Shown here: in pieces, positions 1-64,000 of the stretch
Numbering within the stretch: position 1 is the first letter of the stretch
Layout of the letters: each line of letters starts with the position of its first letter
From: Salinibacter altiplanensis
GTDB taxonomy: Bacteria; Bacteroidota; Rhodothermia; Rhodothermales; Salinibacteraceae
Direction of reading: 5' to 3'
DNA: 64,000 bases
NCBI RefSeq assembly: GCF_002894645.1
Contig: NZ_NCQY01000025.1
Location: 1 to 64,000 of the forward strand
Notes under the pieces: model-generated
The model's database searches: none
What the model was told of the DNA's origin: nothing
Seen by the model: only the letters and a program-made list of their open reading frames with translations
Made by a program: the position numbers and the translations under genes

Positions 1-1056
1 TTAGCCGTACCTAGCCGGTCAACTGGTCCAAAAATTCGGGCACATATCCCTTCTTTCAACTCTACGACCTCAATTCACCATCCAGCTGGAGATATCAAGA
101 AAATCGCAATTGATAATAACTCTCCAAACTCAGACAACTTCGCTGGTACTCCATCAAACTCACACTGGTTGGTTAATTTTGATGAAGGAACGGTCGAAGG
201 AGGATCTTCTGGTGCCCCTCTATTCAGCCCGAACAACAAAGTGATTGGACAACTTCATGGTGGAACAAATGTTGACCGATGTGAAGTGAGAGATGGGTAT
301 TACGGAAAGTTATCGTTGTCCTGTAATAAGGGAGGAAATAATACTACCCGACTTAAGGATTGGCTCGACTCCAGCGACACAGGCACTATCACGTTGAATG
401 GAATAGATCCCTTCCTATCCGTAAATGTGCCTCAGCCCGCTCCTGAAGTCGATGAGTACGACCCGATCACGTTCAGTGCCAGCGTGAACTCAAATGTAGA
501 TAGGAGTCCTTACACTTACTCTTGGGATCTTCGGCAGTGTCAAAGTTGTGCATGGCAGAGTGTGTGCAGTGGTGGGTCTTCATGCACAACATCTTTTTCG
601 GATAATACCGATGGTGACGCTTTGGCTTCTGTTAGAGTGTACGTGTACGATGACGAAGGCGAAACTCACACTGACAAGACGGACATTGTTGTGAATGAGC
701 AGGATGGATCCGGTGGAGATGAGTGCCAGTATGGCAATCAGAATCCAAACTACATCTGTCCGAAGAGCACGACCCCACGCCAAGGGACGCCCGACACCTT
801 TGCACTGCAGTCCTCCTCCCCGAACCCGGTTGCACAGCAAGCATCGATTCGGTTTGCCCTGCCCGAGAAACAACACGTACGCCTTGTGGTCTACGACCTG
901 ATGGGGCGAACAGTGGCCAAATTGGTCAACGAAACGAAGTCAGCCGGGTATCATCGTGTCTCATTTACTCCGAAGGGATTGGGAAGCGGGGTGTACGTCT
1001 ACCGCATCACCGCCGGCCCGCACCGCGCCACCCGTCGGATGACCGTGGTGCAGTAA
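1..1056 (+). CDS. Secreted trypsin-like (lysyl endopeptidase-type) serine protease with T9SS sorting domain, 5' partial
   Basis: The reading frame is open from base 1, so the gene starts outside the window; 351 codons are present. Near residues 25-38 there is HHPAGDIKKI and at about residues 65-80 GTVEGGSSGAPLF followed by VIGQLHGG, the pattern around the active serine of S1 lysyl-endopeptidase-like proteases; the Ser codon of GSSGAP is 208-210. The His and Asp of the triad would lie upstream. Residues about 140-235 look like a PKD/Ig-like domain with several Cys. The last ~80 residues (SSPNP, VVYDLMGR, GVYVYRITAG) form a type A T9SS C-terminal sorting domain, so the product should be exported by Sec and then T9SS and anchored or released at the surface. 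The protease and PKD part is clearly more AT-rich than the sorting tail and the rest of the window, which suggests a transferred catalytic part joined to a native tail. A nearby TTG at 169 is internal. Confidence 0.85.
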   Translation, partial: LAVPSRSTGPKIRAHIPSFNSTTSIHHPAGDIKKIAIDNNSPNSDNFAGTPSNSHWLVNFDEGTVEGGSSGAPLFSPNNKVIGQLHGGTNVDRCEVRDGYYGKLSLSCNKGGNNTTRLKDWLDSSDTGTITLNGIDPFLSVNVPQPAPEVDEYDPITFSASVNSNVDRSPYTYSWDLRQCQSCAWQSVCSGGSSCTTSFSDNTDGDALASVRVYVYDDEGETHTDKTDIVVNEQDGSGGDECQYGNQNPNYICPKSTTPRQGTPDTFALQSSSPNPVAQQASIRFALPEKQHVRLVVYDLMGRTVAKLVNETKSAGYHRVSFTPKGLGSGVYVYRITAGPHRATRRMTVVQ

Positions 1057-1106
1057 CGGGCGGAAGGCAAGAATCCTCCGCACTCTCGGCCAACGCTCTC
1101 AGTCCC

Positions 1107-1651
1107 ATGTACAAATTCATTTCCCTCCTCCTTGTCGGTGCGAGTTGTTTTTCCTCATCAACTGCGAGCCGCTTGAACCGCTGTCCTCTCAGGATGCAGA
1201 GCATCAGGATCTGCCTCCCCTTATCGGGACGCAGTGGCAGCTAAAGGCGTTTGTTCATTCCAACGACTCGACACGTGTTGACCCTCCCGACACCACAGGA
1301 GCATTGTCAGCAGAGAATGCCTATACGCTTTGGTTTCGGGATACGACCTCTACCCGATGCTCCGGTCTCGATGTGCCGGAATGCAAAGTGGTCAAGGGTA
1401 TCGGTTTCCCGAATGAATTATTTTCCGTCTACATAGTCAGATCTCGTTCTGAGGAAGATCCATTTCACTCGCTTGCACTCGGCAATGTGGCCAGAACAGA
1501 AATCAATCCCCCGCCCTCCTCGAAAGAATCAGAATTTGTCCGGGCCCTACGGAACGTTACCGGATTTCGGATTAAGGAGAACACCCTTCGGTTGAAACAT
1601 GGAAACGACGCGTTTCTCGTCCTCCGACCAACCGATGTTTTTCCAGAGTAG
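1107..1651 (+). pseudogene. Small lipoprotein, paralogue of the next gene, frameshifted in its signal peptide
   Basis: From ATG 1107 the frame encodes MYKFISLLLVGASC and then leaves frame; the frame opening at 1145 continues FFLINCEPLEP to the stop at 1651. Joined, the first 20 residues align position for position with the downstream paralogue (MRSVVALLITGLCSLTFVNC), both ending at a lipobox Cys (LINC / FVNC). The break is in the T run 1148-1152: five T are present, six would restore one frame. The mature part (~160 aa) shares with its neighbour a G-T-x-W-x-L motif, the phrase PPxSKExEF and a C-terminal TLxL-type strand, so both are probably small beta-rich lipoproteins of unknown function. 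The break may be a real disruption, a slipping tract or a sequence error. Confidence 0.7.
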
Positions 1652-1757
1652 CGCCCCCATGGAAACTCGTCTACAAATACTCCCTGTCCACACCGGACCC
1701 CTCGATGGATAGGATGGCAACATGCCCTCTTGACTTCTTCCCGATCCGCTCAGTCTC

Positions 1758-2252
1758 ATGCGCTCAGTTGTCGCCCTACTCATCACCGGATTGTGCAGCC
1801 TGACTTTCGTGAACTGCGATCCCGTTGGGGACCTGTTCACTCAAGACGGAGAAGCAGTTCCGACTTCCCTCCGTGGAACAGCATGGCGATTGACGACCCT
1901 CGTAGAAACGAATGACACGACCCATATCCGGAGGGATTCTCTCTCCAGAGGAGCCCACTACACCGTCTCGTTCATGTCCACTCCGGCCGATTCCTGTTTT
2001 TCCTCCCGGTCGGGTCATTGCCTGACGTTTTCTGCACATCCCAATAGCGGAAGTGCAACGTATACAGTTGAAGGACAGAATTTGTCGGTCTCTGAGCTGC
2101 AGACCACCTTCATGGGCCGTCCCCCCGACTCGAAGGAGCCGGAGTTCTTGGGCGTGCTTCGTAGCGGCCCGTCCTACCGGATCGATGGTGAGACACTCCA
2201 GCTCCGCTCGGATAGCACCACTCTCATGCTTGAACCCGACTCGACGAAGTAG
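1758..2252 (+). CDS. Small predicted lipoprotein of unknown function
   Basis: 164 aa. Residues 1-20 are a lipoprotein signal peptide ending in FVNC, with the Cys at position 20 as the predicted lipidation site. The mature part begins with a linker (DPVGDLFTQDGE), then GTAWRLTTLVETNDTTH and a set of alternating hydrophobic strands, resembling the META/heat-shock-HslJ type of small lipoprotein fold; that similarity is a guess from the G-T-x-W start. It is a tandem paralogue of the frameshifted gene just upstream, about 106 bp away, which points to duplication. No domain could be named with confidence. Confidence 0.7.
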   Translation: MRSVVALLITGLCSLTFVNCDPVGDLFTQDGEAVPTSLRGTAWRLTTLVETNDTTHIRRDSLSRGAHYTVSFMSTPADSCFSSRSGHCLTFSAHPNSGSATYTVEGQNLSVSELQTTFMGRPPDSKEPEFLGVLRSGPSYRIDGETLQLRSDSTTLMLEPDSTK

Positions 2253-2484
2253 CTTCTGTCAACCGAGGGGGACTACTGTTCGACTGTTTCCCCCGTCAGC
2301 TCTCGCAGAAACGCCTGGGCGTCGGTCTCGTGCGCTGTGTCATCTGTGCATCGAGCAGATTCGCAATGTCCTTGAAATCGTGACTCTCTTTCATCCCAGG
2401 CTTTCCAGATCCCGTTTGACATTACCCGCGTCCGTTTTTTCTTCTGGTATGTTTGTATAAGTTCTAAACAAAACGACCAGAACA

Positions 2485-2562
2485 ATGACCGGCATAGTTC
2501 GACATTTCGAAATAGCAACAGCACTAGCCGTAGGCCTGTGTCTCATCCTAGGCTCTGTCTGA
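2485..2562 (+). pseudogene. 5' stub of an exported protein gene cut by the IS element
   Basis: ATG 2485 opens a signal-peptide-like stretch (ATALAVGLCLIL) that runs into the insertion element at codon 22-23 and stops at TGA 2560-2562 inside the IS left end. Removing the element with one CTAG copy joins this frame in phase (CTA GGA AAA ATG) with the DUF4097-like gene at 3527, but that gene has its own signal peptide, so the joined product would have two hydrophobic leaders. It is therefore unclear whether this is a stub of that gene or of another gene now lost. A TATGTTTG string at 2448-2455 fits the Bacteroidota -7 element, but I see no TTTG at the usual spacing. Confidence 0.35.
2548..2551. 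repeat. Target site duplication CTAG, left copy
   Basis: CTAG directly outside the left inverted repeat of the insertion element; the matching copy is at 3518-3521. Confidence 0.75.
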
Positions 2563-3517
2563 GAATTATCGCTTCAGATATTCGCCGATGAAGGCCCATT
2601 GCAGCATCGCTACGGAGCTGTCGCTCTCGTGTGGCTAGCCTTCTTCTCATACCGAGTGGCAATCCGCCTTCGCTCCTTCAAACGGCCTACGAGACGCTCG
2701 ACAACATTCCGTCGTTCATATTTTTGCTGATCGCAAGTCGGGGGACGTCCGGCTCCGGTATGCATCCCTTTTCGGGCCGGAATCACCGACTCAATGTTCT
2801 TCTGCCAGCACCATCTTCGGTTTGCTTTTGAATCGTACGCTCGGTCCCCAGCTACTGCTTCAGGCCGCTTTTTAGGCCGCCCAGTCGGTCTTGGCACCCG
2901 CACCGAGTCCATTACGTCGGCAAAAAAGGCCGATTCGTGACGCTGCCCAGCCGTAAGGAGGGCGGTCATCGGAAGTCCATTCCCGTCGGTCACAAGATGC
3001 ATTTTGGTGGAGAACCCTCCCCGCAGGACCGACAGGTCCATATCCGAGAGCAGGACTTACTCCTTCGTCTTCTCGGGCGGTTCGGTCCCCTTTTTATCGT
3101 CAGTCGGGCCACCGGCCGCTGAGCGGCTGGCTCGAACCGTCGTGCTGCGTGCGCCCAACTGCTCCCAGTCGATATGGCCCTCAGCGTCGAGTTCTCCTTG
3201 GAGCTTCTGGGCAACCCATTGTAGGGTGCCATCTTTAGCCCAACGCCTGAACCGGTCGTGGGCCGCTCACCAAGAACCGTAGCGCTCGGGAAGGTCTCGC
3301 CAGGGAGCTCCTGAGCCATCTGCCCTGAAGATTCCGTTTACAACCTTCCGGTGGTCCTCATAAGGCCTGCCTCTTCCATCGACTTCGGGAAGAGCATCTT
3401 CAATGCGCTCAAATTGCTCATCGGTCAGTTCGTAGCGGCGACGTCGGGCCATCGGCAAATGTCAGAACAAGTCCACTTGCGAATCGCCCTTCATACCGGC
3501 TTTTTGTCAGACAGTGC
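2552..3517 (-). mobile_element. IS5-family-like insertion sequence, decayed
   Basis: A 966-bp element bounded by imperfect terminal inverted repeats: GCTCTGTCTGAGAA at 2552-2565 and, read inward on the other strand from 3517, GCACTGTCTGACAA. Both ends are flanked by CTAG (2548-2551 and 3518-3521), a 4-bp target duplication that fits the YTAR target preference known for IS5. The single transposase reading frame inside is broken by two in-frame stops and a late frameshift, so the copy is not autonomous unless a transposase is supplied in trans. Confidence 0.85.
2566..3458 (-). pseudogene. IS5-like DDE transposase, broken by two nonsense codons and a frameshift
   Basis: From 3458 the frame reads RRRRYELTDEQFERIEDALP (the usual IS5 N-terminal helix region) and ERYGSW, then an in-frame TGA at 3267-3269, continues AAHDRFRRWAKDGTLQ, reaches an in-frame TAA at 3057-3059, and continues RGGFSTKMHLVTDGNG, GDRAYDS (second Asp) and ERRNVVERLVGRLKERRRIATRYEK (Glu region). 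The final segment MLQWAFIGEYLKR is in another frame and ends at TAA 2568-2566. At the place where the first catalytic Asp is expected, just before STTVRAS, I read Arg. Intact length would be close to 297 aa, normal for the family. All lesions are consistent with an old, inactive copy. Confidence 0.85.
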
Positions 3518-3521
3518 CTAG
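3518..3521. repeat. Target site duplication CTAG, right copy
   Basis: CTAG directly outside the right inverted repeat, six bases before the ATG of the next gene; pairs with 2548-2551. Confidence 0.75.
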
Positions 3522-3526
3522 GAAAA

Positions 3527-4423
3527 ATGCTGGCCCGTCAACATCGCATTGCCATGCCCCGCCCTGCTGTTCTGTGGACCGCCGTTCTCGGGCTCATGCT
3601 CGGCCTTGGCACTGCCCCCATCGCAGCGGGGCAGCCCTCTTCTCCTTCTTCCCCCGACATCATACGGGACACGGTTCGTCTTGCCCCCGACGGGACTGTG
3701 GAAATCGACGACACCCGTGCGGGAACCATCACCGTTACCACGTGGGACCGCGACCGGATCGCCTACGAAATTGCCCCGGTGAGCGACGAGGACTCCATGC
3801 TGACGTCGATCGTCAGCGTCAGCCACACCGACCAGGAATTCGCAATCGATCAGGACGGAGCCTCCTGGTCAATTCGCATTCCGGGCCTTCTCCGCATCTC
3901 TCCGAGCGGGGGAAAGAACCTAGCCGCCCGCTACCGCATCACGATGCCGGCGACGGCGATGCTCGAGGTTGACGACATCAACTCGACCATTGAGGTCTCG
4001 AACCTGGAGGCCGACATGGAGATTGATACGCACCAGGGCGAGGTGGTCGTCGACTCCGCCGGCGGTATGCTCGATCTGAGGACGCACACCGGACAGATCC
4101 ACGCGACCGGCGTTCGCGAGGGCGTCGCGCTGGAGGTCCACGCCGGAGACGCATCCGTCTCCTTCGAAGATTTCGCCGCGTCGAGCACGGCAGAGACCGT
4201 TTCGGGCACACTGCGGTTTTTTCTGCCTGCGGAAGCAGGGTTTTCCCTCCAGACAGACCGTACCGACGCCGTCACCGTCGGCGAGGCCTTCGGCAGTTCC
4301 GCGACAGACGACGAACGCTGGCTCTTCAACGGCGGAGGGCCCACGCTTACCCTGGACACCCCCCCCGCCGGAACGGTCGAGGTACGGTCCCTCAAGGCCC
4401 CCGAGGGCCCCGGCCAGCGCTAA
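3527..4423 (+). CDS. Exported DUF4097-like beta-helix protein
   Basis: 298 aa. A signal peptide covers about residues 10-35 (PAVLWTAVLGLMLGLG, cleavage near AAG); an internal ATG at 3554 (MPRPAV) gives a neater signal peptide and could be the true start. The rest is made of short repeated strands (GTVEIDDTRAGTITVTTWD, VVVDSAGGMLDLRTHTGQ, TAETVSGTLRFFLP), the pattern of DUF4097 proteins, which form a right-handed beta-helix and have no agreed function. The gene begins six bases after the right CTAG of the insertion element, so its native promoter may have been displaced. It overlaps the convergent gene by four bases at its 3' end. Confidence 0.75.
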   Translation: MLARQHRIAMPRPAVLWTAVLGLMLGLGTAPIAAGQPSSPSSPDIIRDTVRLAPDGTVEIDDTRAGTITVTTWDRDRIAYEIAPVSDEDSMLTSIVSVSHTDQEFAIDQDGASWSIRIPGLLRISPSGGKNLAARYRITMPATAMLEVDDINSTIEVSNLEADMEIDTHQGEVVVDSAGGMLDLRTHTGQIHATGVREGVALEVHAGDASVSFEDFAASSTAETVSGTLRFFLPAEAGFSLQTDRTDAVTVGEAFGSSATDDERWLFNGGGPTLTLDTPPAGTVEVRSLKAPEGPGQR

Positions 4424-4794
4424 AAATCATCCAGGGTGCGCTCGTCCACCCGCTCCGTTTCCCCTTCCGCCACCCGCAGCATGCGCCACGGCTCCTTGGG
4501 CTGTTCCAGGTAGCAAAGCACCTCGGCCTCAAGTGCCTCGTGGGCGGCACGAGCACATTTTTGGATGCCTTGCCACGGCAGACGGGGCGCGTTGAACCAA
4601 ATGCTCGTGTACGGCCCATTTTTAACCCGCTCGGTGACCTGCACCGGAACGATCTCCCCGTCGTGCTGCCCCTCGTACGTCACGATGGGGGCCTCCGCCA
4701 CCTGCTCCAGGTCTTCGAAAACGGTCCGCAGCCAGTCGGCAACCGCGTCCTCAGAACGGTCCCGTACAAAAATTTCGGTTGTGTCGTGGGCCAT
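4420..4794 (-). CDS. Small acidic protein of unknown function
   Basis: 124 aa starting at MAHDTTEIFVRD; the frame is open further upstream but this ATG is the first after the ABC gene and starts the sensible protein. It has no signal peptide or membrane segment, is Glu/Asp-rich, and contains SIWFNAPRLPW in the middle and an EVLCYLEQP segment. I do not recognise a family. It lies 67 bp downstream of the ABC ATPase gene on the same strand, so co-transcription is possible. Confidence 0.7.
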   Translation of the reverse strand: MAHDTTEIFVRDRSEDAVADWLRTVFEDLEQVAEAPIVTYEGQHDGEIVPVQVTERVKNGPYTSIWFNAPRLPWQGIQKCARAAHEALEAEVLCYLEQPKEPWRMLRVAEGETERVDERTLDDF

Positions 4795-4861
4795 GTGCAG
4801 AAAAATGCGTTTGGGAAAATAAGACCTGCGGCGAACGCCACGCCCTCGGGCGCCTCCGTCA

Positions 4862-5488
4862 CTACCGGTGGTCCTCAATGCGAAGCTGTCGGTGGTGTCG
4901 CTCCGCTTCGCCGGGTCGGTTCGTCGCAACGACGAGCAGCCGCCCCTGTGTCCGCCATGCCTCCGCGATCGACGCGACCATCTCCCGCCCGGCCGCGTCG
5001 AGGTTGGCACCGGGCTCATCGAGTAGCAGGAGCGGCGGGGTCGCAAGGAGCGCCGCCGCGTATTTGACGCGCTGCCGCATGCCCGACGAGTAGGTGCCCA
5101 CTCGATCGTCGGCTCGGCTGGCAAGCCCAACCCGGGCAAGCACCTCATCGATCCGGGACGCAGGATCCAGTAGTCGCCGCGCTCGTGCCAGCACGCGGAG
5201 GGTCTCCCGCGCCGTGAGCTCTTCGTAGACCCCTACGGCCGGGGCCACGAGCCCCGTCCGCAGCGGACGCTCTTCGTCGGGCACGGATTGCCCATCCACC
5301 GTGAGCGTGACGCTTCCGGTGCGGGGCGTGAGCAGGCCCGCCAGGATGCGAAGAAGGGTCGACTTGCCCGTCCCGTTGGCCCCCGTCACCGCCAGCGTCT
5401 CTCCGGCGTGCAGGGTCACCGACAATCCCCGAAAGAGCAAGAGGCGCCCGAAGTGGTGCCCGACGTGCTCGGCCGTGAGGGTCGGCAT
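4862..5488 (-). CDS. ABC transporter ATP-binding protein, CcmA (heme exporter) like
   Basis: 208 aa from ATG 5488 (MPTLTAEHVGHHFGR). Walker A GANGTGKST at about residues 36-44, signature YSSGMRQRVKYA at about 135, Walker B LLLLDEPGANLD at about 155, and a H-loop region that reads VATNRP without a clear His. Short length and the LFRGLSVTLHAGE opening match the CcmA ATPase of cytochrome c biogenesis. The permeases CcmB and CcmC are not adjacent: about 1 kb without genes lies upstream and an unknown small gene downstream. In this group ccm genes can be scattered, so a heme-export role is likely but not shown. Confidence 0.7.
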   Translation of the reverse strand: MPTLTAEHVGHHFGRLLLFRGLSVTLHAGETLAVTGANGTGKSTLLRILAGLLTPRTGSVTLTVDGQSVPDEERPLRTGLVAPAVGVYEELTARETLRVLARARRLLDPASRIDEVLARVGLASRADDRVGTYSSGMRQRVKYAAALLATPPLLLLDEPGANLDAAGREMVASIAEAWRTQGRLLVVATNRPGEAERHHRQLRIEDHR

Positions 5489-6539
5489 GCGTCGACGAAA
5501 GACACTTGTTTTGGAAGGCCAATTTGGCGTTAGAACGTACGGCGTTCTCCGCACAACCCCAAAGAAATTGCCGTCCAATCCACGGCGCCCTCTGCGACCC
5601 AGTCGGGGCAAGGCTCCACTCGTTCCCATTTGTCTCATCCCGTCTCCCACGGCGAATTGCATCGGGCGGCGACAGACGTCTCGGCCGATTTCGTGTAGTT
5701 CGTCCCCGCTTTATTTCTCTTCTTACCACCCCGACATGTCTCATAGACGGTCTGTGGACCGGTGTCCACCAGTTGAAGGACAGTCTTCGCCCTTCCAGTC
5801 GAGTGCGTCGCGGGCTGGAATGCGTTTTGCGGACTGAAATGTGTAGGAGTGGCTTTCATCCTTCACGCATCTGCGGGAGGCTCCGTCCGGCCCCTCGGCG
5901 CACCTTCTCCTCTGGAATACAGGGCCAGGGGCCCATAGGGTTGTTGGCATGACGCCGAAGGGCCGGGCGGAGCTTCTCCAGGGAACCGCCTTTCGGTCGG
6001 CACCAGCTTTTCTCCGCCGGGGAAGCCCCAAAGGAGCCCCTCGCGTCTGCTGTCGTTACTTTCGTGCCGTGGACCAGTCCTTCCACGCCCCTTCCCCCAC
6101 CCATTCGAGGGCTTCTCTTAATGAGGGGTGAACGCAGACCGTCGTCAAATCTCCGCGGGGTCTGAACAACACGTCCCCTCCGACCAATTTTCAAATTTTC
6201 ACGGTCTTGACGTGACTTCCTCATGGCTGGGGTGTCCAAAATTGATTCCCGAGTCCGACAACAGTAGGTTTATTTTTAACGAGAGCACACTGTCGGACCA
6301 CACTGTCGGACCATTGTACTCCCCCACTGTCGGCTCATTGCATCCGTTGATGTAGGATGTCCAGGGACTCGGACCTGAACTACGGAGCGTTGGTGGGCTG
6401 GGCTTCACAACTTCCGGACCCGCCTTCTTCTTCGATCCAGGGATGCCCTACAACTGGACCAGGGGCGTTCTCCCCCCTTGTGCTCGTCTGAGCAGGCCGT
6501 ACCTCGTCCACACCCGCCGTTGCCTTTCTCAACTCCTCA
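5489..6539. other. Long stretch without a convincing gene
   Basis: About 1050 bases between the ABC gene and the glycogen-synthase-like gene. The open frames on both strands lack sensible start regions, hydrophobic or acidic domain patterns and codon bias. The part around 6170-6350 is more AT-rich than its surroundings and holds a 13-bp tandem repeat (6286-6311) and a TTTATTTTTAA stretch, so it may be a regulatory region or the scar of a lost element. I cannot support an RNA gene here. Confidence 0.5.
6286..6311. repeat. Two exact tandem copies of CACACTGTCGGAC
   Basis: A 13-bp unit occurs at 6286-6298 and 6299-6311. A partial third copy, CACTGTCGG, lies at 6325-6333, and an inverted relative GTCCGACAACAG starts near 6254. 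It sits about 230 bp before the glycogen-synthase-like gene. It could be an operator array or an element end; nothing further can be said. Confidence 0.6.
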
Positions 6540-7331
6540 ATGCACATGGCCTCTTCGTACCGCCTCCTTTACGTCGCCGAAGCACTCGCTCCGTTCACCG
6601 ACCGCTCGCCACTTGCCGCCCTCACCCGATCGCTCCCCGAGCACGTGCAAGACGCGGGAGACTTTGAAGTACGCATCATGATGCCCTGCTACGGGGACAT
6701 CAACGAGCGGAAGCACAGCCTCCACGAGGTCATTCGACTCTCAGACACAGATGTCCCGATGGGGGCGAACACCGAGTCGGTCTCCGTCAAGGTGGCCTCG
6801 GTACCGGACGCGCAGCTGCAGGTCTACTTCATGGACCACGAGGGGTACTTCGGGCGAACGGGCCGCGCGACCGACGGGGACGGGACTCCCTTCGACGACA
6901 ACGCGGTCCGGGCATTATTTTTCAGTCGCTCTGTTCTGGAAACCCTCCGGGAGCTGCGCTGGGGCCCGGACCTGATCCATGGCTTTGGGTGGATCAGCGG
7001 GCTTCTCCCGTCTCTTCTCTCCACCACCTACGCGGACGACGACCTGCTGGGCGCCACGAAATCCGTCTTCACGCCTGGAGGAACGGCCCCGGAAACGACT
7101 CTCCAGGCCTCGTTTGCCGAGTCCATGGACCTTCCGATCGACGGCGACGCCGGATCGACGGTGTCGGAGGTGGGTCTTGCCCATGCGGACACCACGGTCC
7201 TCCCGCCAAACGGAACGCTGACGAACGGGGCTCAGGCCGAAGAGGCATCGACGTTGCCGGCCGATGCCGAGCCGCGCACCAAGCAGACGGTGGCATTGTA
7301 CGATCAAATGCTCGGTGAAGTCCCTGCGTAG
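6540..7331 (+). CDS. Short glycogen/starch-synthase-like protein (N-terminal domain only)
   Basis: 263 aa; ATG 6540 or 6546. Residues 5-165 resemble the N-terminal Rossmann domain of GT5 glycogen synthases (RLLYVAEALAPF, IMMPCYGDINERKHSLHEVIRL, and GPDLIHGFGWISGLLP, which corresponds to the D-x-x-H-x-H-D-W-x-x region of the family). The C-terminal glycosyltransferase domain is absent; residues 180-263 are low-complexity and acidic. The Bacteroidota commonly carry such a short protein directly before a DUF4270 lipoprotein gene, as here. Without the second GT-B domain it should not be a processive synthase, so a binding or regulatory function is likely. Confidence 0.75.
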   Translation: MHMASSYRLLYVAEALAPFTDRSPLAALTRSLPEHVQDAGDFEVRIMMPCYGDINERKHSLHEVIRLSDTDVPMGANTESVSVKVASVPDAQLQVYFMDHEGYFGRTGRATDGDGTPFDDNAVRALFFSRSVLETLRELRWGPDLIHGFGWISGLLPSLLSTTYADDDLLGATKSVFTPGGTAPETTLQASFAESMDLPIDGDAGSTVSEVGLAHADTTVLPPNGTLTNGAQAEEASTLPADAEPRTKQTVALYDQMLGEVPA

Positions 7332-7526
7332 GGTTCACCTGCCGAGAAACACCCTGCTTCGAGGCATCATTCAGGGACCCGATTCGGGAATGCGCCCACG
7401 CCCTTGTCTTGTTGGGTGTGTTCCTCTTCCGGAGCTGTTGTACTCGCCTGGGTGCTCCACATCGATGTGTCGTGCGCAGGCGCTCTCTCCTGCACTCTTG
7501 TACCGAACCGGCGTTCGCCGCCCGCA

Positions 7527-8885
7527 ATGCCAATATCCATGAGGTCCTCTTGGCTCACCGCACTCCTTGTTGGGGGCGGGCTGATCGCCTCGCTCGCCGC
7601 CTGCACCGACTCGTCGGATGTCGGGTTGGGGGTGGGCTCCGATCCCCTGCAGGGGGACAATCCAGCGACCGTCGACGCAGTCCCTGACGTCGGCACGACC
7701 CGAGTTCCCCCGATCACGGGAGACAACGTCCGCAACCGGCCCCGGTCCCAGAGCGCATGGCGATTCCTGATCGGGTCCGTAGACGACCCGGTGAGCGGAA
7801 CGGGACTCGTCGAGGCGGAAGGCTACATCGACTTCGCAGGCCGGAGCGACGACGTTCCCTCCGAGATCGAAAATGCCAGTCCCGACGCCCGTGCCGCTGA
7901 ACTGCGCCTGAAAACCGACTACTTCCACGGCTATTCGACCGAATCGATAGACGTGGAGGTGTACGACCTGACGGAGGAGGCCGACATGGACTCCGCCCGG
8001 GCGACGGCGAGCTTCAACGCCGACGCGTCCCCGGTGTCCGTGGACACGGCACAGATCAACCTGTCTGACTCAGACTCTCTGGTCACCATTCGACTCCAGG
8101 AGTCCTGGATCAACGATCACCCGGAGGTCTTTCAGACGGGCGAGGACTTCGAAAGCAATTTTCACGGCTTCAAAATAACTGCCCCCAGCAGCGAGGCGGT
8201 CGTCGGGTTCTCCTCGTCGGACGCCACCCTGCGCCTCAGGACCGTTTCGTCTGGTGACACCACCACGGCCGACTACTCGGGCCTAAAAACCTTCACTCAC
8301 ATTGAGCAGACGGGCGGGGGTGCCTCGCCGTCCGGGTACCGGCTGATGCAGGACGGCGTCGGGACCGGACTCACGATGTCGTGGGACTTCAATGAGAGTC
8401 CGCTCGACACTCTCGAAGAGAGTCCCTTGAACCGAGCCGAGATCTTCGTCCCGAACGACACAAGCGAACTGCAGGCACTCACCCCTTCCAATTTTGAACG
8501 GCCGCAGCCACAGGGCTACCGCATCATCGCCACCCGCGCTTCGTCCCCAGACGTGCCCCTTTGCGGAGAAGTACAATCCACAGTCTTCCCGATCTCCGAT
8601 GAAGACTGCACACTTCCACTCGACCCCACGGCGGCCCCCAGGGCAGCCCTCGTTCCGGACAACATCTCCTTTCCCATCTTCCAGCAGTCGCTCCAGCGCG
8701 TCCGCAGCGGGCAGTCCCCCGTCTTCACGACCTTCCGTGTCCACATCGCCGATCGGGCGAACACGTCGGTCAACCAGGCCACGACCATTCAGCCCGGCCT
8801 GCCCACCACGCTGCCCGCCCTCGTTCCCAAAGGCGGGACCGAGCCGAAGCCGCCCCGCGCTACTCTGACCGTAACCCCACTCTAG
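7527..8885 (+). CDS. DUF4270 family outer-membrane lipoprotein
   Basis: 452 aa from ATG 7527 (MPISMRSSW; ATG 7539 is equally possible). Lipoprotein signal peptide ends in SLAAC, followed by TDSSDVGLGVGSDPLQ, where DUF4270 proteins usually begin (C-x-D-x-x-x-x-G). The body is beta-rich and acidic with SVDDPVSGTGLVEAEGYIDF, AELRLKTDYFHGYS and a long strand-rich C-terminus. DUF4270 proteins are Bacteroidota-specific surface lipoproteins of unknown function, often placed after a short glycogen-synthase-like gene. The next gene begins with the base after this stop codon, so the two are almost certainly co-transcribed. Confidence 0.8.
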   Translation: MPISMRSSWLTALLVGGGLIASLAACTDSSDVGLGVGSDPLQGDNPATVDAVPDVGTTRVPPITGDNVRNRPRSQSAWRFLIGSVDDPVSGTGLVEAEGYIDFAGRSDDVPSEIENASPDARAAELRLKTDYFHGYSTESIDVEVYDLTEEADMDSARATASFNADASPVSVDTAQINLSDSDSLVTIRLQESWINDHPEVFQTGEDFESNFHGFKITAPSSEAVVGFSSSDATLRLRTVSSGDTTTADYSGLKTFTHIEQTGGGASPSGYRLMQDGVGTGLTMSWDFNESPLDTLEESPLNRAEIFVPNDTSELQALTPSNFERPQPQGYRIIATRASSPDVPLCGEVQSTVFPISDEDCTLPLDPTAAPRAALVPDNISFPIFQQSLQRVRSGQSPVFTTFRVHIADRANTSVNQATTIQPGLPTTLPALVPKGGTEPKPPRATLTVTPL

Positions 8886-10283
8886 ATGATGATTGCCGCT
8901 TGCTCCCTCCTCCACACGCTGCGCGACGGCCTCGTGCGGATGGTGGGGTTCCATCGCCTGCTCTTCTGGGGCTCCTGCCTTGCCGTTGTCGTGGGTATTC
9001 TGGGCGCTCCCTCTTCGGTGCAGGCCCAGTCCAACGGGGAGGGCACAATCTATTCCCGGTTCGGGATGGGCAGCCTGCTTGAGTTCTCCTCGTCTCAGAG
9101 CGACGCGATGGGGGGGGGCGGCTACGCACTTCGCTCCCTCAACTACAACCCCGACGCCAACCCGGCCCTCTGGAGCGACCAGGTGTTTACCCGCCTGTCC
9201 GGAAGCGCGGCCTACCGCTCCACCACCGTGGAGGACGGCCAGGGCAATTCCGGGCGGCTCAGCTCCGGCAACGTGCAGGCACTTCAGTTCAACTTCCCGC
9301 TCTATGAGCGCTCCCTGGGGGTCGGCTTCTCCTTCCAGCCCTACTCCCGCTCCAATTACAGCGGCAAGCGGCTGGACAGCGAAGAGGTGTCCATCAACGG
9401 CGAACGTCGGGAGGTTCCGTTTGAGACTGAGTTTTCGGGCTCCGGCGGCCTGCACCGGCTGCGGGGCGGGCTGGGATACCGCGTCAACGACATGTTGAGC
9501 GTCGGGGCCACCGCGGACCTTCTGTTCGGGACCCTCGAACGCCGTCGGCGTACGACGTGGGCAGTCGCCCAGCTCCGCAACACCGTCATCTCCGACGGGG
9601 TCCAGCTCTCCGGCCTGACCAGCACACTGGGCGGCCACCTCGCCCTTGCCGATGTGTTTGCCGAGGACGACGCCTTCTCCATCGGGGCCTCCGTTACGCT
9701 CCCGGCCAACCTGTCGGGCGAGCGCTTTCGGACCCTCGACGAAGACCTCGCCCGGGACACCCTCGCGACCGAACGGGGGGATGTCACCCTGCCCTGGAAG
9801 GGCCGCCTGGGACTGTCCTACCAGCCCAACGCCCGCTGGACGCTCGTCGTCGACGGGGCCTTCGACCCCTGGAGCACCTTCTCAAGCGACTTCTCCGCTC
9901 GGGCCTCCGAAACGGCCCCCGCTCGCTTTCCGGCCGGGGGGACGGAGACCCTCACCGATCGGTGGCGCCTCTCGACCGGGGCCGAAGTGGTACCTGCCGG
10001 CGACGACCGGTTGGCCGGGTACTTTGCCCAGGCGGCCTACCGCTTCGGCGGGTACGCGGAACAGATGTACGTGCGCCCAGACTCGGAAACGACCCTCTAT
10101 GAATTTGCCCTCACCGCGGGCATCAGCCTCCCCACCTCTCTTTCTGGCACACGAATTGATCTGAACACGGTTGCCGGAACGCGAGGGACGACCACCGGTG
10201 CCCTCGTCCGTGATCAGTTCTTCGGAGTGTCTCTTCACGTGAACTTCGGAGAGCGCTGGTTCCAGCGGCGCAAGCTCCGGTAG
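8886..10283 (+). CDS. Putative outer-membrane beta-barrel protein
   Basis: 465 aa. ATG 8886 follows the DUF4270 stop with no gap; a later ATG near 8940 (MVGFHRLLFWG) gives a more usual signal peptide ending VQAQ. The mature part starts NGEGTIYSRFGMGSLLEF and then shows repeating amphipathic strands with Gly/Asn/Ser turns (DAMGGGGYALR, NYNPDANPALWSDQ), and ends with SLHVNFGERWFQRRKLR. This resembles FadL/PorV-like barrels of the Bacteroidota; the substrate is unknown. Its direct coupling to the DUF4270 lipoprotein suggests that the two proteins form a surface complex. Confidence 0.65.
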   Translation: MMIAACSLLHTLRDGLVRMVGFHRLLFWGSCLAVVVGILGAPSSVQAQSNGEGTIYSRFGMGSLLEFSSSQSDAMGGGGYALRSLNYNPDANPALWSDQVFTRLSGSAAYRSTTVEDGQGNSGRLSSGNVQALQFNFPLYERSLGVGFSFQPYSRSNYSGKRLDSEEVSINGERREVPFETEFSGSGGLHRLRGGLGYRVNDMLSVGATADLLFGTLERRRRTTWAVAQLRNTVISDGVQLSGLTSTLGGHLALADVFAEDDAFSIGASVTLPANLSGERFRTLDEDLARDTLATERGDVTLPWKGRLGLSYQPNARWTLVVDGAFDPWSTFSSDFSARASETAPARFPAGGTETLTDRWRLSTGAEVVPAGDDRLAGYFAQAAYRFGGYAEQMYVRPDSETTLYEFALTAGISLPTSLSGTRIDLNTVAGTRGTTTGALVRDQFFGVSLHVNFGERWFQRRKLR

Positions 10284-10416
10284 GCGGCGCGGGGACCCGC
10301 AGGTCCTCTCTCACCGAACAGGCCGCACCGCAGGGCCCTCTTGACTGAAACCCAACGCAAAGCGTCCAGTCTAAAGCCCTAGCCTGTTCAAAATATCGGA
10401 CAGATTTGCCCCCAAT

Positions 10417-11772
10417 ATGTCTCTGACCGCCCCCGTTCTCCGATTACAGTCCTTCGTCGCTGGTGCCCTCTGCGTGGGGCTTGCCCTGCTCGTGGCAACT
10501 TCACCGGCCTCGGCCCAGGATAGTGAGCCGAGCAAGCGGGAGAAGCTGATGCACTACAGCCTCTACTACGAGAATTACAAGAACGACAACTTCGAAAGCG
10601 CACGGAGCGACCTGCTCTGGGTGCTCAACAATGCCCCTGGCGTTCCCGACGGCGACGACGACAACTACCGCCGGGTGATTCGTCTCTACGAGGGGCTTGC
10701 CGACCAGGCCTCAGACGAGAAGGCAAAGAAGGCATACCTAGACACCGCGGCGACGTACCTCGCCTCCGCCGTAGACCAGATCAAGAAGGACGGTCTGGAG
10801 CACACGTCGTACAAGTGGGAACGGCGCAAGGGCCGGTTCCTCGAAGAGCACCAGGACGTCCTTCCCGAGGGTGCGGAGGGCCTTGAGACGCCGACGGCCC
10901 ACTACCGAAGGGCCTTTGAGCTCGCCCCAAAGGACCTCGATCCGTACTACATCCAACAGGTGTTGCAGTCACACCTTGAGGACAATGCCCTTCAGAAGGC
11001 CCTTGACTTTGCCAACACCGTGGAGTCGAAGCGGGGGGACGATGAGGAGGTAACCAAGATGATCAGCTCGGTCCGGAAGGACATCTTTGGGAAAAACTCG
11101 CAGGCAAAGATCGCGTACCTTGAGAAACAGGTCGAGCAGAGCCCGGACAGCACCAAGCTGCTGACGGAACTGTTCGATGCGTACAACCAGCAGGGCAACG
11201 TCGAGAAGGCCTCGGAGCTCTCGAAGCGCTTGATCAAAATGGAGCCGTCGGCCGAGACCGTCCGGCAGATCGCCCAGATGCGCCTCGAGGACGGCCGTCC
11301 GGAAGACGCCCTGCAGGCGTACGAGCGGGCCGAGAAGCAAGGGGCTGAGTTGAAGGCCGAGGACTACTTCAACCGGGGCACCGCCTACCAGAAGATGGAG
11401 AAGCTCGCCCGGGCCCGTCAGGACTACCAAGCGGCCATTGACATGAAGGACGGCTTTGGGCGGGCGTACATCGCCATCGGTGACCTGTACGCCCGGGCCG
11501 TAAATCGGTGCAGCGGCAGCGAAATGGCCCGGAACGACAGGGCGGTATACTGGGCCGCCGTGGACAAGTACCGGCAGGCGAAGGAAATCGACTCTTCGAT
11601 TGCCTCCGTCGCGGACAGCAAGATCCAGACGTACCGTAGGGTCTTCCCGACGAAGGAAGATGTTTTCTACCGAGAGGACTGGGAGAGCGGGCAGTCGTTC
11701 ACCATCGACTACGGGTGCTACTCATGGATTGGTGAGACGACCTCCGTCCGATCGGCCCCTTCCTCGGGGTGA
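10417..11772 (+). CDS. Exported tetratricopeptide repeat protein
   Basis: 451 aa. Signal peptide at residues 1-34 (FVAGALCVGLALLVATSPASA, cleavage before QDSEP). The rest is helical repeats: an N-terminal pair (LYYENYKNDNFESARSDLLW), a Lys/Glu-rich middle, and two clear TPR units around residues 270-360 (RPEDALQAYERAEKQGAELK, EDYFNRGTAYQKMEKLARAR). The C-terminal part (AVDKYRQAKEIDSS, DYGCYSWIGETTSVR) is like that of large periplasmic TPR proteins of the Bacteroidota. It probably acts as a scaffold in the periplasm. A rho-independent terminator follows at once. Confidence 0.8.
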   Translation: MSLTAPVLRLQSFVAGALCVGLALLVATSPASAQDSEPSKREKLMHYSLYYENYKNDNFESARSDLLWVLNNAPGVPDGDDDNYRRVIRLYEGLADQASDEKAKKAYLDTAATYLASAVDQIKKDGLEHTSYKWERRKGRFLEEHQDVLPEGAEGLETPTAHYRRAFELAPKDLDPYYIQQVLQSHLEDNALQKALDFANTVESKRGDDEEVTKMISSVRKDIFGKNSQAKIAYLEKQVEQSPDSTKLLTELFDAYNQQGNVEKASELSKRLIKMEPSAETVRQIAQMRLEDGRPEDALQAYERAEKQGAELKAEDYFNRGTAYQKMEKLARARQDYQAAIDMKDGFGRAYIAIGDLYARAVNRCSGSEMARNDRAVYWAAVDKYRQAKEIDSSIASVADSKIQTYRRVFPTKEDVFYREDWESGQSFTIDYGCYSWIGETTSVRSAPSSG

Positions 11773-11794
11773 TGCCGCCACATTCTGAGAGTCG

Positions 11795-11830
11795 AAGGGC
11801 CGGCGTGCCGTTGGGGCCGTCGGCCCTTTT
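11795..11830 (+). terminator. Rho-independent terminator after the TPR gene
   Basis: Arms GGGCCGGCG (11797-11805) and CGTCGGCCC (11818-11826) pair over nine bases with one G-T pair, preceded by AA and followed by TTTT. Confidence 0.8.
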
Positions 11831-11833
11831 CGT

Positions 11834-11920
11834 TGGCGCAGGCGGGAATCGCACCCGCATTCGTGCCTTCGTCCTCCAAGGGAGTTTTCGTGTCGATCCG
11901 CTCTTGTGGTTCTGGGCGCC
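11834..11920 (-). other. tRNA-like fragment, possibly a decayed tRNA
   Basis: Read on the minus strand, GCGGG-TGCGATT-CCCGC forms a complete T-arm with a T-loop-like sequence, followed by CTGCGCCA, and GGCGC at the other end can pair with GCGCC as half an acceptor stem. The 87-nt span would fit a long-variable-arm tRNA. I find no D-loop GG and no anticodon arm that folds, so this is not a normal tRNA. It may be a pseudo-tRNA, an integration scar or chance. Confidence 0.25.
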
Positions 11921-11950
11921 GACCACGTAGTTAACGAGTGCGTTTCGTAA

Positions 11951-13300
<1,350 letters not shown>

Positions 13301-13315
13301 TCAGCCTCTTCCGCC

Positions 13316-13612
13316 ATGCCCGACTCCACGTTGTCCGCTCGCCGCGTGCGGTGGGGAATCGGCCTTCTGCTGGGGGGCGTGCTCGTCTGGATCGCCTTCT
13401 TCGACAGTCACAGCCTCTGGCAGCGATACCGCTGGCACCAAGAGCTGGAGGCTACAACCGCGGAGAACGCCGACCTCCGCTCCGAGATCGAGCGCCTTCG
13501 CTCACAGCTCGACCGTCCCCTGTCGGACAGCGTCGTCGAACGGATTGCCCGTGAGGAGTACGGCATGAAGCGGCCCGACGAAACCATTTACCGCGTCGAG
13601 CCCAGCGAGTGA
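13316..13612 (+). CDS. Septum formation initiator family protein (FtsB/DivIC-like)
   Basis: 98 aa: a short cytoplasmic start, one membrane helix at about residues 13-27 (WGIGLLLGGVLVWIAFF), then a coiled coil (ELEATTAENADLRSEIERLR) and the conserved family end ERIAREEYGMKRPDETIYRV. Such bitopic proteins form a complex with FtsL/FtsQ-type proteins at the division site. It starts 15 bases after eno and is probably co-transcribed with it, as in many bacteria. Confidence 0.88.
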   Translation: MPDSTLSARRVRWGIGLLLGGVLVWIAFFDSHSLWQRYRWHQELEATTAENADLRSEIERLRSQLDRPLSDSVVERIAREEYGMKRPDETIYRVEPSE

Positions 13613-13693
13613 GGCGGGGCGCTCCGGTGCCGATCGAAAGAGGGGCTTTTGCATCCATCGTCCATCTCGCCCTCGTCCGCTTCACGGACCAGC

Positions 13694-14677
13694 ATGAGTT
13701 CGCACGCCATCGGGATTGACATTGGGGGGACAAACCTCAAGGCCGCGCTCGTGGCCCGCGACGAAGGCCTGCTTGAGCAAGCCGAGTGCCCCACAGAAGC
13801 CCATCGGGGCCCCCAGCATGTCGAGTCTCAGATTGCGGGCCTCGCCGCAGATCTACTCGATGCGGCCCCGCCGGACGCGGTGGCGGGCATCGGCATTGGG
13901 GCGCCCGGCACCGTAAATTGGGACCGCACGACGGTGTCTCACCCCCCGAATATTGACGGCTGGACGTCCGTCAACCTACGCTCGGTCCTTCGGTCGCGAC
14001 TGGGCACCTCCCTCCCCGTCATCGTGGAAAACGACGCGAACGTGGCGGCCCTTGGGTCCGCCTTCTACGGGGCCGGGCAGCACGTCGACTCGTTCATCAT
14101 GATCACCCTCGGCACCGGGGTCGGCGGCGGCATCATCTATCAAAACAAAATCTTTCGCGGCAGCACCGGCGGCGCCGGCGAAATCGGGCACATGACAATC
14201 GATTACGAGGGCCCCTTTGCCAACTCGGGCGTGAGCGGGGCCATCGAGGGCTATCTCGGCCAAACATTTCTGACGGCACACGCCCGCGATCAGATCGTCA
14301 ACTACCCGGAAAGCATGGTCCGGGAGCTCGTAGAAGGCGACCTGGACCAGTTGTCCCCGCGCGTGCTGTACGAAGCGGCGACGCAGGGCGACGAGTTTGC
14401 CCGGGCCATCCTGGCGTGGGCCGGCCACAAGCTCGGATGCGTGCTCGGCTCCGCCGTAAATCTCTTGGACATTCGAACCATTGTGGTAGGGGGCGGCGTT
14501 TCGGCAGCGGGAGAATACATCCTCGCCCCTGCCCGTGACGTCCTCCCCCGCTTTGTCACGCCGGGCCTTCGGAACGACCTCCGGGTTCACCAGGAAGGGC
14601 TCGGCAACGAGGCCAGCCTTCTCGGGGCGGCCCGCCTCGCCTTCCAGGGCAAGGACGCCCAGGTCGGAACGCAGTAG
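13694..14677 (+). CDS. ROK family sugar kinase (glucokinase-like)
   Basis: 327 aa from ATG 13694 (MSSHAIGIDIGGTNLKAAL), where the phosphate-binding loop is at the N-terminus as the family requires. Other motifs: GIGAPGTVNWD, VIVENDANVAALGSAFYGAG (with the catalytic Asp), ITLGTGVGGGIIYQNKIFRG and GEIGHMTID. The usual ROK zinc motif (C-x-C-G-x-x-G-C) is absent: the matching segment reads EGPFANSGVSGAIEGYLG with no Cys. The protein should phosphorylate a hexose, most likely glucose, in the cytoplasm. It follows the DivIC-like gene by 81 bp. Confidence 0.88.
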   Translation: MSSHAIGIDIGGTNLKAALVARDEGLLEQAECPTEAHRGPQHVESQIAGLAADLLDAAPPDAVAGIGIGAPGTVNWDRTTVSHPPNIDGWTSVNLRSVLRSRLGTSLPVIVENDANVAALGSAFYGAGQHVDSFIMITLGTGVGGGIIYQNKIFRGSTGGAGEIGHMTIDYEGPFANSGVSGAIEGYLGQTFLTAHARDQIVNYPESMVRELVEGDLDQLSPRVLYEAATQGDEFARAILAWAGHKLGCVLGSAVNLLDIRTIVVGGGVSAAGEYILAPARDVLPRFVTPGLRNDLRVHQEGLGNEASLLGAARLAFQGKDAQVGTQ

Positions 14678-14724
14678 TCGTCGGCCCTCCGAGGCGGCAC
14701 AGTTCGTGTTTCCCCCACCGCCTG

Positions 14725-17616
14725 GTGATTGTGCTTCGTTTTCCCCAACCGGACCGGCTGATCGTTGGACTCGGGGCCGTGCTGGTCTTCCTTCTCCTGT
14801 CTCGCCCGGGCACGGCCCAAAACCGCCGCACCGTCCCCGACTCGGCCCGCCAGGCGCAGTCCTCCTCCGGGGCGGACCGACCGGCCGCCGGCTCCGGGGA
14901 GGCCGCCGGCGTGGAGTTCACCGCATCGGATTCGCTGGTCATCGTTACCCCCGCGGACTCGGCGGATCACAGCACCCTCCACGGCCAGGCCCAGATGTCG
15001 TACCAGGGCGCGACCTTGAAGGCCGGCACCATCGAGATGAACCTCGAGACGAGCGTCCTCGAAGCGTTTGGGGCCCCCTCCGACACCGCACAGGCTCGCC
15101 CCACGTTTGAACGGGGCAGCCAGCAGGGAAGCGGCCGGGGCGGCGGCCAGTCGTTTACGGGGGAAACCCTCTCCTACAGCCTCCGCACCAAACGGGGCCG
15201 CGTCGTGACGGCCCGTACGCAGCAGCAAAACGGCTACGTGCAGGGCGACGCCGTGAAGGCGTTTGAGGACAGCACCCTGTTTGTGCAAGAGGGGAGGTAC
15301 ACGACCTGCGACTGCCCGCCCGGCGAAACGCCCTCCTACTCGCTGCGCTCAAACGAGATGAAGGTGGACGGGGAGTGGGTCTACACCGGCCCCATTCAAA
15401 TGTACCTGTTCGAGATCCCGACGCCCCTGTGGCTTCCGTTCGGGTTTTTGCCGAACGTGTCGGGCCGCCGGAGCGGCCCTCTCGCACCGGACTATGGGCA
15501 GGACCGGGAAAAAGGCCTCTTTCTCCGCAACTGGGGCTGGTACTTTGCGATGAACGCCTACACGGACCTGCAGCTGCGGGGCAGCGTCTGGTCGAAGGGC
15601 AGCGTTGAGGTGAACCCGATTTTCCGCTACAGCAAGCGGTACAACTACAGCGGGCGCGTGGACCTCACCTACCGGCGCACCCAAATTGGGGAAGAGGAGG
15701 ACCCCGACTTCACCAACCGGCACCGAGGGCAGCTCAAGTGGCAGCACAGCCAAGACCTCTCCCCCACCGCCTCCATCCGCGGCGACATCAACCTAGCCAC
15801 CTCTACAGACTTCGCGCGCCGCAACAGCAACAACTACAACGACGCCGTCAAACAGGAGATTTCGTCGAACCTGCGGTATAGCAAAAGCTGGCCCGGGAGC
15901 GGCAAAGACCTGAACGTCAGTGCCAACCAGCGGCAGCAGCTGCAGAGCGGAGAGGTGTCGATGACCCTCCCCAGCCTCAACTTCTCCCAGCGGTCGTTCA
16001 AGCCGTTTGAGATGGACCAGGCGGTGGGCGACGACCGGTGGTTCGAGAAGATCACAACCTCCTACGACCTCTCGGTCGACAACAACTACTCGTTCTCCCC
16101 GCGGGACGTTGAGCAGCTCCGCGAACAGGGCGACTCCCTGGCGGCCGACCGGGTCTCCGACATCGCCTGGTACGAGGCGCTCGTGGACCGGGAAAAGTAT
16201 CGGACCGCCACCGGCGACGACGAGCAGTTCGATTTTCGCGCGACGCACCAGATTCCGGTGAGTGCCTCCTTTCGCGTCAACCGCTACAACCTCAACCTGA
16301 GCCCCAATTTTCGCTACGACTCGGACTGGCGCATCAGCACCATCCGCCAGGTCGTGAATCGCGACACGACCCAGGAGGACACCACCCGCACCACCGAAGA
16401 GCGAAGGGTCCAGGGCTTTTATGCCCGGCGGGCGTTTTCGACGGGCCTCTCGGCAAGCACGGAACTGTTTGGGACGTTTCCCCTCCGCGCCGGTCCCTTC
16501 CAGGGCCTCCGCCACCGGGTGTCTCCCTCCCTCTCGTTCAGCTACAGCCCCAACTTCAACGCGCCGTTCTGGGGCCGGACGCGCCCGCTCCGCTTCGCCA
16601 ACGGAGATCCTGTGCGCAACGAACAGGGGGAGCCCGTCCGGTACGACATCCTCGACGGAAGCCGGGTGCGTGGGAGCAACGAGCAGCGCACCCTGAGCTT
16701 TCGGCTCGACAACGAGCTCGAAACGAAGCAGGTGAGCGTCGACTCGACCGGGGACACGGACGAGGAGAAGATCAAGCTGCTGGACTTTGACCTGGACACC
16801 TCGTACAACTTCACGGCCGACGCCTTCAAGCTCAGCGACATCGGCCTCCGGGCCCGCACCTCGATTCGTGACTTTAGCGTCCGGTCATCCATGACCTTCT
16901 CTCCCTACCAGCTCCGCCGTTCCGGGGACACTGGGGACGGGTTCCAGCGCGTCGACCGCTACATGTTCACGGAAAGCCCGCTCACGCCGGTGCGCCTTAC
17001 GCGGTTCAGCCTCAACCTCAGCAGCTCGTTCCAAGGGGAAGGGGGGGGCAGCGGGGTCGGCACCCGGCCCGGCTTCCAACCGGACGGACGCGGGCCCGCG
17101 GGCCGCGCCGACCAACAGCGCTCCGAACAGGGCCAATCGGCGGGACAGACGGGTCCCGGGGCGCGCCCTGAGCCGGGCTACCTCGACACCAACATTCCCT
17201 GGACACTGAGCTTCGACTTTAACTACAGCTTCCGGAAGCCGCGGAAGCAGGTCGAGGGCCAAACGGCAACCCTCAACACCCAGGTCAGCTTCGACGTAAC
17301 GCCACGGTGGTCCCTGGAGGGCCGCACGGGCTACGACTTCGTTCAGGAGGAGCTGGCCACCACGAGCATCAATCTCAACCGCGACATCGGACGCTGTAGG
17401 TGCTGGGTAATGTCCTTCAGCTGGGTGCCCTTCGGGTCGCGCCAGTCCTACAGCTTCAGCCTTCAGGTCAAGAGCGGACAGCTCTCTCAACTGCTCCGGC
17501 TCCAAATTCCAAGCTCGGGCCAGGACGGCCCCCTGGGCGGGTTTGGAAACCGGCTCCGCAACACCGCGGGCAGCCTAACCGGTGGTGGCCAAGGCTCTAG
17601 CGGGCCCCTCCCGTAA
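14725..17616 (+). CDS. lptD: LptD-like outer-membrane LPS assembly protein
   Basis: 963 aa starting at GTG 14725. Signal peptide covers about residues 10-32 (LIVGLGAVLVFLLLSRPGTA). Residues 55-200 form an OstA/LptA-like beta-jellyroll (STLHGQAQMSYQGATLKAGTIEMNLET, FTGETLSYSLRTKRGRV), with a Cys pair in TTCDCPPG. This is followed by PLWLPFGFLPN, the entry of Bacteroidota-type LptD barrels, then a large barrel of about 700 residues ending near GRCRCWVMSFSWVPFGSRQSYSFSLQVKS. It should place LPS in the outer leaflet. A low-complexity Gly/Gln/Pro insert (about residues 770-815) is unusual. LPS also anchors many T9SS cargo proteins, which fits the first gene of the window. Confidence 0.85.
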   Translation: MIVLRFPQPDRLIVGLGAVLVFLLLSRPGTAQNRRTVPDSARQAQSSSGADRPAAGSGEAAGVEFTASDSLVIVTPADSADHSTLHGQAQMSYQGATLKAGTIEMNLETSVLEAFGAPSDTAQARPTFERGSQQGSGRGGGQSFTGETLSYSLRTKRGRVVTARTQQQNGYVQGDAVKAFEDSTLFVQEGRYTTCDCPPGETPSYSLRSNEMKVDGEWVYTGPIQMYLFEIPTPLWLPFGFLPNVSGRRSGPLAPDYGQDREKGLFLRNWGWYFAMNAYTDLQLRGSVWSKGSVEVNPIFRYSKRYNYSGRVDLTYRRTQIGEEEDPDFTNRHRGQLKWQHSQDLSPTASIRGDINLATSTDFARRNSNNYNDAVKQEISSNLRYSKSWPGSGKDLNVSANQRQQLQSGEVSMTLPSLNFSQRSFKPFEMDQAVGDDRWFEKITTSYDLSVDNNYSFSPRDVEQLREQGDSLAADRVSDIAWYEALVDREKYRTATGDDEQFDFRATHQIPVSASFRVNRYNLNLSPNFRYDSDWRISTIRQVVNRDTTQEDTTRTTEERRVQGFYARRAFSTGLSASTELFGTFPLRAGPFQGLRHRVSPSLSFSYSPNFNAPFWGRTRPLRFANGDPVRNEQGEPVRYDILDGSRVRGSNEQRTLSFRLDNELETKQVSVDSTGDTDEEKIKLLDFDLDTSYNFTADAFKLSDIGLRARTSIRDFSVRSSMTFSPYQLRRSGDTGDGFQRVDRYMFTESPLTPVRLTRFSLNLSSSFQGEGGGSGVGTRPGFQPDGRGPAGRADQQRSEQGQSAGQTGPGARPEPGYLDTNIPWTLSFDFNYSFRKPRKQVEGQTATLNTQVSFDVTPRWSLEGRTGYDFVQEELATTSINLNRDIGRCRCWVMSFSWVPFGSRQSYSFSLQVKSGQLSQLLRLQIPSSGQDGPLGGFGNRLRNTAGSLTGGGQGSSGPLP

Positions 17617-17959
17617 TGCATCACGGCCGCGGGCGCGGCGCCGGGCGGTCCAGTTTGTTGGGACATTGATGCATGAACCGGGGCCTCGCGGGGACGCTGT
17701 CCGGGCCCGGAGACGCAGGGTCTGGGCGTCCCGGGCCGGGGCACAGTTCGAAGGAGAGCCTCCTGCGGCCGGGAACGCTGGGGGGTTCCTGCGGCTTCGA
17801 CATGAGCGAGTGGGCACCGCCAACATGGGAACCCGAACAGGGGGGCTGCCAGCCCCCTCCCGAAACGCCCTCTCGTCCACAAGAGACGGTAGCGACTACA
17901 CCGTCTCGGTCGTTCACTTCGATTTTTCGAGCGCCGACCCGCCAATTCCCTTCTTCCTC
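17617..17959. other. GC-rich spacer with potential hairpins, no gene
   Basis: About 340 very GC-rich bases between lptD and the stress-protein gene. Several strong stems can be drawn, for example GGGGGCT-GCC-AGCCCCC near 17840-17860, but none has a T run. Open frames cross it on both strands without start signals or domain character. It may be a structured leader of the stress-protein gene. Confidence 0.4.
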
Positions 17960-18862
17960 ATGCCTGAACTTCACGACCTTCTGCTGCCCTTCGACTTTTC
18001 CCCCTCTTCGAAACGCGCCCTTGCCTACGGCGCGGACCTCCTCCGGCGGACCGATGCCAGGCTGCACCTGATGTACGTACAGGAGGTTCCGCAGGGCCCC
18101 TTCCAAGGGGCATCGCGGTCGCCAATGCCAACCTACAAACTCCAGGAGGAGTTTGAAGAACGTTGCCAAGAGCTTCTTGCGTCCCATGACCTCAGCACGA
18201 GTGACGATCGCCTCACGTTCAACGCCGAGCGCGCCGACGCTGTGGCCCCGGCACTCGTGCGGTACGCCGAGAGCAAACACATCGACATGATCGCCATGGG
18301 AACCCACGGCCGTCGGGGCGTCGAGCGGGCCTTCTACGGCAGCGTGGCGGAGGAGACCCTCCGGACTGCCCCAGCCCCGGTTCTTACCGTGAAGTCTTCC
18401 GACAACGGGGCGACATCCCCCTCTGTTGAGCGAATTGTGGCCCCGGTCGATTTTTCAGACCCGTCTCGGGGAGCACTGCGGCAGGCCGGTCGTCTCGCGA
18501 CGATTTACGAAACCCCCCTCAAGCTGATGCACGTCGTTGAGACGCCCGATACCCCTTCGGTCTACGGCCCAGAGTCGCCCACGGTCACGAGCCACAAGAC
18601 GAAAGAGAAGGCCGAAGCGGCCCTTGAGGACTGGGGCAGCAATCTCACGACGACGGACCGAACAGTGTCGTATGTCGTGCACCGGGGCAAACCGGCACCG
18701 AGCATTCTCCGCGGCGCCCCGAACGAGACCGACCTCATCGTAATGGCCACCCGTGGCCTTCGCGGCGTCCGGCGCGCGGTGCTGGGCAGTGTCACCGAAG
18801 AGGTCCTTCGGGAGGCGACCGGACCGGTTCTCGCCGCTCGTGATTTTTCGGCGTCGGACTAA
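17960..18862 (+). CDS. Tandem universal stress protein (two UspA domains)
   Basis: 300 aa from ATG 17960 (MPELHDLLLPFDFS); the frame is open upstream but lacks Usp character there. Domain 1 covers residues 1-145 with the ATP-binding signature GTHGRRGVERAFYGSVAEE, domain 2 residues 155-295 with ATRGLRGVRRAVLGSVTEE; both carry the G-x2-G-x9-G-S pattern of nucleotide-binding Usp proteins. Each domain starts with a family-type strand (LLLPFDFSPSSK and IVAPVDFSDPSR). Tandem Usp proteins are thought to act in stress adaptation in the cytoplasm. No operon partner is seen. Confidence 0.92.
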   Translation: MPELHDLLLPFDFSPSSKRALAYGADLLRRTDARLHLMYVQEVPQGPFQGASRSPMPTYKLQEEFEERCQELLASHDLSTSDDRLTFNAERADAVAPALVRYAESKHIDMIAMGTHGRRGVERAFYGSVAEETLRTAPAPVLTVKSSDNGATSPSVERIVAPVDFSDPSRGALRQAGRLATIYETPLKLMHVVETPDTPSVYGPESPTVTSHKTKEKAEAALEDWGSNLTTTDRTVSYVVHRGKPAPSILRGAPNETDLIVMATRGLRGVRRAVLGSVTEEVLREATGPVLAARDFSASD

Positions 18863-19085
18863 AGGGGCGTCGGAGAGGTGCCCTCCAAGTCCTTCGATCG
18901 TGTTGGGGACAGGGGAACGCCAAAGCCCCTCGGCGTCATGAGTTGCGGCCACTGACCGCTGTACACAGTGCTGTACACAGTCAAGCCATGCCCTGATCAG
19001 GCCAAATGCCACGTGACGGCCTGCGACGTTCTCCCAAACAGAAGCCCGCCCTCAGCGCGGCTGAAGGCGGGGCGGAAGGACATTG

Positions 19086-19160
19086 CGGGCCCGGGAGGAT
19101 TCGAACCCCCGACACTCGGCTCCGAAGGCCGATGCTCTATCCAGGCTGAGCTACAGGCCC
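19086..19160 (-). tRNA. tRNA-Arg (anticodon TCG)
   Basis: On the minus strand a full cloverleaf can be drawn: acceptor GGGCCTG with CGGGCCC, D-arm GCTC...GAGC, anticodon arm TCGGC-CTTCGGA-GCCGA with anticodon TCG, and T-loop TTCGAAT. The discriminator base is G, and CCA is not encoded in the gene (CAA follows). Confidence 0.95.
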
Positions 19161-19313
19161 GTTTTCAAAAGCACGGTCTATACACACGCCGCCGGGGCGA
19201 GATCCTACATTTCGACCGCTCCGCCTCTGAAGAAACGGGGAATGCGTGAGGACGACCCGGCGGAAGTGGGGACCTATTCTCCCGGACGTCGGGAGGAGGC
19301 AGGTCAGTGTCGC

Positions 19314-19751
19314 TCAACGGACGGTGGACCCCCACCACGGCGTGTCTCTCGTGTTCTTTCCTGCCAGCAGGGCGCGTAGGGGGGGTGGCTGCAGGGACGC
19401 ACGTTCAAGCTGGTCGACGGGTGCCCAAGAAAACGACAGGTACTCCTCCCGGGCCTGCGGGGCCGCATCGACCGTGAGCGCCGGGCTCGTGGCCACGTAG
19501 CAGTGATTGACCTCGTACTGACGCTCCCCGTCGCGGCGCCACTGATGCTCCACGGCCCCGAGGTAGCGCCCCACCTCGGCACGCACCCCCAGTTCTTCGC
19601 GGAGCTCGCGGCGCAGGCAGGCCTCCAGGCCCTCCCCCGGCTCTCGATGCCCGCCCGGCAGAAAGGTGTGCGGGTGCCCGTCGGCCCGAACAACGAGCAC
19701 ATGATTGGCGTCCCGCACGACGGCGCGGGAGAGGAGATGAACCGTGGGCAT
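19314..19751 (-). CDS. Nudix hydrolase
   Basis: 145 aa from ATG 19751 (MPTVHLLSRAVV); the frame extends upstream, but this start fits the first strand of the fold. The Nudix box is complete: GGHREPGEGLEACLRRELREE followed by LG at about residues 38-60, with the metal-binding RE-x-x-EE. The following text (YLGAVEHQWRRDGERQYEVNHCYVA) is like that of small nucleoside-diphosphate-type Nudix enzymes; the substrate cannot be read from sequence. It is the last gene of a minus-strand run, 82 bp after the methyltransferase. Confidence 0.9.
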   Translation of the reverse strand: MPTVHLLSRAVVRDANHVLVVRADGHPHTFLPGGHREPGEGLEACLRRELREELGVRAEVGRYLGAVEHQWRRDGERQYEVNHCYVATSPALTVDAAPQAREEYLSFSWAPVDQLERASLQPPPLRALLAGKNTRDTPWWGSTVR

Positions 19752-19833
19752 CGGCAAACCGCTGTCTGTTTGTGACCGTTGAGCGTCTTCTGTGCGTCCG
19801 TGCAATTTCTCTCCTTCCTCTTCTCCGCCGGGC

Positions 19834-20445
19834 TCAGGTCGTTGCCGTCCCCATGATGTGGGGCGACACCGGTGGGACCCCGATGTCGAACCGCTCGAAC
19901 TCGACGGTCGAGAAGCCTGCGCGCTGGAGCTGCACGCCGGTGGTGCGGTCCGGGCGACAGCCGTCGGCCACGGCCCGCCAGAAGGGCCGAATTCCGTGCT
20001 GAACCCAGCAAAGGGGCGTGTGCTGCTCCGCCGCGACGTGCTCGATGAACAGGAGGCGTCCGCCGGGCCGCAGGATGCGCCGGAGCTCCGCCAGCGTCGC
20101 CGGCACGTCGGGGACGGAGCACAGGACGAGCGTGCTGATCACCGCGTCCACACTGTCGTCCGCCAGGCCGGTGTCCTGTGCCGGGTCGGTGCGCACCTCG
20201 GCATCGAGGTCGCGTCCCTCCAGCCGGTCGCGGATGTAGCTGTGCATGTGCGGGTTCGGCTCCAGCCCGATCCACCGGAGGCCCTCCGGCAGGTACGGCA
20301 GGTTCACGCCCGTGCCCGGCCCGATCTCCACGACGGTCCCTTCCAGGCCCGCGAAGAGATCATGCTTGTGGTCGCCGTAGAGGCGGCGCTGGGCATCGTC
20401 GCCCCAGGCCAGGGTGTGGGCAAAGAAGCGTTGAGAAAGCGACAT
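19834..20445 (-). CDS. Class I SAM-dependent methyltransferase
   Basis: 203 aa. Motif I VVEIGPGTGVNLPYLP at about residues 38-53, motif II-like acidic strand WIGLEPNPHMHSYI, motif around STLVLCSVPDVPATLAELRRILRPGGRLLFIEH (post-motif II and III). The overall form is like that of the METTL7/UbiE-like group, with a small hydrophobic N-terminus (RFFAHTLAWGDDAQRRLYG) and an aromatic C-terminus (SPHIMGTA). The substrate is unknown; a lipid or thiol is plausible for this group. It lies between the S41 protease and Nudix genes on the same strand. Confidence 0.88.
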   Translation of the reverse strand: MSLSQRFFAHTLAWGDDAQRRLYGDHKHDLFAGLEGTVVEIGPGTGVNLPYLPEGLRWIGLEPNPHMHSYIRDRLEGRDLDAEVRTDPAQDTGLADDSVDAVISTLVLCSVPDVPATLAELRRILRPGGRLLFIEHVAAEQHTPLCWVQHGIRPFWRAVADGCRPDRTTGVQLQRAGFSTVEFERFDIGVPPVSPHIMGTATT

Positions 20446-20529
20446 GAGCGATCAACGAAGGAGGCATAACAGCTCTCAAGGGACGGTCGCGCAGACCCAC
20501 CGTCATTTTGTCGTTTTGTTCTCTGGTTC

Positions 20530-22185
20530 TCACCGTTCGTCTCTCGGGGTCAAGAGCCGTCGGTAGCGGTCCGCGTTTTGGAGAAGGTCCGTCGCCGCCG
20601 TCACCTGCTCATCCGCCGGGAGCAGGGCCTCGATCCGGCGGCGGGCACTGACGTACCGGGACAGAATTTCGCGCTCAAGGTGGCGCATGAGGGCCGGGGC
20701 GTGCTGCTCGAACGCCGACGCCTTTGTGTCGTCCAGCGCCACACTCAGCGCCGAAATCTCGTCCTCCAGCCCCTCGTGGCCGTTGGCCTCCGCAAGTGCA
20801 TGAAGGGAATCGAGGGTTCGTTCGGACTGGAGAGGATACTCCACGCGCTCGCGGTCGAGCCACATCCGAAAGGCCTGCAGGTCGGACTCGCCGACCGAGA
20901 AGTCGGCGGCAAGCGTGTCGTGGGTGGCGGCGTAGTGGTTCGCGTAGCGGAAAAAAGCCCCGCGCCGCGCCAGGGCCTCCTCCAGGGCACTTGGGGACGA
21001 GGACGCCACCTGCACATCCGGCCGGATGCCGTGTCCGTCCCGTACGGTCCGGCCGCCGGTGGTTTCGTGCATCCGGGAGGCCACCGCAGCCGTGTCCGAC
21101 TGGGCCGCCCCCAGGCGCTGGATGGTGCGCCCGCTCGGGGTGTAGTACTGGGCCGTCGTGAGCTTGAGGGCAGTGTTGTGAGGCAGGGAGCGGACATTCT
21201 GCACGAGCCCCTTCCCGTAGGTCGTCGTGCCCATCACCACCCCCCGATCGTGATCCTGTAGGGCCCCCGCCACAATCTCGCTCGCCGAGGCACTCTGGCC
21301 ATTCACGAGCACCACGACCGGCTCCTCCGGCAGCAGGGGCGCACGGTCGGTCGTATACGACTTGGCCGTGTCGTCGCTGCGCCCTCGGGTGGAGACCACC
21401 GCGGTCCCCTGCGGCACGAAGAGCGCCGTGATTCGCACGGCGGCCCGCAGCAGGCCGCCCGGATTGTCTCGAAGGTCGAGCACAACGCCCCGCAGGGGCC
21501 CCGTGTCCCGAAGCCCGTCGAGCGCCGCCTCCACCGCCGCCGGCGCGTCGCGGGTAAAGCGCTCCAGCTTCACGTACCCGAACTCCCGCTCCGCCCCCAC
21601 ACGTCCCTGGTACGTCACGTCCGGAAGCTCAACCCGCTTGCGGGTTAGGGTAAACGGGAGGGAGGAGGGGCGTCCCTCCCGCTCCACCGTCATGCGGACC
21701 GTGGTGCCGGGTGGGCCCCGAAGCAGCACCTCCGCGTCCTCCACCGACAGTGCAGATGCGGGCTGGCCCGCCACCTCGGTGATCACATCGCCCGTCCGCA
21801 CCCCCTGCTGATACGCATCGGCCCCCGCAACGGGCGAGACGACCGTCAGGGCACCGTTCCGACGCCCCACGTCCAGCCCCACGCCCCCGTACTGTCCTTC
21901 CGTGAGGATGTCAATCCGCGCGTTCTTCGACTCGTCGACGTACGCGGTGTACGGATCTAGCTCCTTCAGCATCGCGTCGACCCCCACATGCATGAGGTGC
22001 ACCGGGTCCACCGGCTCTACGTAGCCGGTGACCACCTCCTCGTAGACCGCCCCAAAGATGCGGAGGCCCTTGCGGAGCTCGAACAGGTCGTCGTCCGGCA
22101 TCCAGAACCCCACGACCACGCCAATGCCCAATGACACGGCGAGGGCCGGCCCCAAAAGCGACACGGTGGCACGGGAGCGATGCAT
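20530..22185 (-). CDS. S41 family C-terminal processing protease
   Basis: 551 aa. N-terminal signal anchor (VSLLGPALAVSLGIGVVVGFW), a helical part, PDZ domain at about residues 95-180 (GQYGGVGLDVG, VRTGDVITEVAGQPASAL), then the protease core: FGYVKLERF, GVVLDLRDNPGGLL, and the catalytic Ser in VNGQSASASEIVAGALQDHD with the Lys in TTTYGKGLVQ. About 150 C-terminal residues form a helical tail. These periplasmic enzymes cut C-termini of envelope proteins. It starts 39 bases after the TatC stop on the same strand, so the two export-related genes are probably co-transcribed. Confidence 0.93.
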   Translation of the reverse strand: MHRSRATVSLLGPALAVSLGIGVVVGFWMPDDDLFELRKGLRIFGAVYEEVVTGYVEPVDPVHLMHVGVDAMLKELDPYTAYVDESKNARIDILTEGQYGGVGLDVGRRNGALTVVSPVAGADAYQQGVRTGDVITEVAGQPASALSVEDAEVLLRGPPGTTVRMTVEREGRPSSLPFTLTRKRVELPDVTYQGRVGAEREFGYVKLERFTRDAPAAVEAALDGLRDTGPLRGVVLDLRDNPGGLLRAAVRITALFVPQGTAVVSTRGRSDDTAKSYTTDRAPLLPEEPVVVLVNGQSASASEIVAGALQDHDRGVVMGTTTYGKGLVQNVRSLPHNTALKLTTAQYYTPSGRTIQRLGAAQSDTAAVASRMHETTGGRTVRDGHGIRPDVQVASSSPSALEEALARRGAFFRYANHYAATHDTLAADFSVGESDLQAFRMWLDRERVEYPLQSERTLDSLHALAEANGHEGLEDEISALSVALDDTKASAFEQHAPALMRHLEREILSRYVSARRRIEALLPADEQVTAATDLLQNADRYRRLLTPRDER

Positions 22186-22224
22186 AAACCCTCAGTCGGT
22201 GCAAGTGCGGAAGGTCGCAACGGG

Positions 22225-23082
22225 CTACTCGTCCGCCGTGCCGAGCGCCTGCGCCCGGCGCCGCGCGACCCATTTGGCGACGTAAATGGACAGTTCATAC
22301 AGCCCCAGCAGCGGCACGGCGACGATGATCTGCGAAATGGGATCCGGGGGCGTCAGGAACGCCGCCACGCCGAGCACCGCGATGAGCGCATACTTTCGGT
22401 ACATCCGCATCGCCTCCGGGGTCAGGATGCCCACCTTCGCCAGGAAGTACACGATCACCGGCAGTTCAAAGAGAACCCCGGTGCCCATTGTCCAGAACGT
22501 CACCATGCTGAAGTAGGTCATGATGTCGAACTGGTTGACGATCTGCTCCGAGAGGGTGTACTGGGCGAAGAATTGGAGGGCCAACGGAGTCAGAATCAAA
22601 TACCCAAAGGCCGCCCCGAGCAGAAAAAAGAAGGTGGCAAACACCGCCGAGAAGCGCATGCCCTTCTTCTCGTTGGGATAGAGGGCCGGCTCGATGAACC
22701 GCCACAGGTAGAAGACCACGACCGGCGATCCGGCAATAAGCCCGACGACGATGATGGTCCCAATGTCCGCGAAAAACTGGCCGGTGATCGTCCGGTTGAG
22801 CAGCTCCAGGCTCTCCGGCTCCAGCGCCAGCACGTCGTACATAAAAAAGCCCGGCCGGGTGGGGCCAATCAGGATGCGATCAACGATCCATCCACTGAAG
22901 AGTGCACACAGGGAAATCGCAATGAGCACTCCGGCCCCGGCCTTGATCAGGGTCCAGCGCAGCTCTTCGAGGTGATCCAGGAACGGCATCACGCCACCAT
23001 CGGGCGCGGGCGCCCCATCCGGCGCCCCGTCCCCCTGCACTCCAGCGGGCGTGTCGGTCTGTGAGGATGGAACCTCGGGCAT
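22225..23082 (-). CDS. tatC: Sec-independent protein translocase subunit TatC
   Basis: 285 aa from ATG 23082 (MPEVPSSQTDTP). After an unusual ~30-residue Pro/Gly/Asp-rich head comes the family start MPFLDHLEELRWTLIK, followed by six membrane helices, among them AGAGVLIAISLCALFSGWI, FATFFFLLGAAFGYLIL, MVTFWTMGTGVLFELPVIVY and IIVAVPLLGLYELSIYVAKW, and the conserved FxxE region. TatC recognises twin-arginine signal peptides and exports folded proteins. No TatA/B gene is adjacent. It lies 62 bp after the PyrE-like gene. Confidence 0.95.
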   Translation of the reverse strand: MPEVPSSQTDTPAGVQGDGAPDGAPAPDGGVMPFLDHLEELRWTLIKAGAGVLIAISLCALFSGWIVDRILIGPTRPGFFMYDVLALEPESLELLNRTITGQFFADIGTIIVVGLIAGSPVVVFYLWRFIEPALYPNEKKGMRFSAVFATFFFLLGAAFGYLILTPLALQFFAQYTLSEQIVNQFDIMTYFSMVTFWTMGTGVLFELPVIVYFLAKVGILTPEAMRMYRKYALIAVLGVAAFLTPPDPISQIIVAVPLLGLYELSIYVAKWVARRRAQALGTADE

Positions 23083-23144
23083 ACCACTCGTGACTGCGAT
23101 CCGGCAAAAAAACGTCCACCCCCGTTCTGCTTCCCTGAGCGCCC

Positions 23145-23753
23145 CTACGCGCTGTCGGACCCGCTGCCCGTGCCCTCTTGCAGATTGAGGTCGAGGAGAG
23201 AGTCGACCCACAGGCCCTCCGCCTCAATTCGATCCTGGCCGTTGCTCCACGTGAAGTTGAAGAGCGTCAGGAGCCCGTCGACCATGAATCCGGCGCTGCG
23301 CACGAGGCGAAGGGCCTCGGCGGCACTGCGGCCGCTGTTGATGATGTCGTCCACCATCACGACGGGCTGGTCGGCATCGATGGGCCCCTCCACGAGCCGA
23401 CGCCGCCCGTGCTCTTTCCGCTCGTCCCGAACAAGCCCCCCCTTGAACTCGTCGCCCTCGCTCACAGCCAGAACGCTGCAGACGAGGGGATGGGCCCCAA
23501 AGCCATACCCCACCACCTGGCGGGCGTCCCGCTCCCGAAGCCGCTCGGCAATGACCGACCCGACCTCCGTGAACAGCCCGCCGTCCAGCGTCGGCACGCG
23601 CGTGTCCAGGAGCCACCCAATCGGCTGGCCCCGCGGGTCGGTGATCAACTCGTCCTCCCGGCGCACCAGGGCCTGCTCGTAGAGCTTGCGGCCGATCTCG
23701 ATGAGCTCGGCTCGGGAGGAGGAGCTAAATGTACCGCGATCCATCGACGGCAT
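23145..23753 (-). CDS. Orotate phosphoribosyltransferase-like protein
   Basis: 202 aa; ATG 23753, or 23744 (MDRGTFSSSSRAEL). The PRPP-binding signature VVMVDDIINSGRSA is at about residues 128-141, with the preceding strands LIEIGRKLYEQALVRR and VVGYGFGAHPLVCSVLAVSEG typical of PyrE-type enzymes. The C-terminal part (SNGQDRIEAEGLWVDSLLDLNL) is less conserved, and the usual orotate loop K-x-x-K-x-(H/Y)G is reduced to RKEHGRR. It may be a true PyrE in UMP synthesis or a related phosphoribosyltransferase; the gene symbol is left open. Confidence 0.75.
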   Translation of the reverse strand: MPSMDRGTFSSSSRAELIEIGRKLYEQALVRREDELITDPRGQPIGWLLDTRVPTLDGGLFTEVGSVIAERLRERDARQVVGYGFGAHPLVCSVLAVSEGDEFKGGLVRDERKEHGRRRLVEGPIDADQPVVMVDDIINSGRSAAEALRLVRSAGFMVDGLLTLFNFTWSNGQDRIEAEGLWVDSLLDLNLQEGTGSGSDSA

Positions 23754-23851
23754 GGGCGCGCGCGTAGGTCGTCAGGTGAGCAGAGCAGGCGAACACAGGC
23801 AAAATTTCGGCACCGGATCTCGAACCGTCGGGCGCGCGAGGTCGTTCCCGT

Positions 23852-25150
23852 TTACGCCATGGCGACATCGTACAGCGGGTGCTGGTCACAGAGAGCCTTT
23901 ACCTCCCGCTCGACTGTCGCCCGCGTGTCCTCATCCTCCGGGGTTTGAAGAACCCGGTCGATCATCTCCGCCACGTGGGAAAACTCATCGGGACCGAGGC
24001 CGCGAGTGGTCATCGCGGGGGTGCCCAGGCGCAGTCCGCTCGTGACAAACGGGCTCTTGTCGTCGAACGGCACCATGTTTTTGTTGGCCGTGATGCCGGC
24101 CGCTTCGAGGGCCTGCTCGGCCTCCTTGCCGGTGAGTCCCTTGTTGCGCAGGTCGATGAGGACGAGGTGGTTGTCCGTCCCGTCGGAGACGAGGTCGTAG
24201 CCTCGCTCGCGGAGCTCGGCCCCCAGTGCCTTCGCGTTGTCGACAATCTGCCGTGTGTACTCGGCAAACGACGGCGCGAGTGCTTCCTTGAAGCCAACGG
24301 CCTTCGCGGCGATTACGTGCATCAACGGGCCGCCCTGTGTGCCCGGGAAGACGGCCGAGTCGAGCAGCTCGCTCATCATCTTTGTCCGTCCGCTCTTGCG
24401 GGCCGTCTTGCCCATCGGGTTTTCGTAGTCGTCGCCCAGAAGAATCATGCCGCCGCGCGGGCCGCGGAGCGTTTTGTGCGTCGTGGTGGTGACCACATGC
24501 GTGTGCGGCATCGGGTCGTTCAGCACACCGCCCGCGATGAGCCCCGCCGTGTGCGCCATGTCCATCCACAGGAACGCGCCCACCTCGTCGGCAATCTCGC
24601 GGAAGGCCTCGTAGTCGAAGTCGCGCGGGTAGGCGCTGGCCCCAATCGAGATCATCTTCGGCTGCACCTCTTTCGCCCGGTCGCGCACCTTATTCATGTC
24701 GATGCGGCCGGTCTCTTTCTCCACCCCGTAGTACTTTGCCTCGTAGAGAATGCCGGAGAAGTTGACGGGCGAGCCGTGGGTCAGGTGCCCGCCGTGCGAC
24801 AGGTCGAGCCCCAGGAAGGTATCCCCGGGATCGAGGAGGGTCAGGTACACCGCCGAATTGGCCTGTGCCCCGGCGTGCGGCTGCACGTTCACCCAATCGC
24901 AATCGTAGAGCTCCTTGGCCCGATCACGGGCCAGTTCCTCGGCCCGGTCTACCACCTCGCACCCACCGTAGTAGCGTTTCCCCGGCAGGCCCTCCGCGTA
25001 CTTGTTGGTGAGGGCCGTGCCCATCGCCTCCATCACCGCCCGGGAGGCAAAGTTTTCGGACGCGATGAGCTCCAGCCCCTCGTTCTGGCGCTGGACCTCC
25101 TTCTGGATGACGTCGTGGATCTCGGGATCTTGATTGCGGAGCGCACTCAT
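23852..25150 (-). CDS. glyA: Serine hydroxymethyltransferase
   Basis: 432 aa, full length for the family. It interconverts serine and glycine with tetrahydrofolate and uses PLP. Motifs in order: [88 protein letters not shown] and [17 protein letters not shown] with the PLP-binding Lys. The leader contains a perfect 14-bp palindrome GGCGGCTAGCCGCC at 25193-25206. It is preceded on the same strand by a frameshifted small gene and followed by the PyrE-like gene. Confidence 0.98.
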
Positions 25151-25292
25151 CGGAACAGGAAAGCTGTGAAGGCAACAGTGCAGGGCGGCCCTGGCGGCTA
25201 GCCGCCGTTGTAACGCATGAACGGACAGACAAAACGTGAATGCAGGCGACGGGGTTCACTGCCCCTCGTCTCTTGATCGGGGCCCCCGCCAC

Positions 25293-25530
25293 TCAGTCCT
25301 CCCCCTCAAACTCGTCGATCTCGCCAAACGGACGCCCCCCCGAGCACGCTGCCCGCCCCACTCGACAGGTTTGCCAACGCCCCGGCTCCCAGGCCCCGCC
25401 CAATGCGGTCCGCCGCCCGAGTGTGGACGAACGCCTGGACGGCTTCCATTCCCGGGTCGGTAGCCGTCTCATCCCCCATGACGACCAGAATCAGGAGAAG
25501 CCTTTTTATCACGACCAGAAGGACAGCCAC
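25293..25530 (-). pseudogene. Small membrane-anchored protein gene, frameshifted at a G run
   Basis: ATG 25530 opens MAVLLVVIKRLLLILVVMG, a membrane helix, followed by an Ala/Gly-rich part ending SSGAGSVLGG. In the present frame it ends soon (ASVWRDRRV). If the run of seven G on this strand (C at 25335-25341) had six, the frame would read RPFGEIDEFEGED and stop at 25293-25295, an acidic tail much more in keeping with neighbouring proteins. The corrected product would be about 78 aa. The family is not recognised. The lesion could be an error, a real break or a slipping tract. Confidence 0.5.
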
Positions 25531-25557
25531 GGAGGGCCTTGCGCCTCGTCTCTTTGC

Positions 25558-26265
25558 TCAGTGCGTCATGGCGTACGTGAGAATGTTCGTGCCCATGCGG
25601 AGGGCGGCCCGCCGCTTCTCTGGAGGGTTGTCGTGAACCGAGGCCGGCTCCCAGCCGTCCCCCAGGTCCGTCTCGACGGTGTAGAACACCATGAGGCGGC
25701 CGTGGTCATCAAAGTAGCCGTATCCCTTCGGGGCCTCCCCGTCGTGCTCGTGGATCTTGGGGAGCCCATCCGAAAAGTCGTAGGGCATGGCGTAGATCGG
25801 ATGGTCGAACGGCACTTCTACGAACTCCTTCTCCGGAAACACCTTCGCCAACTCGGGACGGATGTGCTCGTCGAGGCCGTAGTTGTCATCGATGTGGAGG
25901 AAGCCGCCCCGATGCAGGTACCGGCGCAGGCGTTCGGCCTCCGCCTCAGAGAACGTTACGTTGCCGTGGCCGGTGAGGTACAGGTAGGGAACCGTGAAGA
26001 GCTTGTCGGTGGTAAGCTCCACCGTCTCTTCCTGTGCCTCCACGTCGAGGAGCGTGTGCTGACGGGCAAATGCGAAAAGCTCCTGCAGCGACTCCTCGTC
26101 GCTGTACCAGTCGCCCCCCCCGTCGTACTTCACGCGGGCCACAGACACGGACCCGTCGTCCTGGGCCCACCCATCGGACGCCCCTCCGACAAGCCCGACC
26201 AGACCGAGTCCCACCGCAATCGAGAGGCGAACCAGAAGGGAACGCAGCATGAGGATTGGGGACAA
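25558..26265 (-). CDS. DUF4159 domain-containing exported protein
   Basis: 235 aa; ATG 26265, or ATG 26250 (MLRSLLVRLSIAVGLG). Signal peptide to about residue 35 (GGASDGWAQ). The rest matches the DUF4159 layout: VARVKYDGGGDWYSDEESLQEL, VPYLYLTGHGNVTFSEAEAERL, RRYLHRGGFLHIDDNYGLDE, FPEKEFVEVPFDHPIYAMPYDF and a last segment RRAALRMGTNILTYAMTH. The GHGNVTFSEAE-xx-LRxYLxxGGFLHIDD core is glutamine-amidotransferase-like without a nucleophile. Function unknown; DUF4159 proteins often occur with MoxR/VWA genes, which are not adjacent here. Confidence 0.85.
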   Translation of the reverse strand: MSPILMLRSLLVRLSIAVGLGLVGLVGGASDGWAQDDGSVSVARVKYDGGGDWYSDEESLQELFAFARQHTLLDVEAQEETVELTTDKLFTVPYLYLTGHGNVTFSEAEAERLRRYLHRGGFLHIDDNYGLDEHIRPELAKVFPEKEFVEVPFDHPIYAMPYDFSDGLPKIHEHDGEAPKGYGYFDDHGRLMVFYTVETDLGDGWEPASVHDNPPEKRRAALRMGTNILTYAMTH

Positions 26266-26392
26266 TGGGGCGCTGGCTCATCCATTTTTACGAACCTACA
26301 CGTCCCGACTAGGTTCGCTTCGAGGGAAGAACTCCCCCTCCCTCTTCCCGTTGGTGTGACTCAATTGTTTCTCGCCCTGTCCCCCCGTCGCC

Positions 26393-26581
26393 ATGTCTAA
26401 ATTTGCAAAGGCCCTCCTCGTCTCCGCCGCCGCCACCGGCGCGGCCGCCCTGCTTCTCAACCAGCTTGACCTGAAGGCCGCCCGGCCCGCCCCGGACCCC
26501 GGCCTGCCGGGCCCCAACCCCGACGACATCGCGCAGGAGGATGTGGAGATGATGCTGAACGAGTTGGCCTCTCAGCTCTAG
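26393..26581 (+). CDS. Small hydrophobic-start protein of unknown function
   Basis: 62 aa: residues 1-24 form a hydrophobic helix (ALLVSAAATGAAALLLNQL), the rest is a Pro/Asp-rich linker and an acidic amphipathic end (AQEDVEMMLNELASQL). It may be a membrane-anchored or secreted peptide. It starts the plus-strand series divergent from the DUF4159 gene and lies 41 bp before the zinc-ribbon gene. No family recognised. Confidence 0.55.
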   Translation: MSKFAKALLVSAAATGAAALLLNQLDLKAARPAPDPGLPGPNPDDIAQEDVEMMLNELASQL

Positions 26582-26622
26582 CCTGCCCCTGCTCGACGCC
26601 CCAATCCCCACGGTGCCCCACC

Positions 26623-26808
26623 ATGCCATCCGACCGGGAGTGTCCCGCCTGCGCTCTGACATTCGAAGACACTGGGGACGTGAAAGAGTGCCCGTACTGC
26701 GGCTATGAGTTTCCGCAGCGCAGTGCCAGCGTACAATGGGTGGCGTGGGGGCTCGCACTGCTGCTCCTCTGGCCCGCCCTCGAGGGCCTGATGTACCTGC
26801 TGGGGTAA
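26623..26808 (+). CDS. Small zinc-ribbon membrane protein
   Basis: 61 aa. Two C-x-x-C pairs, CPAC at about residues 8-11 and CPYC at 24-27, form a zinc ribbon with FEDTGDVKE between them, followed by YEFPQRSAS and a C-terminal membrane helix (WVAWGLALLLLWPALEGLMYLL). This is a common layout of tail-anchored zinc-ribbon proteins of unknown role. The next gene starts 53 bp downstream. Confidence 0.7.
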   Translation: MPSDRECPACALTFEDTGDVKECPYCGYEFPQRSASVQWVAWGLALLLLWPALEGLMYLLG

Positions 26809-26861
26809 GCCGGAACGGCCACGCCCCCACCGTTTTCTTTCGTCAACCTCTCCCTGTCTCC

Positions 26862-28046
26862 GTGCAGCCCACTCCCCCCACGTCGTCCGTGCTGGGCGAC
26901 CGTTCGCCCACCGACTTTCTGGATACCTACTGGCAGAGCCGGCCGCTCGTGGTCCGCGACGCACTGCCGGACTTCCGGTCGCCCCTCTCCCCGGAGGAAC
27001 TGGCCGGCCTGGCCTGCGAGGACGACGTTGCGAGTCGGCTGATCCTAAAGGAAGGGGGCGAGCACCCGTGGGAACTGCGGCACGGCCCGTTCGCCTCGGC
27101 GGACTTTCTCGACCTGCCCGCGACGCACTGGACGCTTCTCGTGCAGGAGGTCGACCGCCTGCTCCCGGAGGTCGGCGCCCTGCTCGACCACTTCCGCTTC
27201 CTGCCCGCCTGGCGGCTCGACGACGTCATGGTGAGCTACGCCCCCACGCACGGAACCGTGGGCCCCCACATCGACAACTACGACGTCTTTCTGCTGCAGG
27301 GCGCAGGGCACCGGCGGTGGCAGATTGGGACCGAGCCGGTGGAGGACGAACAGATCGTGCCGGACCTCGACGTCCGCATCCTTGCCGACTTTGAGGCGGA
27401 GGAGGAGTTCGTGCTCGGCCCGGGCGACCTGCTGTACCTGCCCCCCCGGGTGGCCCACCACGGCGTCGCCACCGACGACCAGTGCATGACCTACTCGGTC
27501 GGCTTCCGGGCACCGCGGCACCAGGCCCTCGTGGCCAATTTCTTGCAGCACGCCATCGAGACGATCGACCCGGACGCGCGGTACAGCGATTCGGCCCTCG
27601 ATCCAGTGGACCACCCCGGCGAGATCCACGACGACGCGCGTCGGAAGGTGCGCCGCCTCCTGCGCCGACTCGTGCATGACGACGGCGCCATCGATCAGTG
27701 GCTCGGCCAGTACCTGACGCGGCCGGGCCGGGACCGTGAGGCCGTGCCCCCGTCGACGCCCGTGACGAACGAGGAGCTCGTCGAAACCCTCCGGGCCGGC
27801 CATGGACTGCGCCCGGGTCCGGTCTCCCGACTCGCCTTTATCGAACACGACGACGGATCAACGACCCTCTTCGCAAACGGGTCGTCCATCGACCTGGCGC
27901 CCAACCTGACCCACGCGGCCCGGCTCGTGACGGGGCGCCAGCAGATCCCGAGCGACGCCCTCACCCCACACCTTGACGACGACGCATTCGTCGACCTGCT
28001 CACCACCCTGATCAACGACGGCCTTCTGGAGTGGGACGCGGCGTAG
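26862..28046 (+). CDS. JmjC/cupin-4 ribosomal-oxygenase-like protein (YcfD/RoxA family)
   Basis: 394 aa from GTG 26862 (VQPTPPTSSVLGDRS). The N-terminal part FLDTYWQSRPLVVRDAL is the usual start of these 2-oxoglutarate/Fe(II) oxygenases, LPAWRLDDVMVSYAPTHGTV and GPHIDNYDVFLLQGAGHRRW give the H-x-D iron ligands, and LPPRVAHHGVA gives the distal His. Residues 230-395 contain the dimerisation helices and a winged-helix-like end (LVTGRQQIPSDALTPHLDDD). E. coli RoxA hydroxylates an Arg of ribosomal protein L16; the same role here is inferred from family. Confidence 0.88.
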   Translation: MQPTPPTSSVLGDRSPTDFLDTYWQSRPLVVRDALPDFRSPLSPEELAGLACEDDVASRLILKEGGEHPWELRHGPFASADFLDLPATHWTLLVQEVDRLLPEVGALLDHFRFLPAWRLDDVMVSYAPTHGTVGPHIDNYDVFLLQGAGHRRWQIGTEPVEDEQIVPDLDVRILADFEAEEEFVLGPGDLLYLPPRVAHHGVATDDQCMTYSVGFRAPRHQALVANFLQHAIETIDPDARYSDSALDPVDHPGEIHDDARRKVRRLLRRLVHDDGAIDQWLGQYLTRPGRDREAVPPSTPVTNEELVETLRAGHGLRPGPVSRLAFIEHDDGSTTLFANGSSIDLAPNLTHAARLVTGRQQIPSDALTPHLDDDAFVDLLTTLINDGLLEWDAA

Positions 28047-28085
28047 TGCCCCACCGATCATTGCCTCCCGTTGCCTCTGCTGCCC

Positions 28086-28646
28086 ATGCACACTCAGCTT
28101 GACGAGTACCGCACCGGGTTTGTCGACCTCAAGAACGAGGCCACCGCACTCGTGGCCGACGTGGACGCCGCCACGATGCAACGACGGCCGGACACGGACA
28201 CGTGGTCTGTCGTTCAGTGCATCGATCACTTGAACACGGCCGGCTGGCTGCTGCTCCGCTCAACGGAAGAAGAAATCCAGCGGGGACACGACGAAGGGCC
28301 GTACGGCGAGCCCCCGTTCGAGTACGGCATCGTCAGCCGCTGGTTTGTGCACGTGCTGGAGCCCTCCTCGGGCTGGACGTTCGACGCGCCTTCGTTGTTT
28401 GAGCCGGACGCCCCCAACACCCTCTACCCCGATGAGGCGATCGACGAGTTTTTGGGCCTGCAGGACCGGCTCGCAAGCTGTGTGGAGGGCGCCGAGGGCC
28501 TGGACCTGCGCCGCATTCGATTCGGCTCCCCCGCCGTCCCCCTTCTCCGCATTAGCCTCGGGGCCTGGTTTGAGGCCACCCTGGCCCACGAGCGGCGGCA
28601 CCTGAAACAGGCCCGACGAACCCTTCGCGCCGTCCACGCGTCGTAA
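28086..28646 (+). CDS. DinB-like family protein
   Basis: 186 aa from ATG 28086 (MHTQLDEYRTGF). Four-helix layout with the metal-site histidines expected for DinB/YfiT proteins: DTWSVVQCIDHLNTAGWLLL in helix 2 and LAHERRHLKQARRTL in helix 4. Typical reactions are thiol-dependent transfers or maleylpyruvate-type isomerisations; the substrate here is unknown. It lies 39 bp after the oxygenase gene. Confidence 0.82.
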   Translation: MHTQLDEYRTGFVDLKNEATALVADVDAATMQRRPDTDTWSVVQCIDHLNTAGWLLLRSTEEEIQRGHDEGPYGEPPFEYGIVSRWFVHVLEPSSGWTFDAPSLFEPDAPNTLYPDEAIDEFLGLQDRLASCVEGAEGLDLRRIRFGSPAVPLLRISLGAWFEATLAHERRHLKQARRTLRAVHAS

Positions 28647-28752
28647 CGCAGCATTTTGGCCCGCCCGGGGCTCGTCTCTGGCGCCCCCCAGGTCCACCGC
28701 ACCGTTTCGACCCGGACGCTTCTCTTTTCGCTCACCCGTCCCCCTGCCGATC

Positions 28753-29316
28753 ATGTCCTCCATCTGTGTCTACTGCTCGTCGAGCAACGCCATCGCCGAC
28801 GCCTACCCCCCGGTGGCCAGGGCGCTCGGGCAGACGATGGGACGCCGGGGCCATGCGTTGATCTACGGGGGCGGCGCGGTGGGACTGATGGGCGTGCTGG
28901 CCGAGGCCACCCACGAGGCCGGCGGGGCCGTGACCGGCGTCATTCCGTCGAAGCTGCAGGACCGCGAGGGCATCGCCTACGACGCCGACGAGCTCATTGT
29001 GACCGACACGATGCGCGAGCGCAAGCGGATCATGTACGAGAAGGCGGAGGCGTTCGTCGTGCTGCCCGGCGGCTATGGCACCCTGGAAGAGTTCATGGAG
29101 GTGCTCACCCTGAAGCAGCTCGGCTACCACGACCGTCCCATTGCTATCCTGAACGTGGACGGCTTCTACGACACCCTCTTCTCATTTTTTGAGGAACTGC
29201 GAGACGGCCGGTTTGCACGGGCCAGCGTCTCGGACCTGGTCGAGATCGTGCCGTCCGCCGAGGCGGCCCTGGACCGCATCGAAAGGATGTCGGCCTCCGA
29301 CGGACAGGTCGCTTGA
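28753..29316 (+). CDS. LOG family protein (nucleoside 5'-monophosphate phosphoribohydrolase)
   Basis: 187 aa. The family marks are all present: ICVYCSSSN at the N-terminus, GRRGHALIYGGGAVGLMGVLA, ERKRIMYEKAEAFVVLPGG followed by YGTLEEFMEVLTLKQLG. The PGGYGTLEE motif binds the phosphate and gives the active Glu; the family releases ribose 5-phosphate from cytokinin or AMP-type nucleotides. Length is standard. The esterase gene starts 22 bases later, probably in the same transcript. Confidence 0.94.
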   Translation: MSSICVYCSSSNAIADAYPPVARALGQTMGRRGHALIYGGGAVGLMGVLAEATHEAGGAVTGVIPSKLQDREGIAYDADELIVTDTMRERKRIMYEKAEAFVVLPGGYGTLEEFMEVLTLKQLGYHDRPIAILNVDGFYDTLFSFFEELRDGRFARASVSDLVEIVPSAEAALDRIERMSASDGQVA

Positions 29317-29337
29317 CCCCGCGTCTTTCTTCGATAC

Positions 29338-30015
29338 ATGCCCCTACCAGACAAGCAGACCGTGCCGCCCGAGCCCCGTCTCCATACGCTTCAGGTCACC
29401 CGCACCGCCCGCGTGGCCACGCTCGGGACGCCCGCAGCCGCCGCGTCATGGTGGGTGGTGCTACACGGCTACGGCCAGCTCGCCGCCGACTTCGTGTCGG
29501 CATTTGCCCCACTCGTCTCTCCTGATCGCTGCGTCGTCGCGCCGGAGGGGCTGTCTCGGTTTTACGTGGACGGGATGGATGAGCACGAGCAGGTGGGCGC
29601 CTCCTGGATGACCCGCGCGGCACGCGAGGCCGAGGTTGCCGATTACGTCAGTGCCCTCGACGCCACCGTCCGCCACCTCGCCGACGGCGCGCCGCCGGCC
29701 CTGCACGTGCTCGGCTTCTCGCAGGGCGCGGCCACCGCCAGTCGGTGGGCGCTGCTCGGGGACACGGCCATCGATCAACTGGTGCTGTGGGGCGGGGCCC
29801 CGGCCCACGACCTCGACCTGGCCGAGCACGCCGATGCGCTGTGTGCCCTGGACCTGACGCTCGTCGCGGGGACCGACGATCCGCATGTGACCGATGAGCG
29901 GTGGGCTGCGGTGCGGCGCCGCCTCCAAACCCATGACATCCCGGCGACGACGCATACGTTCGAGGGCGGGCACCGGATCGACCCGGCCCCGTTGCGGGCC
30001 CTCGTCGCGTCCTGA
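29338..30015 (+). CDS. Alpha/beta hydrolase, phospholipase/carboxylesterase type
   Basis: 225 aa. WWVVLHGYGQLAADFVSAFAPL is the oxyanion strand of the family, VLGFSQGAATASRWALLG the nucleophile elbow (Ser in G-F-S-Q-G), GTDDPHVTDERW the Asp region and FEGGHRIDPAPL the catalytic His. No signal peptide, so cytoplasmic. It should hydrolyse short acyl esters, substrate unknown. It follows the LOG gene with a 21-base gap and converges with the M20 peptidase gene 25 bases away. Confidence 0.9.
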   Translation: MPLPDKQTVPPEPRLHTLQVTRTARVATLGTPAAAASWWVVLHGYGQLAADFVSAFAPLVSPDRCVVAPEGLSRFYVDGMDEHEQVGASWMTRAAREAEVADYVSALDATVRHLADGAPPALHVLGFSQGAATASRWALLGDTAIDQLVLWGGAPAHDLDLAEHADALCALDLTLVAGTDDPHVTDERWAAVRRRLQTHDIPATTHTFEGGHRIDPAPLRALVAS

Positions 30016-30040
30016 GGCCCGTGTCCTGCCGGATGCACCC

Positions 30041-31231
30041 CTATTCCTGCGCGTGCTCGTGGCCGTAGCGCCACGCCAGGTACGCCATGAACCCTGTACT
30101 CGTGCGGAGGGCCTCCTCGTCCGGGTCAAACCGGGACGTGTGGAGGCCGTGCTCGCTGCCCACCCCGAGTTGGTAGAAGGTGCCCGGGCACTCGCGTAGG
30201 ACGTACGCAAAGTCCTCGCCCGCAAACCACCGATCCGCCTCCACAGTGCGCTCCGGCCCTACGTATTCGCGGGCCGCCTCCTGGACCAGTGTCGTCGGCG
30301 CCTCGTGGTTGTGGAGGGCCGGGTACCCCTCCCGCACTTCCACCTCGGCGGTCGCCCCGTGCGCCTCGGCGGTCCGGTGCACGAGCCGCCGGAACAGGTC
30401 ATGGGCCCGGAAGCGCCACTCCTCGTCCATCGCCCGGAAGGTGCCCTCCAGCCGGGCCGTCTCGGGAATCACGTTCGTGGCCCCGTCCGCCACCAGGCGC
30501 CCGATGGTGAGGACCGACGGCACGCCCGGCGGGCACCGGCGACTGATGAGCGACTGAAGCGCCCCGACAATTTCACTGGCGACGTAGGTCGCATCCACTG
30601 CCTCGTGCGGGGTTGCCGCGTGTCCGCCCTCGCCGTTCACCGTCACGTACACCTCGTCGGCAGAGGCCATGAACCCGCCGGCTCGTACGCCGAGGGTGCC
30701 GGGCGGAAGATCCGGCTTCACATGCTGGCCGAAGGCGGCCTCCGGGGCCGGCGTGTCGTCCGTTGCGTCGAGCACGCCCTCCTCGATCATGAATTTGGCC
30801 CCGCCCGGAATTCGTTCCTCGTGGGGCTGAAAGCAGAACCGCACCTGCCCGTGCACCTCGTCGGGGCAGCGGGCCAGAATCATGGCCGTGCCGAGGAGCG
30901 ACGACGTGTGAAGGTCGTGCCCGCAGGCATGCATCACGCCCTCGTGCTCCGAAGCAAAGTCGAGCCCCGTCTCTTCCTGAATGGGGAGCGCATCCATGTC
31001 TGCCCGGAGCAGCAGGGTCGGGCCGGGCTTGCCCCCGTCCAGGGTGCCCACCACGCCCGTGTCGTACACCCCAGTGCGCACATCGAGGCCGAGGGCCGTC
31101 AGCCGCTCCGCCACGCGTCGCGCGGTCTCGTGCTCCTCCCCCGACAACTCCGGCCGGCGGTGCAGCGTGCGACGCAGCGCCACGACCTCCGCGTGCACGT
31201 CGGCGGCGGCAGACTTGATGGAATCGAGCAT
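30041..31231 (-). CDS. M20 family amidohydrolase/metallopeptidase
   Basis: 396 aa from ATG 31231 (MLDSIKSAAADVHAEVVALR). The motifs are of the IAA-amino-acid hydrolase/hippurate hydrolase group: LRRTLHRRPELSGEEHETA, LLRADMDALPIQEETGLDF, MHACGHDLHTSSLLG, FCFQPHEERIPGGAKFMIEEG with the catalytic Glu, and a dimerisation domain with GGHAATPHEAVDA. It probably removes acyl or amino-acid groups from amides in the cytoplasm. No operon partner is seen. Confidence 0.92.
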   Translation of the reverse strand: MLDSIKSAAADVHAEVVALRRTLHRRPELSGEEHETARRVAERLTALGLDVRTGVYDTGVVGTLDGGKPGPTLLLRADMDALPIQEETGLDFASEHEGVMHACGHDLHTSSLLGTAMILARCPDEVHGQVRFCFQPHEERIPGGAKFMIEEGVLDATDDTPAPEAAFGQHVKPDLPPGTLGVRAGGFMASADEVYVTVNGEGGHAATPHEAVDATYVASEIVGALQSLISRRCPPGVPSVLTIGRLVADGATNVIPETARLEGTFRAMDEEWRFRAHDLFRRLVHRTAEAHGATAEVEVREGYPALHNHEAPTTLVQEAAREYVGPERTVEADRWFAGEDFAYVLRECPGTFYQLGVGSEHGLHTSRFDPDEEALRTSTGFMAYLAWRYGHEHAQE

Positions 31232-31432
31232 CGGGCGGGCAGAGCGATGGTCAGTCAAAAAACATGCGCTGTCGATCCACGACGTACTCCGCAACCCACA
31301 CCTCTCTGGAAAGATTCCCGCCCGGGGGTCGCTCAGGCGTCCTTCCCCCGGGTCCCAACCGCCGTTCGAAATTTCGGTTCGTTGTTCCTACCTTAGGTCT
31401 GCTCACGGTCTGTACACAGCAACACCGCGTCG

Positions 31433-32890
31433 ATGCCCGACCAAGACGTTGAGCTCTCACGCGCCCAATGGGGATCACGCTTCGGGTTTTTGATGGCGAT
31501 GCTCGGGGCCATGGTGGGGGCCGGCAACATCTGGCGGTTTCCCTACGTCACCGGCGAGAATGGAGGCGGGGCCTTTCTCCTCGCGTACTTCGTGCTCCTG
31601 CTCGTGCTGGCCATTCCCGGCCTCATCGCCGAAGTTGCGTTTGGGCGCTACGCGGGGAAGGGGGTGATGGGGGCCTTCCAAACGGTGGCCTCGTCGCGGG
31701 CCACACTGGGACTGGGCGTGGTGGTGCTGATCGTGAACGTCGCCCTGATGTCGTACTACGCACCGGTCGTGGGGTGGACGCTCTACTATGCCGTGCACTC
31801 CCTGCTGTTCACGTTCACGTCGGCGGGCTTCGCGCCGGAGGCGTTTTGGGAAGGCTTCCGTGCGAGCGGCGTCCTGTCGATCGGCAGCCACACGGCCGTG
31901 ATGGCCCTGGTCGCGGCCATTCTGTACCTTGGCATCCGGCGGGGGGTGGAGCGGCTCGTCATCTACGCGGTGCCGGGGCTCGTGCTCGCCCTCGTCGCAA
32001 TCATGATCCGGGCCCTCACGCTGCCCGGGGCGGCCGAGGGCCTCGCGTTCACCTTTGGCATCGAGTGGAGCAAGCTCGGACTGGGCCAGACCTGGATCAC
32101 GGCCCTCGGACAGGTGCTCTTCTCCACCGGCCTCGGGTGGGGCATCGCCCTCACGGTCGGCAGCTACCTGCCGGACTACGATGACATCCCGATCGGCGGG
32201 GGCGTCTTTACGGTCATCGGGAACTCGAGCATCGGCATCCTGGCGGCCTTCGCCATCTTCCCGATCGTCTTTGCGTTCGACCTGAACCCGGAGTCGGGGG
32301 CCAGCCTGACCTTCGTGTCGCTGCCACAGGTCTTTCCGCAGATGGCGGGCGGCGCGCTGTGGGCCATCCTGTTCTTCGTCGGCTTCTTCCTGGCCGCATT
32401 TACCTCCGCCATCCTCATCACGGAGGTGAGTGTGACGACCCTCAGCGAGGAGCTGACCGCGAGCCGCGAGCAGACGGTAATCGGGGTATGCGGCGTCGTG
32501 TGGCTCCTGGGACTCGCAAGTGCGTACTCCCCCGGCGTGCTCAACTTCCTCGACTTCGTGTTTGGCAACTTCGGCCTGCCCCTCTCTACGCTCGCCATCA
32601 TCGGCGCCATCGGCTGGTCGATGGGCCACCGCGGCCCCGAGAAGCTTCGGGTGCTGGAGATTAATCGCAACGCCGGACTGTACGTGGGATCGATCTGGAC
32701 CCCCGTCGTGCAGTACGTAATCCCACTCGTGATGCTCTTGATCGTCGCGAACTACGCCTGGGCCAACTTCGGCACGCCAGAGATGATCGGGGGCGTCGCC
32801 GTCTTCCTTGGAATTCCCGTCCTCGGCTACGCGCTAATGGCGTACCTGGAGGACCGCCCCGCTTCTCTCTCACGCGAACGCACTCGATAG
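31433..32890 (+). CDS. Neurotransmitter:sodium symporter (SNF/NSS) family transporter
   Basis: 485 aa from ATG 31433. The opening WGSRFGFLMAMLGAMVGAGNIWRFPYV is the NSS helix 1 with the unwound substrate/sodium site (GAMVGAGNIWRFP). About eleven to twelve membrane helices follow, including GGGAFLLAYFVLLLVLAIPGL and the helix with LFSTGLGWGIALTVGSYL. It imports an amino acid or similar solute with Na+, natural in a salty habitat. The four-base gap to the next gene, a small one-helix protein, indicates a transporter with a small partner. Confidence 0.93.
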   Translation: MPDQDVELSRAQWGSRFGFLMAMLGAMVGAGNIWRFPYVTGENGGGAFLLAYFVLLLVLAIPGLIAEVAFGRYAGKGVMGAFQTVASSRATLGLGVVVLIVNVALMSYYAPVVGWTLYYAVHSLLFTFTSAGFAPEAFWEGFRASGVLSIGSHTAVMALVAAILYLGIRRGVERLVIYAVPGLVLALVAIMIRALTLPGAAEGLAFTFGIEWSKLGLGQTWITALGQVLFSTGLGWGIALTVGSYLPDYDDIPIGGGVFTVIGNSSIGILAAFAIFPIVFAFDLNPESGASLTFVSLPQVFPQMAGGALWAILFFVGFFLAAFTSAILITEVSVTTLSEELTASREQTVIGVCGVVWLLGLASAYSPGVLNFLDFVFGNFGLPLSTLAIIGAIGWSMGHRGPEKLRVLEINRNAGLYVGSIWTPVVQYVIPLVMLLIVANYAWANFGTPEMIGGVAVFLGIPVLGYALMAYLEDRPASLSRERTR

Positions 32891-32893
32891 CCC

Positions 32894-33220
32894 ATGCTCG
32901 GACTGCCCTGGGACGTGTGGGCCACGATGCTCTTTTGCGTCTTGGCCTTCTTCGGCGTATCGATCTTGACGCTCGTCTACACGCTCCGCCAGGAGGAACG
33001 AAAGATGAGCCTGCTCGAAAGTGAGCGTGCCCTCGACACGTACTCTCCCCGTGCCCTGCGCGACCTGAAAGACTGGATCGAAACCCACCCGGAGCCGACA
33101 CATCCGGACGTGGACGCGGCCCGGTCGGCCCACGACGACTGCGTCGACACCCTCCGGGCCACGGATCAACACTTCTACGCGTGGTCACGGGCCGAGGTCG
33201 ATCGTCTCGACACGATCTAG
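32894..33220 (+). CDS. Small one-helix membrane protein, likely partner of the symporter
   Basis: 108 aa. One membrane helix near the N-terminus (VWATMLFCVLAFFGVSILTLVYTL) followed by a soluble, charged helical domain (RQEERKMSLLESERALDTYS, and HPDVDAARSAHDDCVDTLRAT). It starts four bases after the symporter stop, so translation is probably coupled. Some bacterial NSS transporters, such as MetP, need a small membrane partner (MetS); this protein is in the same place but is longer and has a cytoplasmic tail. The partner role is inference. Confidence 0.65.
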   Translation: MLGLPWDVWATMLFCVLAFFGVSILTLVYTLRQEERKMSLLESERALDTYSPRALRDLKDWIETHPEPTHPDVDAARSAHDDCVDTLRATDQHFYAWSRAEVDRLDTI

Positions 33221-33319
33221 AGGCGCGCGGCGACACAAGGCGGGGTCCGCTCGCCGGGCGGTGCGGCTTCTAAAGACGGAGAGTCCGCACTGCACGCAGC
33301 GTGGATGAGTGCCACGGGG

Positions 33320-34177
33320 CTAGGAGTTCAGCATCTTGCTAACTTCCGGGGCGGTCTCCGTCGAGAGGTCGTCCGGGGCAGCGGCGGCCCGGTCCGTCTC
33401 TGAGGCGGCCTCCTCAGACGCCGCCTGAAGCCGTGCCGTCAGCTCGTCGGTGGCGTTGGCGTAGTCGAGCGCCCCCCGAGAACGGGGCTCGTGGTCGAAC
33501 ACCGTCGTCGCCCCGTCTCGCGTCTTCGCCAGCGACGTGCTGGTGCGAATGATGGCATCCATCACCGCCTCCCCGTATTTCTTCCGAATGTACTCGCGGT
33601 AGGTCTTGTGTATCCGCTTCCGCGCGTCGACCTGCGTAAACAGAAACTGCCGGGTGTCGAGGCGCGGGTTCAACTTGTTCTCGACGAGCTCCGTGGTCTG
33701 GTAGGTCTGCTCTCCCCCCACCACAGACTGATACTCCGGCAGCACGGGGATCAACACGTGCTGGCTCGCGACGAGCGCGTTGAGGCTGTAGACCGTCACG
33801 GCGGCGGCTGTATCGAAGAGCAACAGGTCGTACTCCAGGTCAAGCCGCCGAAGGGCCTCCCGCACCCACAAGACATCGGTCGGCTTGTTGAGGTCCCGCA
33901 TGCGGCGGGTCAGGGTGCTGGAGGACGGGATGAGATCAAACCCCGCGGTCTCCTGGATCGGAATGCGTGCCGGGTCCGCGTCGGCCGCAAAGAAGGCCGC
34001 CACCGACTGCTCGGAGGGCGGCTCCTCAATGCCCATCGTGTGCGTGAGAAAGCCCTGCGGGTCGAGGTCGATGACGAGCGTCCGCCAGCCCGACAGCCCC
34101 AGCGCCGCCGCGACGTGGATGGTCGTGGTGGTCTTTCCGGTGCCCCCCTTGTGGTTGCAGACTGACAGGACGGTCAT
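33320..34177 (-). CDS. ParA family ATPase
   Basis: 285 aa. Deviant Walker A CNHKGGTGKTTTTIHVAAAL at residues 7-26, LVIDLDPQGFLTHTMG (Walker A'), and YDLLLFDTAAAVTVYSLNAL (Walker B region, where the usual D-x-x-P reads DTAAA). The C-terminus is low-complexity and acidic. Such ATPases place DNA or protein complexes in the cell. No ParB or parS-like partner is next to it, so it may be an orphan ParA acting on another cargo. It is divergent from the Maf gene. Confidence 0.9.
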   Translation of the reverse strand: MTVLSVCNHKGGTGKTTTTIHVAAALGLSGWRTLVIDLDPQGFLTHTMGIEEPPSEQSVAAFFAADADPARIPIQETAGFDLIPSSSTLTRRMRDLNKPTDVLWVREALRRLDLEYDLLLFDTAAAVTVYSLNALVASQHVLIPVLPEYQSVVGGEQTYQTTELVENKLNPRLDTRQFLFTQVDARKRIHKTYREYIRKKYGEAVMDAIIRTSTSLAKTRDGATTVFDHEPRSRGALDYANATDELTARLQAASEEAASETDRAAAAPDDLSTETAPEVSKMLNS

Positions 34178-34343
34178 AACACAGACAGCCGGTGGAAGTA
34201 GAGGAGAGAAAACTAGGCGCTTTCCGGACCGGTGTCAACCGTGACGCAGGACCCCGCTCGGCTTTGTGAGAGAGGGAGGTAACTTTCGCGCCCCTCTCAC
34301 GTTTCTTCGGTGCACTTTCTCCGGCGAGGTCGCAGCGCATCCG

Positions 34344-34958
34344 ATGAATCCACTTCTGCAACTGTCCTGCCCACTCCTTCTCGCCTCCCAGTCGCCACGT
34401 CGCCGCGCCCTCCTGGATCGCATCGACGTTCCCTTCGAGGCCGAGGGAAGCCCCGCGGACGAGACGCTGGAAACGCCCGGAACGCCCGCCGAGGCGGTCC
34501 GAACGCTGGCCCGCCGAAAGGCGCATCCGGTGGCCGCCGACCGCCCCTCGGCCCTTGTTCTCGCCGCCGACACGGTGGTCGCCCACGACGGAGACATTCT
34601 CCAGAAGCCCGACGACTCCCCGCACGCCCGGGCCATGCTGCACCGCCTCCAAGACACGGCCCACACCGTCCACACGGGCCTCGCCCTCATGCACGCAGCG
34701 TCGGAGCGGACGGCGACCGCGGTGGAGAGCACCGGCGTGGCGCTTGGGCCCCTCTCGGACACAGAGATCCAGGCCTACGTCGCCTCCGGATCGCCCCTGG
34801 ACAAGGCCGGGGGCTACGGCATTCAGGACCACACGGCCCCGTTCTTCGTCGAGGGCATCGAGGGCGACTACTACAACGTCGTCGGCCTTCCCCTCCATCG
34901 GCTCTACTGCATGCTGCACGAGTCCTTCGCGGACCTCCTGCAGTCCCCGTCCGCCTAG
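34344..34958 (+). CDS. maf: Maf family nucleotide pyrophosphatase
   Basis: 204 aa from ATG 34344 (MNPLLQLSCPLLLASQSPRR). The family start LLASQSPRRRALLDRI, the motif LVLAADTVVAHDGDILQKPDD and SGSPLDKAGGYGIQDHTAPFF with the conserved Asp-Lys-Ala-Gly-Gly-Tyr-Gly-Ile-Gln are complete. Maf proteins hydrolyse dTTP/UTP or modified nucleotides in the cytoplasm and can affect septation. Length is normal. An amidotransferase gene follows on the same strand after about 110 bases. Confidence 0.95.
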   Translation: MNPLLQLSCPLLLASQSPRRRALLDRIDVPFEAEGSPADETLETPGTPAEAVRTLARRKAHPVAADRPSALVLAADTVVAHDGDILQKPDDSPHARAMLHRLQDTAHTVHTGLALMHAASERTATAVESTGVALGPLSDTEIQAYVASGSPLDKAGGYGIQDHTAPFFVEGIEGDYYNVVGLPLHRLYCMLHESFADLLQSPSA

Positions 34959-35065
34959 CGCTTCACGTCCCGTCAACTTTTTCCGCGGGCCGGCGTAGAA
35001 GAATCACTACAATGCCTCCCATCCCCGTTCATCGAGGGCCCTCAGTCCATGGGCCCACTGCCTCT

Positions 35066-35917
35066 ATGGTGGATTCGCCCCTGACGTCGTTGTCCCTCCG
35101 CGCCCTGCTCGTCCAGTGCCGGAGTGCCCCCCGGATGGAGGCGCAGGAGCAGACATGCTTCTTGGAGCGGACCCGCCTCCGTCCCGATCAGCTCCGGACC
35201 GTGAACGTTGCCCGGGGCGGCGACCCCGCCTCCGTCTCACTCGACGAGGTGGACGCCCTTCTGCTGGGCGGGGCCGGCAAGTACTCTGCGACCCAGACCT
35301 ATCCCTGGACCGAAGGACTGAACGGCTTGATCCGCCGCGCCGCCGACCGGGCCCTCCCAACGCTCGGGTCGTGCTGGGGGCACCAGGTGCTGGCCCGCGC
35401 ACTCGGCGGCCGCGTGGTCCACGACCCGGGCCACTCCGAGTTGGGCTGTGGATGGGTGGAGCTTACCGAAGCCGGGACCGTCGATTCTCTCTTTCGCCAG
35501 TTCTCGTCCCGTTTTCAGGCCAACATGGGCCACCACGATCGGGTGGTTGAGCTTCCTCCCGGCACTACGGAGCTTGCCCACAACGACCAGCCCCACCAGG
35601 CCTTTCGCCTGAACGACGCGCCGATTTATGGCACGCAGTTCCACAGCGAGCTCGACGCGAAACGGGAGCGCGAACGGATTCTCGTGTACCGCGAGTACTA
35701 CCAGTCGGCCCTTCCCGACGCGGAAACAGTGGAACATGTACTCGACTCCCTGGCGGACACCACAGAGGTGGACAACCTGCTTTACGACTTCCTCGTGACC
35801 TTCGTCGCTCGTCCCCATCCGTCGGTCGGCCCTGCCGCCCTTCTCCCTGGAGAGGCCCCGAAGCCCGCTCCTGCCGCCTCCACCGAGCGACGCCGGTCGT
35901 CCCCACGCCCGGCATGA
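35066..35917 (+). CDS. Class I glutamine amidotransferase
   Basis: 283 aa from ATG 35066 (MVDSPLTSLSLRALLVQCRS); ATG 35012 would add 18 residues. LLLGGAGKYSATQ forms the oxyanion region, LGSCWGHQVLARALGG carries the nucleophile Cys, and IYGTQFHSELD carries the His-x-Glu pair. This is the GMP-synthase-like GATase1 group that occurs without a synthase domain. The C-terminal ~45 residues are Pro/Ala/Arg-rich and not conserved. The substrate is unknown. It converges with folB, eight bases apart. Confidence 0.88.
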   Translation: MVDSPLTSLSLRALLVQCRSAPRMEAQEQTCFLERTRLRPDQLRTVNVARGGDPASVSLDEVDALLLGGAGKYSATQTYPWTEGLNGLIRRAADRALPTLGSCWGHQVLARALGGRVVHDPGHSELGCGWVELTEAGTVDSLFRQFSSRFQANMGHHDRVVELPPGTTELAHNDQPHQAFRLNDAPIYGTQFHSELDAKRERERILVYREYYQSALPDAETVEHVLDSLADTTEVDNLLYDFLVTFVARPHPSVGPAALLPGEAPKPAPAASTERRRSSPRPA

Positions 35918-35924
35918 TGCCCCG

Positions 35925-36353
35925 TCACGTGCCCGGGTCATCGATGGTATAGGTCGCTTCGGCCCGGTCGCACGGCCCCCCGACTGGGGGATTGGGCTTC
36001 CGCACCGTCACCTCGACTCCCTCCAGGTCAGGGTAGGTCTCGAGCACCGTGTGGGCGATGCGGTACGCCAGCTTCTCAATCAGGTAGAAGTTGTTTTCCG
36101 TCACCAGCCGCCGGACGAACTCGTAGACCTGCTCGTAGTTGACCGTGCGGTCCAGGTCGTCGTGCAGGGCCGCGTCCTCAAAGTCAAGGCCCACCCTCAC
36201 GTCGACCTCGTACCGGCCCCCAACGCGATGCTCTTCCTGCATCACGCCGTGGTGCCCGTAGAAGACGGCGTTGACGAGACGGACCGTGCCGGTGGTGGTG
36301 TGGTCCGAAGAGAGGGACGTCTCAGGTTTGATGTCGGGGGAAGAGTCAGCCAT
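35925..36353 (-). CDS. folB: Dihydroneopterin aldolase
   Basis: 142 aa. After a 22-residue leader, VRLVNAVFYGHHGVMQEEHR starts the fold, with YEVDVRVGLDFEDAALHDDLDRTVNY, the catalytic Glu/Lys region FYLIEKLAYRIAHTVLETYP and a last strand VEVTVRKPNPPVGGPCDRAEATY. It makes 6-hydroxymethyl-dihydropterin in folate synthesis in the cytoplasm. Length is slightly above the usual 120 because of the leader. No other fol gene is adjacent. Confidence 0.93.
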   Translation of the reverse strand: MADSSPDIKPETSLSSDHTTTGTVRLVNAVFYGHHGVMQEEHRVGGRYEVDVRVGLDFEDAALHDDLDRTVNYEQVYEFVRRLVTENNFYLIEKLAYRIAHTVLETYPDLEGVEVTVRKPNPPVGGPCDRAEATYTIDDPGT

Positions 36354-36616
36354 AGAGGGACGGATGCAGCGGGATGACGAAGGGTGCGGCGGGCCGCCTC
36401 GGACGCCGCTTGGGGAGTGGTTTCAAGCCGAGACGCCACGGACGACGGGTGCCCTCGCGTGCATCCGGCAGCGGCGCCACCGGATGAGTGAAGCACCCAT
36501 GCTGCCCGGGGCCGCGAACGGGGCCACGAAGTCGAAGCGCAGGAACGGGTGCGACCGAGAAGTCTCCGAGGGGGGATATAAGCAGTCGTTCAGACAGCGC
36601 CTCAAGCCTCAACGTG

Positions 36617-37555
36617 CTACGCCAGCGGCTTGTCAAACGGCACCAGTTGGGGAATGGCAGCCAGTTCACGGAACGAGTGGGCGCGCTCAGCAATGTCGGT
36701 CCGAGTGAGGTCGAGCAGTTTGTCGGGACCGTAGCGCTGCACCACGAAGGAGGCAATCACACTTCCGTAGACCACCCCGCGGCGAAGGACCTCCTGATTG
36801 AAACCGCCGGACTGGTACAAGTGCCCGGCAAGCCCGCCCGCAAATGCGTCGCCCGCCCCTGTGGGGTCCTGGATGTCCTCCAGCGGGTACGCGGGTGCGC
36901 TGAAGACCGAGTGGTCGGTGAAGAGGAGTGCGCCGTGCTCGCCCTTCTTGATGATGAGCGTCTCAGGACCCATGTCGCGAATCTGTGACGCCGCCCGAAC
37001 CAGATTCGGCTCGTCCGCCAGCTCACGGGCTTCGGCGTCGTTAATCACAAAGCAGTCGACCCGCGAGAGGGTCGTTCGGAGGCTGTCCGGCGTGTTCTCA
37101 ATCCAGTAGTTCATTGTGTCGGCCATCACGAACCCCGGGTCGTCCACTTGGTCCAGCACGTCACGCTGGATGCCCGGCTCCAGATTGCCGAGGCACACGA
37201 TGTCACTGTCCAGGTAGCTCTCCGGAAGCTCCGGCTCGAACGAGGCGAGAACATTGAGCTGCGTGTCGAGCGTGTCCCGCTCGTTCATGTCGTAGTGATA
37301 CTCGCCGTGCCAGAAGAACGTCTCTCCGTCTTCCTCGACCTCAAGGCCCTCGAGGTCCACCCCACCGTCGGCCAGCATCTGGCGGTATTCATCGGGGAAG
37401 TCGCCCCCCACGACGCCCACGAGGCGGACGTCGTCACAAAAATGGTGGGCGGCGAGTGTTAGGTAGGAGGCACTGCCCCCCAGCACGCGCTCGGCGGACC
37501 CAAACGGCGTGTCGATGGAGTCGAAGGCAACGGTCCCTACGGCAAGAATACTCAC
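36617..37555 (-). CDS. PfkB family sugar kinase
   Basis: 312 aa from GTG 37555 (VSILAVGTVAFDSID). GTVAFDSIDTPFGSAERVLGG and GGSASYLTLAAHHFCDDVRLVGVVGGDF form the substrate side, and DPTGAGDAFAGGLAGHLYQS the C-terminal signature with the catalytic Asp. The short loop FFWHGEYHYDMNERDT is a lid segment seen in the adenosine/ribokinase-like subgroup. The exact sugar or nucleoside is not readable. It stands alone, with about 260 bases without a gene on either side. Confidence 0.9.
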   Translation of the reverse strand: MSILAVGTVAFDSIDTPFGSAERVLGGSASYLTLAAHHFCDDVRLVGVVGGDFPDEYRQMLADGGVDLEGLEVEEDGETFFWHGEYHYDMNERDTLDTQLNVLASFEPELPESYLDSDIVCLGNLEPGIQRDVLDQVDDPGFVMADTMNYWIENTPDSLRTTLSRVDCFVINDAEARELADEPNLVRAASQIRDMGPETLIIKKGEHGALLFTDHSVFSAPAYPLEDIQDPTGAGDAFAGGLAGHLYQSGGFNQEVLRRGVVYGSVIASFVVQRYGPDKLLDLTRTDIAERAHSFRELAAIPQLVPFDKPLA

Positions 37556-37815
37556 GGGCGGTCGAAGTCCTTCTACGTAGTGTACGAACACGGCGAAATG
37601 TAAACACGCGGGTGCACACTCAACACGTCCCACGTGCGAATTCTCTATGACAAGGCGCTATGTGTTCCCCAGTTTTGAGTGGCTTGACCGGCACGGGCGA
37701 AACTCAAGATGAGTCTCACATCGACGTGATGCCGGGCTGGTTCCCTGCGGGTGTGAGGGAGGCGGAACGTTCGGCCAGAAGGTGTTGTCCCCTGTCGGGT
37801 TTGGGAATAGCCGGT

Positions 37816-40041
37816 CTAGGCCCCCACCGTCTCGGGCGCATTTGCCCCCGGAAGGCGCACGGTAAAACAAGAGCCCTCCCCCTTCTCCGTTTGCACCTCG
37901 ATGGTCCCCCCCATCTGTTCGACCGCCTCCTTCGTCACCGCCAGGCCGAGCCCCGTGCCTTCATACTTGCGGCCCATGCCTTCCGACTCTTGCCGAAAGG
38001 GCTCAAACAACGCGTCGGTCTGCCCTGGATCCATGCCCACCCCCGTGTCCTCAACTTCTAGAACCGCGGTCTCCTCTCCCGCCCGGGTGCGGATCCATAC
38101 ACTCCCCCCAGCCTCCGTGTACTTTACCGCGTTGGAGATCAGGTTCTGCAGTGCGATCCGAAGCCCCTCGCGGTCCGCCCGCGTCCAGACCGGGGCTCCA
38201 TTCGCCTCCATTCGGAGCGTGATGTCTTTCTCTGCGGCTTCAGGATAGAACTGATCGGTGGCCTCTTCGACGACGGTGATCATGTCGGTGGGCTCTGGGG
38301 AGCGCACCAGGTCTCCCCCTTGCAGGCGCGAGAGGTTCAGGAGCGCATCGAGGGTGTCAAGCAGGCGGTGCCCGCTGCTTTCGATGTGATCGGCAAACCG
38401 ACCGATCGGGGAGGCATCATCTTCGGCCATTGTGCTGATCTCTTCCGCAAATCCGATAATGGACGTCAGGGGCGTGCGAAACTCGTGACTCGTGTTGGCC
38501 AGGAGGGCTGACTTCATCTGACTTGCCTCCTCGGCCACCTCCTTCGCCGTCCGGAGCGTCTCTTCCTGGTCGAGCCGATCGAGCACAACGGCAGCGTGGG
38601 CCGCAAGCACATCGAGCAGGCGGTGTTCAAACGGATCGATTCCCTCCTCCTCCAGGTCGGCGGCCGCGATGGTTCCGTGGCTCCCCATCGGGAAGCAGAC
38701 CGCGGCGCGGGCCGCCCCGTAGTCCAGTTCGGTGTCCACGGCGTGCAGGTCGTCGACCACCAGCGGCTCTCCGTCCCGATACACCTCCGCAAGAAGGCTG
38801 TCCCCATCGACGTCAACGGGAGGGCGCTGGGCCGGCATGTGCTCCGAGATCTGCGGGGAGTCCTGCACCGGCACCAGCTGCCCATCGTCGGCAAATCGGA
38901 TGCTCACCAGCGGATACCCGAACACCTCGTTCACGAGACGGAGCACCACCCTGCCCGCCTCTTCTCTGTCTTGGGCTCGCAGCAGCTGACTGATCGTCGC
39001 GTAGAGGGCTTCCACCTTTTCTTGCCGGTCGCGCAGGGCCCGCTCCCGCCGCTCCCGCTCGGTAATGTCGGAGAACACCACCACATCGCTCCCGCCGGTG
39101 GCCCCCAGGCTCGTCTCGACGATTCGGTAGTACCGCGGGGCCGCCCCGTCGGTGGTTTTCAGCAAAGGGCGATCCTGCTCGAGCTTCTGTGCCAGTTCCG
39201 GCAGGGCCGCCCCGAGGGGCTCTCCAATCGCCGATCGGTCCTCCATCTTCGGAAACAGTTCGATGATCCGCCGCCCGTAGTCCTTGATTCGCCCGTCGGC
39301 ACTGAGCATGATGGTGGGGGCCGAAAGGCTTCCCGCCAGGCGGACGGCCTGGAACTGGTAGCTGTACACGAGCAGGACACCGATCGCAAACACGGCCACG
39401 CCCAGCGGTTCGTGGGTGATTTCTTGAATCGCGGGGTTGATGTGTCCCATGATGTTGAGGACGGCCGGAGCCGCCGTCAGTGCCGTGAGCGCCGCCAGCG
39501 GCCCTGTTCGGGTCTCCGTCTTCCAGAACATCTCGAACAACATCAGGTAGCCGGCCGTCGCCAACGCATAAGCTCCCCCCATCACGACCCAGTAGAGGAG
39601 CCCATGGCGGACGACGAACCCGAAGGCTCCCTGGCTCGGCTCCAGTGTGTAGTAGAGGTGGTGGAAGGGATTTGTCATCTTCAGCAGGGTGACACCCCCG
39701 TACACGATAATCGCAAACCACCGGGCCGAAGCATTGCGGTGGAGCGCTCGTCCGGTGTAGGCGGAGCAGAACCACAGCCATGCCCACACGGTGCCAAATC
39801 CTACAATTAGGCTTGCCTGGTAGAAGAAATGCTTCGCAAGGGAAGAGGCTGAAAGGAGAAACCCAATGTACGCGGCCGCCCACCCCGCACTCGAAAGGAA
39901 AAACACGCCCAGGCTCTTGCGCGTGCCGGCGTACGGGATGTACCAGGCCCGCCAGGCGGCCCCCAGGCACACGATGGTCGCGGCAGCGAACGCCATCAGG
40001 TACCAGAACACAGGGCCCCCCAGTGGAACGGACAAAGACAT
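37816..40041 (-). CDS. Membrane histidine kinase with 7TM-like, PAS, GAF, HisKA and HATPase domains
   Basis: 741 aa. Residues 1-225 hold about seven membrane helices (FWYLMAFAAATIVCLGAAW, FYQASLIVGFGTVWAWLWF), the histidine-kinase N-terminal 7TM type; residues 235-325 a PAS domain (PTIMLSADGRIKDYGRRI, VVVFSDITERERRERAL); 350-490 a GAF domain; then HisKA with SHEFRTPLTSIIGFAEEIS (phosphorylated His) and HATPase with NLISNAVKYTEAGG, DTGVGMDP and GTGLGLAVTKEAVEQMGG. This 7TM-PAS-GAF-HK layout is frequent in haloarchaea. No response regulator is adjacent. The intracellular or light/redox signal is unknown. Confidence 0.92.
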   Translation of the reverse strand: MSLSVPLGGPVFWYLMAFAAATIVCLGAAWRAWYIPYAGTRKSLGVFFLSSAGWAAAYIGFLLSASSLAKHFFYQASLIVGFGTVWAWLWFCSAYTGRALHRNASARWFAIIVYGGVTLLKMTNPFHHLYYTLEPSQGAFGFVVRHGLLYWVVMGGAYALATAGYLMLFEMFWKTETRTGPLAALTALTAAPAVLNIMGHINPAIQEITHEPLGVAVFAIGVLLVYSYQFQAVRLAGSLSAPTIMLSADGRIKDYGRRIIELFPKMEDRSAIGEPLGAALPELAQKLEQDRPLLKTTDGAAPRYYRIVETSLGATGGSDVVVFSDITERERRERALRDRQEKVEALYATISQLLRAQDREEAGRVVLRLVNEVFGYPLVSIRFADDGQLVPVQDSPQISEHMPAQRPPVDVDGDSLLAEVYRDGEPLVVDDLHAVDTELDYGAARAAVCFPMGSHGTIAAADLEEEGIDPFEHRLLDVLAAHAAVVLDRLDQEETLRTAKEVAEEASQMKSALLANTSHEFRTPLTSIIGFAEEISTMAEDDASPIGRFADHIESSGHRLLDTLDALLNLSRLQGGDLVRSPEPTDMITVVEEATDQFYPEAAEKDITLRMEANGAPVWTRADREGLRIALQNLISNAVKYTEAGGSVWIRTRAGEETAVLEVEDTGVGMDPGQTDALFEPFRQESEGMGRKYEGTGLGLAVTKEAVEQMGGTIEVQTEKGEGSCFTVRLPGANAPETVGA

Positions 40042-40592
40042 GGGCCGGAATCTGCGACGATGGGTGACAGAACAGAGTTCTCCCAGGGAATGTCCGCGCG
40101 AGCTGGACCGAACGGAAAAGGCCCTTTTCTGCGGGCGTCTCGGTGACGTCCGGCCTGTCGGTCAAACGAGGAAGGCTGCGTGTGAGAAGTTGTTTGGCGG
40201 ATGCTCTGTGGCCCCCCCGGAAGTACTTGGTCGCTGCGCTCCCAGCGCAAGATGGCTTCTGCATTCGCCCGGTAGCTCCCCACGGGCATGACCTCGCTCC
40301 TGCTCGGCCCTCGCTACAGAGACTCATTACAGAGACTCACTACAGAGACTCATTTGGGCACCATTTTGCAGCTTCGCCCACTGTGTGTACTCGGCTGGGC
40401 CTCGTCAGTCGCTACGCTCGTGTCGGCTGAACATCAATCCACCAAACAGCTTCTGAGTGTATTTTGTACTTCCGTCTTTTGCGTTCTGGGCCCTATCGAG
40501 GACTCACTTCCCGGACGCACGAGAAGCGCAATTACCATTCCATCTTCTCTCAGTCTCGTTGCCCGTACCCGTCCCAGGGGGCCGCGCTGGGG
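40042..40592. other. Intergenic stretch with a 13-bp tandem repeat
   Basis: About 550 bases between the histidine kinase (start at 40041) and the next minus-strand gene. I see no coding frame with good character. It holds three 13-bp repeats at 40315-40353 and probably the kinase promoter near 40050-40150. Confidence 0.5.
40315..40353. repeat. Three tandem copies of TACAGAGACTCA(T/C)
   Basis: Units at 40315-40327, 40328-40340 and 40341-40353 are identical except for the last base (T, C, T). The 13-bp period is not a multiple of three, so it is not a coding repeat. Confidence 0.9.
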
Positions 40593-40991
40593 CTACGACG
40601 AATCCGTCGTCCACTCCAGCGTCAGCTGTAGAGTAACGTCTCCATCACTCAGACGAACGGTCCGGGCCGGCGCGGACGCCGGACTTCCGTTCAGAATTCG
40701 GTCCGGGGCAAAGTCCACGGCCCCAACAACCTCGTCCTCAATCAGATCGGCGTCCAGCAATTGCAGACGGTGCCAGCCCGACGCTTCCACGGCAAACTCG
40801 GCGTCCAGCGTCACCGGTAGGTCCTGGGGCTCCACATCGTCGACCACTGCACTGGCGTGCAGGCACGCCCCCTCCGGATCGTATGCCTTGTAGTAAAGGT
40901 CCGGGCCCGAGAACAAGTCCCAGCGGTCTTCACACTCCCCGGAGCCGAAGGGGACGACCTGAACTTCGACCTGCATCAGGGTCACACGCAT
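40593..40991 (-). CDS. Small acidic protein, possibly C2-like, unknown function
   Basis: 132 aa. The sequence is a series of short strands (VEVQVVPFGSGECEDRWDLF, SGPDLYYKAYDPEGACLHAS, VTLQLTLEWTTDSS). W-D-x-F-S-G-P-D-L-Y-Y with several Asp in loops recalls the calcium loops of C2 domains, but this is only a resemblance. No signal peptide. Upstream and downstream genes give no hint to function. Confidence 0.5.
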   Translation of the reverse strand: MRVTLMQVEVQVVPFGSGECEDRWDLFSGPDLYYKAYDPEGACLHASAVVDDVEPQDLPVTLDAEFAVEASGWHRLQLLDADLIEDEVVGAVDFAPDRILNGSPASAPARTVRLSDGDVTLQLTLEWTTDSS

Positions 40992-41203
40992 CGGACGGAC
41001 AGGCGTATGGGACGGAGGGGAGAACGAAGTGACTTTCGAATGCGACGACCGCCGGGCACAGGGCGGTCACGCTCCTCATCGAAATTCCCGCGGGCACGGT
41101 CGTTCCAATCCTTTCCCGTAAAACTATCGGGGAGAGGAGAGAGGAATTTTGGTATGCTTTTTGACCGTTTACAACCCAGAAGTTCTCGGGTACAGGGCGG
41201 ACG

Positions 41204-41962
41204 TTGTCTCTCCGCTACCGTTCACGCAATCCGCTCGCTCTCATCAGCAGCTCTGATCCGCGCTCGTCCGCCGACGGCCCGCGTTCACCGCGTCACGCCG
41301 TTTTGCCCCCGACCCAAGCCCAGATTCGGGGCGCTGCTCTTCTGGCCCCCATCGCCCTCTTGTCCATCGGGCCGTACCTTGCACTCTGGGGATTGCCCGA
41401 TCCGCCGTTCCCTACCGACACGGGCGGCATTCTACTGTTCCTCTTTGCCTTTGCGGCCGGCGTGGGGCTCCATGAGGCCCTCCACGGCCTCGGTCACGTA
41501 TGGGGAGGTGCCTCGTGGCGGGACGTCCAGTTTGGCATGCACTGGGCGGCCCTCACTCCCTTCGCGCAGTGTCTCGTTCCCACCCGGGCCCGCTCGTACC
41601 GACGTACCCTTGCTCTTCCCGGCCTCGTGCTCGGCGCGAGCCCACTGCTCGTCGGCCTGGGGACAGGCAGCTGGTCAGCAACGTTCTACGGGTTTTTGAT
41701 GCTCGTGGCCGCGGCTGGGGACGTCCTCATTCTCTGGATTCTCGTGGGGGTCCCCGCCGGGACCTGGGTGCAGGACCATCCCCAAAAGGTGGGCTGCCTC
41801 ATTGTCGACGACGCCGGCTCGGCCCCGCCCCTCCCCGTTTTGGAAGGCAGCCTGCCGGAGGACCCGACGGCCGACGATCCGCTTCCATTCTATCGGCTCC
41901 TGCTTCTCGCGGTTGTCTCAGCCATTGCAGCGGCCGTCGGGTTTGTGATCGCTCTCGGGTGA
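41204..41962 (+). CDS. DUF3267/M50-like membrane zinc protease
   Basis: 252 aa if started at TTG 41204; the true start is uncertain because no ATG lies in the first part, and the start may be a later GTG/TTG. Four to five membrane helices; the zinc motif HEALH lies in GVGLHEALHGLGHVWGGASW, and a second region FQ-x-GMHWAALTPFAQCLVP (FGMHWAALTP) matches the DUF3267 type of putative zincin permease-like proteins. It probably cuts within the membrane or is a degenerate relative. A rho-independent hairpin follows at 42028-42052. Confidence 0.75.
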   Translation: MSLRYRSRNPLALISSSDPRSSADGPRSPRHAVLPPTQAQIRGAALLAPIALLSIGPYLALWGLPDPPFPTDTGGILLFLFAFAAGVGLHEALHGLGHVWGGASWRDVQFGMHWAALTPFAQCLVPTRARSYRRTLALPGLVLGASPLLVGLGTGSWSATFYGFLMLVAAAGDVLILWILVGVPAGTWVQDHPQKVGCLIVDDAGSAPPLPVLEGSLPEDPTADDPLPFYRLLLLAVVSAIAAAVGFVIALG

Positions 41963-42027
41963 TCGTGATCTCGATTCGGCCCTGTCGCGTGATCCATCAA
42001 CGGACCTGATGCGCCTGGCATCCGCCA

Positions 42028-42052
42028 AGCCACTTCAAAAAGTGGCTCTTTC
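42028..42052 (+). terminator. Rho-independent terminator after the M50-like gene
   Basis: AGCCACTT (42028-42035), loop CAAA, AAGTGGCT (42040-42047), then CTTTCCCTT. Eight perfect pairs, with a weak T run. Confidence 0.65.
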
Positions 42053-42193
42053 CCTTCCCTCCGCACGAACACGAGGACCTCTTTTCCACCGTCGGTCCGC
42101 ACTGGTCGCGCCCCAAACTTCAACTGGAAATTGTCGTCTTCCCCTGTGCGTTCGGTTGTATTTTTTGGGGACAGTCCTGAAGATAGACTCAGA

Positions 42194-42304
42194 TTCTCTT
42201 CGAAATGAGAGTTCCAGCCCCGGACAAAACAGCTTCGGGGCCAGACGCCACGCGCCCCCGGTGGCAAACGGAGGGATCGACCGTCCGCCGGGCCCCGCCT
42301 TTTT
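42194..42304 (+). promoter_or_regulatory. Structured bioB leader, possible riboswitch or attenuator
   Basis: Two overlapping helices compete for CGGGGC at 42236-42241: helix A, GCCCCG (42217-42222) with CGGGGC (42236-42241), and helix B, CGGGGCC (42236-42242) with GGCCCCG (42291-42297). Helix B encloses two hairpins, GCCAC/GTGGC (42247-42251 with 42261-42265) and CGGA/TCCG (42269-42272 with 42284-42287), and is followed by five T (42300-42304), 22 bases before the bioB start. This is the layout of a switch between terminator and antiterminator. No known riboswitch consensus is recognised; the ligand is unknown. Confidence 0.4.
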
Positions 42305-42326
42305 CGTGAACAATCCCCCGGTGTCC

Positions 42327-43406
42327 ATGACAGACTGGACCGCCCTCGCCACACAAGCGCTAGAGGGCCCTCCTCTCTCCTCCTCACAGGCGCTCAGGGT
42401 CGTGCATGCCGACGACGATGAGGTGCTCGCCCTCCTCGACGCTGCCTTCCGCGTGCGACGGCACCATCACGGGCGGCGTGTGCGCATCCACGTTCTTCAG
42501 AACGCCAAAAGCGGCGTCTGCCCCGAGGATTGCGCGTTCTGCAGCCAGTCCCTCAAGTTCGACAGTGAGCCCGCCCAGTACGGGATGCAGCGGGTAGACA
42601 CGATCGTCGAGGGGGCCGAAGAAGCCTGGGACAAGGGGGCGGTTACCTATTGCATCGTGACCGCGACTCGGGGGCCCCATTCCAGCGAGGTCGATGTCGT
42701 CTGTGAGGCCACGCGTCGCATCAAGGAGAAGTACCCGATGGACGTGTGTGCCTCCCTCGGGCTGCTCGACGCAGAACAGGCCCAGCAACTTGCAGAGGCG
42801 GGCGTGGATCGGTACAACCACAACTTGGAGACCTCCTCCAGTCACTTCGAAAACGTGGTGTCGACCCACGAGTGGATCGACCGGGTTGAGACTGTTAACC
42901 GGGCCAAGGCTGCCGGCATGGAGGCGTGCTGCGGGGGAATCATCGGGCTTGGCGAGTCCCGTGAGGACTGGGTCGACCTGGCCATGGCACTCCGCGAGAT
43001 CGGGGTTGAGTCGGTCCCGGTGAACTTCCTACACCCCCGCTCCGGCACCCCGCTAGAGGACGTGGAGAAGGTGCGCCCACAGGAGTGCCTGAAAGCCCTC
43101 GCGATGTTTCGGCTCGTCCACCCGGAGGCGGACATCCGAATGGCTGGCGGACGCGAGGTCGTGCTCGACCAGATGCAGCCCTTGGCCCTGTACGCCGCAA
43201 ACTCTTTCTTCACCGACGGATACCTGACCACCGGAGGCCAGGGGGAATCGGAGGACTACCAGATGATTCAACAGGCCGGATTTGAGCCCGTGATCGTCGA
43301 GGATGGCCCCGAACGACAAGGGCCCACCGGGCCCAGCGACACGTCTTCTGAACATTCCGACGTTGCCAGTCGGACGCGTCAGCCCTCGACTGACCCCACG
43401 GACTAG
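42327..43406 (+). CDS. bioB: Biotin synthase
   Basis: 359 aa from ATG 42327 (MTDWTALATQALEGP). It is a radical SAM enzyme that inserts sulfur into dethiobiotin. The SAM-cluster motif reads NAKSGVCPEDCAFCSQSL (C-x3-C-x2-C), and further marks are VDRYNHNLETSSSHF, ACCGGIIGLGESREDW, VPVNFLHPRSGTPLEDV and RMAGGREVVLDQ. The last ~35 residues (GPSDTSSEHSD...) are an acidic non-conserved tail. No other bio gene is nearby. The 111-base structured leader suggests control at RNA level. Confidence 0.97.
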   Translation: MTDWTALATQALEGPPLSSSQALRVVHADDDEVLALLDAAFRVRRHHHGRRVRIHVLQNAKSGVCPEDCAFCSQSLKFDSEPAQYGMQRVDTIVEGAEEAWDKGAVTYCIVTATRGPHSSEVDVVCEATRRIKEKYPMDVCASLGLLDAEQAQQLAEAGVDRYNHNLETSSSHFENVVSTHEWIDRVETVNRAKAAGMEACCGGIIGLGESREDWVDLAMALREIGVESVPVNFLHPRSGTPLEDVEKVRPQECLKALAMFRLVHPEADIRMAGGREVVLDQMQPLALYAANSFFTDGYLTTGGQGESEDYQMIQQAGFEPVIVEDGPERQGPTGPSDTSSEHSDVASRTRQPSTDPTD

Positions 43407-43663
43407 GACCCTATTTTGATTTTGGGTCGGGAGAGCGAGCATCGAGAGGTCGAAGACGCAGCCCGTGGTCGAGGGCTGGGGCAGGACGGCCGCCCGAAAT
43501 CGGAGTCGGCGTTCAGGCCATCGCTGCTGCTCGGCCCCCAAATACAAGTTGAACCCAGTTTTGAGTGCGTCCGTGTCCGATTGGCGCTCTGGGCCCAGAT
43601 GCCTCGCGTGCCCGTCTTTCCGCCGGCCACCGGTGAGCAGGCACGGTCCCTCCACGCCGACGA

Positions 43664-43951
43664 CTAGGCAGGGAGCGCATCGGGCGTCGCCGGCTCTGGC
43701 TCCCACCAGCCCTCGCTCACGAGACGGGCAACCGTGCGCTTGGGCCATGCCTTGTAGCGCAGCTCCGGCCGGTAGTCTACCACCTGCCCATTCTCGGTGA
43801 GCCACTCGAAGCACACGCAGGCCGAGGTCTCGAAGAGCACGCCGAGGGCACATCCCTTGCCCCGGAGACAGTACTTGTAACACGCCTGCCCGGGACGGTC
43901 GCACACCGAAAAATCGACAGGGGCCTGGCGCTCGATCTCCTCCAGTTGCAT
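43664..43951 (-). CDS. Small cysteine-rich protein, operator-linked, unknown function
   Basis: 95 aa from ATG 43951 (MQLEEIERQAPVDFSVCDRP). Six Cys lie in residues 17-47: VCDRPGQACYKYCLRGKGCA and SACVCFEW, a pattern able to bind metal or an Fe-S cluster. The C-terminus is Trp/Pro-rich. A 17-bp palindrome (43981-43997) sits 30 bases upstream of the start, and the divergent gene has the same palindrome. The family is not recognised; it may respond to a metal. Confidence 0.7.
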   Translation of the reverse strand: MQLEEIERQAPVDFSVCDRPGQACYKYCLRGKGCALGVLFETSACVCFEWLTENGQVVDYRPELRYKAWPKRTVARLVSEGWWEPEPATPDALPA

Positions 43952-43980
43952 GATACTGTTGGTGGGTTGGGGGTTATTTG

Positions 43981-43997
43981 TTTAGACGGAGTCTAAA
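43981..43997. promoter_or_regulatory. 17-bp palindromic operator, copy 1
   Basis: TTTAGACGGAGTCTAAA: perfect 7-bp arms with a 3-bp centre, directly upstream of the minus-strand Cys-rich gene and next to an AT-rich TAATATACTA that could hold a promoter. Likely a binding site for a dimeric repressor; DtxR/MntR-type regulators use similar palindromes. Confidence 0.7.
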
Positions 43998-44099
43998 TAA
44001 TATACTATCAACGCTCTACGCAACCCGTCTCTGTGAGGTTTCGGGCGAAGTCGATCCGGTTTCTGCGCTGTGAGTCGCCCACGCGGGGGTTGGAGTACA

Positions 44100-44116
44100 T
44101 TTAGACTGCCTCTAAA
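44100..44116. promoter_or_regulatory. 17-bp palindromic operator, copy 2
   Basis: TTTAGACTGCCTCTAAA: same 7-3-7 layout as copy 1, with one mismatch in the arms. It lies about 42 bases upstream of the start of the plus-strand gene. Confidence 0.7.
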
Positions 44117-44157
44117 CTTGGTTGGCCGCGGATCCCATTCGTTTCTCTGCCATTCGC

Positions 44158-44412
44158 ATGACAGATCTCATTACTAATTTCATAAATACAGGGGTGGCAG
44201 CCGTGGCTCACGACATCGAATCACTGTGTAAGGCCTGTACGCATCTTGACCGCGATCGTGACGAGGAGGCGATCTGCGAGGCGTTTCCGGAGGGCATCCC
44301 GGAGGAAATCTGGCGAAACCAGCACGACCACCACGATCCGTACCCGGGGGACCAGGAGATACGCTTCGAGGCCATGCCGGTCCCCGAAGAACAGGCGGAA
44401 GTCGTCGCCTAG
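44158..44412 (+). CDS. Small Cys/His-containing protein, operator-linked, unknown function
   Basis: 84 aa from ATG 44158 (MTDLITNFINTG). CKACTHLDRD has a C-x-x-C, then EEAICEAFPEGIPEEIW and NQHDHHDPYPGDQEIRFEAMP; the phrase C-x-A-F-P-x-G-I-P and D-H-x-x-P-x-x-G-D-x-x-I-R-F is shared by a widespread family of small proteins of unknown role, probably metal-binding. The longer frame from TTG 44122 lacks this character at its start. It has its own operator and a strong terminator. Confidence 0.75.
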   Translation: MTDLITNFINTGVAAVAHDIESLCKACTHLDRDRDEEAICEAFPEGIPEEIWRNQHDHHDPYPGDQEIRFEAMPVPEEQAEVVA

Positions 44413-44437
44413 GGTGGCCCCCATTTGATCTGTGTCG

Positions 44438-44475
44438 GGCCGATCCGCCATCCGGCGGGTCGGCCTTTCTTTTTT
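44438..44475 (+). terminator. Strong rho-independent terminator
   Basis: GGCCGATCCGCC (44438-44449), loop ATCC, GGCGGGTCGGCC (44454-44465) pair over twelve bases with one T-G pair, followed by TTTCTTTTTT. Confidence 0.9.
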
Positions 44476-44638
44476 GATGGTGCTTCTCGGTATCGAGCCT
44501 CCCACTCGTTCGTCGGCGCAACGCACGGCCCAACGAGGGCAGACGCGGCTCGTCGAGGGTCCCCAAACGCAAGCCCCGGGCGCCGAATAGGTGAGGATCC
44601 CATCGCGGATGACCTGATCCTCAACCGCCAGTCTCACC

Positions 44639-46855
44639 ATGTGTCTCCGGTTCATTGGGGGACTCGCCGTCGTGCTTGCGCTCATTCCTGCCGTAGCCTC
44701 GGCGCAGCCCACGGTCGTGAAAGGCCGGGTACAGGACGCGCAGGACGCCGTCGGTGTGCCCTACGCCAACGTGCAGCTCAAAGGAACGACCATCGGCACC
44801 GCCGCCGGGGAGGACGGCCGCTTCCGCCTCGACACGAAACGCACCGGATCGGTTGTCCTACGGGTTTCGGCCGTCGGCTACGATCCCGTGGAGCGCTCTC
44901 TCCACCTCCAGGCCGGAGACACGACCACCGTCCGCCTCATCCTCCGGGCCGAAAGCGTTGAGCTTGACGGGGCCGTCGTGACCGGCGAGGCCTTCTCGAC
45001 CGGATCGCCCGCGGAGTCCACCTTGGGCTCGACCGAAGCGGTGACGACGCCGGGCGCCGCCGGGGATCTTTTCCGCGCACTGCAGTCGCTCCCGGGCGTG
45101 GCCGCGCCGGGAGACGGCGCCGGCCTCTTTGTACGTGGCGGCGACGTGTCCGAGACCAAAACGCTCCTCGATCAGGCAACGGTTCATCGTCCGTACCGCT
45201 ACGAGTCCCCAGCGGGTGGGTCGTTCGGCGCCGTGCGCCCCTTCCTCGTCGACGGCACCACACTTGCCACGGGCGGCTTCTCAGCCCAGTACGGCAACGC
45301 GCTCTCCGGCGTCCTCGCGATGGAGTCGAAGGATCGCCCCCAGGAATCCAGCCGGTATGTGAACCTCGGCCTTGCCGCCGCGTCCGTCTCCCTCGACCAG
45401 CCGCTCGTGGAAGACAAGTTCGGCCTCCGGCTCTCCGGCAACCGCTCGTTTACCGGCCTCCTCTTCCGCGTCAACGGCCAGCGCAGGGACTACGCCACCG
45501 TGCCGCAGGGCCTGGACGGCAGCCTGGGCCTGACCTGGGACTACGGCCCCGCCGGACAGCTCAAGCTCTTCGTCTTCGCCCGCCACAACCGCATCGGCGT
45601 GGAGACGACGGAGGGCACGTACTCCGGTGTCTACCGTGGCGAGACGACAAACCAGCTTTACAACCTGCAGTGGACGACCCGGGCACGCGGGTGGACCGTG
45701 GAGTCGAGCGCCTCCTGGAACGCACACACGTCGACGACGACGCTCGGCGCACTCGACCTGTCGCCTACCGACCAGGCCGCCAAGCTCCGCGTCGACGCCA
45801 CGCGCAGGGCCGACGACTGGACGCTCCGCACCGGCGGCACCCTTGAGCGGCGGCGGTACCGGTTCGACGGCACGGTTCCGACGCAGCCGGACGTAGTGGC
45901 CCCTGGCGCCGCCACGCGTTCGATTGACGAATTGGTTCCGGCCACGCGGGCCGGTGGGTACGCCGAGATCGAGGCCAACGTTCTTTCGTCGCTCGTCGCC
46001 CGGGCCGGGCTCCGCACCGACCTCCACGGCCGCGCGGGCCGGCCGGTCGTCGATCCACGGGTGAGTCTCTCCTGGCGGATCGCGCCGCACACCCAGCTGC
46101 GGGCCGCCTGGGGCCTCTACCACCAGTTCCCAGAGCTCAGCACCTACAGCGAGCACGCCGGCGAAAACACACTCGGCGCCCAGCGCGCGCAGCACGTGGT
46201 GGTGGGCCTGCGCCATGAGCAGGAGAACCTGCTCCTGCGGGCCGAGGCCTACCACAAGCCGTACCGCGACCTGGTCGTCCGCACCGGGCCGTCCCGCTAC
46301 GCAACCGACGGCACGGGCGTCGCGCGGGGCGTCGACCTCTTCGCCAAGTACGGATCGTTCCTGGGGACCCGCTTCAACGGCTGGGCCTCGTACAGCCTGC
46401 TTCGCTCCCATCGCACCCAGCCCCGGGATCAAGGAACGGAGGAGCTGACGCTTGAAAGTGGACCGGCCCCCTTCGACCTCACGCATCAGGCAACGGTGGT
46501 GGGCAAGGTCCGCGTCGTCGATCAGATCCGGATCGGCGGCACGTACCGCTACACGACCGGGCAGCCCTTCACGCCTGTCGTGGAGACCAATCGATCGCCC
46601 ACCGGCGCCCTCCTGCCGGTAGACGGGCCGGTGGGCAGCGAGCGCCTTCCGGCCTACCACCGCCTCGACCTGCAGGTGAGCTACTTCTGGCCCTTCAACC
46701 GCCAGCAGAACGTGGTCGTCTACGCGGCGCTCAACAACGTGCTCGACCGGGCCAACGCCGTCGACGTGACCTACACCCCGGACTACGCTGAACGCCGCTA
46801 CCGCACCACCAACTTCCGACGATCGGTCTATTTCGGCCTTACCCTCACCCTCTGA
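44639..46855 (+). CDS. TonB-dependent receptor with carboxypeptidase-like plug extension
   Basis: 738 aa. Signal peptide at residues 1-22 (FIGGLAVVLALIPAVASA). Residues 25-110 are a CarboxypepD_reg domain (VKGRVQDAQDAVGVPYANVQ, KGTTIGTAAGEDGRFRLDTK). The plug follows (DLFRALQSLPGVAAPGDG, GLFVRGGDVSETKTLLDQ), then a barrel of about 22 strands ending YRTTNFRRSVYFGLTLTL. It takes up a large or scarce solute, energised by TonB. There is no SusD partner. It opens a plus-strand cassette with a TPR lipoprotein, an ABC exporter and a LytS/LytTR system. Confidence 0.92.
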   Translation: MCLRFIGGLAVVLALIPAVASAQPTVVKGRVQDAQDAVGVPYANVQLKGTTIGTAAGEDGRFRLDTKRTGSVVLRVSAVGYDPVERSLHLQAGDTTTVRLILRAESVELDGAVVTGEAFSTGSPAESTLGSTEAVTTPGAAGDLFRALQSLPGVAAPGDGAGLFVRGGDVSETKTLLDQATVHRPYRYESPAGGSFGAVRPFLVDGTTLATGGFSAQYGNALSGVLAMESKDRPQESSRYVNLGLAAASVSLDQPLVEDKFGLRLSGNRSFTGLLFRVNGQRRDYATVPQGLDGSLGLTWDYGPAGQLKLFVFARHNRIGVETTEGTYSGVYRGETTNQLYNLQWTTRARGWTVESSASWNAHTSTTTLGALDLSPTDQAAKLRVDATRRADDWTLRTGGTLERRRYRFDGTVPTQPDVVAPGAATRSIDELVPATRAGGYAEIEANVLSSLVARAGLRTDLHGRAGRPVVDPRVSLSWRIAPHTQLRAAWGLYHQFPELSTYSEHAGENTLGAQRAQHVVVGLRHEQENLLLRAEAYHKPYRDLVVRTGPSRYATDGTGVARGVDLFAKYGSFLGTRFNGWASYSLLRSHRTQPRDQGTEELTLESGPAPFDLTHQATVVGKVRVVDQIRIGGTYRYTTGQPFTPVVETNRSPTGALLPVDGPVGSERLPAYHRLDLQVSYFWPFNRQQNVVVYAALNNVLDRANAVDVTYTPDYAERRYRTTNFRRSVYFGLTLTL

Positions 46856-46893
46856 ACGGTCTTCGGTCTGCTCGCGGCGACCACAAAAACCCA

Positions 46894-46928
46894 CTCATGA
46901 CTCATCCCCTCATAACTCATTTGCTCAT
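46894..46928. repeat. Five CTCAT repeats at 7-8 bp spacing
   Basis: CTCAT begins at 46894, 46901, 46909, 46916 and 46924. The array lies in the spacer before the TPR lipoprotein gene. A related set is found before the ABC ATPase gene. Confidence 0.75.
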
Positions 46929-46983
46929 GCCCCACGCCACACAAACCCACAACGCAAAACCCTCAACTCAAATCTCAATTTCT

Positions 46984-47823
46984 ATGCTCAAACCCCCGAC
47001 CCTCTTTCGAAAAACCCCACTCGTCCTCACCGTGTGCCTGCTGCTAATTGGTCTCGTCGCGTGCGGGACCAGCACGCCGATGGCGTCCGCCTCCGCCGGT
47101 GGAGCCCGCCTCACGACGGCAACGACTGATTCGCTCCTCCGACAGGCCAAGAGCCTCATCCGCGAGGCCACCGACAAAGGGTCCATCGACTCCTTGAAAC
47201 AGGCGCGTGCCGTCGCCGAACGGGCAACAGACGACAGCGAGAACAGGGCACTCGCGCACTACTACATCGGCCTTGCCGACTTCCGAATGATCAACCAAAT
47301 CCCCGAGGACGACGAGGACCGGCGCGAGCCGGTAATCGAAGACGCCATTGGTCACCTCAAGCGCGCGACGGAAATCGATGCGACGATGGCCGACGCGTGG
47401 GCCCTGCTCTCGGGCTGCTACGGCCAAATGATGGGGATGACCCCGATGCAGGGCATGTCTCTCGGCCCGAAATCCAGCGAGGCCATGAACGAGGCGAAGG
47501 AGCGTGGCCCCGACAATCCGCGCGTATGGATCGTCGATGGCACGTCGGATTTCTACACACCCAGTATGTTTGGCGGCGACAAAGAGCAGGCCCTGAAGAA
47601 GTTCAAGAAAGCCGCCCGCCTCGCCGAGCAGGAGTCCACCGACGACCCGCTGATGCCCAGCTGGGGGCACGCCGAGGCCTACGCCTGGATCGGCATTGTC
47701 CACATGGACGCCGAGCGGTACGATCAGGCTCGCAGCGCCTTTGAGAGGGCCCTCGACCTCAATCCCGATTACGGCTGGGTAAAGCAGATTCTCTTGCCGA
47801 AGGCCAAAGAGAAGCAGAGCTGA
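46984..47823 (+). CDS. TPR-containing lipoprotein
   Basis: 279 aa from ATG 46984 (MLKPPTLFRKTPLVLTVCLL). The lipobox is GLVAC; the earlier in-frame ATG 46897 would place 29 residues before the signal and is less likely. After a helical first part come TPR-like units (ARAVAERATDDSENRALAHY, EDAIGHLKRATEIDATMADA, and DQARSAFERALDLNPDYGWV). It should be a periplasm-facing scaffold. It is second in the cassette, with CTCAT arrays in the spacers on both sides. Confidence 0.8.
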   Translation: MLKPPTLFRKTPLVLTVCLLLIGLVACGTSTPMASASAGGARLTTATTDSLLRQAKSLIREATDKGSIDSLKQARAVAERATDDSENRALAHYYIGLADFRMINQIPEDDEDRREPVIEDAIGHLKRATEIDATMADAWALLSGCYGQMMGMTPMQGMSLGPKSSEAMNEAKERGPDNPRVWIVDGTSDFYTPSMFGGDKEQALKKFKKAARLAEQESTDDPLMPSWGHAEAYAWIGIVHMDAERYDQARSAFERALDLNPDYGWVKQILLPKAKEKQS

Positions 47824-47862
47824 CAGCCCGCCTCTACGACCACAGATGCGCAGCAGAACGTC

Positions 47863-47890
47863 CTCATCAGTCATTCACTCATTGACTCAT
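47863..47890. repeat. Four (C/G)TCAT repeats at 7-8 bp spacing
   Basis: CTCAT at 47863, GTCAT at 47870, CTCAT at 47878 and 47886. It lies between the TPR lipoprotein and the ABC ATPase gene. Confidence 0.65.
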
Positions 47891-47979
47891 GACCCGCCTA
47901 CTCGTGCCTGCACACTCGTGACCCGGCTCCCTGGGGAGATCCCGATCCCATCCGTTTCTGCCAATCCGCCCCCCGACCC

Positions 47980-48921
47980 ATGTCGTCTGCCCTTTCCTTC
48001 CAGTCCCTCCGCAAAACGTACGGCGCAACGGTCGCCGTCGACGATCTGTCCCTGACGGTCGAAGAAGGGGAAATCTTCGGCCTCATCGGCCCGAACGGCG
48101 CGGGCAAAACCACGGCCGTCGAGTGCGCGCTAGGCCTTCGACAGCCGGACGCGGGCACCGTGCGCGTGCTCGGCATGGATCCACAGGAGGCATCGTCCCA
48201 GGCGTTCTACCAACGAGTGGGGACTCAGCTCCAGGAGTCGGCCCTCCCCGACCGGATCACCGTCCGCGAGACCATCAACCTGTTCGCGTCTTTCTATCCC
48301 TCGACTGCGGACTCGGAGGCCCTCCTCGACCGATGGGGCCTCGCCGACAAACAACACGCCTCGTTCGCCTCATTGTCGGGTGGACAGAAGCAGCGCCTGT
48401 TTGTCGTCCTCGCGCTCGTGCACGACCCAGACCTTGTCGTCCTCGATGAAATCTCGACGGGGCTCGACCCCGACGCCCGTCATCAGGTTCGAAATCGTCT
48501 CCGCGAGGTGCGGGCCAACGGGACGACCGTTGTACTGGTGACCCACTTCATGGACGAGGCGCAGGCCCTCTGCGACCGGGTGGCCCTGATGAATCAGGGG
48601 CGCTGCGTGGCACTCGATGCGCCCTCGGCCCTCATCGATGAGCTCGACGCTTCGTATCGTGTCTGGTTCGACGCTCCGTCCGATTTCGACCTCGATCCCC
48701 TGCGTACGGCGGACGACATACAGAGCGTGGAGCTCGTGGACGGCCACGTGCAGGCCCGGGGCGGGGATGACCTCCTAACGGCCGTCGTGCACCGTCTCGC
48801 CGACGCGAACGTCTCCCCAAACGACCTGCACGCCGAGCGCGCCACCCTGGAAGACGTTTTCCTGACCCTCACTGACGACTCGCAGCTTCCCACATCCTCT
48901 TCCCCCGACCTTCGGGACTAG
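47980..48921 (+). CDS. ABC-2 type transporter ATP-binding protein
   Basis: 313 aa. LRKTYGATVAVDDLSLTVEE, Walker A GPNGAGKTTAVECALG at about residues 39-54, signature SLSGGQKQRLFVVLALVHDP, Walker B LVVLDEISTGLDP and the switch His in VLVTHFMDEAQALCD. The C-terminal 90 residues are the extra domain seen in drug-export (DrrA/NatA-like) ATPases. The permease gene follows after 53 bases. Confidence 0.94.
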   Translation: MSSALSFQSLRKTYGATVAVDDLSLTVEEGEIFGLIGPNGAGKTTAVECALGLRQPDAGTVRVLGMDPQEASSQAFYQRVGTQLQESALPDRITVRETINLFASFYPSTADSEALLDRWGLADKQHASFASLSGGQKQRLFVVLALVHDPDLVVLDEISTGLDPDARHQVRNRLREVRANGTTVVLVTHFMDEAQALCDRVALMNQGRCVALDAPSALIDELDASYRVWFDAPSDFDLDPLRTADDIQSVELVDGHVQARGGDDLLTAVVHRLADANVSPNDLHAERATLEDVFLTLTDDSQLPTSSSPDLRD

Positions 48922-48974
48922 CGGCTCCCATCCCCCCGTATTCTCCGTCTCGTCCAACCGATCCGTCCAAGCCG

Positions 48975-49709
48975 ATGAAGGCCTTCCTCACGCTCACCTG
49001 GACCGAATCGAAGCTCTTCCTGCGGGAACCGGCCGCGACCTTCTTTACGCTGGGCTTTCCCCTTCTGCTTCTCTTCGCCTTTGGGACCATCTTCGGCAAC
49101 GGCCCGGCCTCCGCCCCCGGCAACGTCGGCTATACCACGCGCGCCCTTCCCGGCTACGTGGCCCTCACGATTGGGGCCCTCAGCTTGTTGAGCCTGCCCA
49201 TCACGCTGGCGACGCAGCGCGACCAGGGCATTCTGCGACGGTTCCGCGTCACGCCCCTCCGCCCCACGACGGTGCTGGGCACGCAAGCGGCCGTGAACCT
49301 CTTCATGTTGGTCGTGAGCACCGTTCTTCTTCTCGTCGCGGCACTCACGTACGACGTGCCCCTGCCCTCTTCCGTCCTGCTAGCGACCGGTGCACTGCTG
49401 TTCACCGGAACCGCCTTCTTGAGCCTCGGCTTCCTGCTCGGGGCCCTGATGCCCACGGCCCGCGCGGCGCAGTCCGTTGGGATGGCCCTCTTCTTTCCCA
49501 TGCTGTTCCTCTCGGGGGCGGCGATCCCGCAGTTTCTCTTCCCCGACTGGCTGACAACCGCGAGCCTCGCCCTGCCCCTCACCCACGTCACCCGCCTCCT
49601 GCAGGACGCCTGGCTGCACGGCCAGTGGAACGGAACGGCCGCGCTCGTGCTTGCAGGAACGGGCCTTACAAGTACCGTCGTGGCGGCGTGGGCCTTCCAG
49701 TGGTCGTAG
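48975..49709 (+). CDS. ABC-2 type transporter permease
   Basis: 244 aa with six membrane helices, among them FFTLGFPLLLLFAFGTIFG, VALTIGALSLLSLPITLAT, TVLLLVAALTYDVPLPS and FLSLGFLLGALMPTARAAQSV; the last, near the C-terminus, is ALVLAGTGLTSTVVAAWAF. RDQGILRRFRVTPLRP is the coupling region known from ABC-2 permeases. It pairs with the ATPase upstream and probably exports a drug, lipid or peptide. Confidence 0.92.
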   Translation: MKAFLTLTWTESKLFLREPAATFFTLGFPLLLLFAFGTIFGNGPASAPGNVGYTTRALPGYVALTIGALSLLSLPITLATQRDQGILRRFRVTPLRPTTVLGTQAAVNLFMLVVSTVLLLVAALTYDVPLPSSVLLATGALLFTGTAFLSLGFLLGALMPTARAAQSVGMALFFPMLFLSGAAIPQFLFPDWLTTASLALPLTHVTRLLQDAWLHGQWNGTAALVLAGTGLTSTVVAAWAFQWS

Positions 49710-49752
49710 TGCATCTCGACGAAACGATTCCTTCCCAACACACCGAGCAGAC

Positions 49753-50889
49753 ATGTCGTCGGTGCCCTCCTCAACCGACCTCGATGCCTCCCCGGAGGAC
49801 ATCGTCCCCCAAGCTCCACCCAAGCCACGCATCACCTGGACGGGGATCGGACTGGCCGCGGCGGGCTGGACGCTCTATGCGTTCCTCTATGCGTTTTTCA
49901 TCGCCCGGCAGGAGCCCAACGCCCCCTTCGTTGGTCTTCTTGCCGGGCAGCTTACGTTCGTCCTCGTGCTCGGCCTCTACAGCGTACCGGTCTGGTGGAT
50001 CACGGTGCGCGAGATGGATCGCACGCACTGGGGGGGGACACTCGGCGTGCACCTGATCCTCGGTCCTCTCTACGCCTGGGGCGGCCTCGAGTCGTACCTG
50101 TTTGTTGTTCGGGCCGTGTTTGCCCCCAGCATCGCGGCGGAGATTGAGGCCCAGTACCAATGGATCCTGTTCGCCAACCTTACGGTCTACGCCATCCAGT
50201 TTGCCCTCTACCACCTGGTCCGCAACGTCCAGCGCCTCCGGCAGAAGGAGCGGCAGGCCACCGAGCTTTTGGCCATGGCCCGCGAGCAACAGTTCGCCGC
50301 CCTCAAGGCCCAGGTCAATCCGCACTTCTTGTTCAACACCCTGAACTCAATCAGCGCAACGCTCCGCCGGGATCCGGAACAGGCCCGAGAAATGATCGCG
50401 AGGCTCTCCGACATGATGCGGTACGCCCTTGAGGGCCCGGACCGCGAAGTCGTTCCGCTGCGGGACGAGATCGACTTCACCCGCCGGTACCTCGACCTGG
50501 AACGGCACCGCTTTTCGGATCGGCTGGAGGCCCAGGTGAACGTGAACGCCGACGAGGACGCGCTGGGCACGCCGGTGCCGCCGATGGTGCTGCAGCCCCT
50601 CGTGGAAAATGCGCTCCGCCACGGCATTGCCCCAAGCGAGGACGGCGGCTCCGTGACGGTCGAGGTGACTGCCGAGAACGACGAACTCGACGTGCACGTG
50701 GAGGACACCGGCGTGGGCCCCAACGCCGACGACCCGCTTTCGGGCTCGACGGAGGGCACCGGCCTCGCCACCACGAGCACGCGCCTGGAACGCACCTACG
50801 GCCCCGACGCTGCCCTCCACACCGCCGAAAACAATCCCACCGGCTTTAAAGTCTGGTTCTCCATCCCCAAAGACGGCACCGACGCCTGA
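49753..50889 (+). CDS. LytS/YehU-type sensor histidine kinase
   Basis: 378 aa from ATG 49753 (MSSVPSSTDLDASPED). Four membrane helices in residues 30-165, then a coiled linker (VQRLRQKERQATELLAMARE) and the His_kinase domain: LKAQVNPHFLFNTLNSISAT carries the phosphorylated His, and an HATPase with LQPLVENALRHGIAPSEDGG, EDTGVGPN and GTGLATTSTRLERTYG. It starts 43 bases after the permease and is followed by its regulator. Confidence 0.93.
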   Translation: MSSVPSSTDLDASPEDIVPQAPPKPRITWTGIGLAAAGWTLYAFLYAFFIARQEPNAPFVGLLAGQLTFVLVLGLYSVPVWWITVREMDRTHWGGTLGVHLILGPLYAWGGLESYLFVVRAVFAPSIAAEIEAQYQWILFANLTVYAIQFALYHLVRNVQRLRQKERQATELLAMAREQQFAALKAQVNPHFLFNTLNSISATLRRDPEQAREMIARLSDMMRYALEGPDREVVPLRDEIDFTRRYLDLERHRFSDRLEAQVNVNADEDALGTPVPPMVLQPLVENALRHGIAPSEDGGSVTVEVTAENDELDVHVEDTGVGPNADDPLSGSTEGTGLATTSTRLERTYGPDAALHTAENNPTGFKVWFSIPKDGTDA

Positions 50890-50939
50890 CGGCCTCTCTG
50901 CACTGCCCCTTCCCTCTTTCCAACCTTCATTCCCTACCT

Positions 50940-51686
50940 GTGCAAGCCCTCATCGTCGACGACGAGCCGCCCGCCCGCACCCTGATCCAGGAATACCTGG
51001 AGGACGTGGACCGCATCGAGGCGATTGGCGAGTGCGGAAACGGACGCGAGGCCATAGAGGCCATCAACGAGACGGCCCCCGATCTCGTCTTCCTCGACGT
51101 GCAGATGCCCGGCCTCGACGGCTTCGACGTGCTGGAGCGGATCGACACACTGCCGGACATCATCTTCTCCACCGCCTACGACGAGTACGCAATTGCGGCC
51201 TTCGAGGCGGGAGCGGTCGACTATCTCTTGAAGCCGTACACCAGGGCCCGCTTCCAGACCGCCGTGGAGCGGGCGCTGGAGCGCCACGATCGGGGCGACG
51301 ACGCGTATGCCGACCAGTTGGCGGCGCTGCTGCAGGAGGCCAGGACCGACGCCGAGGAATCGCCCGAACGGCTGTACGTGCGCCACGGCGACAAAATCAT
51401 CCCCGTCGACCCCGACAATATTCGGTGGATCGAAGCGGCGGGCGACTACTCGAAGCTCCACACCGACGAGGCGACCTACCTGTCGTCGATGGGCATCGGC
51501 GAGTTGGACGACCGCCTTGCCTCGGCGCAGTTCATGCGGGTCCATCGCTCTCACATTCTCGCCTTCCCGGCCATCGACCACCTCTACAGCGACGGCTCGG
51601 GCGGGTACAAGGCCGTGCTCGACGACGGCACCACCGTCCGCGTGAGCCGCTCCTACGCCTCCGCGATCCGCGACCGGCTCGTGTAA
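50940..51686 (+). CDS. LytTR family response regulator
   Basis: 248 aa from GTG 50940 (VQALIVDDEPPARTLIQEYL). Receiver domain at residues 1-118 with the phosphorylated Asp in LVFLDVQMPGLDGFD; LytTR DNA-binding domain at 145-245 with LYVRHGDKIIPVDPDNIRWI, AGDYSKLHTDEATYLSSMG and FMRVHRSHILAFPAI. It should work with the LytS-type kinase just upstream and probably controls the cassette or another export target. Confidence 0.94.
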   Translation: MQALIVDDEPPARTLIQEYLEDVDRIEAIGECGNGREAIEAINETAPDLVFLDVQMPGLDGFDVLERIDTLPDIIFSTAYDEYAIAAFEAGAVDYLLKPYTRARFQTAVERALERHDRGDDAYADQLAALLQEARTDAEESPERLYVRHGDKIIPVDPDNIRWIEAAGDYSKLHTDEATYLSSMGIGELDDRLASAQFMRVHRSHILAFPAIDHLYSDGSGGYKAVLDDGTTVRVSRSYASAIRDRLV

Positions 51687-51700
51687 GCCACAGAGTCGGT

Positions 51701-52195
51701 CTACGCCGAGGCCTCTTCGGCCTCCGTCATGTCTTTGACGAACGGCGTTAGGCGCACGTCCGGCACTTCGCTCAGCGTCGTCTGCTGAAAGGTCGTCTTC
51801 ATACGGTCACGCTCCTCGGTCCAGTGCTCGTGGAGGGGACACGGCTCGGCCTCCCCACAGCCCGGCAGGCCCAGCACGCACTCCTCAAACAGGTCGGCCC
51901 CGTCGATCGCGACGACAATCTCGTAGAGGCCAATGGCCTCCGGAGCACGAGTCAGCGCAACCCCGCCGCCCGGTCCCCGCTTCGACGTCAGAAGTCCCGC
52001 GTCGTTGAGCTGTTGAAATACCTTTGTCAGAAACGAGAAGCCAATCTCCAGGTCGTCGCTAACGGTTTGAATCGAAACATACTCACGGGTGGGGGCGGAG
52101 CCGTCGTCTTCCCCTTCCGACCCCTCATCATTCTCGAGGGTCCCCAAGTACAGCATTGCGCGCAGTCCGTACTCGCAGCTTTTTGAAAGCAGCAT
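51701..52195 (-). CDS. Rrf2 family transcription regulator with three Cys (IscR/NsrR type)
   Basis: 164 aa from ATG 52195 (MLLSKSCEYGLRAMLYLG). Winged helix with SIQTVSDDLEIGFSFLTKVF and LLTSKRGPGGGVALTRAPE. Three Cys, C106, C113 and C119 (ECVLGLPGCGEAEPCPLHEHW region), are placed as the Fe-S ligands of IscR/NsrR. An acidic insert (DEGSEGEDDG) in the first helix pair is unusual. It is the last gene of the scdA-hemN-NPD run and may be its autoregulator, sensing NO or Fe-S state. Confidence 0.9.
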   Translation of the reverse strand: MLLSKSCEYGLRAMLYLGTLENDEGSEGEDDGSAPTREYVSIQTVSDDLEIGFSFLTKVFQQLNDAGLLTSKRGPGGGVALTRAPEAIGLYEIVVAIDGADLFEECVLGLPGCGEAEPCPLHEHWTEERDRMKTTFQQTTLSEVPDVRLTPFVKDMTEAEEASA

Positions 52196-52311
52196 CTGGG
52201 GGTTGGGGACGTGAACGGAATGCGGTGGGGGGATGGCAGAGCGTCTGCACGACGTGGTGTGCACCGGTCCATTCTGCCAGCGTTCCCCACTCGCCCCTCG
52301 GGTCCGCCGCC

Positions 52312-53805
52312 TCAATCTGCCGATTGTGGCTGACGGGACGAGCTGGACACGTGGGGATCCCGGACGCCCCGATACAAATAGTCAAGCACGTCGTCCGCGT
52401 CGTACTGCGGATCCTCCGCCGAGCCGAGCGGCAGGTCTTCGAGCGCGTCCCCCCCGGTAAAGAGGAACGGCTCGGTGCGGTCTCCTCGCTGCTGCCCACA
52501 CCCAATGTTGGCCATCAGCGCGTTGCAGAGGCAGGCCCGCCCCTCTGTCTCGTCCCGGTCGCCCCCGCGACTGACGTAGGTCTTGACGGGCTCCGCCGGA
52601 CATCGGCCCATCAGGCGCCCCTCCTCGTCGAGGTACGGCTCGCGCAGGTAGCCGAGGTCGCAGACACGAGCGCGCCGGTCGTACACCTCCGCGTCGGCCA
52701 GCGTGCCGTCGACGGTGAGCACCTTGAACGGGAAGCCCGTGGATGAGACGCGCCCCTCGGTGCTGACCTCAATCTCTCCGTTGTGCAGCCCCCGAATGAG
52801 GCGACGTGTGGTGCTGGGCGGGTAGCCCGACTCCTTCGCCAGGGAGAAGAGCGACCCCACCTGGATGCCGGCGGCCCCGGCCTCGTGGGCGGCCCGAAGG
52901 CCCTCGGGCGAGCCGTGCCCCCCCGCCAGGTAGAACGGCTTGCCAAGGGCCCGAATGGCCTCCAGGTCCGCCTCGTCGCGCTCATCGTACAGCGGCGTGC
53001 CATCGGCCGCGTAGTTTTTGTTGCGGGGCGGGGCATTGTGCCCCCCTGCAACGGGGCCCTCCACCACCCAGCCGTCCACGTGCTCGTCCGGCAGCTTGGC
53101 GTCCATAATGCGGGCCAGCGCGTCCGACGAGACGATGGGCAAAAACAATGGCCGGTCGAGGGCGGGCGGCGCATCGAGCACATCGGCCGGGTCGAACCGG
53201 TACGCGTAGGAGTCGTCAGGGTCCGGGGCCTGACTGGTGTCCACGTCCAGCCGCAGGGCGGCCGGCTCACCCGCCGCCAGCTTCGGAATCTGGCGGGCCT
53301 CCTCCAGCGGAATGCCGGCCCCGATGGAGACAATGTCGATGTCGGCCAGCAGTGCGCCGTAGATGCAGGGCAGCGTGTAGCGCTTCAGCTTCGCCAGCAG
53401 ATTCATCCCGATCGTTCCCTCGTGGCCCTTTTTCGCGAGCCGCACCTCCGTGTAAGTGGCCGCCGCGAGGATGCGCTGCGACCGGACCGACGGCTCGAAC
53501 GGATGCATGTTCAACAGGTCGTAGGGCTCGTCCGCCGGCATCCCGTCCGGCCGGTAGAACCGATCGACCAGGTGGCCGGCGATCCCTTTGTCGGGGTAGT
53601 CGGCAAGCACGGTGCACCGGTCGTGGGGGTCGCCCTCCTGGAGCTCACGCACGACCACGCTGTCGATGCCGGTCCCGGACACAATGCCAATTTCGCCGCG
53701 CTGAGCCACACGACGGGCCAGGGACCAACTCGACACCCCGATGCCCATGCCGCCCTGAATAATGTTGGGCGCAGTGGACGGGGCAGGTGAGGAAGGAAGG
53801 GCCAT
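52312..53805 (-). CDS. Nitronate monooxygenase (NPD)-like flavoprotein
   Basis: 497 aa, longer than simple nitronate monooxygenases (~330-360). The TIM-barrel marks are present: IIQGGMGIGVSSWSLARRVA at the N-terminus, VDGWVVEGPVAGGHNAPPRN and PFYLAGGHGSPEGLRAAHEA, and GAAGIQVGSLFSLAKESG. The C-terminal ~120 residues contain several Cys (RVCDLGYLREPYLDE, GRCPAEP, EGRACLCNALMANIGCGQ). They may form a metal site, which is not usual in the family. It lies between hemN and the Rrf2 gene, on the same strand. Substrate unknown. Confidence 0.85.
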   Translation of the reverse strand: MALPSSPAPSTAPNIIQGGMGIGVSSWSLARRVAQRGEIGIVSGTGIDSVVVRELQEGDPHDRCTVLADYPDKGIAGHLVDRFYRPDGMPADEPYDLLNMHPFEPSVRSQRILAAATYTEVRLAKKGHEGTIGMNLLAKLKRYTLPCIYGALLADIDIVSIGAGIPLEEARQIPKLAAGEPAALRLDVDTSQAPDPDDSYAYRFDPADVLDAPPALDRPLFLPIVSSDALARIMDAKLPDEHVDGWVVEGPVAGGHNAPPRNKNYAADGTPLYDERDEADLEAIRALGKPFYLAGGHGSPEGLRAAHEAGAAGIQVGSLFSLAKESGYPPSTTRRLIRGLHNGEIEVSTEGRVSSTGFPFKVLTVDGTLADAEVYDRRARVCDLGYLREPYLDEEGRLMGRCPAEPVKTYVSRGGDRDETEGRACLCNALMANIGCGQQRGDRTEPFLFTGGDALEDLPLGSAEDPQYDADDVLDYLYRGVRDPHVSSSSRQPQSAD

Positions 53806-53853
53806 TGGGAATCAGGTCAAGGTGAAAGATCGAGACGAAACGGGACTGGGGCG

Positions 53854-55236
53854 TCAAACGCTCTCGGAATAGGCCGGCTGCGCGTCGGGGGAGGCGTTGT
53901 GCAGATGCCCATCGAAGGCCGCGGCCACGTTCCGGACCAGCAGACGCCCCGGCGGGCGCACAGCGATGGCCTCCGGATCCACCACAACGAGCCCGTCCTG
54001 CGCCATTGGCCGCAGGCGGTCGAGGGCGTCGCTGAAGTGCGCGTCAAAGTCGACGTTAAACCGCGCCTCAACCGCCGCCTTCTGCACCTCGGCGTTGCAC
54101 ATGAGCTCCATGATGACGTGGCGCCGCAGCCGATCCTCCTGGGTCGGTCGATATCCCCGGTAGACGGGTAGTCTGTCCTGGTCGATCTGGTCGTAGTACG
54201 TGCGCAGGGTCTTCGTATTCTGGGCGTAGAGCCCCGAGAGCTGATGAATGCCGGAAAGGCCGAAGGCGTAGACGTCGGCCCCCGCGCGGGTCGAATAGCC
54301 CTGAAAATTCCGACGGAGCGTGCCGTTCTGCTGCGCACAGGCCAGCTCGTCGTCCGGCTTCGCGAAGTGGTCCAGTCCAATGAACTGGTAGCTGGCCTCC
54401 GCGGTAAGGGTCTCCAAGGCCCGTTTAAAGAGCCGAAGCCGCATTTCTGGCGCTGGCAGCGCCTCCTCCGAGATGAGGCGCTGGTGCGCCAGGACGGACG
54501 GGACGTGGGCGTAGCTGTAGAGCGCAATCCGGGCCGGGTCGAGATCGACGACCCCATCAAGCGTCGCCCCCATCGTTTCGAGAGTCTGGTGGGGCAGGCC
54601 GTAGACGAGGTCGAGGTTGATGCTGTCGATGCCGTGGCCCCGCGCCCACCGCACGGCGGTTCGCGTAAGCCGCTCCGGCTGCACCCGATTGATGGCCTCC
54701 TGCACTGTGCGGTCGAACGACTGCACCCCGAGGCTCAGGCGATTCACTCCGATCTCGCGGGCCGCGGCGATGTGGCTTTCTGTGAGCCCACGGGGATCGG
54801 CCTCGATGCTGATCTCGGCGTCGGGCGCCACCCGGAAGCGATCGCGAAGGTGCCCCCCCAGCTTCCGAATCTGCTCCGGAGAAAGCAGGGTGGGCGTGCC
54901 GCCGCCCCAGTGCACCTGGGTCACCGGCCGGTCCGACGACAGCAGGGGGACCAGCAGGTCAATCTCGCGCTTCAGGTAGCGAAGGTACTTCGCGATCCGC
55001 GCCGGGTCGTGCGTCACCTTCATGTGACAGCCGCAGTAGTAGCAGAGCTGCCGGCAGAAGGGCAGGTGCAGGTACAGCGAAAGCGGCGCTTCGGGCGACG
55101 AGGCATTCTCGCGAACGACCTCTGCCTGGAAGGCCTCGCGCCCCACTGCCTCCTCGAAGTGGGGGGCGGTCGGGTAGCTCGTGTAGCGGGGAAGCGACTG
55201 GTTGTACTGGCGAAGGAGATCGAGGTCAACATCCAT
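53854..55236 (-). CDS. hemN: Oxygen-independent coproporphyrinogen III oxidase
   Basis: 460 aa, the length of true HemN (RYTSYPTAPHF near residue 20). Radical SAM Cys motif at C61, C65, C68 followed by another Cys (LPFCRQLCYYCGC), then VTQVHWGGGTPTLLSPEQIR, ISIEADPRGLTESHI, RLSLGVQSFDRTVQEAINRV, INLDLVYGLPHQTLETMGAT and YRGYRPTQEDRLRRHVIM. It makes protoporphyrinogen IX without oxygen. It starts 48 bases downstream of the scdA stop, so the two are co-transcribed. Confidence 0.95.
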   Translation of the reverse strand: MDVDLDLLRQYNQSLPRYTSYPTAPHFEEAVGREAFQAEVVRENASSPEAPLSLYLHLPFCRQLCYYCGCHMKVTHDPARIAKYLRYLKREIDLLVPLLSSDRPVTQVHWGGGTPTLLSPEQIRKLGGHLRDRFRVAPDAEISIEADPRGLTESHIAAAREIGVNRLSLGVQSFDRTVQEAINRVQPERLTRTAVRWARGHGIDSINLDLVYGLPHQTLETMGATLDGVVDLDPARIALYSYAHVPSVLAHQRLISEEALPAPEMRLRLFKRALETLTAEASYQFIGLDHFAKPDDELACAQQNGTLRRNFQGYSTRAGADVYAFGLSGIHQLSGLYAQNTKTLRTYYDQIDQDRLPVYRGYRPTQEDRLRRHVIMELMCNAEVQKAAVEARFNVDFDAHFSDALDRLRPMAQDGLVVVDPEAIAVRPPGRLLVRNVAAAFDGHLHNASPDAQPAYSESV

Positions 55237-55284
55237 GTCAGGGCTTGGCGGTCTGCGAGGGCGGGGCGGATACGCCGCGGGCAG

Positions 55285-55989
55285 CTAGAGGAGCGATTCG
55301 GCACGAGGGAAGAGGATGTAGAGCTCCTCATGGAGGTGACGACGCAGGTCCATCTCCAATTCATGGAGTCGACCCATCACGTCTCGAAGAACTTGGCCCG
55401 CCTCGTCCGGCGCCTGGTACCCATTCGTCAGCGCCCGGAGACGCTCCAGCTTCGTCTTCGTGTCATCGTGCTGATCTGTGATGCGGCAAAGTGTGTCCTG
55501 GCTCGGCGTCGACCCGTCGGGCAGCACGCGCCCTGCGGCCACGGTCCGGATGGCGGGAAACACGTATTCCTCCTCCCGCCGGAGGCCCTCCAGCAGGGTC
55601 GACTTCAACGTCTGGAAGGCCTCACGGACCTGCCCGACCCACCGCGAGGTCTCCGCGTCCGAATTCCGACTCGCCCTCTCCAGGCGTTTTGTGAGACGGG
55701 GCAGGGCGCGCCGCAGATAGTCGTGATGAGTGGACTGGATGTGGTCGATCAGGACCGGCAGGGATACAGACAGCCACTCAGGACTGTCCTCGGGAGGCAC
55801 GGTCTCGACCGCCACGTCGAGCATCCGGGCGACCGTCTCGGGGTCGAGTCCATTCGCTTCGCAGGCCTCCGCGAGGGAGCACTCCCCCTCCCGGCGACAG
55901 TCAATGCCGAGTCGGTCGAGAATGCGAGCACGAGTGGGCCGTTCGTCTATGAGGTCGACGAGAGGCGTGTCGGGGGAGAGAGCAGGCAT
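55285..55989 (-). CDS. Iron-sulfur cluster repair di-iron protein (RIC/ScdA/YtfE family)
   Basis: 234 aa from ATG 55989 (MPALSPDTPLVDLIDERP). DUF542 head with Cys (GIDCRREGECSLAEAC, C31, C37, C43), then a hemerythrin-like domain with His/Glu of the di-iron site: PVLIDHIQSTHHDYLRRALP, GLRREEEYVFPAIRTV, ITDQHDDTKTKLERLRAL and LRRHLHEELYILFPRAE. These proteins repair NO/oxidant-damaged Fe-S clusters. First gene of the four-gene minus run and divergent from crtI. Confidence 0.92.
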   Translation of the reverse strand: MPALSPDTPLVDLIDERPTRARILDRLGIDCRREGECSLAEACEANGLDPETVARMLDVAVETVPPEDSPEWLSVSLPVLIDHIQSTHHDYLRRALPRLTKRLERASRNSDAETSRWVGQVREAFQTLKSTLLEGLRREEEYVFPAIRTVAAGRVLPDGSTPSQDTLCRITDQHDDTKTKLERLRALTNGYQAPDEAGQVLRDVMGRLHELEMDLRRHLHEELYILFPRAESLL

Positions 55990-56217
55990 GGGCCAAAAAA
56001 GACTGATGAAGAGAATCACGTGCGAGACTCAGACGCAATACCGGCCGGAGCGGCCCCCGGCACTACAGTACCAAGGGTAATGGAGGAGCCCGGCGGTCCC
56101 CAGCGCAGAACGTTACTTAAGAGAAAAGAACATGTTTTTATCTGAAATAGAGGATCCTCCTTCTTCACAGAGGAATATGGATAGTGCTACGCTGACACAC
56201 CCAGTGCCTCATCCTCC

Positions 56218-57693
56218 ATGACAGTTCCGGACTCCGTATCCATCGTAGGCGGCGGCATCGGCGGACTCTCGGCAGCTTGTCACCTCGCCGACGCCGGGGC
56301 CGACGTTACCCTGCTCGAGCAGCACGATAGCCTCGGCGGGGTGGCCGGCTCGTTCGACTCCGATGGGTTTCGCTTCGACTCGGGGCCGTCGTGGTACCTG
56401 ATGCCGGAGGTGTTCGAGCACTTTTTTGAGTCGTTCGGGTCGTCCGTCGACGCGGCGTATGAGCTGAAGCGCCTCGACCCGAGCTACCGCGTCTTCTGGA
56501 AGGACGGCGACCGGCTCGATGTCCCCGCCGACCCGGAGGCCCTCGCGCCAAAGCTCGAGGCGTACGAGGACGGGGCGGCCGATGCCTTCCATCGGTACCT
56601 CGACCACGCAGAGGCCGTCTATGAGCTTGCGATGGACCGATTCGTCTATCCCCGCCGGGCCCGGCCGCGAGATTGGATCGACGGAGATGTACTGCGCGCG
56701 GCGTGGGCCTTGCCGTTGCTCCAACCGATGGACCGCCATGTGCGGAGCTACGTGGAGCACCCGAAGCTGCGCCAGCTACTGGAGTACAAGCTGGTCTTTC
56801 TCGGGGGCTCGCCCTACAACACGCCCGCCCTCTACACGCTCATGAGTCACGTCGACTTCAACCAGGGGGTCTTTCACCCGGTGGGCGGCATGCAGGTGCT
56901 CGTCGACGCTCTTGCGGGCCTGGCCGACCGCCTCGGCGTCACCCTCGAACTCAACGCCCCCGTGTCGGAGATTCGGCCAAACGGTTCGTCCGTGCAGGTG
57001 CGCACGAACGGGGACACGTGGAGGGCCGACTGCGTCGTGGCCAACGCCAGCCCAGCCCACGTGGAGCAGTCGCTCCTGCCCCCCGAGCAACGCGACCACG
57101 GCGACGCGTACTGGGAGGAGCGCACCTACGGCCCGTCCGCCTACATGCTCTACCTCGGCGTGGAGGGGGACGTCGGCCCGCTGCGCCACCACTCGCTCGT
57201 GCTTCCCGTGGACTGGGACGCGCACTTCGCGACGATCTTTGGCACCCCCGGATGGCCTGCCGATCCGGCCTATTACGTCCACGTCCCTTCCAAGACCGAT
57301 CCCTCGTACGCCCCCGACGGCCACCACTCGGTCGTCATCCTGGTGCCCATTGCCCCGGGCCTGAACGACGGCCCGGCCCGCCGTGCCTGGCTGCGCGAGC
57401 GCGTACTGGACGATCTGGCCGAGCACGCAGTTGACCTTCGAGGGCGCATTGAGGTGGAACACGAGGCCTGCGTCTCGGACTTCGCCAACTACTTCAACCA
57501 GCCGCAGGGCAACGCCCTGGGCCTGGCCCACACGCTGTGGCAAACCGGCCCGCTGCGTCCCGCCCACCGGGCGGACACGGCATCGGGACTCTACTACACC
57601 GGTGCGGACACGCAGCCGGGCGTCGGACTGCCGATGTGTCTGATTAGTGGCAAACAGACCGCTCAGGCCGTCGCTGCCGACACCGCCGCGTAG
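56218..57693 (+). CDS. crtI: Phytoene desaturase family protein (CrtI-type)
   Basis: 491 aa. FAD-binding start VSIVGGGIGGLSAACHLADA, then FRFDSGPSWYLMPEVFEHFF, and the closing YYTGADTQPGVGLPMCLISG, all typical of CrtI-type carotenoid desaturases/oxidases. Exact desaturation cannot be read, and CrtD is an alternative. It starts a plus-strand series with the retinal-forming blh gene, consistent with carotenoid production for membrane pigment and rhodopsin. Confidence 0.88.
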   Translation: MTVPDSVSIVGGGIGGLSAACHLADAGADVTLLEQHDSLGGVAGSFDSDGFRFDSGPSWYLMPEVFEHFFESFGSSVDAAYELKRLDPSYRVFWKDGDRLDVPADPEALAPKLEAYEDGAADAFHRYLDHAEAVYELAMDRFVYPRRARPRDWIDGDVLRAAWALPLLQPMDRHVRSYVEHPKLRQLLEYKLVFLGGSPYNTPALYTLMSHVDFNQGVFHPVGGMQVLVDALAGLADRLGVTLELNAPVSEIRPNGSSVQVRTNGDTWRADCVVANASPAHVEQSLLPPEQRDHGDAYWEERTYGPSAYMLYLGVEGDVGPLRHHSLVLPVDWDAHFATIFGTPGWPADPAYYVHVPSKTDPSYAPDGHHSVVILVPIAPGLNDGPARRAWLRERVLDDLAEHAVDLRGRIEVEHEACVSDFANYFNQPQGNALGLAHTLWQTGPLRPAHRADTASGLYYTGADTQPGVGLPMCLISGKQTAQAVAADTAA

Positions 57694-57729
57694 CCCTCTC
57701 ACCCGCTTTCTCACGCAGCCTGCTCACCC

Positions 57730-58779
57730 ATGGCTTCTCCTGCTGCTTCGTCGGTCTCTGCTCCCCCACGCCAGGCCCCGGCGCGGTCCCCCACGACGCT
57801 CGCCGTGTGGGGCTCGCGCATCACCCTCGGGGCCCTGGCGGTCGGGGGCATCCTGGCCGCGTTGCTCGACGTGTCACTCTCGATGAAGGCGCAGATGGTG
57901 GGGTACCTCATCGGGATGGTGGCTCTCAACCTGCCCCACGGTGGCTATGAGCACTTCGAGAACCTACGCCACCGCCGCGTCTCCTTCAGCCTGCGGTACG
58001 TCGTGTTGTACGTGGTCTTCCTCGTGGGCTTCGTGGGCTTCTTCTTCGTGGCGCCCGTCGTGGCGCTCGGCCTCGCCTTCTCCACGGCGGTCGTCAAGGG
58101 CGGACACGGCGGGGTGAAGGCGATGGATGCCCTGTGCGGGACCGAGCACCTGCAGTCGTCCTGGCAGCGCGGCCTGGCGGCCTTCGTGCGGGGCGGCGCC
58201 ATCATGCTGGTGCCGCTGCTGGCCTGGCCCGGTGTCTACGTCACGTTCTCCACCCATATGGTGCACATCTTCGGCGCAGCGGGCCCGCTCCCGCTGGCGA
58301 CGCGCCTCTCGGATGTTCAGATGGCAGTGGGAACGGTCTACGGCCTCGCCCTCGCGGCCCATCTCGGCGGGGGGCTGTACACTGGGGGCCTGTCAACGGC
58401 ATGGCTCACGGATTTTGCCGAGACGACACTCCTGGTCGTCTACTTCACGTTCGTCCCCATGATGCTGGCAGTGGGGCTCTACTTCCCGCTCTGGTACACC
58501 CTGCGCCAGACCGCCCGCACCACGGCCGTCGCGTCCGACGACCCGGCGCCGGACCGGCTGTCGCTCCCCCTCACCTGGGCGGCGATGGTCGTGGGGGCAC
58601 TCGTCACGTTCGGGCTTATGGCCGGCTTCTACGTGCTCGTCCCGAATCCCCTGGGCGGCGCCGGACTGCTCGGCGGGGCGGTGGCGTTCTACACCATCTT
58701 CGTCTGTCTCCTGGCGCTGCCCCACATCGTCGTGGGCGAGTGGCTGGACTCGGCACGGGGCATCTGGTACGTGCCGTAG
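57730..58779 (+). CDS. blh: Brp/Blh family beta-carotene 15,15'-dioxygenase-like protein
   Basis: 349 aa with about eight membrane helices. NLPHGGYEHFENLRHRR holds the His motif of the family (usual form PHG-x-x-D-H, here PHGGYEH), GGHGGVKAMDAL, MVHIFGAAG and the last LLALPHIVVGEWLD give further His. The enzyme cleaves beta-carotene into retinal for bacterial rhodopsins. Start ATG 57730 follows crtI by 36 bases. No rhodopsin gene lies in the window. Confidence 0.9.
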   Translation: MASPAASSVSAPPRQAPARSPTTLAVWGSRITLGALAVGGILAALLDVSLSMKAQMVGYLIGMVALNLPHGGYEHFENLRHRRVSFSLRYVVLYVVFLVGFVGFFFVAPVVALGLAFSTAVVKGGHGGVKAMDALCGTEHLQSSWQRGLAAFVRGGAIMLVPLLAWPGVYVTFSTHMVHIFGAAGPLPLATRLSDVQMAVGTVYGLALAAHLGGGLYTGGLSTAWLTDFAETTLLVVYFTFVPMMLAVGLYFPLWYTLRQTARTTAVASDDPAPDRLSLPLTWAAMVVGALVTFGLMAGFYVLVPNPLGGAGLLGGAVAFYTIFVCLLALPHIVVGEWLDSARGIWYVP

Positions 58780-58835
58780 CCCCTCCTCCGTTGCGTCCTT
58801 CCGAATTGACTGCTTGCTCAATCCCCCACACGCCT

Positions 58836-59060
58836 ATGTCCATGGATGCCAACCAGGTCATCGTCCGCGACTCCATTGTTTTCGCCGTGGCCCTCGTGTT
58901 TGTGGCCGCGGGCTTCGCCGACGCCGTGCACATTCTCACTGGCCTTTCGTGGTGGGGCGCCGCGCCCCTCGGCGTGGTCCTTTGGGGCACCGCCGCCACC
59001 CTTCTGTACCGCCGTGTCCAGGACCAGCTGGCCGATCCCCCCAACAAGACGGTGACCTGA
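58836..59060 (+). CDS. Small two-helix membrane protein
   Basis: 74 aa from ATG 58836 (MSMDANQVIVRDSIVFAVAL). Two membrane helices (SIVFAVALVFVAAGFADAV and APLGVVLWGTAATLLYRRV) and an Asp/Pro-rich tail. It lies 56 bases after blh and 41 before the ferredoxin gene in the same direction. Not recognised; it may be a membrane partner of the carotenoid or ferredoxin proteins. Confidence 0.6.
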   Translation: MSMDANQVIVRDSIVFAVALVFVAAGFADAVHILTGLSWWGAAPLGVVLWGTAATLLYRRVQDQLADPPNKTVT

Positions 59061-59101
59061 CGCGCACGTCCCTCATTGCAGCGGTCCACCCGCCCCCCGC
59101 C

Positions 59102-59413
59102 ATGAGCAAAACCGCCCCCACGACCGACGTGCACACAATTACCGTACAGACCGAGACCGGCCAGCACGAGTTCGAGGCCAAGTCGGGCATCACGCTGCGA
59201 CAGGCCCTGCGCCGTCACGGACATTCGCCCCACAATGCCGTTACGAACATCGCCAACTGTGGGGGGCGGGGCCACTGCGGCCTGTGCGTGGTCGAGATCG
59301 TAAAGGGCGCTCCTCCCCCCACGCAGGCTCTCGACAGCACGCTCAGTGGCATGGGCATGGGGCGCCTCTCCTGCCTCGTGACGATCGATCACGACATGAC
59401 CGTCCGCCTGTAG
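59102..59413 (+). CDS. [2Fe-2S] ferredoxin
   Basis: 103 aa from ATG 59102 (MSKTAPTTDVHTITVQTETG). Cluster Cys pattern NCGGRGHCGLCVV (C-x5-C-x2-C) with the fourth Cys in GRLSCLVTID, a spacing like that of adrenodoxin-type ferredoxins. It is soluble and should pass single electrons. Its place after crtI, blh and the small membrane protein suggests it may serve a carotenoid-modifying oxygenase, but this is inference. Confidence 0.85.
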   Translation: MSKTAPTTDVHTITVQTETGQHEFEAKSGITLRQALRRHGHSPHNAVTNIANCGGRGHCGLCVVEIVKGAPPPTQALDSTLSGMGMGRLSCLVTIDHDMTVRL

Positions 59414-59433
59414 CCCTTCTGCAATTGCTTCAG

Positions 59434-60333
59434 CTACGCGAAGGGACGAAGGACGTCCTCCACCTGCGCGGCATAGCCGCCCCCGAAGAGATTGAGGTGG
59501 TTGATGAGGTGGTAGAGGTTGTAAACGTCGCGGCGCGTCTCGTAGTCCGGCGCCAGTCCCCACGCCGACCGGTAGGCGTCGTAGAAGCGATCGTCGTACC
59601 CGCCGAAGAGCTCAGACATGGCCAGGTCGGCCTCGCGGTGGCCGTAGTACGTGGCGGGATCGACGAGGGCCGGGGCCCCGACGGCGGTCACCATGTAGTT
59701 GCCCGCCCAGAGGTCGCCGTGCAGCACGGACGGCTCGGGCGACTTGGGGAGGATGTCCGGAAGGCGCCGGTAGAGGGCGGCAAGGGCCGCCTCCCAGCCG
59801 TCGTGCCACCGGTTGCGCTCCCGCGCCATGTCCGCCTGCGGCGCCAGCCGTTGCTCCCGAAAGAATGCCGGCCAGTCGTCGGTCCACTCGTTCGACTGCG
59901 GCAGACGACCGATAAAATTATCGCGATCAAACCCGTACGCGTCGGCGGTGTGGCGGTGCAGGGCCGCAAGTCCTTCCCCGAACCGGTCCCAGAAGCGTCG
60001 TCCTTCCCGCCCCGGGTTGATCCATTCCATGACGAGAGCCCCCGGACGGGCCTTCGTGGCGGGCACGGTGTCGTGGACCGACGGCACCACGAGGGGGCTG
60101 TCGGCCGCGCCGAGGGCCTTCAACCCGGCCGCCTCGCCGGGAAAGGTGCGCGCCACCTCATTGGGGCCGTACTTCAGAAAGAACGGCGCGGCGTCGGTTT
60201 CGAGGCGGCACGCGTTCGCGATGCACCCGCCACGGACAGACGCCACCGACTCGATCGTTGCATCGAGCCGCTCCTCCAGCGTGTCACGGAGCGCATCCGG
60301 CAGCATACTGAGTGGGGGACTGGGGGCGTACAC
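59434..60333 (-). CDS. Fructosamine kinase family protein
   Basis: 299 aa; ATG 60333, or ATG 60306 (MLPDALRDTLEERL), which is closer to the family start. Kinase-like fold: FFLKYGPNEVARTFPGEAAG (ATP-site Lys), ALVMEWINPGREG, VLHGDLWAGNYMVTA (catalytic HGDL-x-x-x-N) and LVDPATYYGHREADLAMSEL. It should phosphorylate protein- or sugar-bound Amadori adducts so that they break down. It stands next to the phosphatase gene on the same strand. Confidence 0.92.
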   Translation of the reverse strand: MYAPSPPLSMLPDALRDTLEERLDATIESVASVRGGCIANACRLETDAAPFFLKYGPNEVARTFPGEAAGLKALGAADSPLVVPSVHDTVPATKARPGALVMEWINPGREGRRFWDRFGEGLAALHRHTADAYGFDRDNFIGRLPQSNEWTDDWPAFFREQRLAPQADMARERNRWHDGWEAALAALYRRLPDILPKSPEPSVLHGDLWAGNYMVTAVGAPALVDPATYYGHREADLAMSELFGGYDDRFYDAYRSAWGLAPDYETRRDVYNLYHLINHLNLFGGGYAAQVEDVLRPFA

Positions 60334-60379
60334 AAAAAGAGCGCGACGGTCATTGCCATCCGATCAGCCCGAGTCCGGG

Positions 60380-60925
60380 TCAGCGTCCATGCTCCTGCTT
60401 GTCTGCCCCCGCCTGCTCGTCCCCAACGTCGACCAGGTCGTACTCGTCGGCAAGGCGGTGAAGGAGCATGTCCGCAGTCCGCTCGACGATCTCGAAGACC
60501 CGTTCGAAGCCCTTGCGCCCCCCGTGGTAGGGATCCGGCACCTGGTAGTCGTCCGGCTCCGGGTCAAACTCGCGGAAGAGCCGCACCTTGCCCCCGTACT
60601 GGTCGTCCTCATCGAGATGGAGCACGTCATTGAGGTTGCTCTTGTCCATCACGAAGATGTGGTCGAACCGCTCCAGGTGCTCGGGCTGAAACTGTGAGGC
60701 ACGGTGCTCCTCCAGCGACAGGTCGTTGCGCTGGGCGGTCCTGCGCATCCGGTCGTCCGCCGTGTCCCCAGCGTGCCAGCTGCCGGTGCCGGAGGACGCA
60801 ATCTCGAAGTGCTCGTCCAGGCCGGCCCCCTCCACCTTGTCACGGAAGACCGCTTTGGCGAGGGGACTCCGGCAGATGTTGCCGAGGCACACGAACTGGA
60901 TGCGAATCGGATCGGAAGTGGACAT
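60380..60925 (-). CDS. Low-molecular-weight protein-tyrosine phosphatase
   Basis: 181 aa from ATG 60925. The P-loop FVCLGNICRSPLAKAVF has the catalytic C13 and Arg in C-x5-R-S, and the Asp loop is VPDPYHGGRKGFERVF. The C-terminal ~20 residues (VDVGDEQAGADKQEHGR) are an extra polar tail. Low-MW PTPs dephosphorylate Tyr or, in the ArsC branch, reduce arsenate; the DP(Y/W) loop indicates the phosphatase. It lies upstream of the fructosamine kinase gene. Confidence 0.94.
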   Translation of the reverse strand: MSTSDPIRIQFVCLGNICRSPLAKAVFRDKVEGAGLDEHFEIASSGTGSWHAGDTADDRMRRTAQRNDLSLEEHRASQFQPEHLERFDHIFVMDKSNLNDVLHLDEDDQYGGKVRLFREFDPEPDDYQVPDPYHGGRKGFERVFEIVERTADMLLHRLADEYDLVDVGDEQAGADKQEHGR

Positions 60926-61028
60926 GTGATGGATTCAGGTGTGAGGGGATTGAGCGAGGCACACGGTCAATACGGAACGGAGATGAGCGTGTGTCCCGCC
61001 CGTCCAGCCGAACGGAAAACGCAAGCAC

Positions 61029-61056
61029 AAAAGGCCCCGCCGGTGTCGACGGGGCC
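61029..61056 (-). terminator. Rho-independent terminator after the SusD-like gene
   Basis: GGCCCCG and CGGGGCC (61033-61039 and 61050-61056) form a seven-bp stem; on the minus strand the stem is followed by TTTT, 36 bases past the SusD-like stop. Confidence 0.8.
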
Positions 61057-61091
61057 GTTGTAGGTTCGAGTCTTTCGTCTTTGCAAACTGC

Positions 61092-62462
61092 CTATACATT
61101 TTCGTCCGCGGGAATGGGGAACTGCAACCACACGTCGTCGCCTTCGCGGTCGAGGGGAAGGTCGTCGTTCAGACAGGCATCGTCGTTCGCATCTCCGCAA
61201 TCCTCACCGAGCAGGCGACGCACGTCGATCCAGCGATGGCCTTCCCCATACAGCTCGTACCGTCGCTGATAGAGCAATTCGTCGAGCAGTGCCTCCTCCG
61301 TCATCCGCCCCGAGTAGTCGCCCAGACCGGCCGCGTTGCGAATGACATTCAGGGCGTCGACCACGGCGCCTAGATCCGGCGACGACTTCAGGAGATGGGC
61401 CTCTGCACGAAGCAGAATGAGCTCGGCGTTGCGAATAATGGGAATGGGGGCCGTCGGCCCGTCATACACGGCAAACCCCCAATCGGACTGAAGGCCCGCT
61501 CCCTCAAACGTATCGTCCCGCTTCACGACCTTGTCCATCCGGGTGTCATCCTCCCGGATGTCAGCTACGTAGCTCGGGTGGGCCGCAATGAGGTCGCCGG
61601 AGGCCTGCGGATCGAGGAAAAACGGGTTGGTCATGTCGCCCGCCGCGGTCGAAAAGATGTGGAAGGTTCCTTGGTTCAACGGCGCCCCGGGATCGATAAA
61701 GGAGTCGCCGAGCAGGCTCAGCACCTGCTCGTAGTCTTGCCGGTACGCCGCGACGCGCGCCGCAAGGGCACGGTTGAAGGTTCGGAAGGTCTCCGGAGTT
61801 TGGAACCCGTCGAAGCCCGACGTGGGCGAGAACGGAAAGTCGTCGCTCGCCCCCTGGAGTGCCTGATTTGCATCGTCCAGGGTGTCCGCGATCGCCTGTA
61901 GGGCCGCGTTGTACTCTACAAGCGGACCGGGCTCGTCTCCCGCCACGTCCACACGGATGCCATTTCGGAAGGTGAGGTTGGCATTCATCAGTAGCTGATG
62001 CGCCATGAGCGTCTTTGCAAACCCACGCGTTGCGTTTTTCTCCGCATCGCTTAGAATTCCCGAGTCCGCATTGCCAAGGGCGTCAATCAGAATGTTCGCA
62101 TTCCGAACAACCCGATAGCGCTCCGCCCAGGGACGGGTAATGTAGAACGTATTGTTGTCCAGCACCGAGTTGTCGCCTCCGAGCAGCTCCGACGTGAATC
62201 GAGGCTCCGACCCACTGAAGCGAATGTACTCGCGTCCGATCACGCCAACATCCGTCAGGTACTGATTAATGTCCGTCCGCATCCCTGCCTCAATGCCCGT
62301 TGCCACATTTGCAATCTTGTCGCGGGTCGGATTCTGAATCGTTCCGTCCAGGCTCGGCTGGTTGGGGTCTCCCCGGTCGTCAATACCAATGGAGTCACAC
62401 CCACCTCCGAGAGTGACGAGAAGCCCGCCGAGGATGGCAGTGAACAGGGAGCGCTGTATCAT
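61092..62462 (-). CDS. SusD/RagB family outer-membrane lipoprotein
   Basis: 456 aa from ATG 62462 (MIQRSLFTAILGGLLVTLGG); the lipobox is GGGC. SusD marks: RNANILIDAL, TRGFAKTLMAHQLLMNANLT, RNAELILLRAEAHLLKSSPD and the final ELLYQRRYELYGEGHRWIDV. It binds a glycan or other ligand on the outer membrane as a lid over the SusC-like pore. It is the second gene after the SusC-like gene. The ligand is unknown; no glycoside hydrolase is seen in the window. Confidence 0.94.
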   Translation of the reverse strand: MIQRSLFTAILGGLLVTLGGGCDSIGIDDRGDPNQPSLDGTIQNPTRDKIANVATGIEAGMRTDINQYLTDVGVIGREYIRFSGSEPRFTSELLGGDNSVLDNNTFYITRPWAERYRVVRNANILIDALGNADSGILSDAEKNATRGFAKTLMAHQLLMNANLTFRNGIRVDVAGDEPGPLVEYNAALQAIADTLDDANQALQGASDDFPFSPTSGFDGFQTPETFRTFNRALAARVAAYRQDYEQVLSLLGDSFIDPGAPLNQGTFHIFSTAAGDMTNPFFLDPQASGDLIAAHPSYVADIREDDTRMDKVVKRDDTFEGAGLQSDWGFAVYDGPTAPIPIIRNAELILLRAEAHLLKSSPDLGAVVDALNVIRNAAGLGDYSGRMTEEALLDELLYQRRYELYGEGHRWIDVRRLLGEDCGDANDDACLNDDLPLDREGDDVWLQFPIPADENV

Positions 62463-62576
62463 GAGGCGCAAGGGGGCCGATCTGCGGGAAAAGCGAGCGA
62501 GCATGGGCGAGACGCAATTGGGCATGGCGAAAAGCAGGAACGGATGCGGGTCAGGACGACAGGACAGGGACGCACG

Positions 62577-64000
62577 TTACAGCCCCACATTCAGGTGGAA
62601 GAAGAACTTCTTGGAGGAGGGAAAAGGGGTTACTTCCACTCCATTCGCCACCGGCGTTGATCCGAAGTTGTTCACCTCCGGATCGTAGCTCTTGTAGGGC
62701 GTGATTGTGAAGACGTTGTTGGCCGACAAGCCGACGCGAACGCGCCGAACCGCCCCATCGAAAACGTCCCGCAAGAGCGGGTCCGGAAACTCATAGAACA
62801 CCCCCACCTCCCGGAGACGAAAGTACGAGGCGTCCTGCACGAATTGCTGGGCCGAAACGCCCTGGGCATTCAGGCGCTCAACGCCGTCCGGCGTGCCGTC
62901 TCCGTCCTCGTCCTCGTCGAAGTCGGGCGATGTTCGACTCAGGTCAAAGAGCAACTCGGAAAGGTTCAAATTGTCGCCGCCCTTTTTCCAGTGGGCAAGG
63001 AACGATGCACTCAGCCCATCGAAGAGCGTAACCTCGTTGGAGAACGACATCTGAAACTCGGGGGACGTGTCGCCGAGTTGAAAGACCCCGTCCGAAGACC
63101 CGTCTCCATCCCGGTCGTCGACGCCCACAATCTGTGTGGGGCTTCGGCCCTCCTGGATCCGGACCTCCCCGAGCGTCGCCCCAAATCCGCCCCCCACGGC
63201 TCGAAAGGACGGAACGGGAAGGTCCCGCACCTCCGCGTCGTTGGTCCAGAAGTTGATGGTTGACTCCCACTCCACGGTGTTGTTCGACACAGGGAGAACG
63301 GTCAGGGATGTCTCAAGGCCGCGATTGACGAGCTTTCCGGCGTTGATGGTTTCGAGCTGGAACCCGGTGGAGGAGGGCACCTCGCGGCGGAGCAGTTGGT
63401 CGGTAATGGCCTTCCGGTACACCGTAAAGCTGAGGTTCGCTCGCCGGTTGAAGAGGCCCAGATCAACCCCCGTTTCGATCTCGGACTGACGCTCCGGCTC
63501 AATCGAGTCGTCGCCCCGCTCCCGATCGACGAGCGTTCCCGCCTGTCCACCCACGTTTGGGGCCTCAAAAGAGGTAAACTTCGTCCCAAAGTTGGTCGTG
63601 TTGCCCGTTTCTCCGAAGGCAACGCGCAGCTTGAGCTGATCCACCGCATCGTACGTCCAGAAATCGAAGTTCGCCACCCGCACCGCGAGCGACGACTTCG
63701 GGAACAGAAAAAACTCGTCGGTGTCGCCGTTTAGCGAACTGCGGTCCCCTCGAACCCCCGCGGTGAAAATGACCTTATCGTCGTAGTTTGCCTCCTCCTG
63801 AACGAAAAAGCTCCGGTCATTTTGGAAGGTCCGCTCCTGGGTGGACGAAAGCGAAGCGGCCTGGTCGAGGTTCTGCTCTCCCGGAATGAGATCCCGGGCG
63901 ACAAAATTGGTAGAGTTGACGTCTGAATCCGACGCCGTGAAGCCGACCTGCGTCGTCAGGTCGAGGGCGGGGTCCTCAATCGCATACTCGTGCACGAGCA
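62577..64000 (-). CDS. SusC/RagA family TonB-dependent outer-membrane protein, partial
   Basis: Only the C-terminal ~475 residues are in the window; the 5' part lies beyond base 64000. The barrel strands (FFVQEEANYDDKVIFTAGVR, LRVAFGETGNTTNFGTKF, RQSEIETGVDLGLFNRRANL) and the last strand FFFHLNVGL with the terminal aromatic-rich end are as in SusC. FQMSFSNEVTLFDGLSASFL and VRVGLSANNVFTITPYKSYD are family marks. It imports a ligand captured with the SusD-like lipoprotein encoded 114 bases downstream. Confidence 0.93.
   Translation of the reverse strand, partial: LVHEYAIEDPALDLTTQVGFTASDSDVNSTNFVARDLIPGEQNLDQAASLSSTQERTFQNDRSFFVQEEANYDDKVIFTAGVRGDRSSLNGDTDEFFLFPKSSLAVRVANFDFWTYDAVDQLKLRVAFGETGNTTNFGTKFTSFEAPNVGGQAGTLVDRERGDDSIEPERQSEIETGVDLGLFNRRANLSFTVYRKAITDQLLRREVPSSTGFQLETINAGKLVNRGLETSLTVLPVSNNTVEWESTINFWTNDAEVRDLPVPSFRAVGGGFGATLGEVRIQEGRSPTQIVGVDDRDGDGSSDGVFQLGDTSPEFQMSFSNEVTLFDGLSASFLAHWKKGGDNLNLSELLFDLSRTSPDFDEDEDGDGTPDGVERLNAQGVSAQQFVQDASYFRLREVGVFYEFPDPLLRDVFDGAVRRVRVGLSANNVFTITPYKSYDPEVNNFGSTPVANGVEVTPFPSSKKFFFHLNVGL

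Follow-up and report, generated by a model that had tools for sequence, protein, structure and literature searches.

The window analysed here (64,000 nucleotides of Salinibacter altiplanensis, positions 1 to 64,000 of contig NZ_NCQY01000025.1) carries a cassette of six genes, one of which encodes a TPR protein remotely homologous to HusA, the haemophore of Porphyromonas gingivalis. With moderate confidence in the mechanism as a whole, we propose that these genes form an outer-membrane uptake module of the Hus type under LytS/LytTR control, taking up a flat hydrophobic ligand that is perhaps a porphyrin. Computational support for this reading comes from the homology between the TPR protein and HusA, a conserved four-gene unit, the exchange of the regulators for a HusC-type regulator in other loci, and conserved direct repeats.

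Organization of the cassette

The preliminary description of this DNA had reported six plus-strand genes with intergenic gaps of 128, 156, 53, 43 and 50 bases, which is exact (Table 1), and had assigned each part to a known family, which agrees with Pfam scores above the curated cut-offs for all six genes. The cassette is an isolated block because a strong terminator-like hairpin lies on its 5' side and an opposite-strand Rrf2 gene on its 3' side.

Table 1. Features of the cassette and its borders (positions in the window)
Feature	Position	Strand	Description	Basis
Terminator-like hairpin	44437-44466	+	13-pair stem, then T-run; separates the cassette from a small gene at 44122-44412	Consensus match only
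Predicted LytTR operator	44530-44556	+	CCAACGA (44530-44536) and TCGTCGA (44550-44556), repeating every 20 bases; lies 83-109 bases 5' of the receptor start	
TonB-dependent receptor	44639-46855	+	Carboxypeptidase-regulatory-like domain, plug, barrel; HusB position	Pfam PF13715 (CarbopepD_reg_2), PF07715 (Plug)
HusA-like TPR protein	46984-47823	+	279-aa product; lipobox LVAC with Cys27	Pfam TPR, HusA homology
ABC exporter ATPase, DrrA/NodI-like, ABC-2 class	47980-48921	+	Optional part	Pfam PF00005 (ABC_tran)
ABC-2 permease	48975-49709	+	Optional part	Pfam PF01061 (ABC2_membrane), 91 bits
LytS-type histidine kinase	49753-50889	+		Pfam PF06580 (His_kinase), PF02518 (HATPase_c)
LytTR response regulator	50940-51686	+	GTG start	Pfam PF00072 (Response_reg), PF04397 (LytTR)
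Rrf2 regulator gene	51701-52315	-	Next gene after the cassette	

It could be argued that the six genes are adjacent by chance or local synteny and have no common function, since the gaps of 128 and 156 bases could house separate promoters. However, the order receptor-TPR-(X)-LytS-LytTR is found repeatedly in several phyla, amid different surrounding genes and more often than chance allows. Additionally, the gaps in a sister genome (locus L034) are 57, 39, 24, 43 and 42 bases, and this mostly tighter spacing in a close relative favours a single operon, while the LytS and LytTR genes overlap by 4 bases in some relatives. A chance arrangement is therefore very improbable, and for the four core genes it is already contradicted. 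The preliminary description had stated that the absence of a conserved neighbourhood in relatives would count against a common function. When neighbourhoods were compared, receptor, TPR, LytS and LytTR were kept together across phyla, so this objection does not hold for these four. The proposal of one function thus stands for the four genes, and a LytTR-type operator common to such loci precedes the receptor; a fixed combination of all six genes does not stand.

Clusters of CTCAT/GTCAT repeats occupy the two long gaps of the cassette (46889-46930 and 47860-47890). Similar clusters are present in intergenic spaces of loci L105, L108 and L109, and the 13-mer ACTCATGACTCAT of these clusters has one exact occurrence in the genome. 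A defence-system reading of the cassette was discarded, PADLOC having returned generic ATPase and receiver matches only.

Homology of the TPR protein to HusA

A phmmer search of the window TPR protein against all PDB sequences found one specific relative, HusA (6bqs/6crl, E 1e-8); the other matches were designed or generic TPR repeats, aligned mainly on the canonical repeats. A profile built from 31 relatives of the TPR protein matched HusA with an E of 3.4e-23 over positions 44-212, and with HusA as the query the window TPR protein was the sole match in its genome (E 1.6e-9). The AlphaFold2 model of the protein (pLDDT 89.7) had 6bqs as its best structural match both in Foldseek and in VIA-align, the latter giving Z 20.9 and an rmsd of 2.7 Å over 196 of 201 residues. 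The second-ranked match, 2pl2, follows HusA by a small margin (Z 19.7), so the fold alone is indecisive, and it is sequence and fold together that concur on HusA. The window TPR protein belongs to the HusA family and is remotely homologous to HusA itself.

In P. gingivalis, HusA acts as a haemophore whose hydrophobic groove accommodates porphyrins, and mutating L123, V124, W130 and Y164 together abolishes haem binding (PMC6173696). The corresponding residues of the window protein are G, M, G and Y, which means that the set of HusA haem contacts is not present there; only Tyr164 is clearly conserved, as Tyr191 of the window protein, and position 124 stays hydrophobic. Trp130 is retained only near HusA and is missing from the LytTR-linked TPR subfamily, and the window subfamily has a GMxxGPK loop in its place. 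The homology points to porphyrin-like ligands, with a haem pocket that is only partly conserved. The window subfamily is also a longer one, with an additional C-terminal canonical TPR. The lipobox with Cys27 is another difference from HusA and is confined to the genus, so the designation of this protein as a TPR lipoprotein is right for the genus but does not extend to other family members, which carry plain signal peptides.

The receptor and its pairing with the TPR protein

With the TPR protein as the only anchor, searches yielded 85 non-duplicate loci from Rhodothermota, Balneolota, Bacteroidota, Ignavibacteriota, KSB1, Kapaibacteria, Gemmatimonadota and other phyla, and a receptor of the window family adjoins the TPR gene in 59 of them. 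HusA-family proteins were present in 95 of 394 Bacteroidota-group genomes and also in other phyla. The receptor has a mean column identity of 44% across phyla. Distance matrices of receptor and TPR protein gave a Mantel r of 0.91 over 55 loci (reached by none of 2000 permutations), a value that shared descent by itself would also push up. Based on its position beside a HusA homologue, the receptor may be described as HusB-like. The AlphaFold2 model of the receptor (pLDDT 81) matched TonB receptors in general in Foldseek, giving no clue to the ligand.

Two other kinds of system were considered for this pair. SusCD/RagAB systems likewise combine a TonB receptor that has an N-terminal regulatory-like domain with a helical-repeat envelope partner, but membership was rejected because the receptor scored 41.7 bits against TIGR04056 (SusC/RagA; cut-off 368.25) and the partner, which is HusA-like, had no SusD family match. 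TatT (the T component of TRAP transporters) and BstC-type proteins are also TPR envelope binding proteins, with fold matches of Z 16-19. However, the TPR protein scored 16.1 bits against PF16811, below the gathering cut-off of 26.5, so TatT membership was rejected as well, and the window cassette is without TRAP or RND partner genes.

Interchangeable regulators

The hus operon of P. gingivalis encodes, besides HusA (PG_2227), the TonB receptor HusB, the MarR-type regulator HusC and HusD, a protein of unknown function (PMC4222909, PMC10100897). The window resembles this system in having a HusA-homologous TPR-fold binding protein with an adjoining TonB receptor, but its receptor gene comes first, LytS/LytTR takes the place of HusC/HusD, an ABC-2 exporter is added, and the host is no known haem auxotroph. 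In other loci a HusC-like winged helix and a small membrane protein recur beside the TPR-receptor pair, and the husA operon of P. gingivalis with its HusC/HusD matches these HusC-type loci. Among the 85 TPR loci, LytS and/or LytTR were found in 36 and a HusC-like protein in 24, with no locus having both. The 59 receptor-TPR loci gave the same picture (LytS and/or LytTR in 31, a HusC-like winged helix of the HTH_34 family in 20, both in none, neither in 8). This mutual exclusion has a Fisher p of 1e-9, with the limitation that the loci lack independence. At least 4 to 6 switches between the two kinds of regulator are seen on the TPR tree. Receptor and TPR protein are thus the core of the system, and the regulator is a swappable module.

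The window itself encodes a LytS-type His_kinase and a regulator with receiver and LytTR domains, and Pfam detected no domain N-terminal to the kinase domains of LytS. The pair is like LytS/LytTR systems such as YpdAB and BtsSR, and like LytTR regulatory systems (LRS), in its kinase and regulator families, in direct repeats with LytTR spacing and in probable autoregulation. It differs from YpdAB and BtsSR in that its target would be a TonB receptor/TPR operon, with TCRYCGA as the half-site. It is not an LRS, in which there is no kinase and a membrane inhibitor is encoded downstream, as both a kinase and a receiver domain are present and the gene that follows is the opposite-strand Rrf2 gene.

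A predicted LytTR operator upstream of the receptor

LytTR sites in the literature are built of two repeats of 9-11 nt, separated by 11-13 nt (PMC4847170). LytTR-linked loci carry direct repeats of 20-base period ahead of the receptor gene, and in the window a candidate site with two repeats at LytTR spacing is present there (Table 1). It scores 12/14 against TCRYCGA-N13-TCRYCGA, which is a weaker form of the element; in the genus this element recurs at the corresponding position, and better-formed copies are found in other phyla. Sites of at least 12/14 were upstream of the receptor in 8 of the 8 family loci tested compared to 8 of 138 other genes on the same DNA, and outside the family in 7 of 17 LytTR-linked loci compared to 0 of 276 other genes. 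One caveat is the fact that the half-site consensus was defined after viewing Rhodothermota and Balneolota sequences, so this test was not blind; the best independent case is a Delongbacteria locus (L168) with a 13/14 operator. HusC-type loci as a rule have no operator, and of the other window genes tested none was preceded by one. When repeats of any 8-mer were counted per locus, a peak at 20 was seen in 7 of 26 LytTR-linked loci, which is weaker than the pooled count, in which shifted windows and related loci made the number too high. An initial pattern, CYCGNCGA-N12-CYCGTCGA, was also rejected: in 13 genomes of the genus it found two receptor promoters only and missed the window, whose half-site has A for G, and the looser half-site was used afterwards. 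Altogether, the tandem TCRYCGA repeat is predicted from sequence to be the LytTR operator of the receptor operon.

Between this repeat and the receptor start, at 44560-44600, is a genus-conserved block (CAAACGC...CGAATAGGCGAGGA) that is possibly a promoter. At L037 (9152-9418) a 37-residue LytTR-like remnant follows the receptor and TPR genes and a 14/14 operator is retained upstream, as if the regulator had decayed.

The ABC-2 exporter is an accessory

The preliminary description regarded the six genes as a fixed combination, which is not what relatives have. Of 14 readable loci in the window's family, 8 have the ABC-2 pair (G000, G147, G195, G257, G262, G263, G264 and G270), whereas 6 have no such pair between TPR and LytS (G260, G258, G251, G247, G248 and G252). 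In other phyla the exporter slot is taken by CPBP (Rce1-like) proteases, ICMT-like proteins, TMEM175 or a LiaF-like protein, or is empty. The ABC-2 exporter is an accessory and not a constant part of the cassette. The ATPase scored 201.9 bits against NCBIfam drrA, below the cut-off of 312.

This result bears on the idea that the cassette is a membrane-stress or drug-response unit, in which LytS/LytTR and the ABC-2 exporter are the core and the receptor/TPR pair is a passenger. The model for such a core is natKR-natAB of Bacillus. Other membrane proteins (TMEM175, LiaF-like, CPBP) do occupy the exporter slot, and ABC transporter genes beside LytTR regulators have been reported for LytTR regulatory systems (PMC6193735). 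However, it is the exporter that gets lost and the receptor/TPR pair that stays, and the operator precedes the receptor and no other window gene tested, leaving this idea quite unlikely.

At L033 (3925-7750, G195) extra ORFs, apparently a transposase, break the exporter region between the ATPase and LytS genes, and receptor and TPR seem undamaged. In L113, a suspected fusion of permease and kinase proved to be an out-of-frame ORF, the permease being separate.

Proposed mechanism

We infer the ligand class, the direction of hand-over, the stimulus of LytS and the substrate of the exporter as follows. The HusB-like receptor would bring a scarce flat hydrophobic ligand, most likely porphyrin- or haem-like, across the outer membrane with TonB energy. 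By analogy with HusA, the TPR protein, lipid-anchored via Cys27 in the genus, would hold the ligand in its concave groove and either pass it to the receptor or receive it from there. LytS may perceive the ligand or the effect of the ligand on the membrane. Phosphorylated LytTR is predicted from the conserved repeats to bind upstream of the receptor and to turn on the receptor operon including its own genes, which would be autoregulation. The exporter, a lineage-specific accessory, might rid the inner membrane of ligand that is in excess or unwanted, a speculative step.

Ligand clues and the wider HusA family

The preliminary description left the ligand open because no siderophore or bacteriocin gene is adjacent. 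The survey agrees in that haem, iron, siderophore and bacteriocin families were not recurrent neighbours of LytTR-linked loci (25 most frequent families, 79 flanking proteins); what had been missed is the clue given by HusA homology. Downstream of the cassette, window 53854-58779 encodes hemN on the minus strand and a crtI-type desaturase and a Brp/Blh dioxygenase on the plus strand. The hemN gene suggests that the host makes haem, which counts against porphyrin scavenging.

HusA-like TPR proteins were also seen in biosynthetic surroundings. The window's genome encodes a second such protein of 207 aa within a probable carotenoid cluster (L063:8548-11945; G000:C29, about 70.3-73.7 kb) with the order phytoene synthase family gene, probable acyltransferase, TPR, family-2 glycosyltransferase. 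Similar company is found in L064, L066 and L053 (L053 with a CrtI-like gene), and in L176 a phytoene synthase and a CrtI-like gene precede the TPR gene. At L158 (37-9948, Candidatus Stahlbacteria) receptor and TPR lie within a radical SAM/ThiF/YcaO/SagB-like cluster, with a second YcaO downstream plus an M50-like peptidase. An Ignavibacteria locus (L044:9518-15911) has YcaO, a nitroreductase, an ABC-2 pair and, in tandem, two TPR paralogues of the HusA-like kind. The occurrence of these proteins in carotenoid and YcaO/SagB clusters suggests that ligands may differ within the family, and two alternatives to a porphyrin follow from it.

One is that the module imports or senses a natural product of ribosomal peptide origin with thiazole/oxazole modifications, with the exporter serving self-protection and LytTR control resembling peptide signalling. 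The gene company at L158 would fit, as would that at L044, where the ABC-2 pair is 38%/34% identical to that of the window, and the exporter slot is often filled by CPBP proteases. However, RiPP genes are not recurrent in the LytTR-linked loci that were examined, and the two loci are only 2 of 85, L044 is without the receptor, and both are far from the window in the tree. We consider a peptide ligand rather unlikely, and toxin export, which the preliminary description had suggested, is unsupported in the window, the link to peptide products being limited to these two distant loci.

The other alternative, which we also judge unlikely, is an isoprenoid or lipid ligand (carotenoid, sterol-like, quinone) that the system scavenges or redistributes in the envelope. 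It draws on the carotenoid genes near the paralogue at L063 and in L053 and L176, on the fold match of the TPR model to 7t1s, a bacterial sterol transporter TPR protein (Z 19.1), on the ICMT-like and Rce1-like enzymes in the exporter slot of other phyla, and on crtI and blh, which are located 4.5 kb 3' of the cassette. Against it, the TPR proteins of L063-L066 form a separate long-branch clade, three opposite-strand genes lie between the cassette and the crt genes, and we know of no carotenoid-transporting TonB receptors.

In 2018 HusA was described as the only TPR-like fold binding porphyrin, and co-option during Porphyromonas evolution was suggested (PMC6173696). A HusA family beyond Porphyromonas, with a conserved receptor and two swappable regulators, contrasts with that view. 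Tentatively, and as a generalization that we put forward as possible, HusA would be one branch of a widespread family of TPR proteins that carry flat or polyene hydrophobic metabolites (porphyrins, carotenoids, modified peptides) in the envelope. Each would be paired with a dedicated TonB receptor and combined with swappable parts, namely a control module (either HusC/HusD or LytS/LytTR with a tandem operator of 20-base period) and an inner-membrane effector such as an ABC-2 exporter, a CPBP protease or an ICMT-like protein. The spread of the family beyond Porphyromonas, with its receptor and regulators, leads to testable predictions: ligand binding by a HusA-like protein of a non-pathogen, a LytTR operator that can be named, and a defined core of four genes in free-living bacteria.

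Two smaller observations concern these neighbourhoods: one of the two TPR paralogues of L044 is without an obvious signal peptide, and the genes downstream of the cassette differ in size between L034 and the window.
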